Shown here: positions 1-64,000 of the stretch, piece by piece
How positions within the stretch are numbered: the stretch's first letter is position 1
Layout: each line of letters starts with the position of its first letter
NCBI GenBank assembly: GCA_035502855.1
Contig: DATJTX010000021.1
Coordinates: 186,001 to 250,000 of the forward strand
Length of the DNA stretch: 64,000 nt
Source of the DNA: Candidatus Baltobacteraceae bacterium
Lineage (GTDB): Bacteria; Vulcanimicrobiota; Vulcanimicrobiia; Vulcanimicrobiales; Vulcanimicrobiaceae
Direction: 5' to 3'
The notes under the pieces: model-generated
What the model saw: only the letters and a program-made list of their open reading frames with translations
Databases searched by the model: none
What the model was told of the DNA's origin: nothing
Position numbers and translations under genes: made by a program

Positions 1-1091
1 TCGGACCGCCGGCGATTCCCTATTATTTACCGCCCCCGCCGCCGGGTCCCAATTACATTTGGCAGCCCGGCTACTGGGCGTGGGATCCGGTGGACGGCTG
101 GTACTGGGTGCCCGGCACGTGGGTGCTGGCTCCGGCCGTAGGCCTGTATTGGACACCGGGCTACTGGGGCTGGAACAACGGCTACTACCGGTGGAATAAC
201 GGCTATTGGGGCCCGCAAGTCGGCTTCTACGGTGGCGTCAATTACGGCTACGGTTATTACGGCAACGGCTACAGCGGCGGCCAGTGGCAAGGGAACAACT
301 TCGCCTACAACACCGCGGTCTACACCAACGTCCCGACGAATCGCTACCACCACTATTACAATCGGGCGGCCGTGCGCTCGTGGACGAACCGTGTCAGTTA
401 CAACGGCGGCCCGCACGGCATCGACGCGCGCCCGACCGCAACCCAACAGAGCGCGTATTCGCATCGCCGTTTCGGCCCGACGAGCGTGCAAGTGCAGCAC
501 GCGAGCTACGCCAAGGCCGATCCGTCGCTGCGCTATAACACGAATCACGGCCGCCCGTCGATCGCGGCAGAGCAGCAGCCGTTCAGCGCGAGGCATACGC
601 CTCCGGGCGTCCGCGCGTCTGCAGTAACCGCGCATCGCGCCGCGCCCTCGACCGCGCATCGCGCCGCACCCTCGACCGCGCATCGCGCCGCGCCGTCGAC
701 CGCGCATCGCGCCGCACCGTCGACCGCGCATCGCGCCGCGCCCTCGACCGCGCATCGCGCCGCGCCCTCGACCGCGCATCGCGCCGCGCCCTCGACCGCG
801 CATCGCGCCGCGCCGGCAGCCGTGCATCACACGGCCCCCGCCGCAGTGCACCATGCGGCTCCGGTGCATCGGGTGATGTCGGCACCGGAACACCGCGCTG
901 CTCCGCCGGCGCACACCGCGTATCACGCGCCCGTTTCCCACGCTGCACCGGCGCAACATGCCTACCACCCGGCAGCGCGCGCTGCGCCGGCCTATCACCC
1001 CGCAGCGCGCCCGGCTCCACAGCGCGCAGCGGCGGCACATCCGGCTCAGCGCGCTGCTGCTCCGCATCCGCGGGCATCTCGCGCTCCCTAG
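1..1091 (+). CDS. WXXGXW-repeat (YXWGXW-type) secreted-type protein, 5' truncated
   Basis: The reading frame is open from base 3, so the true start and any signal peptide lie upstream of the window. The visible N-terminal part has several Trp/Tyr/Gly-rich repeats of the type PGYWAW, PGTWV and PGYWGW, followed by a Gly/Tyr/Asn-rich stretch. This is the signature of bacterial WXXGXW (BcpO-related/YXWGXW) repeat proteins, usually exported and of unknown function. The C-terminal half changes character to an Ala/His/Pro/Arg low-complexity tail that includes eight tandem 8-residue units. The stop codon overlaps the hisD stop on the other strand through a shared CTAG. A cell-envelope location is inferred from composition; no enzymatic motif is visible. 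Confidence 0.7.
   Translation, partial: GPPAIPYYLPPPPPGPNYIWQPGYWAWDPVDGWYWVPGTWVLAPAVGLYWTPGYWGWNNGYYRWNNGYWGPQVGFYGGVNYGYGYYGNGYSGGQWQGNNFAYNTAVYTNVPTNRYHHYYNRAAVRSWTNRVSYNGGPHGIDARPTATQQSAYSHRRFGPTSVQVQHASYAKADPSLRYNTNHGRPSIAAEQQPFSARHTPPGVRASAVTAHRAAPSTAHRAAPSTAHRAAPSTAHRAAPSTAHRAAPSTAHRAAPSTAHRAAPSTAHRAAPAAVHHTAPAAVHHAAPVHRVMSAPEHRAAPPAHTAYHAPVSHAAPAQHAYHPAARAAPAYHPAARPAPQRAAAAHPAQRAAAPHPRASRAP
630..821 (+). repeat. 8 tandem 24-bp units encoding AHRAAPST
   Basis: Eight in-frame 24-bp units run head to tail, each encoding Ala-His-Arg-Ala-Ala-Pro-Ser-Thr. They differ by only a few synonymous changes (CCC/CCG, GCG/GCA), and the last unit ends PAA instead of PST. Two degenerate copies (AVHHTAPA, AVHHAAPV) follow. 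The near-identity of the units suggests recent expansion and possible copy-number variation. Confidence 0.95.
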
Positions 1092-2311
1092 CGGCGCGCG
1101 AGCGCAGCTTGGCGGTGGGCGATAAGTCCCTCCGCCTGGGCCAGAATCGCCGCATCGTTCGCGATGCGGCGATTGACTTTTCCGAGGGATCGTTCGTACG
1201 TGCGCAGGGTGAGGAAATTCATGACCGAGAGACCCGACGAGAACCGTGCGGTGCCCCCGGTCGGGAGCACGTGATTCGGGCCGCTCCCGTAATCGCCGAA
1301 AACCTCGGCTGCACCTTCGCCGATGAAGAGCGTGCCGTAGGCCGTAAACCGGTCGGCCAATGCTTGCGCGCGCGATCCCTGCAGCGAGAGATGTTCGGGC
1401 GCGAGCCGGTTGCAGAACTCGGGTGCCTCACTGAGCGGCAGTACGATACATCCGCCGCGGCGCTCGAGCGAAGCACGTGCGGTTTGCGCGGTCGAGAGCG
1501 TGGCGAGCCGCGATTCGATCTTTGCTCCGACGGCCGACGCGAAGCAACGATCGTCGGTGACGAGCAGCGCTCGCGCGTCGTCGTCGTGTTCTGCCTGCGC
1601 CAACAGATCGACGGCGATCAGGTCCGCATCGGCATCCGCTGCAGCGACGATCGCGATCTCGGATGGCCCGGCGAGCGCATCGATTCCGCATTGCCCGAAG
1701 AGCGCGCGTTTGGCGGCGGTCACGTACGCGTTGCCGGGTCCGACGATGAGATCGACGCGCGGCACGCTGCGCGTCCCGTACGCCATCGCGGCGATAGCCT
1801 GTGCGCCGCCGAGTTCGAAGACGCGCTCGATGCCGGCAACATGGGCCGCGGCGAGCACTTCGCGGCCCGCCCGCGGCGTGCAGACGATCCGCTCGCCCAC
1901 GCCCGCCACCCGCGCGGGGATCGCGCCCATGAGCAGCGAGGACGGAAGCGGATGGCGACCGGCGGGCACGTAGATACCGGCCCGCTCCACCGCGACGAGC
2001 CGATGTCCCAGTTCCAAGTCGTCTTCGCGGATGCTTACGTCGGCGATCGCGGCACGCTGCGCACGGGCGAAGCGTTCGATGCGCGCCGCAGCGCCCTCGA
2101 GCGCGCTGCGCAGATCGCCGCCCGCCTCGGAAAATGCGCGCGAGATCTCGCGTGATTCGATTTGGCGCGGGGCCGGATCGCCGAATTGCGCTGCGAGTTC
2201 GGTCAGCGCGTCATCGCCGCGCGCGCGCACGGCGGCGAGGATCGGCTCGACGTCGATCGGCTCGCGCGAAGGGCTTGGTGCAAGCACCTCGTCCGGCGTG
2301 CGCTCGATCAT
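1088..2311 (-). CDS. hisD: Histidinol dehydrogenase
   Basis: HisD catalyses the last two steps of histidine synthesis, the NAD-dependent oxidation of histidinol to histidine through the aldehyde, using zinc. The protein is 407 aa, a normal length. Visible family motifs include the GPGNAYV nucleotide-site segment, PSEIAIV, the zinc-ligand segment QAEHD, the catalytic Glu-His pair in APEHLSL, and GDYGSGPNHVLPTGG. An in-frame extension upstream is possible, but the chosen ATG overlaps the TGA of the preceding hisA-I-E fusion as ATGA. That fits the coupling seen across the operon and gives a family-like N-terminus. It is the last gene of the operon, and its stop shares a CTAG with the converging gene. 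Confidence 0.95.
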   Translation of the reverse strand: MIERTPDEVLAPSPSREPIDVEPILAAVRARGDDALTELAAQFGDPAPRQIESREISRAFSEAGGDLRSALEGAAARIERFARAQRAAIADVSIREDDLELGHRLVAVERAGIYVPAGRHPLPSSLLMGAIPARVAGVGERIVCTPRAGREVLAAAHVAGIERVFELGGAQAIAAMAYGTRSVPRVDLIVGPGNAYVTAAKRALFGQCGIDALAGPSEIAIVAAADADADLIAVDLLAQAEHDDDARALLVTDDRCFASAVGAKIESRLATLSTAQTARASLERRGGCIVLPLSEAPEFCNRLAPEHLSLQGSRAQALADRFTAYGTLFIGEGAAEVFGDYGSGPNHVLPTGGTARFSSGLSVMNFLTLRTYERSLGKVNRRIANDAAILAQAEGLIAHRQAALARR

Positions 2312-3534
2312 CGCGCCCTGGAAGCAAGCTGCGCCATCACGTCGTCGATACGAACGCCGGCTTGCTGCATACGAACCGAAAGAAAGTACAACAAATCTGC
2401 GCATTCCCAGGCGACCTCGTCGCGCGTGGCCGCTTGCGCCACTTCTTCGGCCTCCTCCAGCAGCTTCGCGCGTAGCAGTGCCGGATCGCGCAGAAGTTTG
2501 CGCGTATACGAGCGCTCGTCGCCGGTTCGCGCGCGCTGTTCGATGCGCTGCGCGAGCGTGCTCCACGAAAAGGCGGGTGTGCCAAAGCAGCGTTCGGCGC
2601 CGGTATGACAGGTCGGCCCCGACTGATCGACATAGAAGGTGAGCGCGTCGCGGTCGCAATCGAGATCGACGCGCACCAGTCGCTGCGTCGCGCCGGAAGT
2701 TTCGCCCTTGCGCCAGAGCGCGCGGCGTCGCCGGCTAAAGTAGACGCCGACGCCGTCGCGCAGCGCCGAGCCGAGCGATTCGCGTGAAGAATATGCCAGC
2801 ATGCGCACGCCTCGATCGCCGCTGTCGCACACGACGGTCGGTATCAAGCCGTCCCCCTTGGTGAAATCCAGCAGCGCGAGAACCGCTTCGACGGGGTCGA
2901 TGCGCCCGGTATAGAGCGCCATCCCGACCTGCGCATCGATTCCCAAACGATCGAGCGCGACGATCTCGTCGATTGCGGTGATGCCGCCGGCGATCGTCAA
3001 CGAACCCTCGATGCGCGCTCGCAGCGCCTCGGCGGAGGCGAGATCGATGCCGCCGAGCAATCCCTCGCGCTCGATATCGGTGTAGAGAAAGCCGGCGCAA
3101 TAGGGCTGCAAGCGCAGCGCGCGATCGAGCGGTGTCTCGTCCGTTTGCGTGCGCCAGCCTTCGACTGCCACGCGGCCGGCGCGCGCGTCGAGCGCGACGA
3201 GGACGCGTTCGCGCGGAAGTGCTTCGAGGAATTCGGGCGTTGCGGCGGTGCCGACGATCAACGACGCCGCGCCCCCGCGTAGATAGCGCTGCGCGCGCTC
3301 GAGGTCGCGAATACCGCCGCCGACGCGGCACCGTGCGAGGCGGCAGAGCCGCAAGATCAGCTCGGTGTTCTCGCCCTCGCCGAACGCCGCGTCGAGATCG
3401 ATCACGGCGATCTCGCCGAAGCGTCCAAAACGCTGCGCGAGTTCGACCGCGTCGTCGACTTCGAGCACCTGACGCCGGCCTTGTTCGAGCTGCACGGCTT
3501 TCCCGCCGCGCAAATCGATGCTGGTGACGATCAC
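2308..3534 (-). CDS. hisA: Trifunctional HisA-HisI-HisE fusion
   Basis: One uninterrupted 408-aa frame contains three histidine-pathway enzymes. Residues ~1-223 are HisA (ProFAR isomerase, TIM barrel) with the catalytic-type aspartates at 7 (SIDLRGGK) and 116 (ALDARAG). Residues ~224-318 are HisI (PR-AMP cyclohydrolase) with LWRKGETSG, the metal-binding DxDxD at 290-294 and CHTG at 309-312. Residues ~322-408 are HisE (PR-ATP pyrophosphatase), with LLEEAEEV and an ECADLLYF helix. HisI-HisE fusions are common, but adding HisA at the N-terminus is unusual. The GTG start overlaps the hisF TGA (GTGA); an upstream ATG would overlap hisF by 34 bp and add a non-family leader. All catalytic signatures look intact, so three activities are inferred. 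Confidence 0.93.
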   Translation of the reverse strand: MIVTSIDLRGGKAVQLEQGRRQVLEVDDAVELAQRFGRFGEIAVIDLDAAFGEGENTELILRLCRLARCRVGGGIRDLERAQRYLRGGAASLIVGTAATPEFLEALPRERVLVALDARAGRVAVEGWRTQTDETPLDRALRLQPYCAGFLYTDIEREGLLGGIDLASAEALRARIEGSLTIAGGITAIDEIVALDRLGIDAQVGMALYTGRIDPVEAVLALLDFTKGDGLIPTVVCDSGDRGVRMLAYSSRESLGSALRDGVGVYFSRRRRALWRKGETSGATQRLVRVDLDCDRDALTFYVDQSGPTCHTGAERCFGTPAFSWSTLAQRIEQRARTGDERSYTRKLLRDPALLRAKLLEEAEEVAQAATRDEVAWECADLLYFLSVRMQQAGVRIDDVMAQLASRAR

Positions 3535-4283
3535 GCGCGAACCTCGAGTCCGCGCGCGCGGCACACGTCCTTGACGTCGCGCGGACGGGCATCATCGTCG
3601 TGAAAGATCGACGCGCCTAGCGCCGCGTCGGCTCCGGCCTCTAAGACGTCGGCGAAGCTTTGCGCATCCGACGCGCCGCCCGATGCAACGACCGGTACGT
3701 TCACGTTGCCGCGAACTGCGCGCACGAGGTCCAAATCGAAGCCTTCGCGGCCGCCGTCGCGATCGATCGAGGTGAGCAGCACTTCGCCGGCGCCGAACTC
3801 CTGCGCCTCACGCGCCCAGGTCACGGCATCGCGCGCCTGCGGACGGGTGGCGCTGTGCGTGGCGATGGCATAGCGCTCCCCGGAGCGATACGCATCGATC
3901 GAGATTACGATGCACTGCGAGCCGAAGCGCGAGGCGGCCTGCGCCAGCAGCGCCGGCTGCTCGAGCGCCGCGCTGTTGATCGCGACCTTGTCGGCGCCCG
4001 CATCGAGCAGCCGCGCGACATCGCCGATTCCGCGCACGCCGCCGCCGACGGTAAGCGGCACGTCGAGCGCCGTCGAGATCGATTCGATGGTGCGCAGATT
4101 CGCAAGACGCGATTCGAGCGTCGCCGAAACGTCGAGCACGACGATTTCGTCCACGCCATCGTCCCGATAGCGCCGTGCGCGCTCGACCGGGTCGCCGGCT
4201 TCGCGCAAATTGGCGAAGCGTTGCCCCTTCACCACCCGTCCGTCGCGGATATCCAGGCAGGCGATGATGCGTTTAGCGAGCAT
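3531..4283 (-). CDS. hisF: Imidazole glycerol phosphate synthase cyclase subunit
   Basis: HisF is the cyclase half of IGP synthase. It uses ammonia passed from HisH to turn PRFAR into imidazole glycerol phosphate and AICAR. The 250-aa (βα)8 barrel is the usual length. It begins MLAKRIIACLDIRDGRVVKG, carrying the first catalytic aspartate in CLDI; the second lies in VISIDAY. The phosphate-binding GGGVRG and ASGGAS segments are present. It overlaps hisH by 11 bp upstream and the hisA-I-E fusion by 4 bp downstream, so the synthase subunits are encoded next to each other. Confidence 0.96.
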   Translation of the reverse strand: MLAKRIIACLDIRDGRVVKGQRFANLREAGDPVERARRYRDDGVDEIVVLDVSATLESRLANLRTIESISTALDVPLTVGGGVRGIGDVARLLDAGADKVAINSAALEQPALLAQAASRFGSQCIVISIDAYRSGERYAIATHSATRPQARDAVTWAREAQEFGAGEVLLTSIDRDGGREGFDLDLVRAVRGNVNVPVVASGGASDAQSFADVLEAGADAALGASIFHDDDARPRDVKDVCRARGLEVRA

Positions 4284-4887
4284 ACGCCACCGCTGCCGAG
4301 TCTACGAACGTACGCAAGAGCCGCGCACCGTATGCGCCGCTGCGTTCGGGGTGGAATTGCACGCCGAGCGCGCAGCCGCGCAGACCTGCGCTGGCAAAGC
4401 AGTCGTTGCCGTCGGAAGAGCTTGCGATCGCATCGGGCGCGTCGGCGTCGGGCGCATACGAGTTCGCAAAATACCCATAACCGGGTTCGATCGCCGCGCA
4501 GCACGCGCAGGGTTCGACGCGGTTCCAACCCATGTGCGGCACGCGCGGCGTGCGTAGAAGCCGCACGTTTCCGCTGAAGATGCCCAGCCCGCGGGCGCCC
4601 GGAGCTTCGTCGCTGGTTTCGAACAGCAGTTGAAAACCGACGCAGATGCCCAGGAGCGGCAGTCCGGCGGCCCACGACTCGAGGAGCGCGGTGCGCAATC
4701 CGGTGCGATCGAGTTCAGCGGCCACGTAGCCGAAGTGCGCGACGCCCGGGATCACCAGCGCATCGCAGGCAAAGACGGCGCCCGGCTCGGTGACGGAGTG
4801 CGTCTGCGCGCCGGCGCGCTGCAGCGCTGCGGCGATGCTGCGCCGATTGGCGGCCCCGAGCGCGACGATGCCGACGGTGGGTTTCAA
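4273..4887 (-). CDS. hisH: Imidazole glycerol phosphate synthase glutaminase subunit
   Basis: HisH hydrolyses glutamine and channels ammonia to HisF. The 204-aa protein shows a class I amidotransferase triad: Cys82 in LLGICVGFQLLF, and His179 and Glu181 in VQFHPERS. The start is a TTG whose last two bases overlap the TGA of hisB (TTGA), giving MKPTVGIVALG, which matches the family N-terminus. The longer in-frame extension upstream is Arg-rich antisense-like sequence and was rejected. The usual GNLRS segment near the N-terminus is altered to AANRRS. Confidence 0.94.
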   Translation of the reverse strand: MKPTVGIVALGAANRRSIAAALQRAGAQTHSVTEPGAVFACDALVIPGVAHFGYVAAELDRTGLRTALLESWAAGLPLLGICVGFQLLFETSDEAPGARGLGIFSGNVRLLRTPRVPHMGWNRVEPCACCAAIEPGYGYFANSYAPDADAPDAIASSSDGNDCFASAGLRGCALGVQFHPERSGAYGARLLRTFVDSAAVAYAR

Positions 4888-5468
4888 ACCAAGAGCCCTT
4901 TGGTCGAGGCGACACCTGCGAAGCGGCCATCGAGACTCCACGCGGCCGCGCAGGCGCGGCCAAGCGCTTTGAACGCCGCCTCGGCGAGGTGATGCGGATC
5001 TTCGCCGGCGAGGCGATCGAGGTGAATCGTCGCGCGCGCGTTGGCGGCAAGCGTTCCGACGACGTGCGGAATCATGACGGTTTCGAGATCCTCGATTCGT
5101 TCCGCGCGCAAATCGAGCGCGGTGCGCGCGTAGATGCGGCCGCCCAGATCGACCGCGCAACGAACCAGCGCGTCGTCCATCGGCAGTGTGACCGCGCCGT
5201 ACCGCGCGATGCAAGAGCGATCCCCAAGCGCATCGTCGAGCGCGCCCCCGAGGACGATTGCGACGTCTTCGATCAGATGATGGCGAATCGCGTCCAGCGA
5301 CCGCGCCTCGACCTCGAGCCCCGCACGGGCGTGAAACGCGAACGCGCCCAGCAGGTGATCGAGCATCACGATTCCGGTCTCGACCCGAACGCTCGGTTCG
5401 CCATCGAGCGCGAGAGAAACGCGAACGCTGGTCTCGCTGGTTTGACGTTGACGCGCCGCGCTACGCAT
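4884..5468 (-). CDS. hisB: Imidazoleglycerol-phosphate dehydratase
   Basis: HisB dehydrates IGP to imidazole acetol phosphate using two manganese ions. The monofunctional 194-aa form is encoded, without the HisB-N phosphatase domain found in enterobacteria. Both halves of the duplicated fold carry their metal-binding signature: IRHHLIEDVAI and DPHHLAEAAFKAL. The chosen ATG overlaps the end of hisC by 8 bp and leads into the family-typical ETSVRVSLALDG. Because no phosphatase domain is fused, histidinol-phosphatase must be supplied elsewhere. The PHP-domain protein near the end of the window belongs to a different PHP family and is not an obvious candidate. Confidence 0.95.
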   Translation of the reverse strand: MRSAARQRQTSETSVRVSLALDGEPSVRVETGIVMLDHLLGAFAFHARAGLEVEARSLDAIRHHLIEDVAIVLGGALDDALGDRSCIARYGAVTLPMDDALVRCAVDLGGRIYARTALDLRAERIEDLETVMIPHVVGTLAANARATIHLDRLAGEDPHHLAEAAFKALGRACAAAWSLDGRFAGVASTKGLLV

Positions 5469-6546
5469 AGACGACCTCGGCGGCGATTTCGCGCAGCGCC
5501 CGTACCACCGTATCGGTGGCTTCGTCGGTGGTTGCGCACAGGCGCAGCATGCCGGCAAGCATCGGATCCTCGAAGGTGCGCACGGCGATGCCGCGTGCCG
5601 CGAGCGCGTCGCGAATGACGGTTGCGCGCGCGCCGCAGTCGGCGAGCAAGAAGTTGGCGGGGCCGCGCCAGATCTCGCGCGCGAACGGAGCGAACGCATT
5701 TTCGAAGGCGTCGAGGCTGCGTGCCGTCTGGGCTTCCAAACGCGTTTCGAAGGCGCGCGTGCGCGCGGGGTCGCGCAGGTACGCCTGCGCCGCAATCAAG
5801 CTGAGCGCGCCGGCCGGATACGGCCCGATACAGCGCCGCAGGGCGGCTGCCGTCGCCGGTGCGGCCAGCGCGTAACCCAACCGCGCGCCGGCCAGCGATG
5901 CGCACTTCGAGAACGAGCCGGTGACGACGACGTTCTCGAACGCAAGCGCGTCGCGCGCGAGCGAACGGTCGGAGAAGGCCAGATAGACTTCGTCGATCAC
6001 GATGAGCGCCTCGGGCAAGGCGCGTGCGACCGCGGTGAGATCGCCGGCGCGCAGCGGATCGGTCGTCGGGTTGTTCGGGTGTCCGAGAAAGACCAGACGC
6101 GTGCGATCGTCGGCCGCTTCGATCAACTGCAAGGGTTCGAAGCGCCAGCGCGCCGGATACGGTACGCGCCGCAGCTGCGCGCCGGTGAGCGTCACGACGC
6201 GGGGATACATCCCGAACGAGGGCGCGCTGCACAGCGCGGTATCGCCCGGATCGAGCGCGATGCGCGCGCAGGCGGCGAGAAGTTCGTCGGCGCCGTTCCC
6301 GAGGACGACGGCGGTTGCCTCGCGCGAGAAGCGCGCGGCGATGCGTTCGCGGACTTCGGCTTGCAGCTCGGTCGGATAGGTGCGTAACGATTCGCCGTCG
6401 ATGGCGCGAATCGCGTCGAGCACGAACTCGGGCGGCGGCAGCGCGCCCTCGTTGCGGTGCAGACGAATGGCGATGCCGCGATCGGAGAGATCGCGCGGAT
6501 CGTAGTCCGGGAGCGCCTCGATCGCTCGGCGCAAGGGCAGACTCAT
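5461..6546 (-). CDS. hisC: Histidinol-phosphate aminotransferase
   Basis: This PLP-dependent class I/II aminotransferase converts imidazole acetol phosphate to histidinol phosphate. The 361-aa protein has the expected LHRNEGALPPP start region, the GNGADELL cofactor segment, the HPNNPTT motif, VIDEVYLAF, and the Schiff-base lysine in GSFSKCASLAGARLGYA. Its ATG overlaps the hisG TGA (ATGA). The neighbouring divergent gene is a RidA-family enamine deaminase, a class of protein that protects PLP enzymes from reactive intermediates. Confidence 0.94.
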   Translation of the reverse strand: MSLPLRRAIEALPDYDPRDLSDRGIAIRLHRNEGALPPPEFVLDAIRAIDGESLRTYPTELQAEVRERIAARFSREATAVVLGNGADELLAACARIALDPGDTALCSAPSFGMYPRVVTLTGAQLRRVPYPARWRFEPLQLIEAADDRTRLVFLGHPNNPTTDPLRAGDLTAVARALPEALIVIDEVYLAFSDRSLARDALAFENVVVTGSFSKCASLAGARLGYALAAPATAAALRRCIGPYPAGALSLIAAQAYLRDPARTRAFETRLEAQTARSLDAFENAFAPFAREIWRGPANFLLADCGARATVIRDALAARGIAVRTFEDPMLAGMLRLCATTDEATDTVVRALREIAAEVVYA

Positions 6547-7139
6547 ACGTTGGCCTCCAAGACCGCCAGGTCGCTCGTGGTGATGACGGTCTTGACGTCG
6601 AGGTCGAGTTCCTCGATGGTCTTTCCGGTGACGACCACGTCGATCATGAAGTCGGCCACGTCGTGCAGCAGCGTCGCCTCGACCGTGCCCGAGATCGCGA
6701 CCGGAGCGATCCGCAACCCCGGCCGCTCGAGCGAGAGGAGGTAGCGCCGTGCGAGGTTTTCGTATTTCGCGCAGAGCGCGACCCGCACGTCGCCTTGCGC
6801 CGGAAGCTCGAGGTTGCGCGGACCGATCAGGCAGAGCGCGGGTTTGCCGTATCGCGCCGCCGGATCGTTCCACGGGATGCTGCGCCGGAGGATGCGCCGG
6901 TCGAGCGTACGCCCCGCGGCGAGCCATTCGTCGAGCAGATCTTCGCCGGTGAGCGCCAGGAGCGGACGGCCGCTGCGCGCGACTTCGTTCGCGAGAAGCG
7001 GAACGTCTTCGCCGCGTACGAGCGTGCGTTCGAACGCGCCGCGCGGCGCAGCGAGCGTGAGCGCGTACTCGGCCATCGCGGCCAGGCCGCGATTTTTCGG
7101 AACCAGCACCACCGTCGGCGGCGCATCGATCGTATTCAT
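6543..7139 (-). CDS. hisG: ATP phosphoribosyltransferase, short form
   Basis: HisG commits ATP and PRPP to histidine synthesis. At 198 aa it is the short form, lacking the C-terminal regulatory domain. Recognisable segments are KYENLARRYL and SGTVEATLLHDVADFMIDVV, which match the KYPNLT... and GSVE/D..D PRPP-binding regions of the family. The N-terminal half is divergent. Short HisG enzymes normally need HisZ, and no hisZ is in this window, so it must lie elsewhere or be dispensable. The ATG follows the U-tract of the attenuator terminator directly, and no Shine-Dalgarno sequence is visible. Confidence 0.87.
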   Translation of the reverse strand: MNTIDAPPTVVLVPKNRGLAAMAEYALTLAAPRGAFERTLVRGEDVPLLANEVARSGRPLLALTGEDLLDEWLAAGRTLDRRILRRSIPWNDPAARYGKPALCLIGPRNLELPAQGDVRVALCAKYENLARRYLLSLERPGLRIAPVAISGTVEATLLHDVADFMIDVVVTGKTIEELDLDVKTVITTSDLAVLEANV

Positions 7140-7140
7140 A

Positions 7141-7180
7141 AATAAAAAGATAAGAGGCCGCGGGCGGACCGCGACCTCTT
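7141..7180 (-). terminator. Intrinsic terminator of the his attenuator
   Basis: On the minus strand, arms 7180-7169 and 7163-7152 form a 12-bp GC-rich stem with one G-U pair and a 5-nt loop. The U-rich tract TCTTTTTATT (7150-7141) follows immediately. The hairpin lies between the His-rich leader peptide stop and the hisG start, exactly where an attenuator terminator is expected. The competing antiterminator helix was not resolved by eye. Confidence 0.9.
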
Positions 7181-7204
7181 CCTGAAACTGGCTAAAACTC
7201 AGGC

Positions 7205-7285
7205 TTACGTCAAACAGTCATCGCACGCGATTCGGCAGAATCCGTGATGATGGTGGTGGTGAACGTGCGCCTGGGCAAGTGACAT
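7205..7285 (-). CDS. hisL: his operon leader peptide (26 aa, seven His codons)
   Basis: ATG at 7285 to TAA at 7205 encodes 26 residues. Codons 7-14 read HVHHHHHH, seven histidines in eight codons. Stalling at these codons when charged tRNA-His is scarce would be the sensor of an attenuator. The leader is followed by a strong intrinsic terminator and then hisG. It is also placed only ~5 nt from the predicted transcription start, so it is essentially leaderless. The function is inferred from architecture that is well established for his operons of enteric bacteria. Confidence 0.93.
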   Translation of the reverse strand: MSLAQAHVHHHHHHGFCRIACDDCLT

Positions 7286-7296
7286 GGTGTTGTTGG

Positions 7297-7325
7297 GTTA
7301 TAACAGGCTGCGCCGGGGCTGTCAA
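7297..7325 (-). promoter_or_regulatory. his operon promoter, consensus sigma-70 type
   Basis: On the minus strand a perfect TTGACA -35 (7325-7320) is separated by 17 bp from TATAAC (7302-7297), a near-consensus -10. The predicted transcription start is near 7290, about 5 nt before the leader-peptide ATG. It lies 28 bp upstream of the divergent RidA gene. Confidence 0.85.
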
Positions 7326-7352
7326 GGCTGATCGGCCGGAAAGGATGGATTC

Positions 7353-7742
7353 ATGCACCGCGAGGTCATCGAGGTTCCGGGTATCTCGGAGGTCAGCCGC
7401 GGCCGCGGCGTGCCAATCTCGGCCGCGGTGCGGGCCAATGGCTTCATTTTCGTCTCGGGGACGCCCCCGATCGACCCCGCCGCCGGGACCTTCGAGCGGG
7501 GCAGCATTGCCGAGCAGACCGAACGCTGCCTGCGCAATCTGCAGCACGTTCTCGAGACCGCCGGATCGTCGCTCGAGAAGATCTGTATGGTCCGTGTCTA
7601 CTCCTCGGGCGACCACTACCGGACGATCAATGAAGTCTACGCGCGCTTCTTTCCGGACAATCCGCCGGCGCGCACGTTCGTCCCGGTGGGCGATTGGCCG
7701 CTCGACTTCGATCTCGAGATCGAGTGCATCGCACTGGTGTAA
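7353..7742 (+). CDS. RidA family reactive intermediate deaminase
   Basis: RidA/YjgF/UK114 proteins hydrolyse enamine/imine intermediates released by PLP enzymes and form trimers in the cytosol. The 129-aa protein has the normal length, with FVSGTPPIDPA, the conserved imine-binding Arg107 (ARTFVPV) and the C-terminal EIECIALV. An AAAGGA ribosome site lies 8 nt before the ATG. It is divergent from the his operon, whose aminotransferase HisC is a possible source of such intermediates. That functional link is inferred only. Confidence 0.93.
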   Translation: MHREVIEVPGISEVSRGRGVPISAAVRANGFIFVSGTPPIDPAAGTFERGSIAEQTERCLRNLQHVLETAGSSLEKICMVRVYSSGDHYRTINEVYARFFPDNPPARTFVPVGDWPLDFDLEIECIALV

Positions 7743-7824
7743 TTTGGACCATTGCGTGATTCGTTCACCGGGAGTAGCCTGTAGAGACCTCGCGAGCTTT
7801 TCATCGCGGGCAAAGGGGTGTGCT

Positions 7825-10047
7825 ATGGGAACCCCGCTCAGCACCACGCACTGGACCGCAGTCGGACCCGCGCCGGTAAACAACGGTCCCGGGAATCTGC
7901 TTGTCAGCGGCCGGATCGAGGGCGTCGTGCCCCATCCGACCATCGCCAACCGCATTTTTGCGGCCGGACAGAACGGCGGCATTTGGCGCACCGACGACGG
8001 CGGCACGTCGTGGACGGCGCTCACCGACAGCGAGCCGAGTCTGGAATTCAACGGCTACCACCAGTTGCAGATGAATCCCGGTAACGCCGATATCATCGTC
8101 GGCGGGTTGGGCTCGCCAAACGGCGGCTTGCTGATCTCGCAAAACGGCGGAACGAGCTGGACCTACGCGACCATCACCAGCAACGACGACGTGCGCGGGC
8201 TCGGCTTCGATCCCGTTCTTGCAAATACGATCTACGTCGCAAACGGATGGAATGGCGTCTTCAAGTCGACGGATCTCGGAACGACGTGGACGCAGCTCAC
8301 TCTCCCGGGCGGCTATTTTTCGGATCTGATTGTGACGCCGTCGGGCGCCATTTACACCGCGCTGTTGGGTAACGGCGGCGGCGCCGCATCGCAGAACGGG
8401 TTGTACAGGAGTGTCGACGGTGGAACGACATGGACGCAGCTCAGCTCGAGCGCGCTGCCGTCGGGAACCGCGCTCGGTGGCGGAAGCGCCGCGCGGCTCG
8501 CGTTCGGCGTGCACATTTTCTTCACCCACGTGGGGCGCTACGAGCAAGTGTACGCAACGTTCTTGCCGGTCGACGTCAACGGCAACGTGACCGGCGTGAC
8601 GCGCGCCACCAGCGCCGACTCCGGTGCCACCTGGACCGCGCTCGCACCGTCGCCGGGAAACCTCGAGAACCGGAGCTGGCATCTGCTCATCGCGGTCGCA
8701 CCGCTCAATCCGAATCTCGTCTTCGTGAACGATGCGTATGCGCTCTACATGAGCTACGATGGCGGCCAAACCTGGAACGCGGCCAACACGCCGGGTTGGG
8801 ACTACGTGAATCTCGCCTTCGGTGCCGATGCGACCGTCTATGCGACCGCCGATCAAGGATTGTTGAGTTACAATCTCAACACGCAGCAGGCCGCCTCGCT
8901 CGTCGGCGATCTCGAGGTCACGCAGTTCTATACCGTCGCGCTGGATGCGCAGAATCCGCAGAACGTGTACGGCGTGGCTCAGGACCTGGGCGCGCTCAAG
9001 AGCACCGGGTCGGCGTCGTGGGTGAACGTGCCGGGCGGCGAGATCGGAAAATTCCTGGTCGATCCGACCAATTCATCGAACGTGTACAACTATAATCCGA
9101 CCAGCAGCGGCAGTTTCGTCACGCAATCGCTCGACGGATATCAAACCCAGGCGACGATCCTGACCGATGCTCAGGCCGGCGTCCAAGCCGGCTACGGCGT
9201 GGCGTACGCAACGCAATACGCCTTCGTGATGGATCCCCAGAATTCCAAACGGCTAGCGCTGGGAACGACGAAAGTGTTCGTAACCGACGACGCGACCGTT
9301 GCGACGCCGGTATGGAACACGATCGGCGGCGTGCTCTCGAGCGCCGGCGGCGTGGATCAATTCATTCAGGCCTTGGCGATCGCCCCGTCCAACTCGAATG
9401 TGTTCTACGCGGCGACCCAGGATGGACACGCGTGGAATTCGGTGGATGGCTCGACCTGGCAAGCGTGCGATGACGGCATGTGGGGCAACGCCAACGGCGC
9501 GATCGCCGATCTGCGTGTTGACCCGAGCGATGCAGCGCACGTCTTTGCCGTTACCGGCGGCGGTGGAAAGGGCGTGTGGGAGCTGGTCGCCGGAACGTGG
9601 CAGAATCGGACCGGAAACCTGCCGACCGATCTCGGAAACAACACGATCTACGTCGACTGGACCTTCAGCACGCCGGTGCTCTACGTCGGCACGGGTCGCG
9701 GCGTGTATTCATCGGTCGACGGCGGGACGACCTGGAGCGTGTTTGCTCAAGGGCTGCCCAACACGCAGGTCAACAATCTCCAGGGGATTTTGCAGTGGCG
9801 TCCGTCCCGTTTCTTCGAACGGCAAACGCAGCTCTGCGCGGTGACGTACGGACGCGGCGCCTGGATGATCATGCTCAATTCGGCTCCGCTCGGATGGCCG
9901 TGGTGGCGAAAGCTTGCGCCCGCGCAACTGCAAGCGGGGCTCCTCAGCCAACCTCCGGCGAATCTACCGATCAACGTGGGGGTTACGAACGTGCCCGTGC
10001 AGGTAGGAGAGAATAATGGAATTCATCGAGTCGCTCTTCGGAATTAG
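7825..10047 (+). CDS. Asp-box (BNR/sortilin-like) beta-propeller protein
   Basis: The 740-aa protein is built from repeated Asp-box motifs (S/T-x-D-x-G-x-T-W). Examples are RTDDGGTSW, KSTDLGTTW, RSVDGGTTW, TSADSGATW, MSYDGGQTW and SSVDGGTTW, at least eight across the length. This pattern is typical of VPS10/glycosidase-like or photosynthesis-assembly-type propellers. No signal peptide or catalytic residue set can be recognised, so its substrate is unknown. The ATG at 7825 is preceded by an AAAGGGG site; the open frame upstream overlaps ridA and is not family-like. The 3' end overlaps a 45-aa membrane protein by 32 bp, suggesting translational coupling. Confidence 0.85.
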   Translation: MGTPLSTTHWTAVGPAPVNNGPGNLLVSGRIEGVVPHPTIANRIFAAGQNGGIWRTDDGGTSWTALTDSEPSLEFNGYHQLQMNPGNADIIVGGLGSPNGGLLISQNGGTSWTYATITSNDDVRGLGFDPVLANTIYVANGWNGVFKSTDLGTTWTQLTLPGGYFSDLIVTPSGAIYTALLGNGGGAASQNGLYRSVDGGTTWTQLSSSALPSGTALGGGSAARLAFGVHIFFTHVGRYEQVYATFLPVDVNGNVTGVTRATSADSGATWTALAPSPGNLENRSWHLLIAVAPLNPNLVFVNDAYALYMSYDGGQTWNAANTPGWDYVNLAFGADATVYATADQGLLSYNLNTQQAASLVGDLEVTQFYTVALDAQNPQNVYGVAQDLGALKSTGSASWVNVPGGEIGKFLVDPTNSSNVYNYNPTSSGSFVTQSLDGYQTQATILTDAQAGVQAGYGVAYATQYAFVMDPQNSKRLALGTTKVFVTDDATVATPVWNTIGGVLSSAGGVDQFIQALAIAPSNSNVFYAATQDGHAWNSVDGSTWQACDDGMWGNANGAIADLRVDPSDAAHVFAVTGGGGKGVWELVAGTWQNRTGNLPTDLGNNTIYVDWTFSTPVLYVGTGRGVYSSVDGGTTWSVFAQGLPNTQVNNLQGILQWRPSRFFERQTQLCAVTYGRGAWMIMLNSAPLGWPWWRKLAPAQLQAGLLSQPPANLPINVGVTNVPVQVGENNGIHRVALRN

Positions 10048-10153
10048 CCCGGACGGTGGATCGGGGGCGCTAGAGACGCTCTACCTCGTACCTCTAATCG
10101 CGCTAGCGGTCTTTCTCGCCGTTCGCGCGGTTCGCCGGAGGTCGCGCAGCTAG
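10016..10153 (+). CDS. Small single-pass membrane protein, 45 aa
   Basis: A short frame starts with ATG at 10016, 5 nt after an AGGAGA ribosome site, and ends at TAG 10151-10153. It begins MEFIESLFGISPDGG and has one hydrophobic segment (LYLVPLIALAVFLAV, residues ~24-38), followed by a strongly basic end (RAVRRRSRS). The hydrophobic-then-basic order predicts an N-out/C-in single-pass topology. It begins inside the last 32 bp of the beta-propeller gene in another frame, so the two are probably co-translated. No homologue is recognised. Confidence 0.7.
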   Translation: MEFIESLFGISPDGGSGALETLYLVPLIALAVFLAVRAVRRRSRS

Positions 10154-10206
10154 CGTATTCACCCTCGCTTGAACCCATCGAGATGCGGATGCGGTTCTAG
10201 CCGAGT

Positions 10207-10953
10207 ATGAACCCGCAAATCGTTCTCATCACCGGCGCGTTGGCCGGTATCGGCCGCGCAACCGCGCTGGCTTTCGCCAAGGACGGCGCCCGGCTCGCGA
10301 TCTCGGGCCGTCGTGACGATGCCGGCACCGCTCTGGTTGCCGAGCTGCGCGCGCTTGGAGCCGAGGCCGAATTTTTCCGCGTCGACGTTCGTAACGACAA
10401 CGAGGTTCGAACGTTCGTCGATGCGGTCGTCGCGCGCTTCGGCCGCCTTGATGCCGCCGTGAACAGTGCCGGCACCGAAGGGAAGACCGGTCCCATCACC
10501 GAGCAGACCGCGGAAAGCTACGCGGCCACCTTCGATACCAACGTGCTCGGCACGCTGCTGAGTATGAAACACGAGCTGCGCGTGATGGAGGCGCAAGGAT
10601 CGGGTAGCATCATCAACCTTTCGTCGACGGTGGGGCATCGCGGAGCACCCGGCGCAGCACTCTACACGGCGAGCAAACACGCTGTCGAAGGGCTGACGAA
10701 GGCCGCCGCACTCGAAGCGGCGGCGTTCGGCGTACGCGTCAACGCGATCGCTCCCGGCCCGGTCGATACGGAAATGCTGACGCGCTTCACCGGCACGCCC
10801 GATCGTAAGGCGGCGCTGATCGCCGGCGTACCGTTCAAACGCGCGGGCAAGCCCGAGGAAATCGCGGACGTCATCCTCTTTCTCGCCTCGGAGAAAGCCT
10901 CGTTCATCACCGGGCAGATCGTCGACGTCAACGGAGGCAAAACGGCCGCATGA
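10207..10953 (+). CDS. Short-chain dehydrogenase/reductase (classical SDR)
   Basis: This NAD(P)-dependent oxidoreductase of 248 aa has a Rossmann fold. It has TGALAGIG (cofactor glycine motif, residues ~9-16), NSAGT (residues ~85), catalytic Ser in NLSSTVG and the YTASK active-site Tyr/Lys. The PGPVDTEM segment and C-terminal FITGQIVDVNGG are also typical of the classical family (3-oxoacyl-ACP reductase/glucose dehydrogenase-like). The basic residues after beta-2 (SGRRDD) hint at NADP preference. The substrate cannot be predicted. It is coupled to the following DUF427 gene by ATGA. Confidence 0.93.
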   Translation: MNPQIVLITGALAGIGRATALAFAKDGARLAISGRRDDAGTALVAELRALGAEAEFFRVDVRNDNEVRTFVDAVVARFGRLDAAVNSAGTEGKTGPITEQTAESYAATFDTNVLGTLLSMKHELRVMEAQGSGSIINLSSTVGHRGAPGAALYTASKHAVEGLTKAAALEAAAFGVRVNAIAPGPVDTEMLTRFTGTPDRKAALIAGVPFKRAGKPEEIADVILFLASEKASFITGQIVDVNGGKTAA

Positions 10954-11324
10954 AGACCATGAAAATTCCCAATGCCGATCATCCGATCACGATCGAGCCG
11001 AGCAAATCGCGCGTTCGCGTGATCGTCGCGGGACGCACCGTCGCCGACACGCGCGCGGCGCTCACGCTGCGCGAGAGCGACTATCCGCCGGTGCAGTATG
11101 TTCCGCGTGGCGATGTCGACATGTCGCTGCTGGAGCGGACCGACAACGCATCATATTGTCCCTATAAGGGCGACGCGGCGTATTTCAGTATTCGCACCGG
11201 CGGAGAACGCGCCGTGAACGCCGTCTGGACCTACGAAGAACCGTATGACGCCGTCGGGCAGATCAAGGAGTATCTCGCCTTTTACCCCGACCGCGTCGAC
11301 TCGATCGAGGAGCTGCCGGCGTAA
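10950..11324 (+). CDS. DUF427 domain protein
   Basis: The 124-aa protein has the DUF427 pattern: an early HPITIEPS, VRVIVAGRTVADT, LRESDYPPVQYVPRGDV, then CPYKGDAAYFS and a C-terminal YPDRVDSIEE. Family members are small beta-rich proteins of unknown biochemical function, often near oxidoreductases. Its ATG overlaps the TGA of the SDR gene, so the two form a coupled pair. Confidence 0.92.
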   Translation: MKTMKIPNADHPITIEPSKSRVRVIVAGRTVADTRAALTLRESDYPPVQYVPRGDVDMSLLERTDNASYCPYKGDAAYFSIRTGGERAVNAVWTYEEPYDAVGQIKEYLAFYPDRVDSIEELPA

Positions 11325-11385
11325 AAGAACCACTCTGCGTGAAACAATCCCCGTCGAGTGGCGTAGACTCTGGCGGGAGGGCCGT

Positions 11386-11925
11386 ATGACAGAGAGGCGC
11401 GCGTATCGCTTAGAATTCTACGTCATCTCATTCGCGGTACTTTTTGCGGCTGTGTATCTCGCCTGGCAAGTCGCTCATGGTGGGGTGGTGACGCATCATT
11501 TGCTCGATCAACGCAGCCTGCCGGGATTTTCGAATTGGTGGGGCCTCGCGATTATTCCGCTGATCGGTTGGCTTGCAGCGTGGTCGGTGCAACGCCGCGC
11601 AGCCGTCGACGCAACGGCGCTTACCAAAGCCGCTGCTGCAGCCGTCGGCGCGCTGCTCGTCGGCGTAGCACTATCGATATCTTTTGCGATCGACCGCGGT
11701 GGGAACGCCACGTTCTACATATTTGTGGCCGCGCTTGCGTCAGGACTCGCATTGCCTACCTATCGGGCGGAATACGTCTTCGGCTTTGTCATCGGGATGT
11801 CGGTCGTTTTCGGCCTCGTGCTGCCGAGCATTCTCGCACTCGTCGCAGTTACGATCTCGGTGACCTTTCATTTTCTCGTGCGACCGGCTTTTGTATGGAC
11901 GGTGCGCCGCGTCCGAGCGTCATAA
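11386..11925 (+). CDS. Multi-pass membrane protein, unknown
   Basis: The 179-aa protein starts at an ATG preceded by a GGGAGGG ribosome site. Hydrophobic segments lie near residues 11-30, 47-65, 79-100, 107-122 and 130-160, so about five membrane helices are predicted. No catalytic motif or known family can be assigned. It lies just before a CPBP protease gene on the same strand. The local sequence is less GC-rich and uses more A/T-ending codons than its neighbours, a possible sign of different ancestry. Confidence 0.7.
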   Translation: MTERRAYRLEFYVISFAVLFAAVYLAWQVAHGGVVTHHLLDQRSLPGFSNWWGLAIIPLIGWLAAWSVQRRAAVDATALTKAAAAAVGALLVGVALSISFAIDRGGNATFYIFVAALASGLALPTYRAEYVFGFVIGMSVVFGLVLPSILALVAVTISVTFHFLVRPAFVWTVRRVRAS

Positions 11926-11997
11926 CGAGCACGCGCTCATACGACAGATACGCGGCAGGTTCGAGGTGATTCAACAAGTTGCCGAAAAACATACGTA

Positions 11998-12705
11998 ATG
12001 ACACTTGCTGGTGCAATCTATCCTCTTGCCTTCGCGGTCTACCTTTTACTGGTGCTCCCCATTCTTTCGGCCTTGCGGCACCGCCGGGAGCGGGCTCGCG
12101 GCGGTCGTGACCCTCGGGCGAAGGCACGTTTCCTTCGAGCTACCTTGTTCAGACAGATCGTCAACTTCTTACTGTTCTGTTTACTGTTCTACGCTCTCCG
12201 GTTCTTTGACGGAGTTCCGGCGTCGCGTCTTGGACTCGGCGCGCCAACCTCGTGGTGGTTGGCCGGAGGTTTGGCCATAGCGGCTTTTGCGTTCTTCACG
12301 GTGACGGCTGTTCTCCAAAGACCGAGGGGTGCCGAAATTCGAACAATGGCCGAAGAGCGCGCGAGCGCGTTGATTCCAAGGTCAACTGAGGAACGGCGCT
12401 TGTGGGCGGGGATCTGCATCGCCGGAGGGGTGTTCGAGGAACTGGCGTACCGGGGATTCTTGTTTTACTTCTTGAGTGCCGTGATTCCACACATCGATAT
12501 CGTTGAAACCGTAGTGATTAGCTCTGCGCTGTTCGGTCTCGCGCACATCTATCAAGGGTGGCGCGGAGTCGTATCGACGGGAGTTGCCGGTCTGGTTTTG
12601 GGTGGTCTCTACGCGCTGAGCGGTAATCTCCTGGTCCCCATCGTAGCGCACGTGATGGCGAACCTACGCTTGCTCCTGATTTTACCGCCCGAAGAGCCTC
12701 CCTAG
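11998..12705 (+). CDS. CPBP-family intramembrane metalloprotease
   Basis: CPBP (CAAX protease/bacteriocin-processing, Abi) proteins are Rce1-like membrane proteases. The 235-aa protein has the diagnostic EExxxR motif as FEELAYRGFLFY. A second conserved His box is GLAHIYQG, and a third conserved region is VPIVAHVMANL. Several membrane helices surround these motifs. Substrates are unknown; roles in immunity to bacteriocins or prenyl-type processing are known for relatives. Codon use resembles the upstream membrane protein gene, so the two may have arrived together. Confidence 0.88.
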   Translation: MTLAGAIYPLAFAVYLLLVLPILSALRHRRERARGGRDPRAKARFLRATLFRQIVNFLLFCLLFYALRFFDGVPASRLGLGAPTSWWLAGGLAIAAFAFFTVTAVLQRPRGAEIRTMAEERASALIPRSTEERRLWAGICIAGGVFEELAYRGFLFYFLSAVIPHIDIVETVVISSALFGLAHIYQGWRGVVSTGVAGLVLGGLYALSGNLLVPIVAHVMANLRLLLILPPEEPP

Positions 12706-12737
12706 CTAGGCGACTCCGCTGGCTCAATAAGTCACGC

Positions 12738-12780
12738 AAAAAAACAAGCAGGTCCAACAACGTTTCCGTTATTGGACCTG
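12738..12780 (-). terminator. Intrinsic terminator of the initiator tRNA gene
   Basis: Arms 12780-12767 and 12762-12749 form a 14-bp stem with one mismatch and a 4-nt loop. On the minus strand it is followed, after a short ACTTG-type spacer, by seven consecutive T (12744-12738). It lies directly downstream of the minus-strand tRNA-fMet. Confidence 0.9.
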
Positions 12781-12787
12781 TTCGAGT

Positions 12788-12864
<77 letters not shown>

Positions 12865-12920
12865 GTGGAGAGGCTTGGATACGGCGGAGCGAATGCCTTT
12901 CCTTCCGAATCGTTCCGGTC

Positions 12921-13952
12921 GTGCAATCGCTCGATCCGGCCATCGCGAGTCTACCAAAGATCCACCTGCATTGCCACCTCGAAGGGTGTCTGCGGCCGCA
13001 GACCTTTGTCGATTTGACCCGCCGCTACGGCCTCTCGACGCGGTATCGTCCCGGTGCCGCCGAGGTGGCGGGACCGACCGATCCTGCGCTGGTCTACCAA
13101 TTCTCCGGCTTTCCCGAGTTCTTGCTGATCTTCGCCGCCGTGAGCCGGGCGCTCGCTTCGCCCGACGACTACGCCCGCCTCGCGCACGAGTTCGTTCACG
13201 ATGCGCTCGCACAGAACGTCGTCTACGGCGAGCTGTTCATCTCGCCGTCGGTGTGGGCGTATTTCCACCCCGGTCTCGATCTGGTCGCGACCATTCGCTC
13301 GATGCTCGCCGAACTGCGTCTGGCACGTGCGCACGGTGCGGAGTTTTCGCTCATCGTCGACGTCACGCGCAATTTCGGTGCGGAATCGGCGATGCGTACC
13401 GCGCGTCTGGCAGCCTCGCTTGCGGGCGACGGCGTGATCGGCATCGGGCTGGGCGGCGACGAGGCTCGCTTTCCCGCCGGGGGCTTCGGCGAGGTTTTCG
13501 CGGTCGCACGTGCGCACGGGTTACACACGGTCGCGCATGCGGGCGAGGCCGACGGCGCGCGCAGCGTTCGCGCCGCGATCGAGATCGGTGCCGAGCGTAT
13601 CGGTCACGGCGTGCGCGCAATCGAAGATCCCGCGGTCGTCGCGCTGTTACGCGAGCGCGGCATCGCGCTCGAAATCTGTCCAACGTCCAACCTCTGCACC
13701 GGTACGGTTCCCGCCGGCGCAGACCATCCGCTGCACGAACTGGACGCAAACGGCGTGCTCGTCACGATCGATGCCGACGATCCGGCGATCTTCGGGACCT
13801 CGATTTCACAGGAGTATGCGCTGGTCGCGCAGCGTGCCGGGATCGAGACGTTGCGGCGGTACATCGCGCAGGCGGCCGGCGCCGCCTTTCTGGAACCGGC
13901 AGCGAAAGCGGCGCTGGCCGCGAAGTTGGAACGCAGAGATGTCCGGTCATAG
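12921..13952 (+). CDS. add: Adenosine deaminase family protein
   Basis: This zinc-dependent amidohydrolase probably deaminates adenosine or a related purine nucleoside; adenine and 6-aminodeoxyfutalosine deaminases are close relatives and cannot be excluded. The 343-aa protein shows the HxH zinc site in KIHLHCHLEG, GLGGDEARFP, the zinc/catalytic HAGEADG, IGHGVRAIEDP, CPTSNL and the metal-binding DADDPAIFGT. The GTG at 12921 is preferred because an in-frame extension upstream would run into the antisense tRNA-fMet gene. No ATG is in frame near the start. It overlaps the DtxR-family gene by 14 bp. Confidence 0.9.
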   Translation: MQSLDPAIASLPKIHLHCHLEGCLRPQTFVDLTRRYGLSTRYRPGAAEVAGPTDPALVYQFSGFPEFLLIFAAVSRALASPDDYARLAHEFVHDALAQNVVYGELFISPSVWAYFHPGLDLVATIRSMLAELRLARAHGAEFSLIVDVTRNFGAESAMRTARLAASLAGDGVIGIGLGGDEARFPAGGFGEVFAVARAHGLHTVAHAGEADGARSVRAAIEIGAERIGHGVRAIEDPAVVALLRERGIALEICPTSNLCTGTVPAGADHPLHELDANGVLVTIDADDPAIFGTSISQEYALVAQRAGIETLRRYIAQAAGAAFLEPAAKAALAAKLERRDVRS

Positions 13953-14607
13953 CCATTTCACCGAGTCGATCGAGGAATATCTCGAAGCGGTGTATCGTTT
14001 GGAGCGCGAGGGGCCCGGGGTGACGACCTCGGGCCTGGCGACCTCGCTTGGCGTTGCTCCGGCGTCGGTTTCGGGCATGCTCAAGAAGCTGGCGAAGGAC
14101 GGCTACGTGGAGCAAGTCGGCCGCGGTGAGGTCAAGCTCACCCAGAAGGGCCTTGCCGTCGGCGTGCGCGTGCTGCGCCGTCACCGCATCGCCGAACGGT
14201 TTCTCAACGAGATCCTCGGCATGCCTTGGGACCAGGTGCACGACGAAGCGTGCGTGCTCGAGCACGCGATCTCATCCAACGTCGAAGCGCGGCTGCTCAA
14301 GCTGCTCAAGGACCCGACGACCTGTCCGCACGGACAGCCGATCCCGCCGAACGATTTGAGCGATCCGGTTCGCAGCGGTGAACCGCTCGCGCAGATGCCC
14401 GAGGGCACACACGCGCGCATCCAGAGCGTCACCGAAGAGTTTCCGGAGATTCTGCGTTATCTTGCCGAGATCGGGCTGCGCCCCGGTGTCGAGATTTCAC
14501 TCCTGAAAAAAGCGCCGCTCGGCGGTCCGCTCACCATCGCCGTGAACGGTAAAGAGCACGCCATCTCACTCGAACTCGCCGGTTTGGTCACGGTTCTCGC
14601 GGCGTGA
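13939..14607 (+). CDS. DtxR/IdeR/MntR-family metal-dependent repressor
   Basis: The 222-aa protein has the full DtxR architecture: an N-terminal winged helix (residues ~5-65, TESIEEYLEAVYRLE, SLGVAPASVSGMLKKL), a metal-binding dimerisation region with HDEACVLEHAIS and CPHGQPIP, and a C-terminal SH3-like FeoA domain. Such regulators bind Fe(II) or Mn(II) and repress uptake genes. A near-perfect DtxR box in front of the Nramp-related gene at ~44.5 kb is a plausible in-window target. Its ATG lies within the end of the deaminase gene, and its TGA overlaps the rhomboid GTG. Confidence 0.93.
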   Translation: MSGHSHFTESIEEYLEAVYRLEREGPGVTTSGLATSLGVAPASVSGMLKKLAKDGYVEQVGRGEVKLTQKGLAVGVRVLRRHRIAERFLNEILGMPWDQVHDEACVLEHAISSNVEARLLKLLKDPTTCPHGQPIPPNDLSDPVRSGEPLAQMPEGTHARIQSVTEEFPEILRYLAEIGLRPGVEISLLKKAPLGGPLTIAVNGKEHAISLELAGLVTVLAA

Positions 14608-15275
14608 TCACCCGCGTCCTCATCTACCTGAACGTCCTCGCGTTCGCGTGGGAAGTGCTCGTCGCCGGCCCGGGCATGCTCTCGCTGATGGGCGGCGGAA
14701 ACGAACTCGCGGTCCTCAACGCGGGCGCGCTCTGGCCCGCGTCGGTGCTGGTCGATCACCAGTGGTGGCGCATCCTGACGTCGGCCTTCTTGCACGGCGG
14801 GCTGCTCCATATCGGCGTCAACATGATCTCGCTGTGGTATCTCGGCCGGTTCGTCGAAGCGATCGCCGGATCGCCGCGCACGGCGATCATCTATTTCGTC
14901 TCGCTCGTCGCCTCGGGCTTCGGCGTCGTCTACCTGAGCCCGGCCGCGAACGCGATGGTACCCACGCTCGGCGCCAGCGGTGCGATCTTCGGCCTCTTCG
15001 GCGCGCTCTTCGCGATCGGGTTCAAGCTCGGTCCGCCGGGCATGCAGCTCGTGCGGGCCAACATCGGAATCTTGGTGCTGAACCTCATCATTACGTTTAC
15101 CGTGCCGCAAATCGCGTGGGAGGCCCACGTCGCCGGCCTCATCGTCGGATTCTTTCTCACGCTGTTGATCTTCACGCCGCCGCGTCGCGTCGCTCCGGTC
15201 GTGACCGATGCGAGAACCGGCGACCAATACGAGACCGAATACCAAACGCCCGAACCGCCGCATCCCCATCGATGA
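14604..15275 (+). CDS. Rhomboid family intramembrane serine protease
   Basis: The 223-aa membrane protein has the rhomboid core of six helices. It carries HGGLLHIGVNM (helix 2 HxxxN), the catalytic serine in GASGAIFG and the catalytic histidine in EAHVAGLIVGF. An Arg/Pro-rich cytoplasmic tail of ~35 residues follows. The GTG start overlaps the regulator TGA (GTGA) and the gene is followed by a 4-nt overlap with the helicase. Substrates are unknown. Confidence 0.94.
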   Translation: MITRVLIYLNVLAFAWEVLVAGPGMLSLMGGGNELAVLNAGALWPASVLVDHQWWRILTSAFLHGGLLHIGVNMISLWYLGRFVEAIAGSPRTAIIYFVSLVASGFGVVYLSPAANAMVPTLGASGAIFGLFGALFAIGFKLGPPGMQLVRANIGILVLNLIITFTVPQIAWEAHVAGLIVGFFLTLLIFTPPRRVAPVVTDARTGDQYETEYQTPEPPHPHR

Positions 15276-17170
15276 ACGAAACCTCCACCGAGGAACTCTT
15301 CGCACCCGGCGGGCCGATCGCGCGCGCGCTGCCGGGCTTCGAAGCGCGTCCCGGACAAGTGCAGATGGCCAAATCGATCGAGCGCGGCATCCTCGAAGGG
15401 ATGCATACCATCGTCGAGGCCGGTACGGGTGTCGGAAAATCGCTCGCCTATCTCGTGCCCGCGGTGCGCAGCGGGAAGAAGATCGTGCTCTCTACCGGCA
15501 CGATCGCGCTGCAAGAGCAGCTCGTGCGCAAGGACATTCCGCTGGTGCAGCGCGCACTCGATATTCCGCTGCGCGTCACCCTGCTCAAAGGCCGGGGTCA
15601 TTACCTGTGCAAGCTGAAATTCAAGCGCATGCGCGCCGAACGTTTGATTGCGAGCTCGCGCACGATGGAAGAGATGTGGGCGTGGGGGGCGCGCACGCAG
15701 ACCGGCGACCGCGCCGAACTCCCGTTTCTTCCTCCGGCTGACGAATGGGAGATGCTCGATGCCGATGCCGACGATTGTACCGGCGAATTTTGCGAGCATT
15801 TCCGCGATTGCTGGTTCTTCAAAAAGCGTGACGAGGCGAAATACGCCGATCTCGTGGTCGTCAATCACGCGCTGTTCTTTCTCGACCTCGCCGTCGGCGG
15901 AGGTCTGCTCCCACCCTACGACGTCGCAATCCTGGACGAGGCGCACCAGTGCGAGCGCTGGGCGACCGACGCGCTGACCGCCACGATCTCGCGCGGCTCG
16001 CTCAATCGCATGATGCGTAAATTGCATCGCACCTACACGCTGCCGGTCTCTTTCGACGGCGAGTTCGACGAAGGGATGCGCGCGCTCGAGTCGGCGCTCG
16101 CGAGCGTCCCCGGCGAGCGTTACCCGCTGGGAGCGAACGAAGGTGCGTGGCCTCCGCTCGACGGCCTGCGAGCGACCCTCTACAAGCTCGAGAACTGGCT
16201 CTACGCCAATTGGCATTCGGCGCTGAAAAAGCGAGTCGAAAACGATGCCGAAGCGGAACGCCGCCGCGACTTGGCGATGCGCGGAATCCTCGCGCATCAA
16301 GGCGCGATCGACCGCGCGCAATTGCCGTCGGATGAAGCGATCGCCTGGGTCGAGCGCGGCGAGCGCGACGGACGTTACGAGGTGAACAGCGCGCCGTTCG
16401 ATGTGGCGGAGTTCCTGCGCGCGGCGCTCTTCGCGCGCACGGCGAGCGTCGTACTCACCAGCGCCACGATCTCGATCGACGAGGATTTTGCCTTTCTGCG
16501 GCGTTCGCTGGGCATCGGTGATGCCCAGGAGCTGGTCGCGCCTTCGCCGTTCGATTACGAACGGCAGGCGCGGCTCTACATCGCGCCGCCCGAGGTCAAT
16601 CCGAAGACGCACGACTTCGCGCGCAAAGCCGCGCCGATCGTCGAAGAGTGCCTCGATCGCTGCCGGGGGCGCGCCTTCGTGCTGTTCACCTCGTACGCGC
16701 GGCTGCGCGAGGTCTACGCGCTCGTGCGTGAGCGCATTCCCTTTCCGGTGAAGTTGCAAGGGGAGCTGCCGCGGGCGCATCTGCTGCAGTGGTTCCGCTC
16801 GACGCCCAATGCCGTGCTCTTTGCCACCGGCACGTTCTGGGAAGGGATCGACGTCGTGGGCGACGCCCTCTCGTGCGTGATCATCGACCGCCTGCCGTTT
16901 CCTTCGCCGGCCGATCCGCTCGTGATGGCGCGGGTCCGCGATCTCGAGGCGCGCGGGCACGACGGTTTCGAGGATTACATGATCCCGGCCGCGATCGTCC
17001 GGCTCAAACAGGGCTTCGGGCGTTTGATTCGCAGCACCAGCGACACCGGCGTCGTCGCGCTGCTCGACGGCCGCGCCGCTTCGACCCGCTACGGCGAGCG
17101 GATTCTGCGCGCGCTGCCCCCGGCTCGCCGCATAACGCACCTCGATGAATTGACGGAATTTTTTGCCTAA
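15272..17170 (+). CDS. DinG/YoaA-like XPD-family Fe-S helicase
   Basis: This 632-aa superfamily 2 5'-3' DNA helicase would unwind DNA with R-loops or damaged forks. Visible motifs are Walker A EAGTGVGKSLAY, the DEAH box ILDEAHQC, motif III LTSATIS, motif V/VI regions ATGTFWEGIDV and QGFGRLIRS. Four cysteines (YLCKLK and the cluster CTGEFCEHFRDC) fit the 4Fe-4S site of this family. No N-terminal exonuclease domain is present, unlike some Gram-positive DinG proteins. The ATG overlaps the end of the rhomboid gene by 4 bp. Confidence 0.93.
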   Translation: MNETSTEELFAPGGPIARALPGFEARPGQVQMAKSIERGILEGMHTIVEAGTGVGKSLAYLVPAVRSGKKIVLSTGTIALQEQLVRKDIPLVQRALDIPLRVTLLKGRGHYLCKLKFKRMRAERLIASSRTMEEMWAWGARTQTGDRAELPFLPPADEWEMLDADADDCTGEFCEHFRDCWFFKKRDEAKYADLVVVNHALFFLDLAVGGGLLPPYDVAILDEAHQCERWATDALTATISRGSLNRMMRKLHRTYTLPVSFDGEFDEGMRALESALASVPGERYPLGANEGAWPPLDGLRATLYKLENWLYANWHSALKKRVENDAEAERRRDLAMRGILAHQGAIDRAQLPSDEAIAWVERGERDGRYEVNSAPFDVAEFLRAALFARTASVVLTSATISIDEDFAFLRRSLGIGDAQELVAPSPFDYERQARLYIAPPEVNPKTHDFARKAAPIVEECLDRCRGRAFVLFTSYARLREVYALVRERIPFPVKLQGELPRAHLLQWFRSTPNAVLFATGTFWEGIDVVGDALSCVIIDRLPFPSPADPLVMARVRDLEARGHDGFEDYMIPAAIVRLKQGFGRLIRSTSDTGVVALLDGRAASTRYGERILRALPPARRITHLDELTEFFA

Positions 17171-17201
17171 TCCGTCCTGATCGGACCGGCGTATAAGGGG
17201 T

Positions 17202-17441
17202 ATGCGTTACTTTATTGCGATTCTCGCCGCCGCGTTTATCACGGCCGCCCCGGCGATAGCCGACTCGATGATGGGCTCGCCCAAGCCCAGCCCCTCGTCC
17301 ATGCACTCGATGAAGAGCATGCACTCGATGAAAAGCACCCACTCGATGAAGAGCGATTCGATGAAGAGCAATCACATGATGAAGAGCTCCTCATCGATGA
17401 TGAAGAGCTCTCCGACACCCAAACCGACCAAAGCGCCCTAA
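17202..17441 (+). CDS. Secreted Met/His/Lys/Ser repeat protein (MXKDX-like)
   Basis: The 79-aa protein starts with a signal peptide (residues 1-20, MRYFIAILAAAFITAAPAIA). The rest is made of MHSMKS-type repeats ending in a Lys/Pro/Ser tail. It resembles the small pentapeptide MXKDX-repeat proteins seen in many bacteria, whose function is unknown. The density of Met and His suggests metal (copper) binding in the periplasm, which is an inference. An AAGGGG site lies very close to the ATG. The gene converges on acs with only 9 bp between the stops. Confidence 0.8.
   Translation: MRYFIAILAAAFITAAPAIADSMMGSPKPSPSSMHSMKSMHSMKSTHSMKSDSMKSNHMMKSSSSMMKSSPTPKPTKAP
17301..17369 (+). repeat. Tandem 18-bp units encoding MHSMKS
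   Basis: Three consecutive 18-bp units start at 17301, 17319 and 17337, differing at a few bases, and a 15-bp truncated unit (DSMKS) follows. They build the repeat domain of the secreted Met/His-rich protein. Confidence 0.9.
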
Positions 17442-17450
17442 CGGAAGCGC

Positions 17451-19550
17451 TTATTCTATCTGACCGAACTGCTTGATGTCTTCGGGGCCATCTTGCATGA
17501 CGCGTTTCTCCGCGCCTTGCACTTGCACGCGGATGGCCTCGACGATATCAGGGTTCGCCAGGGTGGTGATATCGCCGGTGTCCATGTTGTTCGAGATCGC
17601 GGCGAGAACGCGCCGCATGATCTTGCCGGAGCGCGTCTTGGGCATGTCGGGAACGATCCGCACGTTCGTCGGCCGCGCGATCTTGCCGATCATCGTCTCG
17701 ATGGTGTGGACGACTTTATGAGAGATCTGCGGACTCGCTTCGATGCCGGGCTTGAGCGAAACGTAGACCTCGGGAGCGCGTCCACGAATTTCGTCGACGA
17801 TCGGAACCGCCGCCGCCTCAGCCACCTCATCGACGGTCAAACACGCCGATTCGATCTCCTTGGTGCCGAGCCGGTGGCCGGCGACGTTGATCACGTCGTC
17901 GACGCGCCCCAAGATGCGGAAATACCCGTCTTCCGCGAGCAGCGCGCCGTCGCCGGCGAAATACGGCCAGTCGCGCCAGTCGGTGCTCTTGGGGTTCCGG
18001 CAATATTTCGCGTAGTACGTTTTCACCATGCGGTCGGGATCGCCCCAGATCGTCTGCATGATGCCCGGCCACGGATTGAGGATACAGATATTGCCGGCGC
18101 GGCTCGAACCCGCCGGAAGTTCCTTGCCCTGCTCGTCGTAGATGACCGGGTAGATGCCCGGTAAACCGGGGCCGGCACTGCCGGGCTTCATCACGTCCAG
18201 AGCGGGAATCGTGCTGCAAAGAAAACCGCCGGTTTCCGTTTGCCACCAGGTGTCGCAGATGACGGCTTCACCCTTCCCGACGGCATGATAGTACCAGCGC
18301 CACACTTCGGGTTCGATCGGTTCACCGACCGTCGTCATGTGCTTGAAGTGATAGTCGTACTTGGCGGGCTCGTTCGGTCCTGAACGCCGCAACATCCGGA
18401 TCGCCGTCGGTGACGTGTGGAAAATGTTGACGTCGAGCTGTTGCGCGATGCGCCAAGGCCGTCCGGGATCCGGATAGGTCGGAACCCCTTCGTAGATCAC
18501 CGTCGTCGCCGCAACCGCGAGCGGGCCGTAGACGATATAGGAATGTCCGGTGATCCAACCGATGTCCGCCATGCACCAGTACACGTCTTCGGGGTGGATG
18601 TCCTGAATGAACTTCGAGGTTCCGGCGACGTAGGAAAGATAGCCGCCGGTGCCGTGCTCGCACCCCTTGGGCTTGCCGGTCGTACCACTGCTGTACATCA
18701 GGAAAAGCGGAGCAGTGGAATCCATTGAAAGAGGCGCGACGAGTTTGGCCTTGTACTTCGTGAGCTCGTCGTTCACGAAGAAGTCGCGCCCGTCGACCAT
18801 CGGCGTCGGCGAGGAGTACCGGTCGCGATGGCGTTTCCAGACCAGCACTTTGTCGACGGCCTGACCCTCTTTTGCCGCCGTCTTGACGGCGATGTCGGCA
18901 TTTGCTTTGTGATCGATGAGTTTGCCGCTGCGGTAGTAGCCGTCCATCGTGATCAAAACGCGGCTGCCCGAATCGGCGATTCGAGTGCCGCACGCCTCGC
19001 CGCTGAAGCCGCCGAAGACCTCGGAATGCACGACCCCGATGCGCGCGCATGCCAGCATCGTAATCGGCAGTTCGGCCGCCATCGGCATATGCAGCGTGAC
19101 CCGGTCGCCGGGTTTGAGGCCCGCGAAATCCTGCAGCAACGCGGCCATCTCGTTCACCCGAACGTAGAGCTCCTGATAGGTCAGCGGCTCGATCGGCGCG
19201 CCCTCGTCCTCGGGGACGAAGATAATTGCTGCCTTGTTCTTGTATTTCGCCAGATGGCGGTCGATGCAATTGGCCGACGCATTGAGTTTTCCGCCGACGA
19301 ACCATTTCCAGAACGGCGCTTTACTCGTATCGAGCGTGGTGTGCCAATAGCGATCCCACGTCAGCAGGTCTGCATACTCGCGGAAGCATTCCGGAAAATG
19401 CTCGACCGAAAATCGCTCTCTGATGCCGGGGTCGGTCAGGTTCGCTTGCCGGATAAATTGCGGAGAGGGGCTGTAATAGGGTTCCTCTTGCCAATGAACG
19501 GCAATCTCGGCTTCGGTAACCTTGAGCTCTGGCTTGCTTGCGACCGTCAT
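17451..19550 (-). CDS. acs: Acetyl-CoA synthetase (AMP-forming)
   Basis: Acs activates acetate (possibly propionate) to acyl-CoA through an acyl-AMP. The 699-aa protein is somewhat longer than the usual ~650 aa. It has FWKWFVGGKLNASANCIDRH near the N-terminus, the P-loop YSSGTTGKPKG, ADIGWITGHSY, DTWWQTETGG and the C-terminal PKTRSGKIMRR. The lysine in that last motif is the catalytic residue inactivated by acetylation in relatives. It is monocistronic and divergent from the TlpA-like gene. Confidence 0.95.
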   Translation of the reverse strand: MTVASKPELKVTEAEIAVHWQEEPYYSPSPQFIRQANLTDPGIRERFSVEHFPECFREYADLLTWDRYWHTTLDTSKAPFWKWFVGGKLNASANCIDRHLAKYKNKAAIIFVPEDEGAPIEPLTYQELYVRVNEMAALLQDFAGLKPGDRVTLHMPMAAELPITMLACARIGVVHSEVFGGFSGEACGTRIADSGSRVLITMDGYYRSGKLIDHKANADIAVKTAAKEGQAVDKVLVWKRHRDRYSSPTPMVDGRDFFVNDELTKYKAKLVAPLSMDSTAPLFLMYSSGTTGKPKGCEHGTGGYLSYVAGTSKFIQDIHPEDVYWCMADIGWITGHSYIVYGPLAVAATTVIYEGVPTYPDPGRPWRIAQQLDVNIFHTSPTAIRMLRRSGPNEPAKYDYHFKHMTTVGEPIEPEVWRWYYHAVGKGEAVICDTWWQTETGGFLCSTIPALDVMKPGSAGPGLPGIYPVIYDEQGKELPAGSSRAGNICILNPWPGIMQTIWGDPDRMVKTYYAKYCRNPKSTDWRDWPYFAGDGALLAEDGYFRILGRVDDVINVAGHRLGTKEIESACLTVDEVAEAAAVPIVDEIRGRAPEVYVSLKPGIEASPQISHKVVHTIETMIGKIARPTNVRIVPDMPKTRSGKIMRRVLAAISNNMDTGDITTLANPDIVEAIRVQVQGAEKRVMQDGPEDIKQFGQIE

Positions 19551-19626
19551 TACGCGGGCCTCCGTCTGCTGTTATGCGGATGCGCTCTGCACTCTCGGAT
19601 TGCGAGTTCACCGGGGATGCTTCCTA

Positions 19627-20145
19627 ATGCCTGCCGAAAAAATCGAGCAAATGATTGCCGCGTTTGTGCTCGCCGCGCTCACCGAGGCAGCCAACATTCA
19701 CGAGCATATGCCGCCTCCCGATTTCACCTTCCCAACCGCTAAGGGGACGAAGCAGCTGTACGATCTGCGCGGCAAGGTGGTCGTACTGAACTTTTGGGCG
19801 ACCTGGTGCCCGCCGTGTACCGACGAGCTCAAGGATTTCGTTCGTGCCGAAAGCGCCTACGGGAAAAAGATCGAGATGCTCACGATCTCGTCCGAGCCGC
19901 ACCTGGTGGCGTCCAGCTATTTGATGCACTGGGACATCGATTTGCCGGTGATCGAAGACCTGAACGGCTCGATTTCCAAGATGTACGAGGTCCCGCCGAT
20001 TCCGCTGACCGTGGTGATCGATCCGAGTGGCAACGTATCCTATATTTCCCGCGGCGAGCTCTCGTGGCCCGAGCTCAATTCGGCAATCGAGCACGCGCTT
20101 GCGACTCCGGCAGTTGGCACTCCGGGTCCCGGAGTGCTAAGATAG
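19627..20145 (+). CDS. TlpA/ResA-like thioredoxin-fold protein
   Basis: The 172-aa protein has a thioredoxin fold with the redox motif WCPPC in [14 protein letters not shown] and the cis-proline loop [10 protein letters not shown]. Such proteins reduce disulfides, often outside the cytoplasmic membrane. The N-terminus has only a weak hydrophobic segment ([13 protein letters not shown]), so export is uncertain. The C-terminal codons overlap the CIRCE operator of hrcA, so the last residues may be constrained by the DNA element. hrcA starts 6 bp after the stop. Confidence 0.87.
20114..20140. promoter_or_regulatory. CIRCE element (HrcA operator)
   Basis: TTGGCACTC-N9-GAGTGCTAA matches the CIRCE consensus (TTAGCACTC-N9-GAGTGCTAA) in 17 of 18 arm positions with the correct 9-bp spacer. 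It lies 11 bp upstream of hrcA and entirely inside the last codons of the preceding thioredoxin gene. Autoregulation of hrcA-dnaJ by HrcA is the established role of such sites. Confidence 0.95.
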
Positions 20146-20151
20146 CAGGCT

Positions 20152-21198
20152 ATGAAGCATGAGGGCGCGCTGGACAAACGTAAGGCGTACATCCTGGCGA
20201 CGGTGGTCTACGAATACATCGCAACCGCCGAGCCGGTCGGTTCGAACACGCTCACGCAAAAGTACAATCTCGGGGTGAGTTCCGCCACGGTCCGCAACGA
20301 GATGGCCGAGCTGGAAGCCTCGGGCTATCTCGTGCAGCCCCATACCTCGGCCGGGCGCGTCCCCTCGGACGCCGGCTACCGTACCTACGTCGACGATCTG
20401 ATGCAGCCCGAGACGCTGGCGCCCGGCGATCGCAAACGCATCCGCGAGGATTTACGCGAAGCTAGCCGCGAGCTGGACGAGGTGATCGAGAGCGCCACGC
20501 GATTGCTGGGCCGCATCTCGAACAACCTCGCGTTCGTCACGAAACCGCAGTCCGACACCCAAACATTCAAGCACATTCAGCTGATCTGGCTCTCGGTGCG
20601 GACGGGCGTGGCAATCGTGGTCACCTCGCTCGGCGTGGCGGCGCAAACGCTGTTCGAAGTGACGTTCGATCTCGACGCCGACACGCTCACGAAACTCTCC
20701 AACGCACTCAACGCGCGGCTGGGCAATCGGCTGATGCGCGACATCGGCGAGCGCGATGTACAAGCCGCGGTCGAGGAACTCGGGCTCTCCGACGAACTGC
20801 GCGGTGCGGTGCTCTCGGCGTTACGAAGCGCACGCAGCGTCGAAGCACCCTCGATTACCGCGGCCGGCGCGCAGAACTTGCTCGATCAGCCCGAATTCCA
20901 TGACCTGCGCAAGCTCCGTTCGATTCTGCGCATCGTCGAAGAACAGAAGACGCTCTACGACATGGTCGCCGACGCGATTGCCAGCGAGACACCCAGCGTG
21001 AAGATCGGCGCCGAATTCGGAAGCGACGAGCTGGCCGATCTCTCGGTCGTCACCGTGCCGTACCACGTCGGCCGCAAAGCGATCGGGATGCTCTCGATCC
21101 TCGGGCCGCGTCGTATGCCCTACGCCCGCCTGGTCGCGCTCGCCTCGGGAACGGCCGATACTCTTTCCGAACGGCTCTCCGACGTCGACATACAGTAA
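20152..21198 (+). CDS. hrcA: Heat-inducible transcription repressor HrcA
   Basis: HrcA represses chaperone genes by binding CIRCE and loses activity when GroEL is titrated by misfolded protein. The 348-aa protein has the N-terminal winged helix (YNLGVSSATVRNEMAELEASGYL, HTSAGRVPSDAGYRTYVD) and the GAF-like C-terminal domain ending in VVTVPYHVGRKAIGMLSILGPRRM. A CIRCE site precedes it. dnaJ follows after 18 bp. No grpE or dnaK lies between them, unlike the common hrcA-grpE-dnaK-dnaJ order. Confidence 0.97.
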   Translation: MKHEGALDKRKAYILATVVYEYIATAEPVGSNTLTQKYNLGVSSATVRNEMAELEASGYLVQPHTSAGRVPSDAGYRTYVDDLMQPETLAPGDRKRIREDLREASRELDEVIESATRLLGRISNNLAFVTKPQSDTQTFKHIQLIWLSVRTGVAIVVTSLGVAAQTLFEVTFDLDADTLTKLSNALNARLGNRLMRDIGERDVQAAVEELGLSDELRGAVLSALRSARSVEAPSITAAGAQNLLDQPEFHDLRKLRSILRIVEEQKTLYDMVADAIASETPSVKIGAEFGSDELADLSVVTVPYHVGRKAIGMLSILGPRRMPYARLVALASGTADTLSERLSDVDIQ

Positions 21199-21216
21199 GG
21201 AAACTCCCCGGAAGAA

Positions 21217-22341
21217 ATGCCCACCAAGGATTACTACGAGGTCCTGGGCGTCGCGCGCAGCGCCTCGCCCGATGAGATCAAGCGCGCGTATCGGACGCTC
21301 GCGCGCCGGCACCACCCCGACGTAGCGGCCGACAAGACGCGCGCCGAGCATCTCTTCAAAGAGATCAACGAGGCCTACGAAGTACTCTCCGATCCGCAAA
21401 AACGCGCGCAATACGATCGCTTCGGCACCGTAACCGGTCCGCAGAACGGCGCGGATTTCGGGTTCTCGGGATTCGGGCCCAATGGGTTCGGCGACATCTT
21501 CGACATGTTCTTCGGCGAAGCTCGTGCTCAAAGCGGCCCGCGTCGCAGCGGCCCGCAGCGCGGTTCGGATCTGCGCTACGATCTGGGCATCACCTTGGAC
21601 GAAGCGTTCAGCGGCACCACCAAAGAGATAGCGTTCTCGCATCTCGCACAGTGCGAGACGTGCAAGGGCTCGGGCGCGCAACCGGGCTCGCTGGTGGCCG
21701 GGTGCGAACGCTGTCACGGCAGCGGCATCATGCGCACCGTGCGTGAGACCCCGCTCGGGCAATTCGTCACGCAGACCACGTGCACGACCTGCCACGGTGA
21801 AGGACACGTAGTTACGCAGCCGTGCACCGCCTGCCACGGCCGCGGCCGCCACGAAGTGGAACGCAAGCTCACCGTGCGCGTACCCGCCGGCGTCGACGAC
21901 GGTTCGCGCATCCGCATCGCCAGCAACGGCGAAGCCGGCATCCGCGGCGGTTTGCCCGGGGATCTCTACGTGTATCTCAGCGTCGCGCCGCATCCGCTCT
22001 TCAAACGCGACGGACTGGAAACGTTCGTCGACGTTCCGCTCAGTTTTCCGCTCGCCGCACTCGGCACGACGATCGAGGTTCCCTCACTCGAAGGGCCGCT
22101 GCCCTTGACCATCCCCGCCGGAACGCAAAGCGGAACGGTCCTGCGCCTACGCGGTCACGGCATGCCGTCCGTGCGCGGATCGCAGCGCGGCGATCATCAC
22201 GTCACCGTTCACGTCCTCGTACCGACCAAGTTGAACAAGCGGCAACGCGAACTGCTCGAAGAGTACGCACGCGCCGGCGGCGATGCGATCGAGGAGAGGA
22301 GTTTCTTCGATCGCGTGAAGGAAGCGTTCCGCCCCGAGTAG
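21217..22341 (+). CDS. dnaJ: Chaperone protein DnaJ
   Basis: DnaJ stimulates DnaK ATPase and delivers clients. The 374-aa type I protein has the J domain with HPD at residues 33-35, a Gly/Phe-rich linker (~75-110), four CxxCxGxG zinc motifs ([32 protein letters not shown]), and the C-terminal substrate-binding and dimerisation domains. It is probably expressed with hrcA under CIRCE control. Confidence 0.97.
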
Positions 22342-22348
22342 GGCAGCG

Positions 22349-23083
22349 ATGCCGGCGCGGCGCTTTTTCGTTCCCGACGTTCATCGGCTCGGCGAATTGG
22401 TTGCGATCGACGGCAGCGACGCGCACAAGATCGCGCACGTCCTGCGTCTGCGCGACGGTGATGAAATCGAAATCGTCGATTCGGCCGGCGCGGTGTTTGC
22501 GGCGCGGCTCGAAAGCCGCGATGAGAATCTGGCCGCACGCTTGACGGAACGGCGTGCCTCGCACGCCGGCAGCGAGGTTGCGATCGACGTCGCGCAAGCG
22601 ATCCCAAAGGGTGCGAAGATGGAGTTCGTGGTCGAAAAACTCAGCGAACTCGGCGTGCGCGCGCTGCTTCCGTTCGAAAGTGAACGCACGGTTGTGCGCG
22701 ATCCGCGTGACGCCAAGCTCGAGCGCTGGCGGCGGGTGGCGCGCAGCGCCGCGCAGCAGAGCGGGCGCAGCGATGTGATCGCGATCGAGGAACCGGCGGC
22801 ATTCACGCAGGTGTGCGAACGGATGGACCGCTACGACCTCGTGCTGCTGCCGTGGGAACTCGCCGAACCGCAGCCGCTGCGGGGGCGGCTGCCGGAATTG
22901 ATCGCCGGAGCGCGCCGGATACTGGTCGTGATCGGCCCGGAAGGCGGCTTTTCACACGCCGAGGCCGAGTTGGCCCAGGCCGCGCGCGCGCGCCCGATTT
23001 GGCTCGGGCCGCGCATCCTGCGCACCGAAACGGCGGCGTTGGCCGTGGCGGCAATTCTCGGCTACGAACTGCTCGGCCGATAA
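22349..23083 (+). CDS. rsmE: 16S rRNA (uracil(1498)-N(3))-methyltransferase
   Basis: RsmE is a SPOUT methyltransferase that modifies U1498 of 16S rRNA. The 244-aa protein begins with the PUA-like RRFFVPDVH segment. The C-terminal trefoil-knot motifs are VVIGPEGGFSHAE and LGPRILRTETAALA. It follows dnaJ by 7 bp; a dnaJ-(prmA)-rsmE arrangement is common in bacteria. Confidence 0.95.
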   Translation: MPARRFFVPDVHRLGELVAIDGSDAHKIAHVLRLRDGDEIEIVDSAGAVFAARLESRDENLAARLTERRASHAGSEVAIDVAQAIPKGAKMEFVVEKLSELGVRALLPFESERTVVRDPRDAKLERWRRVARSAAQQSGRSDVIAIEEPAAFTQVCERMDRYDLVLLPWELAEPQPLRGRLPELIAGARRILVVIGPEGGFSHAEAELAQAARARPIWLGPRILRTETAALAVAAILGYELLGR

Positions 23084-23092
23084 CCCTAGTAC

Positions 23093-24697
23093 ATGATGGA
23101 ACGCCAGAGCCCACGCCGAAGGCGGGGCGCCGGAACCATCGGCGCGATCGCGGTCACCGGCGTCCTGCTTGTGCAGGTCGCCGCACTCGTCATGCTCTCC
23201 GACGCGGCGACGACGACCATGCATTTGGCGGCAATCGCGACCAGCGTGGCCGCGATTCTCGTCGTCGGTGCGCTCTATTTCGCATTGGTACGCCCCGGCG
23301 CGGCGCGTTGGGAAGCGCTGGTCCGGCGTCTGGAGCAGCAGCGCGAGAGCTTCCGCTCGATGTTCGATTACCATCCCGACGCGATCGCGGTGATCGATGC
23401 GAGCGGACGCATCGTGCGCGCGAACGTCGAACTCGAACGTCTGACGCTCTACCGCGTCGAGGAACTGATCGGTGCGCCGCTCGAGAGCCTCGCCCCGGTG
23501 CCGGATGAGATCGAGCACGCCGGGATCGCGCAGTCTCTTTTCTCCGACGTACCGATGCGTTTCGACGCCGCGCTCCGCGCGCGCAACGGGGCGTCGGTGA
23601 TGGTGCGCGTCGACACGGTTCCGATGCGAGTCGGCGACGTGCTCGAGGGCGTGTTCGTCATCGCGCGCGACGTCACGCGTGAACGGCAACTCGAATTTCG
23701 CGAGCGGCTGCAGCGCGAGCGCTTGCGCTCGCTGGCGCGGATCGCATCGGTGCATGCCGGTTCGGTGGACCGCCAGATCAGCGAGACGCTCCAATACGCC
23801 GTGCGCGCGCTCGAGATGCAGGGCGGCGGAGTTTCGCGCGTCCGTGCCGACCAAGTGCAGATCGTGCATGCCGTCGGGAATGGTGTCACCGTCGGCATGA
23901 CTTGGCCGTTCGCCGAGTCGTTCACGCGGCACATCTACGGCACGAACAAGGTGCTCGCGTTCGCCGGCGACGGAAATGACGAGTGGGCGGGCGATCCGGC
24001 GCAGCTTCGCTTCGGCTGGCGAGCCTTCATCGTCGCGACCGCCTTTGCCGACGGCGTGCCCGTCGGCGGCATTGCGTTTACGTCGATGCGTGCGCGAACG
24101 TTACCGTTCGAAGAGGCGGATCTCGATTTCGTGCGCGTCGTGTCGGCGATGATCGGCGCATCGCTCGCGCGCGAACAGCGTGAAGAAGAGCTGGAAGAAA
24201 TCGCGTATGTCGATCCGGTGACGCGTCTGCCGAACCGGCGCTACGTCATGGACCAATTACGCATGGCCATCGCGCGAGCCGAGCGCAGCGGCGAACAGGT
24301 GATCATGTATTTCATCGATCTCGACGGCTTCAAAGCGGTGAACGACGCGTTCGGACATGCGATCGGCGATCAATTTCTAGCGATCACCGCGGGGCGTTTG
24401 CGCGCGATTTTGCGCGAAGGCGACGTCCTCGCGCGCGCGGGCGGCGACGAATTCGTCGCCCTCCAAATGGCCACGAGCGGCGATACCGGAGCACTGCGCC
24501 TCGGCGAACGGCTGATCGAAGCCGCATCCGAGCGCGTAGTGTTCGACGGAGCCGGCGTCACGGTCGGCGCGAGCGTGGGCATCGCGATCTATCCGCTCCA
24601 CGCACGCACCGCCGAAGAGTTGCTCGAACGAGCCGACCAGGCGATGTATGCGTCGAAGCGCGCCGGCAAAGGCGTGGCAACGCTCTGCGGAGTATAG
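23093..24697 (+). CDS. Membrane diguanylate cyclase with PAS and GAF-like domains
   Basis: The 534-aa protein probably makes cyclic di-GMP. Two N-terminal membrane helices (~residues 15-35 and 43-65) are followed by a PAS domain (~80-200, FDYHPDAIAVIDASGRIVRAN), a GAF-like region (~210-365) and a C-terminal GGDEF domain. The active site is the canonical AGGDEF. An inhibitory-site REGD lies five residues upstream of it, so product feedback is expected. No EAL domain is attached. Confidence 0.93.
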   Translation: MMERQSPRRRRGAGTIGAIAVTGVLLVQVAALVMLSDAATTTMHLAAIATSVAAILVVGALYFALVRPGAARWEALVRRLEQQRESFRSMFDYHPDAIAVIDASGRIVRANVELERLTLYRVEELIGAPLESLAPVPDEIEHAGIAQSLFSDVPMRFDAALRARNGASVMVRVDTVPMRVGDVLEGVFVIARDVTRERQLEFRERLQRERLRSLARIASVHAGSVDRQISETLQYAVRALEMQGGGVSRVRADQVQIVHAVGNGVTVGMTWPFAESFTRHIYGTNKVLAFAGDGNDEWAGDPAQLRFGWRAFIVATAFADGVPVGGIAFTSMRARTLPFEEADLDFVRVVSAMIGASLAREQREEELEEIAYVDPVTRLPNRRYVMDQLRMAIARAERSGEQVIMYFIDLDGFKAVNDAFGHAIGDQFLAITAGRLRAILREGDVLARAGGDEFVALQMATSGDTGALRLGERLIEAASERVVFDGAGVTVGASVGIAIYPLHARTAEELLERADQAMYASKRAGKGVATLCGV

Positions 24698-24711
24698 CGT
24701 CCCGCTAGACT

Positions 24712-25428
24712 ATGCCGAAATTACCCTTCTCGATCGTCGTCCCGACGTATAACGAGGCCGGCGGTATCGAGCGTTTGCTCCGAGCCGTGAACGAGGTCTT
24801 CACCAAACATGATCTCGACGGCGAGATCATCGTCGTCGACGACAATTCGCCCGACGGAACCGGCGCGATCGTCGATCGCCTTGCAGCGGAGTTGCCCGTT
24901 CGTTGTCTCCACCGTCCCGGAAAACTCGGCCTCTCGAGCGGCGTGATCGACGGGTGGGCGTTTGCCCGACCGCAATCGCAAGCGCTCGGTGCGATGGACG
25001 CGGATTTCAGCCACGACATCAACATCTTGCCCCAGATGGTCGCGGCGCTGGAGTCGGGCAAGTATGGTTTGGCGATCGGCAGCCGCTATGTCGAGGGCGG
25101 TGGAATCGTCAATTGGCCCAAGCGGCGCATCATTACCTCGCGCGTAGCCTGTGCTCTCGCACGCCCGCTCACGCCCGTGAAGGATCTCACCAGCGGTTAT
25201 TTTCTGGTCAAACGCGAAGCGCTCGAAGGGGTCAAACTCGATCCGATCGGCTTCAAGATCGGGCTCGAAGTGATCGCCAAGGCGCACTACGGACGCGCGA
25301 TCGAAATCCCGTATGTTTTTACGGACCGCGTCGTAGGTGAGTCGAAGCTGAATCAGAACGAAATATTCAACTACCTCAAGCAATTGCGAAAGCTATACGC
25401 CGCTCGGTTTCTTCCGGGGCAACAATAG
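24712..25428 (+). CDS. Polyprenol monophosphomannose synthase-like GT2
   Basis: The 238-aa family 2 glycosyltransferase resembles DPM1 and bacterial polyprenol-phosphate mannose synthases. Visible motifs are SIVVPTYNEAGGIE, VVDDNSPDGTG, MDADFSHD (the DxD-type metal site), and IGSRYVEGGGI. It has no C-terminal membrane helices, as in DPM1. Transfer of mannose (or another sugar) from a GDP-sugar to a lipid phosphate on the inner membrane is inferred; the exact sugar cannot be read. Confidence 0.88.
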   Translation: MPKLPFSIVVPTYNEAGGIERLLRAVNEVFTKHDLDGEIIVVDDNSPDGTGAIVDRLAAELPVRCLHRPGKLGLSSGVIDGWAFARPQSQALGAMDADFSHDINILPQMVAALESGKYGLAIGSRYVEGGGIVNWPKRRIITSRVACALARPLTPVKDLTSGYFLVKREALEGVKLDPIGFKIGLEVIAKAHYGRAIEIPYVFTDRVVGESKLNQNEIFNYLKQLRKLYAARFLPGQQ

Positions 25429-25442
25429 GTCAGCAACAAACG

Positions 25443-26297
25443 ATGTCGATGATTCCCGACTGGCTGCGCAGCCGTCGCAGCAAGAACTCCGACGGACGCG
25501 ACGCGGCGCTCTGGACCAAGTGTCCGGTTTGCGGCGAAGTGCTCTATCGGCGCGACCTCGCGGCGAATCTCGACGTCTGCACCAAGTGCGGCTACCATTT
25601 CCGCATGAACGCCTACGATCGGATCAACACGCTGATCGACGGTGATTTCACCGAGATCGGTGCGGAGATTCTTCCCGGCGATCCGCTCGGCTGGGTCGAC
25701 AAGAAAACCTACCCGGTCAAGCTCGCCGGCGATCGCGAGAAGAGCGGCATTTCGGAAGGCGTGGTGTGCGGTATCGGCGCGATCGACGGGTTCGAGATCG
25801 CGCTTGGGGTCATGGATTTCCATTTTCGCGGCGGCACGATGGGCACGGTCGTCGGCGAACGCGTCACGCTCCTATTAGAGGAAGCGCGCCGCCGCAAACT
25901 GCCTTGCATCATCTTCACGGCCTCGGGCGGCGCGCGCATGGAAGAAGGCATGTTCGCCCTGATGCAGATGGCCAAGACCACCGGCGCCGTCGCACGCCTC
26001 AAAGAAGAGGGGCTGTTCTTCGTGACCGTGCTGACCGATCCGACGACCGGCGGCGTCTCCGCCTCGTTCGCGTTCGAAGCCGACGTGATTCTGGCCGAGC
26101 CCAAGGCGATGATTGGGTTCGCGGGCCGCCGGGTGATCGAGCAAACGATTCGCCAGAAGCTGCCGGACCAGTTTCAAACCGCGGAGTTCTTGCTCGAACA
26201 CGGTCAGATCGACATGGTCGTCGACCGGCACGATCTCAAGCGCACGCTGGTGCGCTTGCTCGAATACGCGCGCGGCGCGATCGGAGCAAGCCCGTGA
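25443..26297 (+). CDS. accD: Acetyl-CoA carboxylase carboxyltransferase subunit beta
   Basis: AccD forms the carboxyltransferase with AccA, producing malonyl-CoA for fatty acid synthesis. The 284-aa protein has the N-terminal zinc ribbon with Cys27, Cys30, Cys46 and Cys49 (KCPVCGEVLY, VCTKCGYHF). The crotonase-type core contains FTASGGARMEEG and TDPTTGGVSASFA. Its TGA overlaps the accA GTG (GTGA), so the two subunits are coupled. Confidence 0.97.
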   Translation: MSMIPDWLRSRRSKNSDGRDAALWTKCPVCGEVLYRRDLAANLDVCTKCGYHFRMNAYDRINTLIDGDFTEIGAEILPGDPLGWVDKKTYPVKLAGDREKSGISEGVVCGIGAIDGFEIALGVMDFHFRGGTMGTVVGERVTLLLEEARRRKLPCIIFTASGGARMEEGMFALMQMAKTTGAVARLKEEGLFFVTVLTDPTTGGVSASFAFEADVILAEPKAMIGFAGRRVIEQTIRQKLPDQFQTAEFLLEHGQIDMVVDRHDLKRTLVRLLEYARGAIGASP

Positions 26298-27283
26298 ACG
26301 GGAACGTGATCGTCGAGCGCGAGCGCGGTTTGCTCGAAGTCGAGCGGCGAATCGCCGACCTGCGCAGCGCCAACCTCAATCAGCCGGTCGATTTTTCAGC
26401 CGAAATCGCCGCGCTCGAGCAAAAATACGAAAGCCTCCAACGCGAACTCTTCGGTTCGCTCACGCCATGGGAGAAGGTCCACATGGCGCGCCACCCGAGC
26501 CGTCCGACCTCGCTCGATTTTATCGGGCAGTTCGACCGGTTCGACGAGCTGCACGGCGATCGCGAGTTCCGCGACGATCCGGCGATCGTCGCCGGCTTTG
26601 CGCTCTTGCGCGGGCGCGCGCTGATGGCGATCGGGCAGCAGCGAGGCCGCGACACGAAGGAGAATCTGCGCCGCAACTTCGGCATGGTCACGCCCGAAGG
26701 GTATCGCAAGGTCCAGCGGCTAGCACACATAGCCTCGCGTTTGGGTCTGCCGATTCTGACGTTCATCGACACCAAGGGCGCCGATCCCGGCATATCGTCC
26801 GAGGAGCATGCGCAGTCCGAAGCGATCGCGACCTGCCTGTACGAATTCACGCGCGCCCGCGTTCCGATCGTCGCGGCAGTGATCGGCGAGGGCGGATCCG
26901 GTGGGGCGCTCGCGCTTGGAATCGCCGATTTCATCGTCATGCTCGAGCATGCGGTGTACTCGGTTGCATCGCCCGAAGGCTGCGCTGCAATTTTGTGGGG
27001 CGATGCCGCCAAGGCCGAGGAAGCGGCCGCGCGGCTCAAGCTGACCTCGGCAGATTTGCTTCGGTTTGGTATCATCGATGAGATCATTGCCGAACCGCTC
27101 GGCGGCGCGCATCGAGATCCACAAGCCGTGATTGCCACGGTGCTGGGTGCGATGTCGGGGGCGGTTGAAAGGCTCGCACGCTCCTCACCCGAGGAGTTAC
27201 GAGAGGCTCGCTATCGGAAGTACCGCCGGGTAGGCGCATGGCAAACGGAGCGCCGGGAAGACATCGAAACACGGGTACGGTGA
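26294..27283 (+). CDS. accA: Acetyl-CoA carboxylase carboxyltransferase subunit alpha
   Basis: AccA pairs with AccD. The 329-aa protein has the N-terminal coiled region (AEIAALEQKYESLQRELFG), RPTSLDFIGQFDRFDELHGD, GFGMVTPEGYRK-type NFGMVTPEGYRK, and the catalytic-core FIDTKGADPG and IGEGGSGGALALG motifs. The start is GTG at 26294. A large frame upstream of it lies antisense-like inside accD and was excluded. Confidence 0.97.
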   Translation: MNGNVIVERERGLLEVERRIADLRSANLNQPVDFSAEIAALEQKYESLQRELFGSLTPWEKVHMARHPSRPTSLDFIGQFDRFDELHGDREFRDDPAIVAGFALLRGRALMAIGQQRGRDTKENLRRNFGMVTPEGYRKVQRLAHIASRLGLPILTFIDTKGADPGISSEEHAQSEAIATCLYEFTRARVPIVAAVIGEGGSGGALALGIADFIVMLEHAVYSVASPEGCAAILWGDAAKAEEAAARLKLTSADLLRFGIIDEIIAEPLGGAHRDPQAVIATVLGAMSGAVERLARSSPEELREARYRKYRRVGAWQTERREDIETRVR

Positions 27284-27612
27284 AGCGTCACACGCGCGCT
27301 TCGCTGATCTGGCGCTTCCTGGGACGTCTCGGCGCGACCGCGCTGGCGTTGCTCATTTTCACCCTGGTCGCCATCCAGTTTGCTCGCGTCATCGGTCAAA
27401 ACGTCGCGTTGGGGCACGAGCTTGCCTCGACGCAGAGCGACATCTTGCAATTGCAGGCGCGCCGCGCGTGGCAGCTGCGGCAACTGCGCCGCCTCGAGGA
27501 TCCCGAAGGCGCGATTCCCGAGATCCACGATCGCCTGCGTCTCGTGCGCTCGAACGAAGCGATCGTCTTCGTGAGCCCGCTCCCCTCGCCGCAGCCCTCT
27601 CCCACGCCGTGA
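27280..27612 (+). CDS. FtsB/DivIC-like septum formation protein
   Basis: The 110-aa protein has the FtsB/DivIC layout: a short basic N-terminus, one membrane helix (~residues 16-35, ATALALLIFTLVAIQFA) and a heptad-like coiled coil (~40-75, LASTQSDILQLQARRAWQLRQL), ending in a Pro/Ser tail. Family members bridge FtsL and FtsQ at the division site. The GTG at 27280 overlaps the accA TGA; an ATG at 27238 would overlap accA by 46 bp. The following S1-like and Ppx genes match a neighbourhood seen around divIC/ftsB in other phyla. Confidence 0.75.
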   Translation: MKRHTRASLIWRFLGRLGATALALLIFTLVAIQFARVIGQNVALGHELASTQSDILQLQARRAWQLRQLRRLEDPEGAIPEIHDRLRLVRSNEAIVFVSPLPSPQPSPTP

Positions 27613-27953
27613 GCGATCGCGTCTACGGATTCGTGATCAACCTGAACGCATACGGCGCGGCCGTGCGGCTGGAAAGCGGAGAACTCGCGAGCGCGCCGGC
27701 GGGCGACGTTGAAGCCCATCGCAACGATTACGAACGCGCGATGTCCACGCGCAAGTCGCTGGCCTTCGAACGCCATCCGGGGGCGCGCCGCGCGATGGTG
27801 ACGATCGTTCCGCGGATCGACGAGCCCGAGCTCGACGCCCAGATCGCGCAGTATCTGGAGAGCACGTCGGAATGGGAAAACGACGAAAACGGCGTACCTG
27901 CGCACGAACGGCATTTCTTGCAGAAGAAGAAGCGCGCCAAACTTTTTGAGTAA
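27609..27953 (+). CDS. S1-like RNA-binding domain protein
   Basis: The 114-aa product begins SDRVYGFVINLNAYGAAVRL, which follows the S1/OB-fold pattern (G-x-V...yGa-x-V-x-L), then a charged C-terminal half ending in a Lys-rich tail. The GTG overlaps the TGA of the FtsB-like gene. In Bacillus an S1 protein (YabR) also follows divIC, which supports the call. RNA binding is inferred. The TTG of ppx overlaps its end. Confidence 0.65.
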   Translation: MSDRVYGFVINLNAYGAAVRLESGELASAPAGDVEAHRNDYERAMSTRKSLAFERHPGARRAMVTIVPRIDEPELDAQIAQYLESTSEWENDENGVPAHERHFLQKKKRAKLFE

Positions 27954-28926
27954 ACACCAAGCCGTCATTTCGATCGGCACGAACTCGACGCGTGTCGTGC
28001 TGGCCGACATGGCGCCGGATATTCCGCACGTCGATTTGGCCAATTCGATCGGCACGCGCGTCGGCGAGGGGCTGCGCGAACGCGGATCGCTCGGCGAAGA
28101 GCCGATGCGCCGCACGCTCGACGCGGTAAAGCTGCATCTGCGCGCGGTGCGGGGACATTACCTGCGGCTCTTCGTCATCGCCACCAGCGCGCTGCGCCGC
28201 GCCGAGAACGGCGCGGAATTCACCGCGCAGGTCGAGGGGCTCACCGGCGTACCGGTGCAGATTCTCACCGGTGACGAGGAAGCGGCGGCGTCGTATCGCG
28301 GCGCGATCACGGCGTTCGGGCCGCCGCATCCGCAAGCGCTCGGCGTGGTCGACGTGGGCGGCGGAAGCACCGAATACGCGATCGGCGAAGGGCCGGCGCC
28401 CAGCCGCACGATCTCGTGCGAGATCGGCGCGGTTCGCATGACCGAAGAATTGCCGCTCCTGGCAGGTCTCGATGGCGTGGTCGATCTGGACACGATCGAA
28501 CGCGCGCGTGCGGTCGCGCGCGAGGCGCTCGCGCCGATCGCCGAGTTCGCGAAGGTCGCGCATCTGGCTCTGGTCGGTGGTTCGGCCACGACCGTCGCGG
28601 CGTTGCTGCGCGGCAAGAAGACGAAGATCGACACCTACGAAATCTCGCGCAGCGATCTGCAGCGCGCGCTCGTTCGGCTGTGCGCGCTGACGCTCAAAGA
28701 ACGCAAGGCGCTCGACGGGATGAAGCCGCAGCGCGCGGACATTCTGCCGGCCGGCATCATCGTACTCGAAAGCGTGCTCGATATCGCCGGGCACGACCGC
28801 GCGACCGCGACCACCGCCGATCTCTTGCTGGGATATCTGCTCCAGCAGCGCGACCGGGCAGGACGAGCCGGGTACGGCCCCGGATGGAGTCCGCATGGAA
28901 GATCAGGCTATACACCAGCACATTGA
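27946..28926 (+). CDS. Ppx/GppA family phosphatase
   Basis: Ppx/GppA enzymes hydrolyse inorganic polyphosphate or pppGpp and have an actin-like ATPase fold. The 326-aa protein has the second phosphate motif VVDVGGGSTEYA, GDEEAAASYRG (catalytic Glu region), and VGGSATTVAALL. The first motif reads ISIGTNSTR, where the normally conserved Asp (D-x-G-T/S-N-S) is Ser. That might reduce activity. A TTG start at 27946 overlaps the S1 gene by 8 bp. Its 3' end overlaps the DUF2630 gene by 32 bp. Confidence 0.88.
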   Translation: MSKHQAVISIGTNSTRVVLADMAPDIPHVDLANSIGTRVGEGLRERGSLGEEPMRRTLDAVKLHLRAVRGHYLRLFVIATSALRRAENGAEFTAQVEGLTGVPVQILTGDEEAAASYRGAITAFGPPHPQALGVVDVGGGSTEYAIGEGPAPSRTISCEIGAVRMTEELPLLAGLDGVVDLDTIERARAVAREALAPIAEFAKVAHLALVGGSATTVAALLRGKKTKIDTYEISRSDLQRALVRLCALTLKERKALDGMKPQRADILPAGIIVLESVLDIAGHDRATATTADLLLGYLLQQRDRAGRAGYGPGWSPHGRSGYTPAH

Positions 28927-29137
28927 GGACCTGGTCGCCGAGGAGCACCGGCTGCTCGCGCGCGGCGAAGCGGGGCGCCTCATGCCGCCCGAGCGTTTGC
29001 GTCTGGAAGAAGTCCAGGTGCAGCTCGACCGGTACTACGATCTGTTACGTCAACGCCGCGCGCGCCGCGACGCCGGACAAGATCCCGACGTCGTGCACAT
29101 GCGCTCGGCCGATACCGTCGAACACTACCAACAGTAA
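28895..29137 (+). CDS. DUF2630 family protein
   Basis: The 80-aa protein begins MEDQAIHQHIEDLVAEEH and continues with LEEVQVQLDRYYDLLRQRRA, the hallmark pattern of DUF2630, an all-helical family of unknown function found mostly in Actinobacteria and relatives. It begins inside the 3' end of ppx in another frame, with a GGAG-type site upstream. Confidence 0.92.
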   Translation: MEDQAIHQHIEDLVAEEHRLLARGEAGRLMPPERLRLEEVQVQLDRYYDLLRQRRARRDAGQDPDVVHMRSADTVEHYQQ

Positions 29138-29190
29138 CCAGAGGCGACCGAAACCGGGATGATGGTGGAACAGGCAGACACAGCAGACTT

Positions 29191-29475
29191 GGGGTAAGCC
29201 CCTCGAGCCGCAGGATCGGAAACGCCCTGCGGGATGCGCTCAAATTCGGCGAACTCTAACTAGTTGTTACCCTGAGCGTAGGCGCGAAGCGCCGAAGTCG
29301 AAGGGCCGCTACACGACAACGCCGAGCTAAGCGGAATCGCACGTTCGTGCGATTCCCGAAAGTGTAGAGACTGGACGGGCGCGACCTAAACACGTTCGGC
29401 GATGCTGAACATGCATGGCCAAGGCACAGTCCGGACCACAAACGTGAACGCGGTAGCGAAAGCTATAGTGGTGCG
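29191..29475 (+). ncRNA. Group I (IC3-type) self-splicing intron in trnL(UAA)
   Basis: The 285-nt intron follows a U at the 5' splice site and ends with G (omega-G), as group I introns must. Core elements are readable: P AAATTCGGCGAA (29242-29253) and Q CAACGCCGAGC pair as P4. R is GAGACTGGACGG and S is AAGGCACAGTCC, giving P7. A P6 hairpin GGAATCGCAC-GTTC-GTGCGATTCC is also present, and the 3' segment GGTAGCGAAAGCTA resembles P9 of the Anabaena trnL intron. P1 can form between exon CTT and intron GAG. No homing endonuclease is encoded. The comparison with Anabaena is from memory, not an alignment search. Confidence 0.92.
29269..29305. repeat. REP-like hairpin within the intron P5 region
   Basis: An imperfect palindrome reads ACCCTGAGCG...AGTCGAAGGG, with an inner stem GGCGC-GAA-GCGCC (29281-29293). 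It belongs to the widespread CCTGAGC...GTCGAAGG repeat type, another copy of which lies at 29566-29598. It sits between the P5 arms (GTTGT 29264-29268 and ACAAC 29316-29320). Confidence 0.75.
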
Positions 29476-29501
29476 AAAATCTGCAGCTGGAAACAGCGTC
29501 C

Positions 29502-29524
29502 GGGTTCGACTCCCGGTCATCCCA
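29502..29524 (+). repeat. att-like direct repeat, copy 1 (tRNA-Leu 3' end)
   Basis: The last 23 nt of the tRNA (GGGTTCGACTCCCGG and the following TCATCCCA) are repeated exactly at 30235-30257. tRNA 3' ends are classic targets for site-specific integration, where the element restores the tRNA and leaves a copy at the far end. Confidence 0.85.
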
Positions 29525-29565
29525 AAAACATTTTCCTTATCTTCCGCCGCACCGGCGCGGTCTTA

Positions 29566-29598
29566 TGTGTCACCCTGAGCTTGTCGAAGGGTGGCACA
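29566..29598. repeat. REP-like palindromic element
   Basis: Arms TGTGTCACCCT (29566-29576) and AGGGTGGCACA (29588-29598) pair with one G-U and surround the core GAGCTTGTCGA. This is the common CACCCTGAGC-TTGTCGAAGGGTG repeat type found in many bacterial intergenic regions. Confidence 0.85.
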
Positions 29599-29703
29599 CA
29601 CCTGGTTTGTCACGGACTTGTCACCGTGTCCGAGCCGCTTGAAATCGACGTTGTTGTATGTGACAACGACCCGTTGGTGCTTGCAGGCAGGCTTTAGCTC
29701 GTT

Positions 29704-29725
29704 TTTGTCCTGTATTCTGGACAAA
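29704..29725. promoter_or_regulatory. Inverted repeat, possible XRE operator
   Basis: TTTGTCC and GGACAAA form a perfect 7-bp inverted repeat with an 8-bp spacer, 30 bp upstream of the XRE regulator. A shorter repeat with the same spacing, GTTGT-N8-ACAAC, lies at 29650-29667. Autoregulation is inferred from position only. Confidence 0.5.
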
Positions 29726-29755
29726 TCTGGTCGCCGCTGCTAGGATGAGCGAGAA

Positions 29756-30142
29756 ATGGCGTTACCCAATCCCATCGCGCGCTTGAATGAGGCACTTCGA
29801 ATCAACCTCGTGGTTCTGCGAGCGAGAGCCGGCCTTTCGCAGGCTGCGTTAGCGAAGCGCTCAGGCGTATCGCGGGCGATCATCTCGGAACTGGAACAGG
29901 GGCGCGGCGACGTCCGCCTTACGACCCTAGCACGCGTCGCACAAGCTCTTGGCGCCACCGTGAACGAGCTCTTGGAGCCGTGGCATCCCCGTCCGCCAAC
30001 CGAGGACGAACTCGCCCGTCGCGCGCGGGAAGACGATTTTATCGACGCCGAAACCCTGCTCGCGGCGATGGACGAACGAACGACGACTCCCCGCTATAGC
30101 CGGCGTGGGCGCCGGCCGGCGAACCCCGGCGCCGTGAGATAA
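29756..30142 (+). CDS. XRE-family transcriptional regulator
   Basis: The 128-aa protein has a Cro/CI helix-turn-helix at residues ~15-70: VVLRARAGLSQAALAKRSGVSRAIISELEQGRGDVRL is the recognisable region (positions 19-55), with ALGATVNELLEP closing the domain. A charged ~55-residue tail follows with no recognised domain. It is the only gene of the island bracketed by duplicated tRNA-Leu ends. Inverted repeats upstream may be its operators. It lacks an adjacent toxin or integrase gene. Confidence 0.88.
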   Translation: MALPNPIARLNEALRINLVVLRARAGLSQAALAKRSGVSRAIISELEQGRGDVRLTTLARVAQALGATVNELLEPWHPRPPTEDELARRAREDDFIDAETLLAAMDERTTTPRYSRRGRRPANPGAVR

Positions 30143-30234
30143 TCTTCCCGTAACCCATTAGGGGCATAGACTTCGTTCCAACCCGCGCCTGGATCGAGAC
30201 TGAGCCCTCTGACATCCTGAACTGTGCTTGTGGG

Positions 30235-30257
30235 GGGTTCGACTCCCGGTCATCCCA
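30235..30257 (+). repeat. att-like direct repeat, copy 2
   Basis: This is an exact copy of the final 23 nt of the tRNA-Leu gene, including the discriminator A. The flanks are also partly similar (AAAAACATTTTC versus TAAACTTTTC). The rest of the tRNA is absent, so this is not a second tRNA gene. Confidence 0.85.
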
Positions 30258-30287
30258 TAAACTTTTCTCTCGTTGCCGGAGCCGTCT

Positions 30288-30887
30288 ATGTCAAAGCTCG
30301 GGGCCACCCTGTTGATTGCAATCGGAGCGCTCGCCATAGTGATCGGCGCCCCGGGCGTGTATCTCGCGCTCTACGCATACGCGAACGTGGACGTTCTAAA
30401 TGAGAGCAGCTTCTACATCACGGCCGGCGGCATTGCGATCGCTGCGGCCGTCGGCATACTGGCCGCATACAGCGCAGACCCGGAGCGGAGTCGATTTCCG
30501 TCTTGGGTCCTGAGTCTGGTCATCCTCGCCGGGAGCGTCCTGGGCGTCGGCTACGACACGGTGAATCGCTTGCAATTGGAACGCGAAAGAATGGCCGCGG
30601 TGCAGATGCAGTCCGCGCTGCGCCGTGAAAATGCGACCTTACAAGGCGAGAACGTGCGCATTAGAGAGACGGCGGCTAAGACCTACGCGTCGGCTCTTGC
30701 CCTCGATCGCAGCGGCTCCGCAGCGCTCGCGTCGATCCAACGCGAGACGGCCACGGCGGGCACGATCAACCAAGAAACGCTCGGCATCGCCGATCAGGCG
30801 CGCTCGCTACAGTCGTCTGCGATAGCTGCGCTGCTTCGCTTGAGACGCGACTGGCGAACCTCGCTTTGCGAAAAGCGCCCGCGCTGA
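30288..30887 (+). CDS. Membrane protein with C-terminal coiled coil, unknown
   Basis: The 199-aa protein has three predicted membrane helices (~residues 5-25, 40-60 and 72-90), then ~90 residues of Ala/Glu/Arg-rich sequence likely to be helical or coiled coil (LQLERERMAAVQMQSALRRE). No family is recognised. An ATG at 30288 is preferred over a TTG five codons upstream. It starts 30 bp after the second tRNA-Leu repeat and could be part of, or just outside, the integrated island. Confidence 0.65.
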   Translation: MSKLGATLLIAIGALAIVIGAPGVYLALYAYANVDVLNESSFYITAGGIAIAAAVGILAAYSADPERSRFPSWVLSLVILAGSVLGVGYDTVNRLQLERERMAAVQMQSALRRENATLQGENVRIRETAAKTYASALALDRSGSAALASIQRETATAGTINQETLGIADQARSLQSSAIAALLRLRRDWRTSLCEKRPR

Positions 30888-30914
30888 TTCTACTTTGCGC
30901 GCTGACGGGCATCG

Positions 30915-31556
30915 TCAGGACTCGCGTGCGTCGAGGTCCGCTCGCATGTAGGCGGCAATTGCCAACGCGTCGGGGTTCCCGAGTTTCTCCAAGCCCGCGA
31001 TAACGCCGGCGACGTTCTCCGCCGGGTGGTGGCGATTCAATTTGAAGAGGCCGGTCAATTCCTCGACGCGCATCTCTAATCCGACGATTGCCTTGAGTTG
31101 CGATTCCAAATAATCCGGCGGGGCTTCGTCGATCGTCCAGTGCGAACCGGCGCGCGTCTCCTGCGCAACCGTGAGCCGTGCCACGAACTCGCGCAGCCAT
31201 CCCGTGTCCTCGATGAATCGCACCCGACCGCGTGCCTCGACGGCGACGTAGTCGAACGTGGGCACCACCCGACCATTGATGCGCTTGGTGGCGTACCAGG
31301 TCGGCGAGACGTAGTGATCGGCGATACGAAAGAGCGCCGCGCCGCGGCCGTCGCCGCCGCGCCATTGGTTGTTGGCGCGAGCGATGTGACCTTCCAGGAT
31401 CACCGCGTCGTCTTCGACGCGCGCGAGCAGCGGCACGTAGGTGACGACCGGCTCGCCCTCGGCAACGGTGATAAATGTCGCAAGCGGATGGCCGGCGATC
31501 AGATCGAGAAGCGGTGCGCGCTCGTCGGCGCGGACGTGTGGCGGGCGATAGGTCAT
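30915..31556 (-). CDS. PaiB-like FMN-binding regulator
   Basis: The 213-aa protein belongs to the PaiB/FMN-binding split-barrel family of putative negative transcriptional regulators. It starts MTYRPPHVRADER, has FATL-type ATFITVAEGEPVVTYVPLL, the hallmark GHIARANNQW, and the C-terminal segment around VGLEMRVEELTGLFKLNRHHP. Bacillus PaiB affects protease and sporulation genes; the target here is unknown. The ATG at 31556 gives the family N-terminus, and a TTG four codons upstream is the alternative. It is divergent from an OYE gene 44 bp away. Confidence 0.88.
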   Translation of the reverse strand: MTYRPPHVRADERAPLLDLIAGHPLATFITVAEGEPVVTYVPLLARVEDDAVILEGHIARANNQWRGGDGRGAALFRIADHYVSPTWYATKRINGRVVPTFDYVAVEARGRVRFIEDTGWLREFVARLTVAQETRAGSHWTIDEAPPDYLESQLKAIVGLEMRVEELTGLFKLNRHHPAENVAGVIAGLEKLGNPDALAIAAYMRADLDARES

Positions 31557-31600
31557 TCGGTAGCGCAACCCTGGTTTGAGTGAGTGGGTACGTAATTTTC

Positions 31601-32671
31601 GTGAGTACGCTATTCTCCCCCATCATGCTGCGCGATTTGACGCTGGAGAACCGGATCGTCGTCTCGCCGATGTGCCAGTATTCCTCGACCGACGGGAACG
31701 CCAACGACTGGCACGTCGTCAACCTCGGCCACTTCGCCCTTTCCGGGCCCGGTCTGGTCTTTTTCGAAGCGACGCACGTCAGCCGCGAAGGGCGCATCAC
31801 CGATCACGACCTCGGCCTCTATTCCGACGAGAACGAAGCGGCGATGGCGCGTGTGATCGCGTTCGTTCGCACCTGGACCAAGAGCAAGATCGGCGTACAG
31901 CTCGCCCACGCCGGCCGCAAGGGATCGACGGTGCCGCCGTGGCAGGGCGGCGGCCCCGCGAGCGGCGAGCACGCCTATCAAACCGTCGCGCCCTCCGCGC
32001 TGCCGTATTCGAATTGGCCGCCGCCCAAGGCGCTCGACGATGCCGGCTTGCAAAAGATCCGCAATGATTTCACTGCCGCGGCCAAACGCGCGCAGCGTCT
32101 CGGGCTTGACGTGATCGAGCTGCACTTTGCGCACGGCTATCTCGCGCACGAATTTCTCTCGCCGCTTTCGAACCGGCGCACCGACGCGTACGGCGGCTCG
32201 CTCGAAAACCGGATGCGTTTCCCGCTCGAGCTTTTCGATTCGGTTCGCGCCGCGTGGCCGCAACGCAAACCGCTCGGCGTACGCATCTCCGCCAGCGATT
32301 GGGTCGCGGGCGGTTGGGATCTCGAGCAGTCGATCGTGTTCGTCCGGGAACTACACAAGCGCGGCTGCGATTTCGTCGACGCCTCGAGCGGCGGCCTCTC
32401 GCCGGATCAGCAAATTCCGCTCGGTCCGGGCTATCAGGTGCCCTTTGCCGAGGGCATCCGGAAGGCAACCGGCATGACGACGTTTGCGGTCGGCATGATC
32501 ACGCAGCCTGCGCAGGCCGAGGAGATCGTGAGCACCGGACAGGCCGATTGTATCGTGATCGCGCGCGGTTTCATCCGCAATCCGCGCTGGGTCTGGGATG
32601 CGGCCGACCAGCTCGGCGGTGAGCCATTCGTCCCACCCGAGTATCTGCGCGGCCGCAAATTAACGACGTAA
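31601..32671 (+). CDS. Old yellow enzyme family oxidoreductase, YqjM-like
   Basis: This FMN-dependent ene-reductase of 356 aa reduces activated C=C bonds with NAD(P)H. It has the thermophilic-like/class III trait of an active-site cysteine in VVSPMCQYSS, LAHAGRKG, the substrate-binding His pair in ELHFAHGYLAHEFLSPLSN, and the C-terminal flavin site around ADCIVIARGFIRNPRW. The GTG at 31601 gives STLFSPIMLRDL, while a GTG seven codons upstream is possible. It is divergent from a PaiB-like flavin-binding regulator. Confidence 0.93.
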   Translation: MSTLFSPIMLRDLTLENRIVVSPMCQYSSTDGNANDWHVVNLGHFALSGPGLVFFEATHVSREGRITDHDLGLYSDENEAAMARVIAFVRTWTKSKIGVQLAHAGRKGSTVPPWQGGGPASGEHAYQTVAPSALPYSNWPPPKALDDAGLQKIRNDFTAAAKRAQRLGLDVIELHFAHGYLAHEFLSPLSNRRTDAYGGSLENRMRFPLELFDSVRAAWPQRKPLGVRISASDWVAGGWDLEQSIVFVRELHKRGCDFVDASSGGLSPDQQIPLGPGYQVPFAEGIRKATGMTTFAVGMITQPAQAEEIVSTGQADCIVIARGFIRNPRWVWDAADQLGGEPFVPPEYLRGRKLTT

Positions 32672-32722
32672 CGTTTGCGTTTCAAAACGGCGAATCGGGT
32701 TAGAATATCCTAGGGAGGGCCG

Positions 32723-32752
32723 ATGATACCCCTAGGAGGGTGCGTGTCATGA
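32723..32752 (+). CDS. 9-codon upstream ORF coupled to the 41-aa gene
   Basis: ATG at 32723 encodes MIPLGGCVS and its TGA overlaps the ATG of the next small ORF (ATGA). An AGGGAGGG ribosome site precedes it. The ORF body itself contains the AGGAGGG site of the next gene. It looks like a translational leader, but expression is unproven. Confidence 0.4.
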   Translation: MIPLGGCVS

Positions 32753-32874
32753 AAGCACTATTCGCGTTTATCTTTCGCGCTGCACCGGCCGCGCACAATG
32801 ATTCGCTCCGCGCCAATCAGTTCGACGACGCACCGCGGTTTAGCCCGTGGCGCGCAATGCTGCCCCACCTGTAA
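32749..32874 (+). CDS. Small protein, 41 aa, unknown
   Basis: ATG at 32749 lies 7-8 nt after a strong AGGAGGG site; TAA is at 32872-32874. The product starts MKALFAFIFRAAPAAH and is otherwise polar, ending in RFSPWRAMLPHL. A short hydrophobic start may be a weak membrane anchor. A perfect stem-loop follows at 32877-32896. No homologue is recognised; the strong ribosome site and coupling to an upstream mini-ORF support expression. Confidence 0.55.
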   Translation: MKALFAFIFRAAPAAHNDSLRANQFDDAPRFSPWRAMLPHL

Positions 32875-32876
32875 AT

Positions 32877-32896
32877 CGGCCTTAGCCCGAAGGCCG
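32877..32896. repeat. Stem-loop after the 41-aa gene
   Basis: CGGCCTT (32877-32883) and AAGGCCG (32890-32896) form a perfect 7-bp stem with a 6-nt loop 2 bp after the stop. No U-tract follows, so it is not a clear intrinsic terminator; it may stabilise or process the transcript. Confidence 0.55.
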
Positions 32897-32928
32897 GGAG
32901 GCGGTTCGGATTCAATCTAGGTGCGCAA

Positions 32929-34800
32929 GTGCGAAAGCTTGCGTATTGGGTTGCCGCGATGCTGATCGCAGGCGGAACACCCATCGCCGCCGCGGCGGCA
33001 TCCCCGGCCCCCTCGCCCTCGCCGACGCCGGGCTTTTCCTTGCACGCGCAAGGCGCCGACGTCTTCGTTACGCAGTCGGCAGCGGGTCCGGGACTCTCGC
33101 CGCCGGAAGCGCCGGCGTTCATCGCCGGGCTCCCACTCTCACCGATGTCGCCGTACGACTGGTTCACCAGTGCCGCGCAAACACCGGGGACGGCCGGCGA
33201 ACTGCAATACCTCATCGATGCCAACGAGCGCACGCGCGCGCTGACGCTTGATGCGCAAGTGCTGGTCGGCGCATACGGCGGTGACTTGAACAATCTCATG
33301 TATTGGGGTGAGCCCTGGGAAGGGCCGCTCGATCCGCACGAAGGCCACTCGCCGATCGACTACACGATCGATTTTCCGACACACGGCGGCGCGGGTATCG
33401 AAGGCGGCGCGGCGCAAGCGGTGCTGCCGTATGCTGCATCGCTCGGGAGCAACGACGGCGCTTGGAAACTCAGCGGCGGATATATCAACCTCACGCAGAC
33501 CGATCTTTTCGTCTTCGATCCCGCTGCTGCGACCAACGTCACGCCGTCGATCGGCGTGCAGAACGCGGAAACGCTCGGGCCGGGCATGCCGAACCTCGAT
33601 TCGTGGAGCGCGTCGCCTTCGACGCTCCCGATGCTCGGTGGGGATCTGGTCACGACGCACGGCCAATCGACGGTCGAACTCACCGACGCGCTCTTGCCCG
33701 TTTTGCAAGGCACGCAAGCACGCTTGGCGATGGGCTCGTACGTGCTCGATCGCGGCGACGGCGGGCGCTTCTCCGCGCAGGTCGCGAACATCACGACCTC
33801 GGGCGATCCGATTATGACGACGACGTACTTCGGCGCCGATCAGACGCTCTATCCAACGGCGCAAGGCCGGCTGTTCTCGAGCGTACTCGCGGATCAAGTG
33901 CAAACGATTGCAGGCGTGCGCGCCTTCGTGCATCCGCGTCGTGGCGATGACGTCTTGGTGGAACTCGGCGAGGGCTGGTATCACGACGGGCTTGCCGCGG
34001 AGCCGGGAACGCAGCGGCCGGGAAGCTACGAACACTTCGCCTTCACGCGCCATTTCAACGGCAATGTGGATGCCGGCGTCGAGTACTATCGTTTCGATCC
34101 GCGCTACGCGGATGTGATCTTACCCTACGGCGTTCCCGAGAACGTGTGGAGCGTGGCGTGGTCGTGGCCCGGGCAATGGCTCAAATCAACGTATCAGGCA
34201 GTCGACAACGCGATCATCGGCATCAACCGCGAAGGCTGTCGCGCGCACGCCGACTACACGCGCGGCGGTTTGGAACTGCATGCCGACGCGTACGTCTGGC
34301 GCCAGATCACGCCGATCACGCTTTCCCAAGCGTCGCAGGAAGGCTGGATCGACGGATTCTTTTTGCCGCAGATCGACGCCGACGCAACCCTCGGGTGGCA
34401 GCGCCAAGCCGGACTGTATGCCGCCTGGCACTGGCCGAGCGACGACATCGTGCTCGATTCGATCTGGGATCGCTCCTATCGTCCGGCGATCGACCCGACC
34501 GATTTCGTGAGCATGAACTACCCCCAGTGGATCGCCAGCTTCCAACATCATTGGAAAAGGAAGATGGTCTCGGCCGCGGGTTACGCGCGCTACGGTGCCA
34601 ACGGCACCTGGTCGACGACGCCGGTCCAGGGCATCTACGGCGTCGCCTTTCTCGGCGGCGAGTGGGACTTCACAAACGGGCAGCAGCTGCTGGTGCAGCT
34701 GCGACGCTACGGTTTGACCGGGCTCCCCTCGGAGCCGGGCGGCCCGCTGCCGGCAACCCGTGGGACCGTGCTCGTCGTCGATCAGAGGATTCAGCTCTAA
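32929..34800 (+). CDS. Predicted outer-membrane beta-barrel protein
   Basis: The 623-aa protein has a signal peptide (residues ~1-23), a Pro/Ser spacer (SPAPSPSPTP), then a long domain with alternating hydrophobic residues, many aromatic positions and Gly turns. Examples are YEHFAFTRHFNGNVDAGVEY and LYAAWHWPSDDIVLDSIWD. It ends with VLVVDQRIQL, a beta-signal-like terminal strand. No porin family is firmly recognised. Start GTG at 32929 follows TAGGTG. No operon partner is evident; etfB starts 57 bp downstream. Confidence 0.65.
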   Translation: MRKLAYWVAAMLIAGGTPIAAAAASPAPSPSPTPGFSLHAQGADVFVTQSAAGPGLSPPEAPAFIAGLPLSPMSPYDWFTSAAQTPGTAGELQYLIDANERTRALTLDAQVLVGAYGGDLNNLMYWGEPWEGPLDPHEGHSPIDYTIDFPTHGGAGIEGGAAQAVLPYAASLGSNDGAWKLSGGYINLTQTDLFVFDPAAATNVTPSIGVQNAETLGPGMPNLDSWSASPSTLPMLGGDLVTTHGQSTVELTDALLPVLQGTQARLAMGSYVLDRGDGGRFSAQVANITTSGDPIMTTTYFGADQTLYPTAQGRLFSSVLADQVQTIAGVRAFVHPRRGDDVLVELGEGWYHDGLAAEPGTQRPGSYEHFAFTRHFNGNVDAGVEYYRFDPRYADVILPYGVPENVWSVAWSWPGQWLKSTYQAVDNAIIGINREGCRAHADYTRGGLELHADAYVWRQITPITLSQASQEGWIDGFFLPQIDADATLGWQRQAGLYAAWHWPSDDIVLDSIWDRSYRPAIDPTDFVSMNYPQWIASFQHHWKRKMVSAAGYARYGANGTWSTTPVQGIYGVAFLGGEWDFTNGQQLLVQLRRYGLTGLPSEPGGPLPATRGTVLVVDQRIQL

Positions 34801-34857
34801 CCAGCCCTAATGGCGCCGGGTTCTCCCCCACGCGTTTGAGGAGGTCAAGTACTCCAC

Positions 34858-35646
34858 GTGAAGATCGTGGTTACGGTCAAGCTTGTGCCGGATCCGAACG
34901 CCGAGAAGCGCATCGATCCCGGCACAAAGCATTTGGTGCGCACCGGCGTTGAAACGGTGCTCAACCCGTACGATGAGTACGCGCTCGAAGCAGCGCTGCA
35001 AATCAAAGAGAAGGCCGGCGGTGATACCACCGTCACGGTCTTTAGTATGGCACCGGAAGCGCTCAAGGAAACGCTGCGCAAGGCGCTCGCGATGGGCGCC
35101 GATGACGCGGTGCTGCTCAGCGACGCGGGGCTCGAGGGCAGCGACGTTTGGGCAACCTCGTACGCGATCTCGCACGCGCTCAAAAAAGTCGGTTTCGACC
35201 TCTTGCTCGTCGGCGGTCTCTCCGACGACGGCTCCACCGGCGCAACACCCGGTGCGCTCGCCGAATACCTGCAGACTGCGCTGGTGACGAACGTGCGCAA
35301 AGCCGAAGTGCAGGATGGTAAACTGCGCCTGGAACGCGAGACCGACACCGGCTATCAAGACGTGGTCGCGCCGCTGCCGTGCGTGATGACGACGGCACTC
35401 ACCTTCGGCGAGCCGCGCTATGCGTCGCTCAAAGGCATCATGGGGGCCAAGAAAAAGACGATCGCCGCTCTCGCGATCGGCGATCTCGGACTCGATCAGG
35501 CGGTCGGGCAGGGTGGTTCCAAGACCGAACTGCTTGCGTTCGCGCCGCCGCCGGTGCGCGGCAAAGGCACCGTGGTCGAAGCAGCCGACGGCGCCGCCGG
35601 TGCGAAAGCGATCTTCGATTTCCTCAAAGAGCGGAAGTTGGTATAG
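34858..35646 (+). CDS. etfB: Electron transfer flavoprotein subunit beta
   Basis: EtfB binds AMP and, with EtfA, carries electrons from acyl-CoA dehydrogenases toward the quinone pool. The 262-aa protein begins MKIVVTVKLVPDPNAEKRID, has ALQIKEKAGGD and the family signature VGGLSDDGSTGATPGALAE. The KGIMGAKKKTI segment is the ETF-beta recognition-loop region. The GTG start follows a GAGGAGG site at slightly long spacing. etfA starts immediately after the stop. Confidence 0.95.
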   Translation: MKIVVTVKLVPDPNAEKRIDPGTKHLVRTGVETVLNPYDEYALEAALQIKEKAGGDTTVTVFSMAPEALKETLRKALAMGADDAVLLSDAGLEGSDVWATSYAISHALKKVGFDLLLVGGLSDDGSTGATPGALAEYLQTALVTNVRKAEVQDGKLRLERETDTGYQDVVAPLPCVMTTALTFGEPRYASLKGIMGAKKKTIAALAIGDLGLDQAVGQGGSKTELLAFAPPPVRGKGTVVEAADGAAGAKAIFDFLKERKLV

Positions 35647-36624
35647 ATGAAAGACGTTCTCGTCTACGTTCAGCACAAGGGCGGGCAGACGCCGAAAGTC
35701 AGTTTCGAGATGGCGACGCAGGCGCGTGCGCTCGCCGATCAGCTCGGCGGTAAAGCGCATGCACTCGTCGTGGGAAGCGGTGCGAGCGCGTTGGCGCAGA
35801 CGCTCAAGACCTATCCGCTCGATGTCGTGCACGTCAACGACGACCCGCAGGTCGACGAGTTTCTGCTCGATCCCCTCATCGATTATTTGGAAGCGGCCGC
35901 CAAGACGATCGGTCCCTCGCTCGTGTTGGTTGCCAACACGCTGACCGGGAAGGACGTTGCCGGGCGTTTGGTCGGCCGTTTGAACGCGGGGATGTGCGCC
36001 GACGCAACCGACTTCAAAATCGAGGGTGGTACGGTCGAAGCGATCATGCCGAAGTTCGGCGGCGCGATGGTCACCACGTGCGCGCTCAAACCCGGTGATT
36101 ACGGGGTCGTGACGATTCGGCCCAATGCGTTCGCCGCGCAGGCCGGCGGCGGCGGCGCGAGCGTGCAAGCAATCGAAAAACCGGCCGGCAAGAAGTACAC
36201 GGTGACGATCGAGAAGGACGTCGAGGAGGGCTCGGGCGAGCTGGCGTTGGAAGAAGCGCCGGTTGTGGTCGCCGGCGGGCGCGGCCTCGGTGGCCCCGAG
36301 CCGTTCGAGCAGCTGCTCAAGCCGTTGGCGAGCGCGCTTGGGGGAGCGGTCGGCGCGTCCCGCGCGGCGGCCGATGCCGGATGGGTACCGTACAGCCTCC
36401 AGATCGGGCAGACCGGAAAGACGGTCAGCCCCACGCTCTATATCGCGGTCGGGATCTCGGGCGCGATACAACACAAGGTCGGCATGCGTTCTTCAGGTAC
36501 GATCGTCGCGATAAACAAAGATGGAAGCTCGCCGATCGGCGAATTCTCGGATCTCCTGGTCGTGGGCGACGCCTTCGCAATCGTTCCGGAGCTTACCAAA
36601 CTCGTGCAAGCCGCCAAATCATAA
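35647..36624 (+). CDS. etfA: Electron transfer flavoprotein subunit alpha
   Basis: EtfA carries the FAD of the heterodimer. The 325-aa protein has the N-terminal ETF domain and the C-terminal FAD domain with VVAGGRGLGGPEPFEQL and the diagnostic VGISGAIQHKVGM, AINKDGSSPIGEFSDL. Stop of etfB and start of etfA are directly adjacent, so equal expression is likely. No ETF dehydrogenase gene is in the window. Confidence 0.96.
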   Translation: MKDVLVYVQHKGGQTPKVSFEMATQARALADQLGGKAHALVVGSGASALAQTLKTYPLDVVHVNDDPQVDEFLLDPLIDYLEAAAKTIGPSLVLVANTLTGKDVAGRLVGRLNAGMCADATDFKIEGGTVEAIMPKFGGAMVTTCALKPGDYGVVTIRPNAFAAQAGGGGASVQAIEKPAGKKYTVTIEKDVEEGSGELALEEAPVVVAGGRGLGGPEPFEQLLKPLASALGGAVGASRAAADAGWVPYSLQIGQTGKTVSPTLYIAVGISGAIQHKVGMRSSGTIVAINKDGSSPIGEFSDLLVVGDAFAIVPELTKLVQAAKS

Positions 36625-36642
36625 GTTAGGATCTCGAACACT

Positions 36643-38196
36643 TTGAAACGCCTCACCTTCCCGCTCACGCTGATCGCTGCGTTCACCGCACTGCTCATCG
36701 TCACGCAGCCTAGCGCCCAAGCCGGGCTGTTCGGCGGCGACAAGCACGCCGCATCGCCGTCGCCCTCACCCTCGCCCTCCGCGCTCCCGACCGCATCACC
36801 CGAACCGCCGTCGGTAGCGATTCCACGTTTGGAAGCCAAGCTCAAGGCCAATCCCAACGACCAGGACGCGATGACGCAGCTGGCCGGACAGTTCTTGGGA
36901 ATCAATCGTCCGGATTACGCTGCGCAAATCACCCAGCATCTGCTCCAGATGGGCGATAAGACCGCGCAAGTGTATTATCTGGACGGATATGCGATGCAGG
37001 CGCTGGGGCGCCAAGACGTTGCGATCGCGGATTTGGAGCAAGCCGAGAACCTCGATCCGAGCAACATCGGTATCCTCGAGCAGCTCACCGATCTGTATCT
37101 CAAGGCCAACCGCTTCACCGACGCCGAGCGCATCGCCAACCGCAGCATCGTGTTGAACAAAGGCGACGCCGAATCGTACTCCATGCTCGGAGCCGTCTAT
37201 GCCTCGGAACAGAAATACGACGATGCGCGCGCGCAGTTCGAGATCGCGGCTGCCAAGGATCCGAAGGACACGGACCCACTCTTCCAGATCGCGCAGACGT
37301 ATGCGGCGCAAGACAATATTCCGATTGCGCTGCAAGAGATCGCGCGCGTTCTCGCAATCGATCCGAAGAACGTCCAGGCGCTGGTTTTCAAAGCCGATCT
37401 CTACGCTCGTCAACATGACGACCAAAAGGCGTCCGACGCGTATGACGACGCGATCGTGGCCGCCCCCGACGATCAGCAAAAGGTCGCGATCGTTGCGCGC
37501 AAAGCGGCATACTACGTCGGAGAGAAGAAGTTCTCGCAAGCGGAGACCGTCTTTCTCCAAGGAATAGCGCAATATCCGAAGGTTCCGCAAATCTACGTTG
37601 CTTACGGCGATTACTTGGCCAGCCAAAAAAATCTCGACAAGGCCAAGGTGCAGTGGCAGACGGCATTGTCCATCGACGGCAGCGATACCGATGCCTTGAA
37701 TCGGCTGGGCCAGCTGGCGCTGCAAGAGCAGAAGTATCAAGATGCCGTGAACTACCTCAAGCAATTCACCACGTTGCAGCCCGATCCGGCGGCATTTGCG
37801 ATGCTCGGACAAGCCTATTCGTTCTTGCACGATTACCCGGACTCGAAAGACGCGTGCAGCAAGAGCTTCCAGATGCAGCGCACGCCTGATTCGCTCGGCT
37901 GTATTGCCGGCGCCGATTACGCGATGAAGAACTACAAAGAAGCCTCGCAGATCTTCGACGTCCTCGATAACAATGCCAAGGGCTTCTTGGATCAGAATCC
38001 GGAGCTGCTGTACATTGCCGGCAGGTCCTACGAGCAGACGAAACAGCGAGAAAAAGCCGCGAATGCCTACAAGCGTTTGCTGCCGATGGTGCGAAAAGGG
38101 ACCAAGCAATACAGCGAGATCCAGCACTGGATCGCGGATTTGAGCAAGCCCGCACCGAAGCCGGCGCCGAAAAAGAAACCGGCCTCGAAACCGTGA
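36643..38196 (+). CDS. Secreted TPR-repeat protein
   Basis: The 517-aa protein has a signal peptide (residues ~1-27), a Ser/Pro linker, then about ten tetratricopeptide repeats, visible as recurring A-x-x-x-Y and P-x-N/D spacing (for example YYLDGYAMQALGRQDVAIAD). It ends with a Lys/Pro/Ala tail. The role is likely protein-protein interaction in the periplasm or envelope; partners are unknown. The start is a TTG 18 bp after etfA, giving MKRLTFPLTLIAAF. Confidence 0.85.
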   Translation: MKRLTFPLTLIAAFTALLIVTQPSAQAGLFGGDKHAASPSPSPSPSALPTASPEPPSVAIPRLEAKLKANPNDQDAMTQLAGQFLGINRPDYAAQITQHLLQMGDKTAQVYYLDGYAMQALGRQDVAIADLEQAENLDPSNIGILEQLTDLYLKANRFTDAERIANRSIVLNKGDAESYSMLGAVYASEQKYDDARAQFEIAAAKDPKDTDPLFQIAQTYAAQDNIPIALQEIARVLAIDPKNVQALVFKADLYARQHDDQKASDAYDDAIVAAPDDQQKVAIVARKAAYYVGEKKFSQAETVFLQGIAQYPKVPQIYVAYGDYLASQKNLDKAKVQWQTALSIDGSDTDALNRLGQLALQEQKYQDAVNYLKQFTTLQPDPAAFAMLGQAYSFLHDYPDSKDACSKSFQMQRTPDSLGCIAGADYAMKNYKEASQIFDVLDNNAKGFLDQNPELLYIAGRSYEQTKQREKAANAYKRLLPMVRKGTKQYSEIQHWIADLSKPAPKPAPKKKPASKP

Positions 38197-38226
38197 GGTG
38201 AGGTCGCACCTCGGGATGAGGTAGGC

Positions 38227-39231
38227 GTGAAGATCGTTTTCGATCCCATCTATGGCGACCATCTCCGCGATCTCGGGCACCCCGAGTCGCCCGATCGCGT
38301 AGAGCTCGTCGCGGCGCGTTTGGGCGAGCGCGGTTTGGCAAGCGACATCCTCGCCGCGCGTGACGCGGCCGACGACGTCATCGAGCGCGTGCACGAACAC
38401 CGGTACGTCGAATTGGTCAAACGCGAGATCGGCGATCTTTCCGAACCGCGGTATCTCTCGACCGGCGACGTCGTCGTCGATGCGCGCACGCTCGACGTCG
38501 CACGCCGCGCCGCCGGCGGTGCCGTCGCAGCGATGGAAGCGGCGGTCGCCGGAAATCAGGCGGTTTTCGCGTTGGTTCGGCCGCCCGGTCACCACGCCGA
38601 ATCCGCGCGCGGCATGGGGTTCTGCGTCTTCAATAATGCGGCAATCGCCGCGCGGGCGTATCAGGCTCAGGCCGGCGGCCGCGTGCTGCTGGTCGATTTC
38701 GATTATCATCACGGAAACGGGTCGCAGGATGCGGCCGGCAGCGGCTTGAGCTACGTCTCGACGCACGCCTGGCCGGCGTATCCCGGCACCGGTCACGAAA
38801 TCCTCGAATTCGGCGGCGATGCGCTGGTCAATGTCCCGCTGCCGGCAACCGGCGTCGCAACCGAAGCGTTCGTCGCGATTTGGGAAGCGTTGCTCGATCG
38901 GATCGCGGCATTCGTTCGTCCCGATCTGATCGTCGTGAGCGCCGGATTCGACTACGTCGCCGGCGATCCGGTGGGCGATCTGGGCGTTGACGTCGGGGCT
39001 GCTTCCGAGTTGGCGCGAGCGATCAATCGCACCGCGCAGCAATACAGTAACGGTAGGGTCGCCTACGTGCTGGAAGGCGGTTACGACCTCGACGCGCTAA
39101 CGGATTCGGTCGCACAGGTCATCACCTGCACCGATCGCGGCGAGTACGAGCGCAGCGCAGCTCGCCTCGATGCGGTCTCGGTACAGCAGCGCGAATTGCT
39201 CAAAGTAGTCGACGAGCGTTTTCCGCACTGA
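38227..39231 (+). CDS. Histone deacetylase-family (AcuC-like) hydrolase
   Basis: This zinc-dependent deacylase of 334 aa belongs to the arginase/deacetylase superfamily. It shows RPPGHHAESARGMGFCVFNN, the metal-binding VDFDYHHGNG, SAGFDY and LEGGYD. Bacterial members act on acetylated proteins such as Acs, acetylpolyamines or similar amides. The presence of acs with an acetylation-type lysine in this window is suggestive but not a demonstrated link. The 3' end overlaps the convergent ACT gene by 32 bp. Confidence 0.93.
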   Translation: MKIVFDPIYGDHLRDLGHPESPDRVELVAARLGERGLASDILAARDAADDVIERVHEHRYVELVKREIGDLSEPRYLSTGDVVVDARTLDVARRAAGGAVAAMEAAVAGNQAVFALVRPPGHHAESARGMGFCVFNNAAIAARAYQAQAGGRVLLVDFDYHHGNGSQDAAGSGLSYVSTHAWPAYPGTGHEILEFGGDALVNVPLPATGVATEAFVAIWEALLDRIAAFVRPDLIVVSAGFDYVAGDPVGDLGVDVGAASELARAINRTAQQYSNGRVAYVLEGGYDLDALTDSVAQVITCTDRGEYERSAARLDAVSVQQRELLKVVDERFPH

Positions 39232-39613
39232 GATCTTCCAGGACGCGCAATGCTTCCTCGCCGCGGTCGAGCGGGACGAAGATGTGGTCGTGGTAGTACC
39301 CGGCGACGACGTTGCTCGCGATGGTGTGCTTGGCCAGCTCGGCGGTGACGGCGGCGGTGAACCCGACCGATTCCAGATCCGAGTGCACGCGCAGCGTTAT
39401 TCTGCGCGATTTGAACGCGTAGTCGAGGCCATACTCATCGGCCACGCTTCGTTCGAGCACGATCGTGATGCCCTCGCTCTCGCGAAACATCAAGAGCGGC
39501 GGCGCATCGGCGATGGGAAACGAACGGTCTACACAGCAGAAAACCCACTCGCGTGGGTCTAAGGCCGGCTTCATAGTGATGAGAAGCGTTGCTAAATCGC
39601 GTTCCGGCATCAC
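39200..39613 (-). CDS. ACT-domain protein (COG3602-like)
   Basis: The 137-aa protein resembles the COG3602/DUF2241 ACT family: it starts ATLLITMKPALDPREWVFCCV, followed by ITIVLERSVADEYGLDY and a second half IASNVVAGYYHDHIFVPLDRGEEAL. ACT domains sense small molecules, often amino acids. It is the last gene of the Nramp-SCO-sigma operon with a gap of 3 bp after the RseB-like gene, and it overlaps the end of the convergent deacetylase gene. Confidence 0.8.
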   Translation of the reverse strand: MMPERDLATLLITMKPALDPREWVFCCVDRSFPIADAPPLLMFRESEGITIVLERSVADEYGLDYAFKSRRITLRVHSDLESVGFTAAVTAELAKHTIASNVVAGYYHDHIFVPLDRGEEALRVLEDLSAENARRLL

Positions 39614-39616
39614 TCG

Positions 39617-40648
39617 CTAGGGTACCACACTCGCGCCGATCTTTTCTAGTTCCGCAAGGCTGAGTTCGCCGACGAGAGCGAAATGGCGATTGCCGTCCGC
39701 CCACGCGAGCAGCGTCGTCGGCCCTTCTTGGACGTACTGTGCCGGGTGATCGGCTACGCGGGTCTTGGTTACGCGATACCGCGATAGGTCGACTGCGGCG
39801 TTCTTTTCGTTTTGAAAGAACGAGACCGTGCGAATTCCGTCGGAATACAGCAGGTGGAGCGTCGTCACACCTTTGATCGAGGTGACGTCGCCGGCGATCG
39901 GATGGAGCCCCTCGGGAAGATACTTCGGCACCACCGCGACGAAGCCGGCTGAGGCGATCACCTGCTGCACGTCGCCCGAAAGCTGACCGTGCGCCGCACC
40001 GTTCACGCGCTGCAGGCCCGGCGGCAGCGTAAAGAGCGCCGGCGGGATCGCGTTGGTGTAGCGCAGCTGCTCGATGCGCATTTCTGCGATCAACGAGCCA
40101 TTGCTGGCGTATTGCTGGCGCTCGAGGACTAAGCCGGTTCCGGCATCGATGCACACCCGCATGATCGTCTGTCCGGTGAACTTGTTGTTCAGAAGGACGA
40201 CGTGGCACAGCCGGCCGTCGAATTTTTCATCGGGCGCGTATTGAGCGGTGTAATTGGCCATCAATATGCCGAAGTTCCCGACTTCGACGATCTGGTCGTC
40301 GAGCTGGTCGTGATGCGAAACCACGACGCGATTGCTCTTCACGTCGATCGAGTAGGTGGTCAGGCCGCGCGAAATGATCGAGTCGCCGTAAAGCGCTTGC
40401 GGCGCCAGATACCAGCGCCGCGTGAGACTCGGCGCGCGGTGCTCGATGCGATAGATCTCGGCGTCCGAGCGTTCCGCCCCGAAATTGAGAACCTGAACCT
40501 CACCGACGTATGAAACACGCTGCGGAGCGGTCATCGCGCTCCGCAGGAGGTTTGCGGCGGTTGGCGGGTGAGCGGCGCCGGTCAGGAACGCCGCAGCGAG
40601 TGCGATTCCCGCGCGAGGGAGCCCGAGGGGCTCCCTACTGCGCGCCAT
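39617..40648 (-). CDS. RseB/MucB-like sigma regulator protein
   Basis: The 343-aa exported protein resembles MucB/RseB, which binds the periplasmic side of an anti-sigma factor and protects it from cleavage. It has an N-terminal hydrophobic segment, a lipoprotein-localisation-like beta-sheet domain (RVSYVGEVQVLNF, DGRLCHVVLLNNK, TGLVLERQQYASNG) and a C-terminal domain (VVPKYLPEGLHPIAG). The ATG overlaps the end of the anti-sigma gene by 14 bp, which strongly supports this role. Confidence 0.82.
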   Translation of the reverse strand: MARSREPLGLPRAGIALAAAFLTGAAHPPTAANLLRSAMTAPQRVSYVGEVQVLNFGAERSDAEIYRIEHRAPSLTRRWYLAPQALYGDSIISRGLTTYSIDVKSNRVVVSHHDQLDDQIVEVGNFGILMANYTAQYAPDEKFDGRLCHVVLLNNKFTGQTIMRVCIDAGTGLVLERQQYASNGSLIAEMRIEQLRYTNAIPPALFTLPPGLQRVNGAAHGQLSGDVQQVIASAGFVAVVPKYLPEGLHPIAGDVTSIKGVTTLHLLYSDGIRTVSFFQNEKNAAVDLSRYRVTKTRVADHPAQYVQEGPTTLLAWADGNRHFALVGELSLAELEKIGASVVP

Positions 40649-41111
40649 CCACGGACTCGGTCGTAAAGAGCGCCGATGGTACCGTGCCGCCCTCGTCGAA
40701 GGGCACGCGGCTGGTCAGAGCCGCATGGTCGTCCAGATAAAACGCGGCGTCGATCGTCGTTGCACCGCGGTGCGTTGCGCTCGAACCGTAGGTGAAATAG
40801 GCCCCGATCGCGAGCACTGCCGCAACGGGAATCGCCAAGGCGGGGCGCACCCAGCCCGGAAGGCTCCGCTGCGCCGGCACCCGCGACGATTCGATCGCCG
40901 CACGAACGCGTACTTCGAAGCCGAGCGGGAGTTCGCGCTCGGTCGCACGCGCATACGCGCGCAGTGATTCCGAAAGGCGCGCTTGCGCGTCATAGCGCAC
41001 GCGGCATTCGCCGCAGCCCTCGAGGTGCAGCAGCAACGCCGCATCGGCGCCCGGGGCCAGCTCACCGTGCAGATAATCGATCAGTTGTTCTTCGGTAATG
41101 TGCGTGTTCAT
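40635..41111 (-). CDS. Zinc-binding (ZAS-type) anti-sigma factor
   Basis: The 158-aa protein has an N-terminal ZAS domain with His29-x3-Cys33-x2-Cys36 (LHLEGCGEC), one membrane helix (~residues 87-106, RPALAIPVAAVLAIGAYFTY) and a short periplasmic domain. This is the layout of membrane anti-sigma factors that hold ECF sigma factors. Its ATG overlaps the sigma TGA (ATGA); the longer upstream frame lies inside the sigma gene and is not used. Confidence 0.9.
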   Translation of the reverse strand: MNTHITEEQLIDYLHGELAPGADAALLLHLEGCGECRVRYDAQARLSESLRAYARATERELPLGFEVRVRAAIESSRVPAQRSLPGWVRPALAIPVAAVLAIGAYFTYGSSATHRGATTIDAAFYLDDHAALTSRVPFDEGGTVPSALFTTESVDGAQ

Positions 41112-41674
41112 GATGGTTTGGGAAGCGACTCGATCAAACGCCGTAACTGATGCCTTGCGCGGTGCAGTCGCGAGCGCACGGTTCCGATCGAGCAACCGAC
41201 GATTTCGGCGATCTCCTGGTAGCTGTATTCCTCAATGTCCGCAAGGATCAAAACCTGACGTTGCTCGAGCGAAAGCGCGGCGAGCGCAGTCGACATGCTC
41301 TCGCTGAACTGCCGTTCGACCAAATCCTCGATGGGCTCGACGGCCAGGGGCCGCGGAGTCCCGACTCGATGAGGGGCATTGTCCTCCGGTATCTCCTCCT
41401 GATAACGTCCTTTCCGCCGCCGAAGTTCATCCCGGTGGAGATTCGTGACAATGCGGTATACCCAGGAGAGGAAGGATGTGCCCGGCTGGAAGCTGCGCCA
41501 CGCGCGGTAGACGCGGATGTATGCTTCCTGGGTCAGGTCCCGGGCGTCGGACTCGTTGCGCGTGAGGCGCAGCGCGTAGTTGTAGGTGGCTCTGCCGTAG
41601 TCGTTGATCGCCCGCTCGAGGAACGCGGCCTGTTCCGGAGTCGGCGGTTCGAACGGCTTGCGCGGCGCGGCCAT
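41108..41674 (-). CDS. ECF RNA polymerase sigma factor (RpoE-like)
   Basis: The 188-aa protein has sigma region 2 (YNYALRLTRNESDARDLTQEAYIRVYRAW, positions ~33-60; quoted pieces LTQEAYIRVYRAW and FLSWVYRIVTNL) and region 4 (LEQRQVLILADIEEYSYQ, VGCSIGTVRSRLHRAR). It is translationally coupled to a membrane anti-sigma and an RseB-like gene, so it probably responds to envelope stress. The operon also contains two SCO genes and an Nramp-related transporter upstream. Confidence 0.95.
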   Translation of the reverse strand: MAAPRKPFEPPTPEQAAFLERAINDYGRATYNYALRLTRNESDARDLTQEAYIRVYRAWRSFQPGTSFLSWVYRIVTNLHRDELRRRKGRYQEEIPEDNAPHRVGTPRPLAVEPIEDLVERQFSESMSTALAALSLEQRQVLILADIEEYSYQEIAEIVGCSIGTVRSRLHRARHQLRRLIESLPKPS

Positions 41675-41683
41675 GCCCCGAGT

Positions 41684-42634
41684 TTACGCAGCTCGGCTCC
41701 AAATGACCCGCCCGATGATGATGAGGGCGATGGTGACCACGATCGTGATAAGGATGAAGAGCGCGGTCTCCAGCAGGACCACGCCGGCGTACTGGCTGCC
41801 TCCGCAAAACGCGACCACGCTTGCGATCAGCGAGAGCTTGAAGCGTTCGAATGGATTGCTGCTCATGCCGTCGATCTGACGCGCTTCCGCGACCACCGTG
41901 CGCGGGTCCCATTCCGCCGTGTCGATGACGTAGGCGACTTTACCGTGGGGCGTGACCATATAGAGCCGGTCGCTGTGGACGTAGGTGGCCGAGTCGGTCT
42001 GCAGCGAGGAGATCTGGAATTCGTCGAGCACGCGTTCGATGGTGGATCCGGTGCCGGTCAGGAGCGACCAGACCCCCGAATCCCGGCCGAGGCGCTTGCC
42101 GTAGGCGTTCAGGACCGCCGGCGAATCGTAAGGGGGGTCGAGCGTGATCTCGACCAGGGCGAAGTGCGCTGGATCGAGTTCGTGCTGTAGCTGCGCGTAC
42201 TTGGTGCTGATCGCGATGCAGACGTCGGTGTCCGGGCAGCGCGAGTAGATGAAGGAGATCAGTGCGGTCTTTCCGCGAAAGGCGGTCGCGAGCTGGACGA
42301 GCCGGCCGTCCTGATCGATCAGCGTCGCGCGCGGCAGCGGCTTGCCGATGTCGACCGCGATCACTTTGCCGACTTGGGGAAGGCCGGCGGCGAACGCGGG
42401 GGCTGCGACCGGATCGCGCAGCGTCCACGGCGTCGTCGAACGGTCGAGGAAGGCGTCGACGCCCGTTCCCGGCCGCAGCGAAATTGCCGGCGTCAGCCGA
42501 AAGCGGCGCGTTTTCGCGGGGACGGTCAGGGTGATCGCGTCGCCGCGCACGATGGCTTGCCCGTTGCCGAGCGGCGCCATGACCACGCCGTGAAACGGAA
42601 GCAGCGTGCCGAGCAGCAGCAGTAGACGAATCAT
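41684..42634 (-). CDS. SCO1/SenC-family protein with C-terminal membrane helix
   Basis: The 316-aa protein has a signal peptide, an extra N-terminal region (~25-100), an SCO thioredoxin-like domain and a C-terminal membrane helix (ETALFILITIVVTIALIIIG). The metal/redox site is CPDTDVC, the CX5C variant rather than the usual CX3C, with a distal His in YVHSDRLYMV. SCO proteins deliver copper to cytochrome oxidase or act as thiol reductases. Its ATG overlaps the preceding SCO gene (ATGA). Confidence 0.85.
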   Translation of the reverse strand: MIRLLLLLGTLLPFHGVVMAPLGNGQAIVRGDAITLTVPAKTRRFRLTPAISLRPGTGVDAFLDRSTTPWTLRDPVAAPAFAAGLPQVGKVIAVDIGKPLPRATLIDQDGRLVQLATAFRGKTALISFIYSRCPDTDVCIAISTKYAQLQHELDPAHFALVEITLDPPYDSPAVLNAYGKRLGRDSGVWSLLTGTGSTIERVLDEFQISSLQTDSATYVHSDRLYMVTPHGKVAYVIDTAEWDPRTVVAEARQIDGMSSNPFERFKLSLIASVVAFCGGSQYAGVVLLETALFILITIVVTIALIIIGRVIWSRAA

Positions 42635-43215
42635 TGCAAAAGCGTTCGCAGGTCGGCCGCGAAGTCACGGAGCGAGTCGTCGTCGCTGTGCACCACACGC
42701 TCGTCCCCCGAGCGGTCGATCAAGAACGTAAACGCGCTATGCTCCTCGTCGTAGTCATCGCTGCCGCGCTTGCCCGGGATTTTCTTCGACCACACGTGAT
42801 AAAGATGCTCGACTCTGTCGATCTGGGCCTGCGAGCCGGTCAAGCCGACGATTTTGGCGCCGCTGAACTGCCGAATCCATTTGCGCATGACCGCAGGCCG
42901 GTCGCGAAGCGGGTCGACGGTGACGAACGCGATCTCGGCGGTCTTGGCGGTCGCGTGGTCGCGCTGCAGGGCATGGGAGAGCCTGGCCAGCGTATCAGGG
43001 CAAGTGTCCGTGCAGTGCGTGAACCCGAAGAGGAGCGCCACGACCTCTCCGCGCTGTGCGGCAAGCGTCCATGACCTTCCGATATCGCTGGTGAGGGTGA
43101 AGTTGGGCGCGGGGCTTGGCGGAAGCGCAGTTCCGGTGAAGTGCGGCGAGACCGCGCACGCGACCGGCAACGCAGAGAGAAGTACTGCAAGGGGGAGACG
43201 AAACGTTCGCTTCAT
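42631..43215 (-). CDS. SCO1/SenC-family copper chaperone
   Basis: The 194-aa exported protein has the typical SCO core: FGFTHCTDTCPDTLARL with the CX3C copper site, VDPLRDRP, and the conserved His in DEEHSAFTFLIDRSG. A lipoprotein-like VACAVS lies at the end of the signal peptide, suggesting membrane anchoring. It starts one base into the transporter stop (TGATG) and is followed by the CX5C paralogue, giving a tandem SCO pair. Confidence 0.92.
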   Translation of the reverse strand: MKRTFRLPLAVLLSALPVACAVSPHFTGTALPPSPAPNFTLTSDIGRSWTLAAQRGEVVALLFGFTHCTDTCPDTLARLSHALQRDHATAKTAEIAFVTVDPLRDRPAVMRKWIRQFSGAKIVGLTGSQAQIDRVEHLYHVWSKKIPGKRGSDDYDEEHSAFTFLIDRSGDERVVHSDDDSLRDFAADLRTLLQ

Positions 43216-44495
43216 CACCCGCCGGGATGGAGAATCGTCTGGATCATCATCCAAACGCCGAGCACGACGATGACCGCGGACAGTGAAAACGTGATCGCGT
43301 TGCCGAGTACGGTGTTGCGCCGGTCGCCGATCACGCGCTTGTCGTTGACCAGTACCAGCAAGAAGCCGAGCACGATCGGGAGCACGAAGCCGTTGAACGC
43401 CTCGACATAGAGCGTGATCGCGATGAGCGGCAAATTCGGAATCAAGACGACGGCGGCCGCGACCGCGACACACGCGACGTAGAGCGCGGTGAAACGCTTG
43501 GCGCGCAGGCCGTCGTTGAGCGAGCAGCGCCAGCCAAAAGCTTCGCCGAACGCCCACGAGGTAGCCAGCGAAACGACGAACGCACCGAGCATCGATGCGC
43601 CGATCAATCCGACGCCGAAGGTTACGCCAGCAAACCGTCCGACCAGCGGCTGGAACGCGAGCGCCGCATGCGCTGCGTCGCTGACCTGGATGTGGTGGAC
43701 GAAGAGCGTCGCGGCGGTCGTGATGATGATCGCGCACATGATGCCTTGCGTGAGCACCGCGCCGAGCGCAGTATCGAACCGCGCGAAGTTCAGATCAGGC
43801 AGTTTCAAGCCCTTGTCGACCGTCGCGCTCTGTTGATAGAAGATCATCCACGGCATGATCACCGCACCGATATTCGAGGCGATCAGCATCAGGTAGCCGT
43901 AGTCGTGCAGCGGTTGCGAACCGAAGATGCCTTGCATCACGATCGCGTGGACCGGCGGATGCGCCGCGAACGCAGCCGGAATGAAGAGCAACTCGATCGA
44001 GCAGAGCGCGAACGCGAACACCTCGGCGCGTTTGTAGGACGCGGTGAAGATGACCACGACCAATGCGAGTGCCGCGAGGATCACGAGCGGTGCCGCCGGC
44101 AGTCCGAAGATCAGCGCCGCGCCCGCGATGCCGGCAAACTCGGTGACGAGCGCCGCGACGTTGGTGATCAGCATCGTACCGAGCGACACCCACGCCCACC
44201 CGAGGCCGTAGTGCTCGCGGATCAAGCGAGCGTGACCTTTGCCGGTCGTGATTCCCAGACGTACCGTCATCTCTTGCACGACGAAAAGCGGCACGATCAA
44301 GAGCAATTGCAAGAGGATGAGCTTGTAGCCGAACTGCGCCCCGGATGCGGCGGCGGTGGTGACACTGCCCGCCTCGGTGTCGGCGAACGCCACGATCAAT
44401 CCCGGCCCGGTCACCGCCAGAAAACGCAGGATCAGCCCCCAGACGGAGCGATGCGGCGAGGCGCCGGCAGCGGCCGGCGTTTCCAGGGTGGCCAT
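43215..44495 (-). CDS. Nramp-related divalent metal transporter (NRMT-like)
   Basis: The 426-aa protein has ~11 membrane helices and the Nramp fold. Helix 1 reads FADTEAGSVTTA instead of the canonical DPGN, and helix 6 reads MPWMIFYQQSATVDKG instead of the MPH motif. Both match Nramp-related magnesium/other-metal transporters (NRMT) better than Mn/Fe Nramp. However, a DtxR-type box sits 8 bp upstream of the start, which argues for Fe- or Mn-linked control. The substrate (Mg, Mn or Fe) is therefore unresolved. It is first in a seven-gene minus-strand operon. Confidence 0.88.
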   Translation of the reverse strand: MATLETPAAAGASPHRSVWGLILRFLAVTGPGLIVAFADTEAGSVTTAAASGAQFGYKLILLQLLLIVPLFVVQEMTVRLGITTGKGHARLIREHYGLGWAWVSLGTMLITNVAALVTEFAGIAGAALIFGLPAAPLVILAALALVVVIFTASYKRAEVFAFALCSIELLFIPAAFAAHPPVHAIVMQGIFGSQPLHDYGYLMLIASNIGAVIMPWMIFYQQSATVDKGLKLPDLNFARFDTALGAVLTQGIMCAIIITTAATLFVHHIQVSDAAHAALAFQPLVGRFAGVTFGVGLIGASMLGAFVVSLATSWAFGEAFGWRCSLNDGLRAKRFTALYVACVAVAAAVVLIPNLPLIAITLYVEAFNGFVLPIVLGFLLVLVNDKRVIGDRRNTVLGNAITFSLSAVIVVLGVWMMIQTILHPGG

Positions 44496-44502
44496 GGCCC
44501 TG

Positions 44503-44521
44503 TTAGGTTAGCCTAAATTAG
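44503..44521. promoter_or_regulatory. DtxR/IdeR-type metal box
   Basis: TTAGGTTAGCCTAAATTAG matches the 19-bp DtxR consensus (TTAGGTTAGSCTAACCTAA) at 17 of 19 positions. It lies 8 bp upstream of the Nramp-related ATG on the minus strand and 55 bp before the divergent MauE-like gene, so it could control either or both. The DtxR-family gene at 13939-14607 is the only such regulator in the window. Confidence 0.85.
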
Positions 44522-44575
44522 GTATCAGACCCTCCATGAAAGATCGCTGTCCTTGCGATTCGAAAGGGCCCCGGT

Positions 44576-45013
44576 ATGCCTCTCGCCGTCCTGCTCGTCC
44601 GCCTGCTGCTGGGATTGCTCCTCATCGGCGCCGGAGCGCTCAAGGTCGCGCACCCGGCCGACCTTGCCTCGGCGATCGCCGGTTTTCGCCTGCTGCCGCC
44701 CGAGGTCGTCGCGCCGATGGCCGTGATTCTGCCATATTTCGAAATGTTGCTCGGACTCTATCTGACCCTCGGCCTCTTCACCCGCCTCGCGGGCATCGTT
44801 GCCGCCGCGCAGTTCGTGCTCTACGCGGGCGCGATCGCCTCGGCAGTGCTACGCGGGATCCCGGCGAACTGCGGGTGCTTCGGACCCGGCGACGTCGCAG
44901 TCGCCGACTGGCCGCACGTCGCCTTTGACCTCGCCCTCGCCGCCGTGGCCGCGTTCATCGCTGTCGGCGCCCCGGGTACTCTTGCGCTCGATCGGAGATT
45001 GCGTTCTCGATGA
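44576..45013 (+). CDS. MauE/DoxX-family membrane protein
   Basis: The 145-aa protein has four membrane helices and the MauE-type pattern: LLIGAGALKVAHPADLASAI, LPYFEMLLGLYLTLGLF and the cysteine motif PANCGCFGP. MauE-like proteins supply or relay electrons across the membrane to thioredoxin-like partners. It is coupled by ATGA to a TlpA-like gene, supporting a membrane-to-periplasm thiol redox pair. It is divergent from the Nramp-SCO-sigma operon with a DtxR-type box between. Confidence 0.87.
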   Translation: MPLAVLLVRLLLGLLLIGAGALKVAHPADLASAIAGFRLLPPEVVAPMAVILPYFEMLLGLYLTLGLFTRLAGIVAAAQFVLYAGAIASAVLRGIPANCGCFGPGDVAVADWPHVAFDLALAAVAAFIAVGAPGTLALDRRLRSR

Positions 45014-45576
45014 ACCAACGCGTGCTCGCCGTACTCTCGGCGGTCGTCATCCTTGCCCTCATCGTCGCCGGCGTGCTCTACGCCCGCCACGCGTCACAAC
45101 TGCAAAACGCGTCGACCGCGCCGGTCAACGCGGCGGCGGAGATGGGACAAAAGGCGCCCGAATTCGCCATTCCCTCGACCGCCGGGTATTTCGATCTCGC
45201 CAAGGTCAAGAAACCGGTGTTCCTGGAGATCTTCGCGACCTGGTGTCCGCACTGTCAGCACGAGACCGTGGTGCTAAACCAGCTCTACGCGGCGTATGGC
45301 TCGCGCGTCGCGTTCATCGCGATCCCCGGCAGCGACACCGCGATGGACGGTTCGTCGCCCGAATCGCAATTCGACGTGCTCAATTTTCAGATTCGCTTCA
45401 AAGTCAAGTATCCGATCGGGGCGTACGATCCGAATTTAACCGTCGCCAAACTCTATCTCAAGGGCGGCTATCCGACGATCGCGATCATCGATCGCAACAA
45501 GACGATCACGTATCTGAACAGCGGCGAAGTCCCCTATCAGGAGTTGGCTAGCGCCCTCAACGCCGCGCTGAAGTAA
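45010..45576 (+). CDS. TlpA-like membrane-anchored thioredoxin
   Basis: The 188-aa protein has an N-terminal membrane anchor (~residues 7-24), a short linker and a thioredoxin domain with FATWCPHCQHETVV and the cis-proline region GGYPTIAIID. The WCPHC site is DsbA-like in its His. A MauE-like membrane protein directly precedes it and may reduce it. Substrates may include the SCO proteins encoded divergently; that is inferred. Confidence 0.9.
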   Translation: MNQRVLAVLSAVVILALIVAGVLYARHASQLQNASTAPVNAAAEMGQKAPEFAIPSTAGYFDLAKVKKPVFLEIFATWCPHCQHETVVLNQLYAAYGSRVAFIAIPGSDTAMDGSSPESQFDVLNFQIRFKVKYPIGAYDPNLTVAKLYLKGGYPTIAIIDRNKTITYLNSGEVPYQELASALNAALK

Positions 45577-45578
45577 GT

Positions 45579-46334
45579 CTAGTCTCCCGGGGGGAAGATG
45601 TAGTCCGGCGGCGGGACCGTCGGTTTTCCGATCTCGAGGACGATCTGTTGATGCGAACGCATCGGGATCGTGCGCAGGTCACCGTTGTAGAGCGCGCCGT
45701 TGACATACGCGATCACCGGACCCTTCAAACCCGCGACGTCGTCGCGCGTGAGCGGTTGGCCCCACTCGTCGAAAAGCATGCCCAGAACAAATCCGCTGCT
45801 GCCTTCCGGAGCGAAGACCGGCGATTCGATGTGGATGATGCCGTCCGGGAAGTGCGTGTGAATCCAATACAAGCAGCCCTGCGGAGGAACCGGCGCGGCG
45901 CCGAGCAGACGCGGCACTTGAACTTGCGTTCCGTGGTAAAAGAGCGCGAGATGCGTGTGGACATGGAGCGTATCGTACTCCATGCCTCCGCATGTAATGG
46001 TGTCGACCGGTTGACCCTGCCCGCCCGTCGGCGTATCGGGCAGCCCGTTTTTTTGCAGCTTGATCATCGGCTTGCCGATCACGTCTCCGTCGTGCAATTG
46101 GATCGGCTTTCCGACAAAGGCGCTCGAGGGTGCCGGGGTCGGGGTCTGCGTATCGTGCGCTCGCAGCCGCTGCTGCTGCATGTTCGAGAACCAGCTGGCG
46201 ATGCCGAAGATCGCAATGACCACGACGACCAGAACGGCCGCGCTGATGTACACGATCGTCATCGGGTCGCGCTTTGGCGGAGGGGCAGAACCGCCGCGCG
46301 CTTGGCGGCGGCGCTCGGAACGGGAGTTTGACAT
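45579..46334 (-). CDS. Single-pass membrane protein with His-rich extracytoplasmic domain
   Basis: The 251-aa protein has a basic cytoplasmic N-terminus, one membrane helix (~residues 26-48) and an extracytoplasmic domain with HVHTHLALFYHG and CLYWIHTHFPDGIIHIESP, plus FVLGMLFDEWGQPL. The conserved-looking His clusters and two Cys suggest metal binding. Family not recognised by name. It lies 10 bp downstream of hldD on the same strand and its stop is 3 bp from the convergent TlpA gene. Confidence 0.7.
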   Translation of the reverse strand: MSNSRSERRRQARGGSAPPPKRDPMTIVYISAAVLVVVVIAIFGIASWFSNMQQQRLRAHDTQTPTPAPSSAFVGKPIQLHDGDVIGKPMIKLQKNGLPDTPTGGQGQPVDTITCGGMEYDTLHVHTHLALFYHGTQVQVPRLLGAAPVPPQGCLYWIHTHFPDGIIHIESPVFAPEGSSGFVLGMLFDEWGQPLTRDDVAGLKGPVIAYVNGALYNGDLRTIPMRSHQQIVLEIGKPTVPPPDYIFPPGD

Positions 46335-46343
46335 CGGTCCTCG

Positions 46344-47363
46344 TTATCGGATGGAGAGGGCTTCTTGCTGCGCCGGGTCGAGCACACGCGCCGGCACGAG
46401 ATAGTTGGTGACGTAATCCTGGACCGCCTCGGCGAGCGGTGTGAGCGGCGCGGCATAACCGCTCGAGCGCAAGCGTTCGATGATCGCCTGCGTCGAATAT
46501 TGGTACTTCGCGCGCAACTGCTCGGGCATCTCGATGAACGTAATCCGTTCGGGGACGCCAAGCGCGGCGAAGATCGGACGAACGAGCTCGAGCCACGTCT
46601 GTGCGCGGCCGGAACCGATGTTGACCAAACCGGTGAGCGAGCTGGCTGCAACGTGGATCGTCATCTCGACCGCGTCTTTGACGTAGATGAAATCACGCCG
46701 CTGCTCGCCGTCGGCAAACTCGGGACGGTAACTCTTGAACAGCTTGACGCTGCCGCTCGCGCGGATTTGCTCGTAGGCTTTGTGAACGATGCTGCGCATC
46801 TCGCCTTTGTGGTCTTCATTCGGGCCGAACACGTTGAAATACTTGAGACCGACGATCTTCGCGCTCATACCGCTGTGCTGCGCGTAGAGATCGAAGAGTT
46901 GCTTCGAGTAGGCGTACATGTTCAACGGGCGCAGCGTGCGCAGATCGGCCTCGTCGGAGAGTCCGTCTTCGAGCCCGCCGTAGGTGGCGGCGGAGGAGGC
47001 GTAGACGAAGCGCGCTTCCGAGTCGAGGGCCCATTGCGCCAACGCCTTCGTGTATTCGTAATTGTTGCGTACGAGGTAATCGGCGTCGGTCTCCGTGGTC
47101 GAGGAGCAGGCGCCGAGATGGAAGACCGTCCCGACTTGACCGTAATAATCGGGTTGCTCTGCAATGCACTCGGCGAAGTCTTCCGCGTCGACGTAGTCGA
47201 GGAAGCGCAGCGGCACCAAGTGGCGCCACTTCTCGGAATCGTCCAAGCGGTCGACGGCGATGATGTTCTCGATTCCGCGGCGGTTGAGCGCCCAAACGAG
47301 CGCACTGCCGATAAGTCCGGCTGCGCCGGTGACGACGATCGGGCGTTGGAAGGAATCGTTCAT
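46344..47363 (-). CDS. hldD: ADP-L-glycero-D-manno-heptose 6-epimerase
   Basis: HldD makes the heptose precursor for the lipopolysaccharide inner core. The 339-aa SDR has VTGAAGLIGSALV, the family segment GACSSTTETDADYLVRNNY, catalytic YAYSKQ, LKYFNVFGPNE and RDFIYVKDAV. It is evidence that the organism has a lipopolysaccharide-bearing outer membrane. No other LPS-core genes are next to it. Confidence 0.94.
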   Translation of the reverse strand: MNDSFQRPIVVTGAAGLIGSALVWALNRRGIENIIAVDRLDDSEKWRHLVPLRFLDYVDAEDFAECIAEQPDYYGQVGTVFHLGACSSTTETDADYLVRNNYEYTKALAQWALDSEARFVYASSAATYGGLEDGLSDEADLRTLRPLNMYAYSKQLFDLYAQHSGMSAKIVGLKYFNVFGPNEDHKGEMRSIVHKAYEQIRASGSVKLFKSYRPEFADGEQRRDFIYVKDAVEMTIHVAASSLTGLVNIGSGRAQTWLELVRPIFAALGVPERITFIEMPEQLRAKYQYSTQAIIERLRSSGYAAPLTPLAEAVQDYVTNYLVPARVLDPAQQEALSIR

Positions 47364-47424
47364 CTGGCGAAGCGGGCTATTCCGCGCGCCAAAAGCGCGA
47401 GTCCTCCCAGGAATCCTTCAGCCG

Positions 47425-47808
47425 CTAGCGCGCGCAGGTCGCGCAGGTGCCGAAAAGCGTCACCGCATGACTGCTCACGCGGAACTTCGGCGGTACGAGG
47501 GTTCGTAGATTTTCGACGCACCCGGACAGATCGAAGACGCGGTCGCACTTCTCGCACTGAAAGTGATGGTGGTGGCCTTTGTCAGAGCGTTCGTAGCGAA
47601 CCGGCTCACCGGGGATCTCGACGGCTTCGATCCAGCCCTCGCTCAAGAGCGCACTGACGGCTCGATAGACGGTTGCTACCCCCAGGCCGTCGATGTGTTT
47701 TGAGGCGGCCTCGAACAGCTCGGCTACGCTCAGCGGATGGTCGGCGTGTTCGAGGACGGCGTGGACGGCGTCACGCTGTTTCGTTTTTCGGCTGTTCTGA
47801 ATCACCAC
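47425..47808 (-). CDS. zur: Fur-family regulator, probably Zur
   Basis: The 127-aa protein has the Fur winged helix (DAVHAVLEHADHPLSVAELF, VATVYRAVSALLSEGWI) and the metal/dimer domain with HHHHFQCEKCDRVFDL and FGTCATCAR, providing two CxxC structural zinc sites. The genomic context (znuACBB, COG0523, TonB receptor) points to zinc uptake control, but Fur or PerR specificity cannot be excluded from sequence alone. Start is GTG. It is divergent from the receptor, with a palindromic box between. Confidence 0.85.
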   Translation of the reverse strand: MVIQNSRKTKQRDAVHAVLEHADHPLSVAELFEAASKHIDGLGVATVYRAVSALLSEGWIEAVEIPGEPVRYERSDKGHHHHFQCEKCDRVFDLSGCVENLRTLVPPKFRVSSHAVTLFGTCATCAR

Positions 47809-47885
47809 AATCCCTCGCCCTACGGCATTTCACCCGAGCCCACCGGTCCCGCCTTCCGGCCGAGTCCGGGTTGACTTCATGATAA

Positions 47886-47901
47886 TGATAACATATTATC
47901 A
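47886..47901. promoter_or_regulatory. Zur-type palindrome upstream of the TonB receptor
   Basis: TGATAACATATTATCA lies 38 bp before the receptor ATG. It sits within a larger repeat ATGATAAT-N8-ATTATCAT (47879-47902). It matches the box upstream of znuA at 14 of 16 positions. It could also control the divergent zur gene. Confidence 0.82.
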
Positions 47902-47939
47902 TGTAGAAATCGCAAGTTCCCGAAGCGAGAGGATACCTC

Positions 47940-50363
47940 ATGAAGCCGTTCCTGCGGCGTTGTTCCGGCACAGCGCTTATCGCTGCAGCCTTGCTCCTGT
48001 TCTGGGCTGTACCGTCGTTGGCGGGCGACCCGAGCGCGTTTATCACGGGATCGGTGATGCAGGACGGCAAGCCGGTTGCGGGCGCGGCGGTCACGGCCGC
48101 CGGAAATAACCTGACCACGCATACGACGACCGATGCGCGCGGTCACTTCCGCTTTCCGCCGCTCACGCTCGGGTCGTATCTGCTCACCGCCTCGTACGGT
48201 AACGCGACCGGAGCGGCGCGCGTCGATCTGACGATCGGCGGAGCCGCGATAACGATCCCGCTGGGAGCGCTCAAGCAAATCGCCGAGGTCGCCGTTCGTT
48301 CTGCAAGCACCGTCCACGGTAGCGGCGGCGACGTCGTGCTCAACAGCACCGCGCTCACCGAGATGCCCTACAACAACACCTTTTCGGAGATGATGATCCA
48401 AATGCCGGGTGCCGCGCGCGGCGCGAACGGCGTCGTGCACATGAACGGCGATCACGGCGTGATCGACTATCAGCTCGACGGCGTCATGCTGCCCGAGGAA
48501 CTCAATCGCGACATCGGCGGCGAGATCAACCTGAACGACGTCTCGTACATCGATCTCATCGAGGGCGCGTATCCGGCGCAGTACGGACTGAAATTCGGCT
48601 CGGTGTTCAATATCTCGACGCGCGCGGGGACGGGGCCGGCGGGCTTCGACGGTAACGCTTCCTACGGCTCCTTCGGCACGGTCAACTCGACGATCGGCTT
48701 CCACTCGCCGCTCGCCGGCGGCGGCGGCTACGACATCGCGTTCAGCGGCATGCAGACGGACCGCGGCTTGGATCCACCCGATTTCAACTCGCCGCATAAC
48801 CAGGCCAGTTCGGTGAATCAGTTCGCGCGTTTCACGCTCCCCAGCGGCGGAAACAACTACACGAACGTGACGTTCGTCCACAGCACGGCCACGTTCCAAA
48901 TCCCGAATGACGTGGACTTCGGCGAGCCGGCGAATACCGACGACAACGAAAACCAAGAAGACGTGTTCCTTTCGGTGCAGTACCACCATTCGATCGGCGA
49001 CGTCGGCGCGTGGAACTTCGGGCCGGCGTTCAAATCGTCGAACATCGAGGATTTCGGCGACGCGCCGGGCGACTTTGCCTACGGCGAAACGATCAATCTT
49101 ACGCCGCCGCCCTACGGCAACGGCGGCACCTCGGCGGATTGCGCCATGGATCCAAATCCGAACTATCTGCCCACGACATGCGCCGTCTCGCTGAACGACA
49201 ATCGCACCGCGTTCGACTACATCATGCAGAGCGATTTCACGCGCAGCTACGGAAACCACACATTCCAAGCCGGTGCGACCTACGATGGTACGCTCGTCGA
49301 CAAGTATTACGCGGTCACACTGCAGCCGGACAACTTCCTTGCGCCGCTGCTTACGCCGGCCACGCCGGACGCACCGACTACCGTCGTCGACAGCGCGCCG
49401 AATATCGGCAACACGTATTCGACGTACGCGCAGGATACGTGGCGCATCTCGCCCATATGGGAAGCGGACTACGGCGTGCGCTACGATTTCTTCACCATCA
49501 AATCGACGTCGTTTTTCGACGGTTTCGGTTCGACCAGCCCGCGCCTGAAGCTGACGCGCTACTGGTCGAATCGCGCCAATGTCTACGCCTACATCGGCCG
49601 GTTCTTCGAACCGCCCTCGTTCGAGAACGTCAGCCCGCAGGCGGCGTACCTGCTGAACATCCCGCTGCAGTGTAAGGTGCCCACAGGTGCGCCTCTCTCC
49701 GACTGTCTGACACAGCCGGCGGCGCAGTACGATCTCAAGCCCGAACGCGACACGGACCTCGAAATCGGCGGTCATCTGCCGCTCGGCAGCGGCGACCTCG
49801 GTTGGCGCGTCTGGCAGAAGAACGCGAACGACCTGATCGACGATACGCAGGTCGGCGTGACGGCGCTGCACCAGGACATCAACTACGTGCTCGGGCGTAT
49901 ATCGCAAGAGGCGCTCAACTACACGCAGCCGCTCCCGCGCGGCGGACGGGCTTACGTAGCCTTCGCCCACCTGCTCTCGCTGAACAGCGGATGCGAGACG
50001 CAGCTTCTCGCGCCGTGCTACGGTCAGCCGACCGGCTTCACACCGGCCGACCACGAGCAGATCTGGACCATCAACGGCGGCTTCTTGCTGCGCGACATGC
50101 GCGGCGGATGGTTCTCGATGGACGAGGAGTACGGCAGCGGATTATCGTCGGCAGTGTGTCCGACGCAGATCCTGTTCTGCTCGGAGACGCCACACATCAT
50201 TTTCGGTGCTGAGAAGGGCGTCGCGATCGGTCCGAAGACGGCCCTGACGTTCGACATTCAGAATCTTCTGAACGATCACTACTACGTAACGCTGCTGAAC
50301 GCGCAGGGAAACCACTATGCCGCTCCGCGCACGTTCAGCGTGGGCGTGCGGTTCTCGCCGTGA
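47940..50363 (+). CDS. TonB-dependent receptor, zinc-cluster type
   Basis: The 807-aa outer-membrane receptor has a signal peptide (~1-28), an N-terminal CarboxypepD_reg-like beta domain ([19 protein letters not shown]), a plug (~120-230, with [17 protein letters not shown]) and a C-terminal barrel ending [10 protein letters not shown], which fits the terminal aromatic strand rule loosely. A GAGAGGA site precedes the ATG. Zinc (or zincophore) uptake is inferred from the Zur box upstream and coupling to the COG0523 gene by GTGA. Confidence 0.88.
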
Positions 50364-51712
50364 ACGCCGAGACTGATACGCGCGTACCGGTCACGGTTCT
50401 AACCGGATTCCTTGGATCGGGCAAGACCACGCTGCTCAATCGCATCTTGAGCGAGCAGCACGGCAAACGCATCGCGGTGATCGAGAACGAATTCGGCGAG
50501 ATCGGCATCGATCACGAACTGGTAGTCGGCGCGGACGAGGAAGTCTTCGAGATGAACAACGGATGCATCTGCTGCACGGTGCGCGGCGATCTCATCCGGA
50601 TTCTGCCCAGCTTGATGAAGCGCCGCGAGAAGTTCGACTACATCCTGATCGAGACGACCGGCATGGCCGATCCCGGACCGGTCGCTCAGACATTCTTCGT
50701 CGACGACGAGATTTCGTCGCAGCTCCGTCTCGACGGCATCGTGACATTGGTCGATGCGAAACATGTCTCCGAGCGTCTCGTCGACAGCAGCGAGGCCAAA
50801 GCGCAGATCGCCTTTGCCGACGTCGTGATCCTGAATAAGACCGATTTGGTCGTCGAAGCGGACTTGGCGCGGCTCGAAGCGCGAATTCGTTCGATGAACG
50901 GCGCGGCTCGAGTGCTGCGCGCGCAAGGCGCCTCGGTCGAGATGAACGAGATTCTCGACCAAGGGGCCTTCACGCTCGCGCGAGCGAAAGAAGTCGACCG
51001 CAATTTTCTCGAACCGGAATATCCGTTCGAGTGGGCGGCGATCTATGCGCTCGATGCGGGTAAACATAGGCTGATGCTCGCGCCGGGCCCGGATGCAACG
51101 ATGAACCTCGCGGTTCGGCGGCTGGACGGTGCGGATGCTTGCGCACTCGAGGCGACGCTGCGTGAGGTCACGCTGGCGTTCTCTTCCGAACGGCGTACGG
51201 TGCTCCCTGACGGCGAAATTCCCGCCGACGGCTCGTGCGCCCAATTGCAGCTGCGGGGCTCGCCGATGACGTTTTCCGTCACGATCGCACAACGCGGCCT
51301 TTATGCGCTTTACACCGAGCACCGGCCCGAGGAATATGCGATGACGCTCGCGCCGGCGGATGGAGAAGCGAAGGTTCCATCCTTCAGCCGCTACTTCAAG
51401 CCCGATCACGAACACGATCGCAGCATCTCCTCGGTTGGCATCGAGCATGCGCAGCCGGTCGATGCGGACCGCTTCAACGCGTGGCTGCGCGAGTTGGTCG
51501 CCAAACGCGGGCAAGATATTTTTCGTATGAAGGGCGTGCTCAACGTGCAGGGTCACGACCGCCGCTGGGTCTTCCACGGCGTGCATATGCTGGTGACGGG
51601 AGGTCCCGATCGCGATTGGGGCGACCATGAGCGCGCGAACTCGCTGATCTTTATCGGACGAAACCTCGACCGGTACGAACTCCTCTCGGGGTTCGAGCAA
51701 TGCCTGGCGTGA
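50360..51712 (+). CDS. COG0523 (CobW/ZNG1-like) GTPase metallochaperone
   Basis: The 450-aa protein has the G3E GTPase motifs [13 protein letters not shown], the metal-binding [18 protein letters not shown] and LNKTDL. The C-terminal CobW-C domain contains [22 protein letters not shown] and [13 protein letters not shown]. It is longer than typical (~320-400 aa) through an inserted region at ~residues 230-330. Zur-regulated members deliver zinc to client enzymes during zinc shortage. Its GTG overlaps the receptor TGA. Confidence 0.93.
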
Positions 51713-52719
51713 GCGCGGCGCTCGACGTCGAGATCTTCTGGAGCGCCGGCATCGAAAGTCACATCGCGGATCTGCGCTGGACGAGCGATCGTACGACGCT
51801 GGTCGCCGCGGGTGTCGACGGCGATATTGCCTGTATTGACGTAAAGAACGGTACGATCGCGCGGCGTTGGAAGGCGCACGATTTCAGCCTCTCGTCCATT
51901 TCGGTGGTTCCCGGCGGCGATCGCGTGGCGAGCTGCGGGCAAGACCGCGCACTTCGCATCTGGAGTCTGGTCGATGGTGCGCTGACGGCGGAGTGCGAGC
52001 TTGCCGATTCGTGGGGCGTACGCGCCGAGTTCAACCCCTCGGGTGATGTCATCGCGGTCGCTGCCGGCAAGCATTTGGCATTCGTTTCGCCGACCGGCTC
52101 GCTCGTGCGGCAGTATCCCCCGCTCGCGAGCACGATCAGCGACATCGCGTGGCATGGTGCGAGGCTTGCGAGCTGCGGCTACGGCGGCGTGCACGTATGG
52201 AAAACGGATCTCGATGCGCGTGCCGGCCTCTTCGAGTGGCGGGGCTCGTCACTTGTGGTTGCGTGGAGTCCCGACGGGCGCTTTCTCGCGACGGGTGATC
52301 AAGACCGTACGGTTCATTTTTGGATCGTGGCGCGCGGCAAAGATCTCGAGATGTCCGGTTATCCCGTCAAGGTGAAGGAGTTGGCGTGGAGCGCTGATTC
52401 TCGTTATCTCGCGACCGGCGGCGGCGCCGACGTAACCGTCTGGAATTGCAGCGGAAAAGGGCCGCGCGGCACCGAGCCGCTCGTCCTGGAAGGGCACGAG
52501 GATCGACTGAACGCTCTCGCCTTCTCGCGCAGCGGCATGCTCGCAAGCGGTTGCGACGGCGGCGAGATTCGCCTGTGGAAACCCCTGCGCGGCAGCGACT
52601 CCCTCGTGACCTTCGGGACGCCGGCCGCCGTTACCAAGCTCGCGTGGTCGCCCGACGACGCGCTGCTCGCGATCGGCGATGCAACCGGCGAGGTCCACTG
52701 CGCCGCGGTGCGCATGTAA
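51700..52719 (+). CDS. WD40-repeat protein of the zinc cluster
   Basis: The 339-aa protein consists of WD40-type repeats forming one seven-bladed propeller, visible as [38 protein letters not shown] and GEIRLWKPL. It has no signal peptide, so it is cytosolic. It overlaps the COG0523 gene by 13 bp. WD40 proteins next to COG0523 GTPases are seen in several other bacteria, so it may act as a partner or scaffold for zinc delivery; the mechanism is unknown. Confidence 0.9.
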
Positions 52720-52725
52720 GAGCAA

Positions 52726-53520
52726 TCACGCGCGAACGCGCTCGTTATAGACGCGCGCGGCAAGATACGTCGACGCGGCGAGGACCGAGATGATGAATCC
52801 TACCGGCAGCGTGGTGTAGTATGCGATGACGATGCCGCCCCAGCTGCACGTCAGGTTGAGCACCACCGCGAGCACGACCGCCTGCAGCGGATTCTTCGCA
52901 AGCAACGTCGCGGCCGCAGGCGGGGCGACGAGGAGTGCAAACACGAGCAGGCTGCCGACGATTGGAATCGTCGCGGCCGCGGCCAAGGCCAAGCACACTA
53001 AGAACGCCGAGTTCAGCCGCGTCAGCGGGACGCCGCGCGCCCGCGCTCCTTCGAGATTGACCGTGGCAAAGAGCATCGGACGAAACAGCGCGCCCAGCAT
53101 AGCGAGCGTTATCAGCGCGAGCACGGCCGTACCGGCGACGGCCGAACGGCTGATGCCGACGATCGACCCGAAGAGGAGCGAAAAAACCGAGGTCGCGTAG
53201 GTGTTGTTCAAGACCAGGAAGAGCGCGCCGGTTCCGAGCGCGGCCGTCATCACCAGCGCCGTTGCTGCGTCGCGGCGCGCTCCACCGACGCTCAACACGC
53301 CGAGCCCCGCTGCACCCGCGAGCGCAAATGCAATCAGTCCCCACAGCGGTTCCAGTCTCAGCAGAACGGCGCCGGCGGCGCCGGCGAAACTGATCTGAGC
53401 GAGCGCGTGCGCCGCAAAACTGTTGGCGCGCAGCACGACGAAAATGCCGACGACTCCGGTGAGCACGGCAATAGCACCGCTCGCGAGGAACGCGTTTTGC
53501 ATGTACGCTTGGCTCAACAC
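52726..53520 (-). CDS. znuB: Zinc/manganese ABC transporter permease, second copy
   Basis: The 264-aa protein is an ABC-3 family metal permease with about eight membrane helices (LTGVVGIFVVLRANSFAAHALAQ at ~20-42, in pieces). It contains the family pattern FAAHALAQISFAGAAGAVLL and a C-terminal VGSLLVFALLVAPPAAA. It follows a paralogous permease by 9 bp, so the channel may be a heterodimer. The stop is 6 bp from the convergent WD40 gene. Confidence 0.9.
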   Translation of the reverse strand: MLSQAYMQNAFLASGAIAVLTGVVGIFVVLRANSFAAHALAQISFAGAAGAVLLRLEPLWGLIAFALAGAAGLGVLSVGGARRDAATALVMTAALGTGALFLVLNNTYATSVFSLLFGSIVGISRSAVAGTAVLALITLAMLGALFRPMLFATVNLEGARARGVPLTRLNSAFLVCLALAAAATIPIVGSLLVFALLVAPPAAATLLAKNPLQAVVLAVVLNLTCSWGGIVIAYYTTLPVGFIISVLAASTYLAARVYNERVRA

Positions 53521-53529
53521 GACGCGAAC

Positions 53530-54399
53530 CTACTCCGCTTCCTCGTCGATCAGTACCGAGAGGCGGCGTCGACGTACCTCGGCGCGTGCCGCGACGAACG
53601 CGGCAAGCGAGAGTGCGCCCACGAAAAAGCTCACCGGCCAGCCCTTGCCGCCCGGCGGCCAGTAGTAGCTCTCGTAGGCCAGAGCGATGCTGAGGGTGAT
53701 GACCGCAAGACCGATCGCCATCGAGAGCGCGATCGCCGCCGAGGTTCGCTTCGTCAAATAGGTTGCGGCCGAGGCGGGCCCCACCAGCAAGGCGGTCGTC
53801 AACAATACGCCGACCAATTGCGCGGCCTCGGCGACGGCGACGCCGAGCAGCACCAGAAACGCGCCGCCGATGAAACCCGGTGAAACACCGCGCGCCTCCG
53901 CGCTGTCCGGACTGATCGTCGAGTAGAGCAGCGGCCGGTACAGCACCGCGAGCGCGATCAATGCCGCGCTCCCGATGACGATCGTAACGTGCAGCACCTC
54001 GGCCTGCACCGCAAAGATCGAACCGAACAGCAGCGACGCCGGTTCGCTGACGTAGCGCGTTTGAATCCACAAAAACAGCGATCCGAGGCCGAGCGCCACG
54101 GTGAGCACCGTGCCGGTCGCGATGTCGCGCTCGCGCACGCGATCGCCCAGGCGGCTGATCAGCAGACTTCCCAGCACCGAAAACGTCAGCAGTCCCCCGA
54201 GCGGGCTCACGCCGGCCAGCGTTGCCCCGGCACCGCCGGTGAATCCGACATCGGTGATCGCGTGACCCGCGAACGATGCGCGGCGCATCACCACGAACAC
54301 GCCGATCGCCCCGCACAGGACCGCGACGACCGCGCCGGCGATCAACGCCGCGCGCACTTCCGGGTCCACGAGCATCTGCGCGATCACGGATGAGCGCAC
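53530..54399 (-). CDS. znuB: Zinc/manganese ABC transporter permease, first copy
   Basis: The 289-aa ABC-3 permease contains FVVMRRASFAGHAITDVGF, GVLLTTALLVGPASAATYL and several membrane helices, then a charged C-terminal tail (ARAEVRRRRLSVLIDEEAE). It overlaps the ATP-binding gene by 16 bp. It differs clearly from the downstream permease, so the pair is not a recent duplication. Confidence 0.9.
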   Translation of the reverse strand: MRSSVIAQMLVDPEVRAALIAGAVVAVLCGAIGVFVVMRRASFAGHAITDVGFTGGAGATLAGVSPLGGLLTFSVLGSLLISRLGDRVRERDIATGTVLTVALGLGSLFLWIQTRYVSEPASLLFGSIFAVQAEVLHVTIVIGSAALIALAVLYRPLLYSTISPDSAEARGVSPGFIGGAFLVLLGVAVAEAAQLVGVLLTTALLVGPASAATYLTKRTSAAIALSMAIGLAVITLSIALAYESYYWPPGGKGWPVSFFVGALSLAAFVAARAEVRRRRLSVLIDEEAE

Positions 54400-55166
54400 G
54401 ATTCGTCGCCGGCGACGACGATGACGCGATCGCCGACGCGCACGACGTCGACGTGATAACCGTAGAGATCCGAGAGGACGTCTTCCCTCACGACGTCGGC
54501 GACCGTTCCCACCACAGCGTGGCCCGAAGCCAGGTAGAGCACGCGCGACATCACGCCGGTGAGCGGGTTCATGTCGTGGGTCACGAAGAGCACGGTCATA
54601 CCGCGTTCCCGGGCAAGGCGCGCGACGAGATTGACGATCTCTTGCCCGCTGCGCATGTCCAGATTCGAGAGCGGTTCGTCGAGCAGCAGAATCTTCGGCT
54701 GCTGCAACAGCACCTGTGCGATGAAGAGCCGCTGCTGCTCGCCGCCGGACAGGCTCCCGATCGGCTTATCCGCGTAGTCGGTCGCGTCAACGGCCTCGAT
54801 CGCCTTCGCGATCTCTTGGCTGCGCGCGCGTGAGGGCAGCGCAAACCCCCAGCGCTCGCCGTCGAGCCCGAACGAGACGTAATCCGATCCGCGCAGCGGC
54901 AGGTCGGGATCGACGACCGTGCGTTGCGCGACGTACCCGATCGAACGGTTTCCGCGCCGAACCGGGCGGCCGAAGATCGAGACGGTTCCGCTGCTCGGCC
55001 GGATCAGCCCGAGCAAGGTGCGCAGCAGGGTGGTCTTACCCGCGCCGTTGGAGCCGATGATGCCGATGAATTCACCGGCCTCGACATCGAAGGTGATGTC
55101 GTGAAGAACGACGCGATCGCCGAGGCGTACGCTCAAGCGATCGACCGAGATCGGATGATCGCTCAG
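54384..55166 (-). CDS. znuC: Zinc ABC transporter ATP-binding protein
   Basis: The 260-aa ATPase has Walker A GSNGAGKTTLLRT, Q-loop VAQR, signature LSGGEQQRLFIA, Walker B ILLLDEP and the switch FVTHDMN. No ATG, GTG or TTG fits the family N-terminus. A CTG at 55166 overlaps the znuA TGA as CTGA and gives SDHPISVDRLSVRLG, so a CTG start is proposed. A TTG ten codons further in is the alternative, but it would trim the first strand. Confidence 0.88.
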   Translation of the reverse strand: MSDHPISVDRLSVRLGDRVVLHDITFDVEAGEFIGIIGSNGAGKTTLLRTLLGLIRPSSGTVSIFGRPVRRGNRSIGYVAQRTVVDPDLPLRGSDYVSFGLDGERWGFALPSRARSQEIAKAIEAVDATDYADKPIGSLSGGEQQRLFIAQVLLQQPKILLLDEPLSNLDMRSGQEIVNLVARLARERGMTVLFVTHDMNPLTGVMSRVLYLASGHAVVGTVADVVREDVLSDLYGYHVDVVRVGDRVIVVAGDESCAHP

Positions 55167-56059
55167 TACACGTGCTCCGTCGATGTTCCGTTTCGAAGTG
55201 CCCGCCAAACGGCTTGGACTTCGGCGAGCATCCAGCTCTGGTACGTCTGTCCTTCCGGCATCGTTTCGTAGACGCCGACCACCGGTACGCGCGCGGATCG
55301 CGCGACTTCGAGCAACTGGACCGTTGTCGGCTCGACCGTCTGCTGATTGTACACGAACATGCGCACCTCTCGGCCGCTCAATAGCGTCCGTACCGCCGAG
55401 ACATCCTGCGGCGCGGGATCGTTCCCCTCTTCGATCGCCAATTGAAACGATCGCGGCGTCTTGATGTCCAGTCCGATCGCCTCCGCCGTGTAGTTGAACA
55501 CCGGCTCGGTCACCGCGATCGGCGTACCGGCGTACCGTTTGCGCAGCAGCGCGATCTGCGTCAGCCAAGGCTGCAGCGAGCGTACGAAGCGCGCGCGGTT
55601 GGCCTCGAAGACCGCGCGATGCGCCGGATCCAACCGCTCGAGCGCGGTCGCGATCGCGCCGGCGACGAAGGGCATCGTCTGCGGGCGATACCAAAGATGC
55701 GGATTGTCGCCGGCATGCAGTCCGAGCGACGCTCCGACGTCGATGACCGCGCGGCCCGGATGCGGCGAGGCCGCTTCGAGTTTCTGCATGAAGGCGTCGT
55801 ATCCGACACCGTTCTGCACGATCAAATCCGCCGATGCGACGAGCGAGGCGTCGCGCGTATCCGATTCGTACGAATGAGGATCGGTGTTCGGATTATTCAA
55901 AATGCTGGAGACGCGAACGTAGGGACCGCCGATCTGTGCGATCACGTTCGCGTAAAAGTTCTCCGCACCGACGGCCTCGAGCGGCTTCGCGCTCGCGGCA
56001 GCCGTTCCGGCCCCGACCAGGATCGCAGCGGCAAAAAGCCGCCCAAGAAGCTTCCACAT
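55163..56059 (-). CDS. znuA: Zinc ABC transporter substrate-binding protein
   Basis: The 298-aa protein has a signal peptide (~1-24) and the cluster A-I metal-binding fold. Likely metal ligands are His62 in TDPHSYES, His in GDNPHLWYRP, and the Glu in TEPVFNY. The His-rich loop of many ZnuA proteins is missing, so Mn specificity is possible, but the Zur-like box and COG0523 context favour zinc. It heads the znuA-C-B-B operon. Confidence 0.9.
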   Translation of the reverse strand: MWKLLGRLFAAAILVGAGTAAASAKPLEAVGAENFYANVIAQIGGPYVRVSSILNNPNTDPHSYESDTRDASLVASADLIVQNGVGYDAFMQKLEAASPHPGRAVIDVGASLGLHAGDNPHLWYRPQTMPFVAGAIATALERLDPAHRAVFEANRARFVRSLQPWLTQIALLRKRYAGTPIAVTEPVFNYTAEAIGLDIKTPRSFQLAIEEGNDPAPQDVSAVRTLLSGREVRMFVYNQQTVEPTTVQLLEVARSARVPVVGVYETMPEGQTYQSWMLAEVQAVWRALRNGTSTEHVY

Positions 56060-56064
56060 CTATC

Positions 56065-56080
56065 TGATAATACATTATCA
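56065..56080. promoter_or_regulatory. Zur-type palindrome upstream of znuA
   Basis: TGATAATACATTATCA is a perfect 7-bp inverted repeat with a 2-bp centre, 5 bp upstream of the znuA ATG. It differs at only two positions from the box before the TonB receptor. Confidence 0.85.
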
Positions 56081-56146
56081 ATAGGCAGAAGGCAACAGAG
56101 CGGCTCAACGCCGGCCGGACGCTCGCCGCACGATGCGGCCGAACGC

Positions 56147-56680
56147 TTACATCTTTGACATCGACGCCGCCTTGGCCGTCACGTGGAAGATCGACGTGTT
56201 CCCGTTGACGTCGACGGTGACCGTGTAGCTGCCGTTGGGCAGATAGACGTTGTTACCGTAGTGCGTCGACTGCGCGCCCTTGCCGATCGCCTGCATTTCG
56301 ACGATCGGCAGGTTGCGTGCGGGACCCGACGCCGGGGCGTAGCGGATCGCTACGGTCGCGGTCGTCTGCGCTTTACCGGTTGCATTGTCGTAGACGTGGA
56401 CGATGAGGTGGTGATTCGGGTGCGTCGGGGCATCGAGCCGGACCGGCGCGGCGCCGCGGACGACCAGCATGCCCGCTTTCGGATGCTCCTTGGCATACTG
56501 CGCCTGAGTGTAGAACGGTTCGGCCGGGAGCAGCTGCAGCACGATGCGGTATGGGCCCGCAACCTTCGTCATCGTGACGCCGGCGCCCATATTCATCGCC
56601 AGCGCCGGGAGGCCGATGGCCGCGGCGATCGCGAGCGCGAGGACCGAAGTGAAACGTGCAAATTGGTGTGTCATGTGCAT
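56147..56680 (-). CDS. Exported P19/FixH-like metal-binding candidate
   Basis: The 177-aa protein has a signal peptide (~1-29) and a beta-sandwich-like body. It contains HPNHHLIVHVYDNATG, TVAIRYAP, THYGNNVYLPNGSYTV and a C-terminal FHVTAKAA. The spacing of His/Met residues and the LPNGSYTVTVDV segment resemble P19/Tp34 or FixH/YtkA-type periplasmic metal-handling proteins. The family is not assigned firmly. It follows a TlpA-like gene by 9 bp in a minus-strand group with a TonB receptor. Confidence 0.6.
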   Translation of the reverse strand: MHMTHQFARFTSVLALAIAAAIGLPALAMNMGAGVTMTKVAGPYRIVLQLLPAEPFYTQAQYAKEHPKAGMLVVRGAAPVRLDAPTHPNHHLIVHVYDNATGKAQTTATVAIRYAPASGPARNLPIVEMQAIGKGAQSTHYGNNVYLPNGSYTVTVDVNGNTSIFHVTAKAASMSKM

Positions 56681-56689
56681 AGCCCTTTC

Positions 56690-57301
56690 TTAGGATGTAA
56701 CAGTACGCAGAGTAGCATCGAGGGTCGTGAACGACGTTTCGCCGCTCGTGAGGTACCGAATGCGATCGTGAGCGATGACGACGATCGTGGGATAGCCGCC
56801 TTGGAGATAGCTTCTGGCAACACGTAGCGACGGATCGAATGCGACCGGGTACCGGACGTTGAACGCTTGGATGAAGGCGGCTACGTCCCGCGCGCTTTCG
56901 GGCGACTGCCGGTCGGAGCCGTATGGGCTCGCGGTTACGGCGATGAAGCGAACGCGCGAGGAATATTTTTCGTAGAGGCGATTCATCGTCGCAGTCTCCC
57001 GTTGGCAATGCGGGCACCACGTCGCGAAGAGTTCGAGAAGAACCGGCTTACGCGCGCTGCTCAGCGAGAACCGGCCGCGATCGGTGGTGACGCTGAAATT
57101 CGGCGCCTGATCGCCGGTCGAGATGAAACTGAGGATCGGAGCCTGGGATGCGGCGCCCTGGACGCTGTGCCGGCCGGTGACGACGGCAAAGATGCCGAGG
57201 CAAACGACGAGCGCGACGCTCCCCCAGATCAGGTAGGGGCGTGCCGATGGTGACGATTTGCGGCGTGCTGCTGCGCGCCGAGATTGGCGAGACATGTGCA
57301 A
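56690..57301 (-). CDS. Membrane-anchored TlpA-like thioredoxin
   Basis: The 203-aa protein has a basic N-terminus, a membrane helix (~residues 25-42) and a thioredoxin domain with LLELFATWCPHCQRETATMN and GGYPTIVVIA. It is closely similar in layout to the TlpA-like protein at 45010-45576 (same WCPHC motif, SPESA/SPESQ segment), so the two are paralogues. It lies between a TonB receptor and a P19/FixH-like gene, suggesting periplasmic metal or redox handling. Confidence 0.88.
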   Translation of the reverse strand: MHMSRQSRRAAARRKSSPSARPYLIWGSVALVVCLGIFAVVTGRHSVQGAASQAPILSFISTGDQAPNFSVTTDRGRFSLSSARKPVLLELFATWCPHCQRETATMNRLYEKYSSRVRFIAVTASPYGSDRQSPESARDVAAFIQAFNVRYPVAFDPSLRVARSYLQGGYPTIVVIAHDRIRYLTSGETSFTTLDATLRTVTS

Positions 57302-57352
57302 TCCTTATTCGAGTTGGAGCGCCGGGGGGCGTGCCGGCCCCCCGGAGCTTCC

Positions 57353-59839
57353 CTAGAACGGTTCCGTTACGCGGAACAAGAACGTGCGGCCATTGGCGAT
57401 TTGGGTCGTGTTGAACCCGTTCGCGATCTTGATCACGTACTGATGGTTCAGCACGTTCAGCACGTCGAGCGAGATGCCGAGCCCTTGCGAGTTGGGGCCT
57501 TTGCCCGGCAACACGGTACGGCCGGCACTGAAGTCCAACGTCGTGTGCGCGGGAAGCGTGCCGTTCAGGCTTGCGCCGTTGACGTTTTGGAATTGCACCG
57601 GAAAGCCGCTGCCGTAATCGCCTTGCAGCGTTGCGAACCACGCGCGGGCCGCGCCGAATCGCGCCGTGTAACCGGCGGTCGAATCGACGGTTTGCGAGTG
57701 ATCCTCGATGCCGAGCTGTGCGGGCGAGGAGATGGGGAGACCTTGGTTGACGTCGACCGGGAAGAGGAACGTACCGCCCGAAATGCCGCCGGCGTACGAA
57801 CCGGAGATCGTCGAGGTCAGGAACCAGTCGTTCCCGTTGCCTTGGCGATCCTGCAGCCGGATCTCCAGTCCTTGGTTGTGTCCGATCGCGTTGTTGTAGA
57901 CGGCGAAGAGCGGCGTGTTGAGCAGCTGGGTCGTGTCGAGTACGTTCACGACGTTCTTCTCGAAGAGATTGACCCAACCGGTCAGATTGCCGTCGAACGT
58001 GTGCTGCACCCCCATTTCGTAGTAACTGTCCATCTCGGGTTGCAGATCGTAGACCGGCGTTGTCGTGGCGCAGCCGCTCTGCGCCTGGAAGACCACGCAC
58101 GCGTCGCGCACGTCTTCGAGGAGCGGCGCGGCGTAGTAGCGGCCGTAGAACACGTGGAAGACGTTCTTGCCGCCATCGGAGATGTTCACCCCGATGCGCG
58201 GCTCTATCATATAGCCGCTGGTGTAGCCGGTCGAATGATCGTAGCGCACGCCGTAGTTGAAGACGACGTTTTGTGTCGGCTGCCACTTGTCTTCGGCGTA
58301 GAGCCCGACCTGAGATCCGGCTTGCGCTTGCAGCGCCGGCGGTGCGGCGTAGTATCCGTTGGGGTAGCCGTTGGCAGGCGTGGCGGGGGTCGGGGTTTCT
58401 ACCGCGCCGGTCGTCGGGTTGAGCGTCCCCGCGAGCGCGCAGTCGACGTAATAACACGCAAACTCTTGCGATCCGGTCGCGTTTTCGCGGTTGATGTCCA
58501 TGCCGATCTTCCAGGTGTGGCGATCGCTGGAATGGAGCTCGGAGACGCGCAGGCCGATGTAGTTAGCGTAGGTGGCCGACTGCAAGCCGACGTTGTTGAT
58601 GTAGTTGGGCGTGTAGCCGTCGACGTTGCAATCCGGATAGTTGTCGGAATCCCCGTCGGGGGCGCAGCCGAAGTTCGGCCCCATTCCGAGCACGTCGTTG
58701 GGAAAATCGCCGTCGTAATCGACCCGCGTCGAGCGGTACCAAGGGATCAACTGGAAGACGCTGTTGCCGTCCTTGGACACTTGCGTGAAGTTCAGGTTGG
58801 CGAAACGGTCGTACTCGAGCTGCGTGTCGTCGGTACCGGCCGGCGTATAGATCGGGTCGTTGGGATTATTCGGGTCGGTATTGATCGGAATCTGGAACTG
58901 CGAGAACTGATTGCCATAATCAAAGGCAATCGTCGATTGATCGCTCAGTTTCGTGACCCAGCGCAGAAACTCGTCGTTCGCCGAGCTGGCGTCGTGAATG
59001 GCTTGATAGGTCGGCGCGTCGAGACCGCGATTCGTGCTCGATCCGTTGAGACTGAGAAAGAGCTCGTTGTTGCCGAAGCGCGAGACCGTATCGAATTCGC
59101 CAAGCGCCTGTGCTTCATTTCCCGCTCCGCCGGTGATCGTGCCGTACGTGCCTTGGGGAATGTCCTCGAAGCGGTCGGTGATGATGTTGACGACGCCGCC
59201 GATGCGGTCGCCGCCGTATTCAGCCGGGATTGCCCCGGTGAGCACTTCGATCGAGTTGATGGATTTCGGATCGACGATCTCGGCGAAGTTCGACGTGGTC
59301 GCGAGCGGTAGCGGCGCACCGTCGATGTCGTACGTCACGCCGTGAAAGCCGTTGATCACCGGTTCGTTGTACGAGAACTGCACCACGCCCGGAACCGTCT
59401 CGATGAGGCGATTGAGGCTATCGCGCACCGGCGAGGTTTGAATTTCGGATTGGTCGATCGTCGTGGCGGCGACGGGCGTTCCACCGACGCCGGCGGTTGC
59501 CGTGACCGACGTGACGGCGATCGTTTTGAGCAGATCGAGATCGACCGTTGCGACCGCATCGGTATGGACGTCGACGTCGACCGTACGAGCCGTCGCGCCG
59601 CTTTCACTGACGGTCAGCCGGTAATGCCCGAACGGCACTGCCGCGAATGAGTACTCACCACGTGCGTTGGTACTGGTGGTGAAGCGCTGGCCCTCACCCG
59701 CGAGGATGACGGAAGCGCCGGACTGCGGCGTACCCGACTGGGTGATGACACCGTGCACCAACCCGGTCGCCGCCGCGAGAAGGGGTGATGCGGAGAAAAA
59801 CAGGCACGCGGCAGCGATTGCCGCGATAAGTCGAGACAT
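57353..59839 (-). CDS. TonB-dependent receptor, second copy
   Basis: The 828-aa outer-membrane receptor has a signal peptide (~1-22), a CarboxypepD_reg-like domain (GVITQSGTPQSGASVILAG), a plug (~95-215, with VINGFHGVTYDIDGAPLPL and IGGVVNIITDRF) and a barrel ending GRTFLFRVTEPF. The ATG at 59839 follows a GGAG site; the open frame continues upstream into the next gene's antisense-like region and was rejected. It is likely co-transcribed with the TlpA and P19/FixH-like genes, while its substrate is unknown. Confidence 0.88.
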   Translation of the reverse strand: MSRLIAAIAAACLFFSASPLLAAATGLVHGVITQSGTPQSGASVILAGEGQRFTTSTNARGEYSFAAVPFGHYRLTVSESGATARTVDVDVHTDAVATVDLDLLKTIAVTSVTATAGVGGTPVAATTIDQSEIQTSPVRDSLNRLIETVPGVVQFSYNEPVINGFHGVTYDIDGAPLPLATTSNFAEIVDPKSINSIEVLTGAIPAEYGGDRIGGVVNIITDRFEDIPQGTYGTITGGAGNEAQALGEFDTVSRFGNNELFLSLNGSSTNRGLDAPTYQAIHDASSANDEFLRWVTKLSDQSTIAFDYGNQFSQFQIPINTDPNNPNDPIYTPAGTDDTQLEYDRFANLNFTQVSKDGNSVFQLIPWYRSTRVDYDGDFPNDVLGMGPNFGCAPDGDSDNYPDCNVDGYTPNYINNVGLQSATYANYIGLRVSELHSSDRHTWKIGMDINRENATGSQEFACYYVDCALAGTLNPTTGAVETPTPATPANGYPNGYYAAPPALQAQAGSQVGLYAEDKWQPTQNVVFNYGVRYDHSTGYTSGYMIEPRIGVNISDGGKNVFHVFYGRYYAAPLLEDVRDACVVFQAQSGCATTTPVYDLQPEMDSYYEMGVQHTFDGNLTGWVNLFEKNVVNVLDTTQLLNTPLFAVYNNAIGHNQGLEIRLQDRQGNGNDWFLTSTISGSYAGGISGGTFLFPVDVNQGLPISSPAQLGIEDHSQTVDSTAGYTARFGAARAWFATLQGDYGSGFPVQFQNVNGASLNGTLPAHTTLDFSAGRTVLPGKGPNSQGLGISLDVLNVLNHQYVIKIANGFNTTQIANGRTFLFRVTEPF

Positions 59840-59865
59840 AGGGTCTCCTCTGAAGAGTAGTGATG

Positions 59866-60435
59866 CTAAACGGGGAGAAGCATCACGCCCGGCGGCGGCC
59901 GGGCAAAGCGCCGGTAGACGAAAACGGCGCGGCGCGCAGAGGAGCGATGAGCGAACCGGCGGCGATAACACACCGGGCGCCGGACGAAAGGCCGGGACGC
60001 GATCGCAAAGGCAAATTCGGCGATCGCACGCAGCAGCCACCCGAAAAGGAAGGAAATCGCGGCGGCGGCGGCCGCGAGGCTCAGAGCGATCAGCAGGATC
60101 GGCGCATCGTAGGGGTGGGGCGGTTCTACGCTCTCGATGAGCGCGAACCAGATCGTGGCCGCGGCCGCAAGCAGGGGAAGAGGCGGTACAAGCGTGCGAA
60201 GACGCGCCGCCAGAACCGAGCCCGTCGCGTACCGGCGCGCGCCCACGCACGCCAGGCTGCCGGCAAGGACGGCGAGCACTCCTGCGCCCGTCAAGGCCAA
60301 GAGCTCGACCGCTTGGTGGTAGCCGCCGCCGACCTGGTGGCTCTCGCCGTAGCTCATGGCGTGGGCCAAGAGCGAAGCGAGCAACCCAAGGACTGCGAGG
60401 CCGGGCAACTGCCGGGGTCTCACGATTGTTACCAT
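59866..60435 (-). CDS. Four-helix membrane protein, unknown
   Basis: The 189-aa protein has hydrophobic segments at ~residues 9-27, 44-64, 84-102 and 110-140, and a basic tail rich in Arg/Pro (RRFARPPPGVMLLPV). It precedes the second TonB receptor on the same strand by 26 bp, so co-transcription is likely. No family or catalytic motif is recognised. Confidence 0.65.
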   Translation of the reverse strand: MVTIVRPRQLPGLAVLGLLASLLAHAMSYGESHQVGGGYHQAVELLALTGAGVLAVLAGSLACVGARRYATGSVLAARLRTLVPPLPLLAAAATIWFALIESVEPPHPYDAPILLIALSLAAAAAAISFLFGWLLRAIAEFAFAIASRPFVRRPVCYRRRFAHRSSARRAVFVYRRFARPPPGVMLLPV

Positions 60436-60491
60436 TCTACATGGGCCGCAGGGTGTGCCTGGAGCCCGCGTCGTATCAGGTGGGCCCGATC

Positions 60492-61043
60492 ATGAATAGC
60501 CGTCTTCCCTTAGAGAACGCTGATACCGTCAGCTTGGTGTGCGCACTGCTGGTGCGCTTCCCCGAACTGGCATCGATTCGCTCGATGCCGGCCGAGGGCA
60601 GCGTTCGTCTCACCTTTGCCGTGCGCGCGCGGCTGGACAAGCGCGCTCAGGCGGCGCTGGGTGAGGCGGTCGAGGATCACGTCAACGGCTATCTATTGCT
60701 CGCCAAAGACGAGGCGCACACGCTGCGCGTCGAGTGTGAAGGCGATCGGTCGACGACCTTCGTGCACGTGACCCGGGATACCGAGAGCTTCTCAAAGGAC
60801 GAACTCGAGCTGCTCGTTTCGCTGCTGCGCGAGCGCTTCGCCGACGCGCTGGTCCACAATCCGCCGCCCGAGGATCATTTGGACGCCGATCCGGCGGCAC
60901 AAGACGAAGCGGCAGTCTACGCGATCGAGGCGCTGCGCGATCCGACGCAGTCCAAGAGTCTGGTCGGCTTCCGCGAAGAAGCGCGGGTGTTGGTCTACTT
61001 TTTGAAATCACAACGGAAAGCGAAGGCGTCGTCTCGCCGTTAG
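60492..61043 (+). CDS. Conserved-looking cytosolic protein upstream of ymdB, unknown
   Basis: The 183-aa acidic protein has no membrane segment or signal peptide. It contains a beta-alpha rich first half (SVRLTFAVRARLDKRAQAAL) and a helical second half (ELELLVSLLRERFADALV). In Bacillus and Deinococcus the gene before ymdB-spoVS is often rny (RNase Y), but no KH or HD domain is visible here. The ATG at 60492 is chosen; a frame extends 22 codons upstream. Confidence 0.6.
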   Translation: MNSRLPLENADTVSLVCALLVRFPELASIRSMPAEGSVRLTFAVRARLDKRAQAALGEAVEDHVNGYLLLAKDEAHTLRVECEGDRSTTFVHVTRDTESFSKDELELLVSLLRERFADALVHNPPPEDHLDADPAAQDEAAVYAIEALRDPTQSKSLVGFREEARVLVYFLKSQRKAKASSRR

Positions 61044-61060
61044 AACCGTTAACCCTGCTG

Positions 61061-61834
61061 TTGATCGGTGACGTGGTCGGCTCGCCGGGCCGCGACACGC
61101 TCAAACGCTGCGTGCCGTTGGTACGCGACCAGTATCACGTTCACGCTTGTATCGCCAACGGTGAAAACGTTGCCGGCGGCTTCGGGCTGACCGCACAAAC
61201 GGCGGACGAGCTCTTTGCCACCGGCGTCGATTTCATCACCAGCGGCAATCACATCTTTGACAAACGCGACTTCAAGACGTACCTGGACTCGAGCGATCGG
61301 GTGCTGCGTCCGGCGAACTACCCGCCGGGAAATCCGGGGAGAGGTCACGGAACGTTCGTGGCCGACGGCACGACGATCGGCGTGCTCAACGTGATGGGAC
61401 GCACGTTCATGCCGCCGGTGGACGATCCGTTTCGGTGCGCGGATGCGCTGATCGACGAACTTCGCGCGCAGACGCCGGTCGTGATCGTCGACGTGCACGC
61501 CGAAGCGACCTCGGAGAAGGTTGCGCTCGCGCGCTTCCTCGACGGCCGAGCCTCGGCGATCTACGGAACCCACACGCACGTGCAGACCGCCGACGAGCAG
61601 ATCCTTCCGGGCGGCACGGCCTACATCTCCGACCTCGGGATGACCGGGCCGACCGACGGCGTGATCGGCATGGAGCAAGCGGCCGTACTCGATCGCTTTA
61701 TCACCGGGCTTTCCGATCGCTTCAGCGTGGAGAAATCCGGAACCAAACAGTTCTGCGCCGCGGTCGTACGCATCGATCGGTCCAGCGGGCACGCGGTCGA
61801 GATCAAGCGTATCTTTCAACGTGGCATAGCATGA
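61061..61834 (+). CDS. YmdB-family metallophosphoesterase
   Basis: The 257-aa protein belongs to the YmdB (TIGR00282) calcineurin-like family, whose Bacillus member hydrolyses 2',3'-cyclic nucleotides and influences biofilm formation. It has IGDVVGSPGRDTL, NGENVAGGFGLT, TSGNHIFDKR, VDVHAEATSEK and GTHTHVQTAD with the metal-binding Asp, Glu, Asn and His residues. The start is probably TTG at 61061, since no ATG or GTG fits. Its TGA overlaps the spoVS ATG. Confidence 0.93.
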   Translation: MIGDVVGSPGRDTLKRCVPLVRDQYHVHACIANGENVAGGFGLTAQTADELFATGVDFITSGNHIFDKRDFKTYLDSSDRVLRPANYPPGNPGRGHGTFVADGTTIGVLNVMGRTFMPPVDDPFRCADALIDELRAQTPVVIVDVHAEATSEKVALARFLDGRASAIYGTHTHVQTADEQILPGGTAYISDLGMTGPTDGVIGMEQAAVLDRFITGLSDRFSVEKSGTKQFCAAVVRIDRSSGHAVEIKRIFQRGIA

Positions 61835-62124
61835 CTGATGAAGCGCACGAACCAGCCCCGGGCACGCTGAAGGTCTCGGCCAAGAGCAACCCCAACGCGG
61901 TCGCCGGCGCGCTTGCCGCGGTCATTCGCGAGCGCGATTGGGCCGAGATCCAAGCCGTGGGCGCGGGCGCGATCAACCAGGCGATCAAGGCCGTCGCGAT
62001 TGCGCGCGGCTATCTCAGAGACAGCGGCCTCGACGTAATCTGCATCCCTTCGTTCATTACGATCGCGATCAGCGAGAATGAGCGAACCGCGATCTCGCTT
62101 GCGATCGAGCGCCGCAAGTCGTGA
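61831..62124 (+). CDS. spoVS: Stage V sporulation protein S homologue
   Basis: The 97-aa protein matches SpoVS almost throughout: LKVSAKSNPNAVAGALAAV, QAVGAGAINQAIKAVAIARG and ICIPSFITIAISENERTAI. SpoVS is an Alba-like fold protein that affects sporulation and septation in Bacillus but also occurs in non-spore-formers such as Thermus/Deinococcus. It is therefore not proof of sporulation. It is coupled to ymdB (ATGA) and to the PHP gene (GTGA). Confidence 0.95.
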   Translation: MTDEAHEPAPGTLKVSAKSNPNAVAGALAAVIRERDWAEIQAVGAGAINQAIKAVAIARGYLRDSGLDVICIPSFITIAISENERTAISLAIERRKS

Positions 62125-62924
62125 TCGTCGACTTTCACAGTCACACCTCCGAGAGCGACGGCACCCTTACCCCGCAAGAGCTGGCCGAATTCATGGGCGA
62201 GCGGCGGGTCGAAGTATTTTCGATCAGCGATCACGATACGCTCAGCGCCTACGGAAAATTTACGCCGCCGCACGGATCGGTGACGGTGAGCGGTGTCGAG
62301 ATCAATACCACGTACCGCGGGAACGAAGTACATCTGCTCGGTTACGGGATGCAGGTGGATTCACCCGAGTTGCTGGCTGTGCTCGAACGCAATCGCCATG
62401 CGCGCCGCGAGCGCGCGGCGCGCATGGCCGAGCAATTGCAGCGCGCGGGGTACGGCGTTACGTTCGACGACGTCCTGCGCGAGGCGCCGGACGCGAAGGC
62501 CCTGGGCCGTCCGCACGTGGCACGGGCGCTGATCACGCGCGGGATGGCGCCGGATATCGATTGGGCATTCCGCAACCTGCTGCGCAGCGGCATGCCCGGT
62601 TACGTGCCCTCACTCTACATCACGCCGCAACAGGCGATCGAGCGGATCACCGCGGCGGGCGGTGTCGCCGTTTTGGCACATCCGGGGCGTCTCAAAAACC
62701 GCGCGCTGATCGACGAACTCGTTCCGGCGGGGCTGCGCGGTTTGGAAGTCTTTTATCCGCTGCACGATACCGAAGATATCCAAATTTTTCGCGCGACTGC
62801 GGCGCGGTACGGCCTGGTGATGACGGCCGGCGCCGACTTTCATGATATACGTTACCATACCGGCGGCGTGGGAATGGAGGTGGAGCGCGAGGATATCACC
62901 CCGTTTTTGAAAATGGTGACCTGA
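62121..62924 (+). CDS. PHP-domain phosphoesterase (TrpH/YciV/RNase AM-like)
   Basis: The 267-aa protein has the four PHP metal motifs: DFHSHTSESDGTLTPQEL, ISDHDTL, the H in LAHPGRL and the final ADFHD. YciV (RNase AM) of E. coli is a 5'-3' RNA trimming enzyme and other members are nucleotidases. It is GTGA-coupled to spoVS and overlaps the following propeller gene by one base (TGATG). Confidence 0.93.
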   Translation: MIVDFHSHTSESDGTLTPQELAEFMGERRVEVFSISDHDTLSAYGKFTPPHGSVTVSGVEINTTYRGNEVHLLGYGMQVDSPELLAVLERNRHARRERAARMAEQLQRAGYGVTFDDVLREAPDAKALGRPHVARALITRGMAPDIDWAFRNLLRSGMPGYVPSLYITPQQAIERITAAGGVAVLAHPGRLKNRALIDELVPAGLRGLEVFYPLHDTEDIQIFRATAARYGLVMTAGADFHDIRYHTGGVGMEVEREDITPFLKMVT

Positions 62925-64000
62925 TGAAATCCAAGAGCTTTGCACTGATTGCGGCAACGCTCGTGATGATGGTCCTTCCCGCTGCCGCAAGCCCCGTCAA
63001 TCCCTCCGCGCAAACCTTGATGAGCGCCATGCATTGGCGCAGCGTCGGTCCCGGCATCGGCGGCCGCGTGGTCGCGGTCGACGGCGTTCCCGGATCGCCC
63101 GACACGTTCTATTTTGGCGGTGTCGACGGCGGCGTCTGGCGCAGCACCGACTACGGGCTGGTCTGGACGAACCTTACCGACGGGAAGTTGAACGCATCGA
63201 ACAGCATCGGTGCGATCGCCGTCGCGCCCTCGGATCCGCGCATCATCTACATCGGAACGGGCGAGAGCGACATTCGGGGCGACGTCGTCACCGGTGACGG
63301 CGTTTTCAAGTCGACCGACGCAGGCGAGACCTGGCGCTACGCGGGTTTGGTGCGAACGCATACGATCGGCAAGATCGTGGTAGATCCGCACAATTCGAGC
63401 GTCGTCTATGCAGTCTCGATGGGCCACGTCTTCAAGAGCAATCCCGACCGCGGCGTCTTCAAGTCGACCGACGGCGGGGCCACCTGGAAAAAAGTGCTCT
63501 TCGTCAACGATAAGACCGGCGCGATCGACCTGGTGATGGATCCGCACGACGCAAACGTGCTCTATGCCGCGATGTGGCAGGCCTACCGCACGCCCTGGAC
63601 CCTGCAGGACGGCGGGCCCGGCAGCGGGCTGTACAAGACGATCGACGGCGGTGCGCATTGGACGAACCTCTCCCGCACGCCCGGTTTTCCGAAGGGACTG
63701 CTCGGGCGCATCGGCGTTACGGTCGCGGCGAGCGACCCGCGCGTCGTGTACTCGATCGTCCAAGCCAAAGACGGAGGCATCTTCCGCTCGAGCAACGGCG
63801 GTGCGAGCTGGACGCGCGTGAACGACCACATGGAACTGCGTCAGCGCGCCTTCTATTATATGGCGATTTACGCTGACCCGAAGGATCCGAATACGGTCTA
63901 CGTTCCGCAGGTCGAGGCCCTTTGGGTTTCGCGAAACGGAGGCCGGAGTTTTACGCGCCTGCATACGCCGCACGGTGACAACCATATCGTTTGGGTCGAT
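62924..64000 (+). CDS. Secreted Asp-box (VPS10/sortilin-like) beta-propeller, 3' truncated
   Basis: The frame is open to the end of the window (359 codons visible). It begins with a signal peptide (~residues 1-24, KSFALIAATLVMMVLPAAAS). It then shows MHWRSVGPGIGGRV and Asp-box motifs RSTDYGLVW, KSTDAGETW, KSTDGGATW, KTIDGGAHW, RSSNGGASW and VSRNGGRSF. This is the large VPS10-domain/xyloglucanase-like family common in soil bacteria, usually ~900-1100 aa. It is exported, unlike the propeller at 7.8 kb. The function is unknown. Confidence 0.85.
   Translation, partial: MKSKSFALIAATLVMMVLPAAASPVNPSAQTLMSAMHWRSVGPGIGGRVVAVDGVPGSPDTFYFGGVDGGVWRSTDYGLVWTNLTDGKLNASNSIGAIAVAPSDPRIIYIGTGESDIRGDVVTGDGVFKSTDAGETWRYAGLVRTHTIGKIVVDPHNSSVVYAVSMGHVFKSNPDRGVFKSTDGGATWKKVLFVNDKTGAIDLVMDPHDANVLYAAMWQAYRTPWTLQDGGPGSGLYKTIDGGAHWTNLSRTPGFPKGLLGRIGVTVAASDPRVVYSIVQAKDGGIFRSSNGGASWTRVNDHMELRQRAFYYMAIYADPKDPNTVYVPQVEALWVSRNGGRSFTRLHTPHGDNHIVWVD

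Follow-up and report, generated by a model that had tools for sequence, protein, structure and literature searches.

In the his leader of E. coli and Salmonella, a run of His codons pairs with a segment downstream of it and a terminator precedes the his operon. Leaders whose start codon lies at or next to the 5' end of the transcript have been described for other amino acids, as the accessible text of the sources cited here presents them. In S. meliloti trpLE(G), the ATG of a 14-aa Trp-sensing leader peptide coincides with the transcript 5' end (a 5' UTR of 0 nt) and control is by transcription attenuation (PMC7298713). The C. glutamicum ilvBNC attenuator has its +1 one nucleotide from the start codon of ilvL (PMC11857589), and S. 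lividans leuL, trpL and ilvL are leaderless leader ORFs in transcription attenuators (PMC8079986); in these actinobacterial cases the leader is followed by hairpins or U-rich terminators, and none of the 8 S. lividans leader peptides given in the accessible part of that report carries a His run. Mycobacterial leaderless sORFs with a run of Cys, the amino acid sensed, are described as acting through translation attenuation (PMC9031893, PMC13236596, citing Canestrari 2020). His-run attenuators beyond the Proteobacteria are described from Firmicutes (the B. cereus group, Peptostreptococcaceae and Erysipelotrichales), with leader peptides of 3-5 His codons (PMC9413887, PMC2965389) and with examples at hisS/hisZ of Bacilli (PMC2965389). 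As given in the accessible text of a 2010 survey, attenuators were known from Proteobacteria and Actinobacteria, the survey itself adding Firmicutes (PMC2965389). The his operons of C. glutamicum are leaderless, and the account available to us gives hisD no His leader peptide (PMC3896937).

The leader analysed here stands before hisG in a 64-kb stretch of DNA (the window) from an uncultured soil bacterium whose close relatives in named records are Candidatus Eremiobacterota MAGs. Our best reading, which we consider very probable, is that a ribosome translating a near-leaderless leader ORF controls the his operon by transcription attenuation. This reading is favored because the distance from promoter to AUG, the absence of a Shine-Dalgarno (SD) sequence, the His run and the terminator are kept in all nine leaders that we compared. 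The locus resembles the enteric his leader in its His run, in the pairing of its His codons with a downstream segment and in the terminator ahead of the his operon, and differs from it in its predicted near-leaderless AUG without an SD and in belonging to another phylum; we have no evidence for common descent of the two. With S. meliloti trpLE(G) and the actinobacterial leaders it would share a start codon at or near the transcript 5' end (predicted UTRs of 2-6 nt); like the polycysteine sORFs it repeats the codon of the amino acid that it is predicted to sense, and like the Firmicutes leaders it has an independent His run outside the Proteobacteria. The original prediction had called the locus unlike the enteric paradigm, which holds for the missing SD and the predicted near-bare AUG, although leaderless leaders had already been described for trp, ilv and leu. 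The proposed switch is therefore of a known type, of which it forms a new and well conserved member in a phylum for which we found no printed one: the open-access literature, in the portions available to us, yielded no report of a leaderless his leader or of any Eremiobacterota leader peptide.

Table 1. Features of the his leader and operon in the window.
Feature	Position	Strand	Basis or remark
-35 element, TTGACA	7325-7320	minus	17 nt 5' of TATAAC
Extended -10, TGT-TATAAC	7305-7297 (TATAAC 7302-7297)	minus	
Predicted 5' UTR, ACACC, 5 nt	7286-7290	minus	+1 at A7290, from the position of the -10
His leader peptide ORF, MSLAQAHVHHHHHHGFCRIACDDCLT*, 26 aa + TAA	7285-7205	minus	translation
Control codons, His-Val-His6	7267-7244	minus	7 His in 8 codons
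Protector (1:2) hairpin	7219-7252	minus	pairing of the last His codons with GUGCGAUG just after them; fold
Candidate antiterminator, 5' strand, GACUGU-UU-GAC	7209-7219	minus	nascent-RNA fold, ribosome on His codons
Candidate antiterminator, 3' strand, GUC-GCGGUC	7167-7175	minus	top of terminator 5' arm and loop
Intrinsic terminator	stem-loop 7180-7152, U-rich tract 7151-7144	minus	
hisG, divergent short ATP phosphoribosyltransferase, 198 aa	6543-7139	minus	PF01634, 45.6 bits (cut-off 25.5)
hisC, hisB, hisH, hisF-type, hisA-hisI-hisE fusion ORF, hisD	1088-6927	minus	Pfam

The elements of a his leader were confirmed on the minus strand (Table 1). The original prediction had described a TTGACA-N17-TATAAC promoter, a leader ATG about 5 nt from the predicted transcript start, a 26-aa leader with seven His in eight codons and a strong terminator abutting hisG, and each of these was recovered. 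The promoter is the sole match to its pattern in the window, and a run of six CAY codons likewise occurs there once; 100 shuffles gave an expectation of 0.00 in both cases. The -10 deviates from consensus at its final base and is preceded by TGT, which makes it an extended -10; because of that departure at the last base, a stock promoter scan did not list the his promoter. Between the -10 and the ATG at 7285 lie 11 nt (CCAACAACACC), and the usual 6-nt gap after a -10 would place the start so as to leave a 5-nt UTR. The terminator has a 12-pair stem containing 8 G-C pairs, a loop of 5 and a T-rich tail, and the hisG ATG begins 12 nt past the stem. For the leader as a whole the predicted folding energy is -53.9 kcal/mol (z -4.6).

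The P0002 search of 99 family genomes gave nine strong loci, including that of the window, plus twelve weak matches to other HisG-like genes, and a search of 149 phylum genomes with an alignment of seven such HisGs led to these nine loci again, which lie in 8 of the genomes. The leader was found at all nine: in the window, G001, G020, G056, G064, G065 and G066, and twice in G075. These nine distinct leaders represent eight genomes and five genera (g1, g4, g24, g31 and g34), each standing before the same divergent type of HisG. Since these HisG proteins are only 46-53% identical to that of the window outside its genus, the comparison spans real divergence. A search of the phylum with the promoter and His pattern also recovered all nine leaders, among many other matches, and three loci found through HisG in Candidatus Eremiobacterota MAGs (L023-L025) proved to be the G064 and G075 loci and were not counted again.

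The promoter architecture is retained throughout this set. All nine leaders carry TGnTATA with a spacer of 17 or 18, eight have a -35 TTGAC (the exception, G001, reads TTGCAT), the distance from -10 to AUG is 9-12 nt in every case, and none has an SD-like core within 20 nt of the leader AUG. Because the extended -10, the closely following AUG and the lack of an SD are common to all nine, the predicted near-leaderless start is conserved. Placing the start in the relatives at the first A some 6-8 nt past the -10, we infer UTRs across the nine leaders of ACACC, ACU, ACAUC, AAC or AC, that is, 2-6 nt.

To what extent leaderless-type starts are used more widely was read from 216 rough gene calls in 324 kb of the window's contig (C21, of a 3.33-Mb genome). 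In 15 genes, against 4.7 expected, the last base of a TAnnnT lies 6-9 nt ahead of the start codon, a count that includes at least one chance match in that hisG is among the 15 and its TAnnnT is the terminator tail. SD-like cores precede 50 of the 216 genes, compared with 21 in a control interval. The strict pattern TTGAC...TGnTATA...ATG matched 12 times in 10 of 31 family genomes, with 7 of the 12 opening ORFs of at least 89 aa, and its reversed control gave 0. Because of the TAnnnT excess and the strict-pattern matches relative to these controls, starts of the leaderless type seem to be an ordinary minority in these genomes. The same near-consensus leaderless promoter was also seen in both genus-g1 genomes before a small zinc-ribbon-like protein (MPLYDYRC...; L090 in G000 and L081 in G001), which we take to be FmdB-like. 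When the genome to which the window belongs was searched for a leaderless Trp leader, there was one match, against two for the reversed control.

The -10 of the his leader lies up to 3 nt farther from its AUG than the genome's leaderless peak (a gap of 6-9), so that the start is better called near-leaderless than strictly leaderless. This slight excess, together with a +1 known by inference from the -10, lends something to the idea of a his attenuator that starts farther upstream, its leader being translated from an ordinary 5' UTR. We regard such an upstream start as unlikely, given that a near-consensus extended -10 is equally placed in all nine leaders, that eight of them keep the -35 TTGAC and that an SD-like core is missing from every one.

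The original prediction had named loss of His codons from orthologous leaders as a finding that would count against it. The His run is instead kept in all nine, at 4-6 consecutive His, and in seven of them the leader AUG is the only in-frame AUG, GUG, UUG, CUG or AUU before it. A run of six His can bind metal, and a terminator would by itself reduce expression; one could accordingly picture a constitutive promoter with a partial terminator and a His-rich ORF encoding a metal-binding or otherwise functional peptide that senses nothing. Against this stands the pattern of conservation, for outside the His run the peptide is poorly conserved, the features retained being its position before hisG, the run itself and the complementary RNA. 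Furthermore, a five-His pattern had 15 matches in the 99 family genomes, and the 7 that fall outside these leaders are not leader-like. We therefore judge a functional peptide to be very unlikely indeed, and a His-sensing leader to be the better account of the ORF.

The terminator is present in all nine leaders, 18-37 nt beyond the stop codon, with a z of -4.8 to -8.8 in each. Across the six alignable leaders 97.2% of stem cells are paired, and 3 pairs have changed on both sides. A strong, U-tailed intrinsic terminator of this kind, with the hisG start outside its stem, speaks for transcription attenuation over a translation attenuation that masks the hisG start, which we consider very unlikely in spite of the precedent of the mycobacterial leaderless Cys leaders, for which an effect on translation is described (PMC9031893, PMC13236596, citing Canestrari 2020). 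The original prediction had added that hisG lacks an SD. This is correct for the window, but the eight other leader-bearing loci carry GAAAGG, GGAG, GAGGAG or AGGA before hisG, and the absence is thus a trait of this species alone rather than a conserved one.

The segment after the His run contains GUGC in all nine leaders and pairs with the last His codons, forming the protector hairpin. In a shuffle control this hairpin had a combined z of -4.8 over the nine, a statistic that counts related leaders as independent; in six of them at most 40 of 500 shuffles were as stable, and those of G001, G056 and one G075 leader (G075a) did not stand out singly. The choice of synonymous His codons did not appear optimized for the hairpin (combined p 0.19). 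An alternative in which the segment after the His run pairs with codons that precede the run was rejected as no better than shuffles (combined z +0.6, on the same count of relatives as independent).

The best Rfam family on a 221-bp stretch of the locus was the His_leader, RF00514, which aligned over its full length at 21 bits (cut-off 49; E 0.17); its alignment pairs the His codons with the downstream segment as does the window fold, and a terminator follows. The eight relatives' loci matched no family at its cut-off, and a relaxed search of those 26.5 kb gave no His_leader. A T-box or other ligand riboswitch upstream of hisG has precedent in that T-boxes govern his genes in Firmicutes and have been proposed in C. 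glutamicum, according to the accessible text of PMC9413887 and PMC3896937. Here, the leader ORF and the terminator nearly fill the leader, Rfam gave no T-box match at its gathering score, the 221-bp stretch had none even at E <=10, and we hold such a riboswitch to be most improbable.

The antiterminator is the part of the predicted attenuator that is least secure. In folds of the nascent RNA, GAYYGN-UU-GAC is predicted to pair with GUC-GCGRUY in six leaders (the window, G001, G056 and three from genus g31), with 52 of 54 cells paired (96.3%) in this register as opposed to 12-44% when it is slid. One of its 9 pairs shows a two-sided, compensatory change, and 32 of 500 shuffles reach the covariation score, in a control that again counts related leaders as independent. 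In G020 and both G075 leaders another register, closer to the His run, pairs 25 of 27 cells (92.6%), and here the fold surpasses those with the region shuffled (0/200, 0/200 and 2/200 as stable). In the six other leaders the fold did not clearly outdo its shuffled controls, 70 of 200 shuffles being as stable for the window. We consider the pairings credible as models, if statistically weak in the window. The attenuator had been predicted to be complete: this stands for promoter, leader and terminator, while the antiterminator is predicted and partly covarying. The covariance check proposed for it in relatives likewise produced consistent registers in six plus three leaders, but a single compensatory pair.

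From the sequence elements, their conservation and the covariation of the terminator, all directly observed, we infer the start site, the stalling and the switching of the following scheme. Transcription would begin a few nucleotides before the leader AUG, and the sensor ribosome would load on a nearly leaderless 5' end. When charged His-tRNA is scarce, the ribosome would stall on the His run (7267-7244) and block the 1:2 hairpin; the freed segment 7219-7209 could then pair with the top of the terminator 5' arm (7175-7167), allowing the polymerase to enter hisG. With ample histidine the ribosome would reach the UAA at 7207-7205 and cover 7219-7209, such that the terminator (7180-7152) forms. 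If there were no translation at all, the 1:2 hairpin should form and leave the terminator free.

The leader heads a complete his operon, with hisG, hisC, hisB, hisH, two PF00977 genes and hisD codirectional by Pfam. The ORF bounds are mechanical and the hisC frame overlaps the end of hisG; of the two PF00977 genes, we read one as hisF and the other, which is fused to hisI-hisE domains, as hisA. Content and order of the his genes are identical in the G064, G056, G075 and G020 stretches. The apparent HisA-HisI-HisE fusion (2308-3564, minus strand), a single ORF matching PF00977, PF01502 and PF01503, aligned in G064 and G056 across nearly all of its length. Of the two hisG copies in G075, the second (L022, G075:C81) has a shifted N-terminal frame relative to its relatives and an intact leader; its sequence suggests a pseudogene or an assembly error.

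The HisG of the window is divergent also by TIGR00070, scoring 49.3 bits against a cut-off of 75.75. HisZ activates short HisG and mediates its inhibition by histidine, as described in the accessible text of PMC9734150. PF13393 had one match in each of the eight leader genomes, the number that HisS by itself would give; in many genomes with a canonical HisG, of which G081 and G077 are examples rather than part of a full tally, another and stronger match lies immediately ahead of hisG. Because of this single match per leader genome, the divergent 198-aa HisG seems from its genomic context to be without a HisZ partner, and it is our conjecture that the attenuator stands in for HisZ. Of 30 canonical hisG loci, 20 were read, and none of these had a His-rich ORF within 350 nt upstream. 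Separately, an order-level search with PF01634 detected no HisG in 46 of 103 genomes, including the near-complete G009 and G018, for which auxotrophy or a still more divergent HisG is possible.

A second leader of leaderless type was observed at L089 (G086; about 1380-1545, minus strand), where a near-consensus promoter has a start some 8-11 nt past its -10. The leader ORF, MPNAASFLAMCMCCLPRPGVG*, is followed by a U-tailed hairpin, recognized by eye, and precedes an NMT1-like substrate-binding protein. Homologous Cys leaders (MCMCC, MCICC, MSMCC or similar, with an ATG or GTG start) occur in 9 of 11 genus-g37 genomes (L111-L119), the exceptions being G089, with no match, and G090, with a match elsewhere. 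This leader looks like a cysteine attenuator.

We tentatively suggest, giving it somewhat less than an even chance, that attenuators with a near-bare 5' end recur in the Eremiobacterota, in a His form ahead of his operons that lack HisZ and, independently, in a Cys form at the g37 NMT1-like genes, and that the His attenuator takes on the histidine feedback supplied by HisZ in relatives whose HisG is of the ordinary type. The his leader adds a phylum to the list of the 2010 survey, as that list is given in the accessible text of PMC2965389. Its nine versions form a natural series in which ribosomes starting at a near-bare 5' end would have to do so quickly and regularly enough for a terminator to be timed by them, and they bear on how leaderless initiation keeps up with the polymerase. 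If the link to HisZ is true, control by RNA would here substitute for a lost allosteric partner.

Follow-up and report, generated by a model that had tools for sequence, protein, structure and literature searches.

A group I intron in the tRNA-Leu(UAA) gene of a Vulcanimicrobiota bacterium and its counterparts in other bacteria and phages

The intron in the tRNA-Leu(UAA) gene (trnL) is the textbook case of a very old intron, common to cyanobacteria and plastids. In its Anabaena-type form, this intron is inserted after U34 and has the IC3 layout; the fold and core motifs of the Azoarcus tRNA-Ile ribozyme, also an IC3 intron, would likewise be those of the intron described here. Interrupted tRNA-Leu-TAA genes have been reported for Beggiatoa and Thiomargarita (PMC4853749), and a 2014 review placed all observed phage introns in protein genes (PMC3984707).

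The window (the whole 64-kb stretch of DNA that was analysed) comes from a member of the Vulcanimicrobiota (WPS-2/Eremiobacterota); the preliminary description of this DNA was right in calling the host non-cyanobacterial. At positions 29156–29524 lies a gene for tRNA-Leu(UAA) into which a group I intron of 285 nt is inserted directly behind U34. We consider it likely that this is a working IC3-type intron in the only tRNA-Leu(UAA) gene detected, gained once in the class, probably by transfer, and then lost or exchanged repeatedly.

The split gene and its expected splicing

The exon–intron borders were set by alignment to the precise intronless alleles of eight relatives. In intronless members of the same family, the tRNA halves directly abut each other, the match covering the query to position 41 and resuming at 327; four of the eight intronless relatives were put through ARAGORN and all four were called as tRNA-Leu(taa). 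The 5′ exon (29156–29190, on the forward strand, as are all features listed here) ends with U34 and is joined in these relatives to the counterpart of the 3′ exon (29476–29524), which begins with A35. The intron itself (29191–29475), delimited by the intronless alleles and backed by a covariance model and the alignment of orthologues, has omega-G as its final base. Joining the exons in silico yields an 84-nt tRNA-Leu(taa), whose acceptor, D, anticodon, variable and T arms are all intact. The upstream neighbour, a DUF2630 gene (28895–29137), is common to intron-bearing and intronless relatives, so the tRNA-Leu(UAA) locus is orthologous with and without the intron.

The host genome (3.33 Mb, 97% complete) has 47 detected tRNAs, and its Leu tRNAs besides the split gene carry the anticodons CAA, UAG (two), GAG and CAG. 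A second, intact tRNA-Leu(UAA) gene, which the preliminary description had named, in combination with unspliced precursor only in RNA-seq, as counting against it, was not found among these 47 tRNAs. Codons UUA are rare but in use, with 12 of the 8966 codons in the long open frames of the window. Since UUA is used and no other UAA gene was found, removal of the intron would be needed for reading this codon and splicing should have to work. Judged from its sequence, the window intron would almost certainly be a working group I intron, a ribozyme that splices itself out of the tRNA-Leu precursor. In the precursor RNA, the intron is predicted to fold around P3–P9, with a guanosine bound in P7 attacking after U34, which would be held by the wobble pair of P1; the freed U34 would then attack after omega-G and be joined to A35, giving the mature tRNA-Leu(UAA).

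Fold and classification of the intron

In 20 aligned introns of the clade, 99.3% of the pair cells in the P1–P9 structure are standard pairs and 42 cells have changed on both sides. None of 500 shuffled controls did as well, and slid controls were 30–41% paired. In an outside set, consisting of introns from other groups, P3, P8, P9a and P9b covary too.

P1 (29188–29207) pairs the exon bases C32-U33-U34 (29188–29190) with the guide GAG (29205–29207), its three pairs being invariant in 20 orthologues, and has a 4-bp extension (29191–29194/29199–29202). The P2 stem (29208–29214/29226–29232), with a GGAAAC loop, shows strong covariation, with two-sided changes in five of its seven pairs. P3 (29235–29241/29377–29383), taken from the alignment of orthologues, covaries across phyla, and P4 (29246–29251/29320–29325) is placed by that alignment and by the fold. 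P6 (29326–29328/29361–29363), with its P6a hairpin, carries in the window a double change from C-G to U-A relative to the orthologues. P7, the guanosine-binding helix (29369–29373/29427–29431), is pseudoknotted with P3 and is found in both the orthologue and outside-set alignments; its last pair is G-C in the Vulcanimicrobiota lineage, where most other groups have A-U. P8 (29384–29386/29417–29419), seen in the fold, has one A-C mismatch, and P9 (29435–29439/29468–29472) includes a GAAA-capped, covarying P9b (29454–29465).

The P5 region (29252–29319) is enlarged by an inserted palindromic repeat that is missing in a relative from the same genus. This dispersed CCCTGAGC..TCGAAGGG repeat (29270–29305) has 21 matches across the genome, itself included, as compared with 0 for the reversed control, and a further copy lies outside the intron, at 29573–29591.

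The window intron thus has the group I core of P3, P4, P6, P7 and P8 with the P3/P7 pseudoknot, a U-G wobble at the 5′ splice site (the U34-G pair, invariant in the 20 orthologues) and omega-G at the 3′ end. The core elements and omega-G recognized in the preliminary description are therefore present: the core helices pair and covary and the last base of the intron is a G. The intron is compact and without P5abc, has a P9 with a small P9b and is homologous to other bacterial tRNA introns; we take it to belong to subgroup IC3.

A trnL-intron covariance model, made from 30 introns of other phyla and phages with the window's phylum excluded, matched 29228–29481 with 124.3 bits (E = 5.6e-31), the sole match in the 64-kb window up to E = 10, and gave 119–151 bits for all 12 Vulcanimicrobiota orthologues tested. 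Together with the intronless alleles and the spliced tRNA, this result confirms the earlier assignment of a group I intron to tRNA-Leu(UAA), split after U34. The search with the Rfam model Intron_gpI (RF00028), proposed at the same time as a check, nominally failed, with no match in the window even at E ≤ 1; the gathering score of this model, a curated score cut-off and no structural feature, is 50 bits. Because the same model gives 30–35 bits (E from 3e-5 to 4e-4), below the gathering score, for three orthologues (L034, L036 and L050) and 61.6 bits for one phage trnL intron, its silence on the window is a matter of model insensitivity. The P5 repeat was rejected as the sole cause of the Rfam miss, as orthologues that lack it either go unscored or do not reach the gathering score.

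It is highly improbable that the window intron is degenerate, has lost splicing or belongs to a pseudogene. Such decay could be read into the A-C mismatch in P8, the repeat inserted in P5 and the lack of an Rfam score, but the core helices are intact, P6 has been altered by a compensatory pair, both exons are perfect and the gene is the sole UAA gene found in the genome.

Distribution, phylogeny and origin

Within the phylum, the trnL intron was found in 49 of 149 genomes (the host's own included; counted from match tables, with matches in other tRNA genes set aside), all of them in two families of one class; the other families sampled from the phylum yielded none at this site. Its presence is patchy even within genera, with intact alleles alongside the intron in g4, g9 and g19. 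A genome from the same family as the host (G005) is identical to QHBJ01000015.1 (Vulcanimicrobiota) over the compared core. Group I introns were also seen in other tRNA genes of the phylum: in related Vulcanimicrobiota, five loci (L492, L493, L494, L495 and L499) have them in a CAU-anticodon tRNA, whose counterpart in the window (12788–12864) is uninterrupted, and three from deeper branches (L496, L498 and L501) have them apparently in tRNA-Tyr and tRNA-His, with exons judged by eye. One match to the Vulcanimicrobiota-type pattern (L505) was due to chance, as no intron follows it.

Introns at the same trnL site also occur in Alpha-, Beta- and Gammaproteobacteria, Acidobacteriota, Planctomycetota, enterobacterial plasmids and viral contigs. 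In bacterial genomes, at least 118 stretches match one intron pattern, mostly in Alphaproteobacteria and otherwise in Beta- and Gammaproteobacteria, Acidobacteriota, Planctomycetota and Vulcanimicrobiota. With a stricter DNA pattern, tRNA-Leu(UAA) group I introns were found in at least 120 viral contigs (L197–L316), and several viral introns carry HNH ORFs; a loose pattern was dropped, as its matches in viral contigs roughly equalled the estimated chance number, whereas the stricter one gave real introns. Borders that splice to tRNA-Leu(taa) were found at 191 loci, of which 117 are viral and 74 genomic. Some cyanophage records contain a similar tRNA-Leu without an intron, and searches of viral contigs, plasmids and phages found no cyanobacterial introns. 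The preliminary description pointed to a site best known from cyanobacteria and plastids: the site is indeed occupied, but it is not special to cyanobacteria, since many proteobacteria, acidobacteria, planctomycetes and phages also have an intron there.

The intron core also has matches in 1255 plasmid records, most of them from enterobacteria. The single record read, pCTX-M3, contains a complete unannotated tRNA-Leu(UAA) gene (L317, positions 2862–3155) near aac(3)-IId, with an intron of the alphaproteobacterial type. In Pelagibacter phage HTVC120P (MH598807.1; H25), a gene with a capsid protein annotation covers a stretch that resembles the core of the trnL intron.

In a tree of 137 core columns, with no cyanobacterial introns among its rows, all 22 Vulcanimicrobiota introns form one clade (support 100/97). 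Closest to this clade from outside stand the intron of LR756511.1, a 595-kb uncultured huge phage, two from Planctomycetota and one from a viral contig, L294 (99/92 together). With a GC content of 48%, the phage intron is poorer in G and C than the Vulcanimicrobiota introns (55–65%), so their grouping is unlikely to stem from similar composition. A clade of Vulcanimicrobiota and Planctomycetota without the phage was not rejected (p = 0.71), and either the phage or the planctomycete introns may be the closest; a clade of Vulcanimicrobiota and Pseudomonadota was rejected (p = 0.0002).

A single gain in the Vulcanimicrobiota lineage appears most likely, because the same gene and site are occupied in two families of one class by introns of one clade; it would have been followed by many losses or exchanges between relatives. 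Repeated recent transfers into single genera, whether carried by phages or through homing or reverse splicing, offer a rather less likely account. They would explain presence and absence within g4, g9 and g19 and the mixing of some introns of families f1 and f3 in the tree, but all 22 introns fall into one clade, most f3 introns cluster together and the window intron is too short for an endonuclease gene. Either a single gain with subsequent losses or recurrent transfer between relatives may fit the current evidence.

How the intron entered the phylum is a separate matter. Cellular introns as one clade were rejected (p = 0.017), so phage and cellular copies interleave, and acidobacterial and gammaproteobacterial copies are intermixed with alphaproteobacterial ones. 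Both observations argue against an ancient, vertically inherited intron, already present in trnL when cyanobacteria, Vulcanimicrobiota and further groups still had one ancestor, and lost many times since, as does the lack of finds at the site in the other sampled families of the phylum. The identical gene and site across many phyla, the single Vulcanimicrobiota clade spanning two families and the precise and frequent intronless alleles speak for such descent; we nevertheless regard it as improbable. The evidence leans to transfer into the phylum, with no donor named; a gain by transfer, with phage tRNA genes as a plausible vehicle, suits it better than does a special line of descent in common with cyanobacteria. 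More tentatively, the trnL(UAA) introns could be a mobile family that circulates on phage-borne tRNA-Leu genes, some with HNH homing endonucleases, and the Vulcanimicrobiota intron could descend from a phage copy. If so, the trnL intron site would be a homing target common to phages and their hosts, and no fossil of early bacteria.

Comparison with known tRNA introns

With introns at the trnL site of numerous unrelated bacteria and of phage tRNA genes, endonuclease-bearing forms in phages and presence and absence within genera, the question of ancient versus transferred introns becomes answerable. Standard tools miss such split tRNA genes: ARAGORN did not call the split tRNA-Leu(UAA) gene in the window, and with Rfam failing as well, genomes can appear to be without an essential tRNA.

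The window intron is like the Anabaena-type trnL intron in its gene, its site between U34 and A35, which is that of the cyanobacterial lineage, its size class and its overall IC3 layout, and differs in its host phylum. It is only 63.5% identical over 137 core positions to an approximate Anabaena sequence; the mean identity of this copy to the Vulcanimicrobiota introns is below that of almost all other trnL introns, which, given such a query, is a lead only. In Beggiatoa BOGUAY and Thiomargarita, which are Gammaproteobacteria, the tRNA-Leu-TAA genes reported as interrupted were given no intron type or structure in that paper (PMC4853749). The Azoarcus ribozyme resides in another tRNA, tRNA-Ile, and has another guide sequence. 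In LR756511.1, the phage's own tRNA-Leu(UAA) gene is split by a window-type intron (L318, positions 2367–3155) that has the same site and the same GAGCC..GGGATGCGCTCAAA architecture and differs in having an HNH endonuclease ORF in its P6 region. The window intron thus adds to the known IC3-type tRNA introns.
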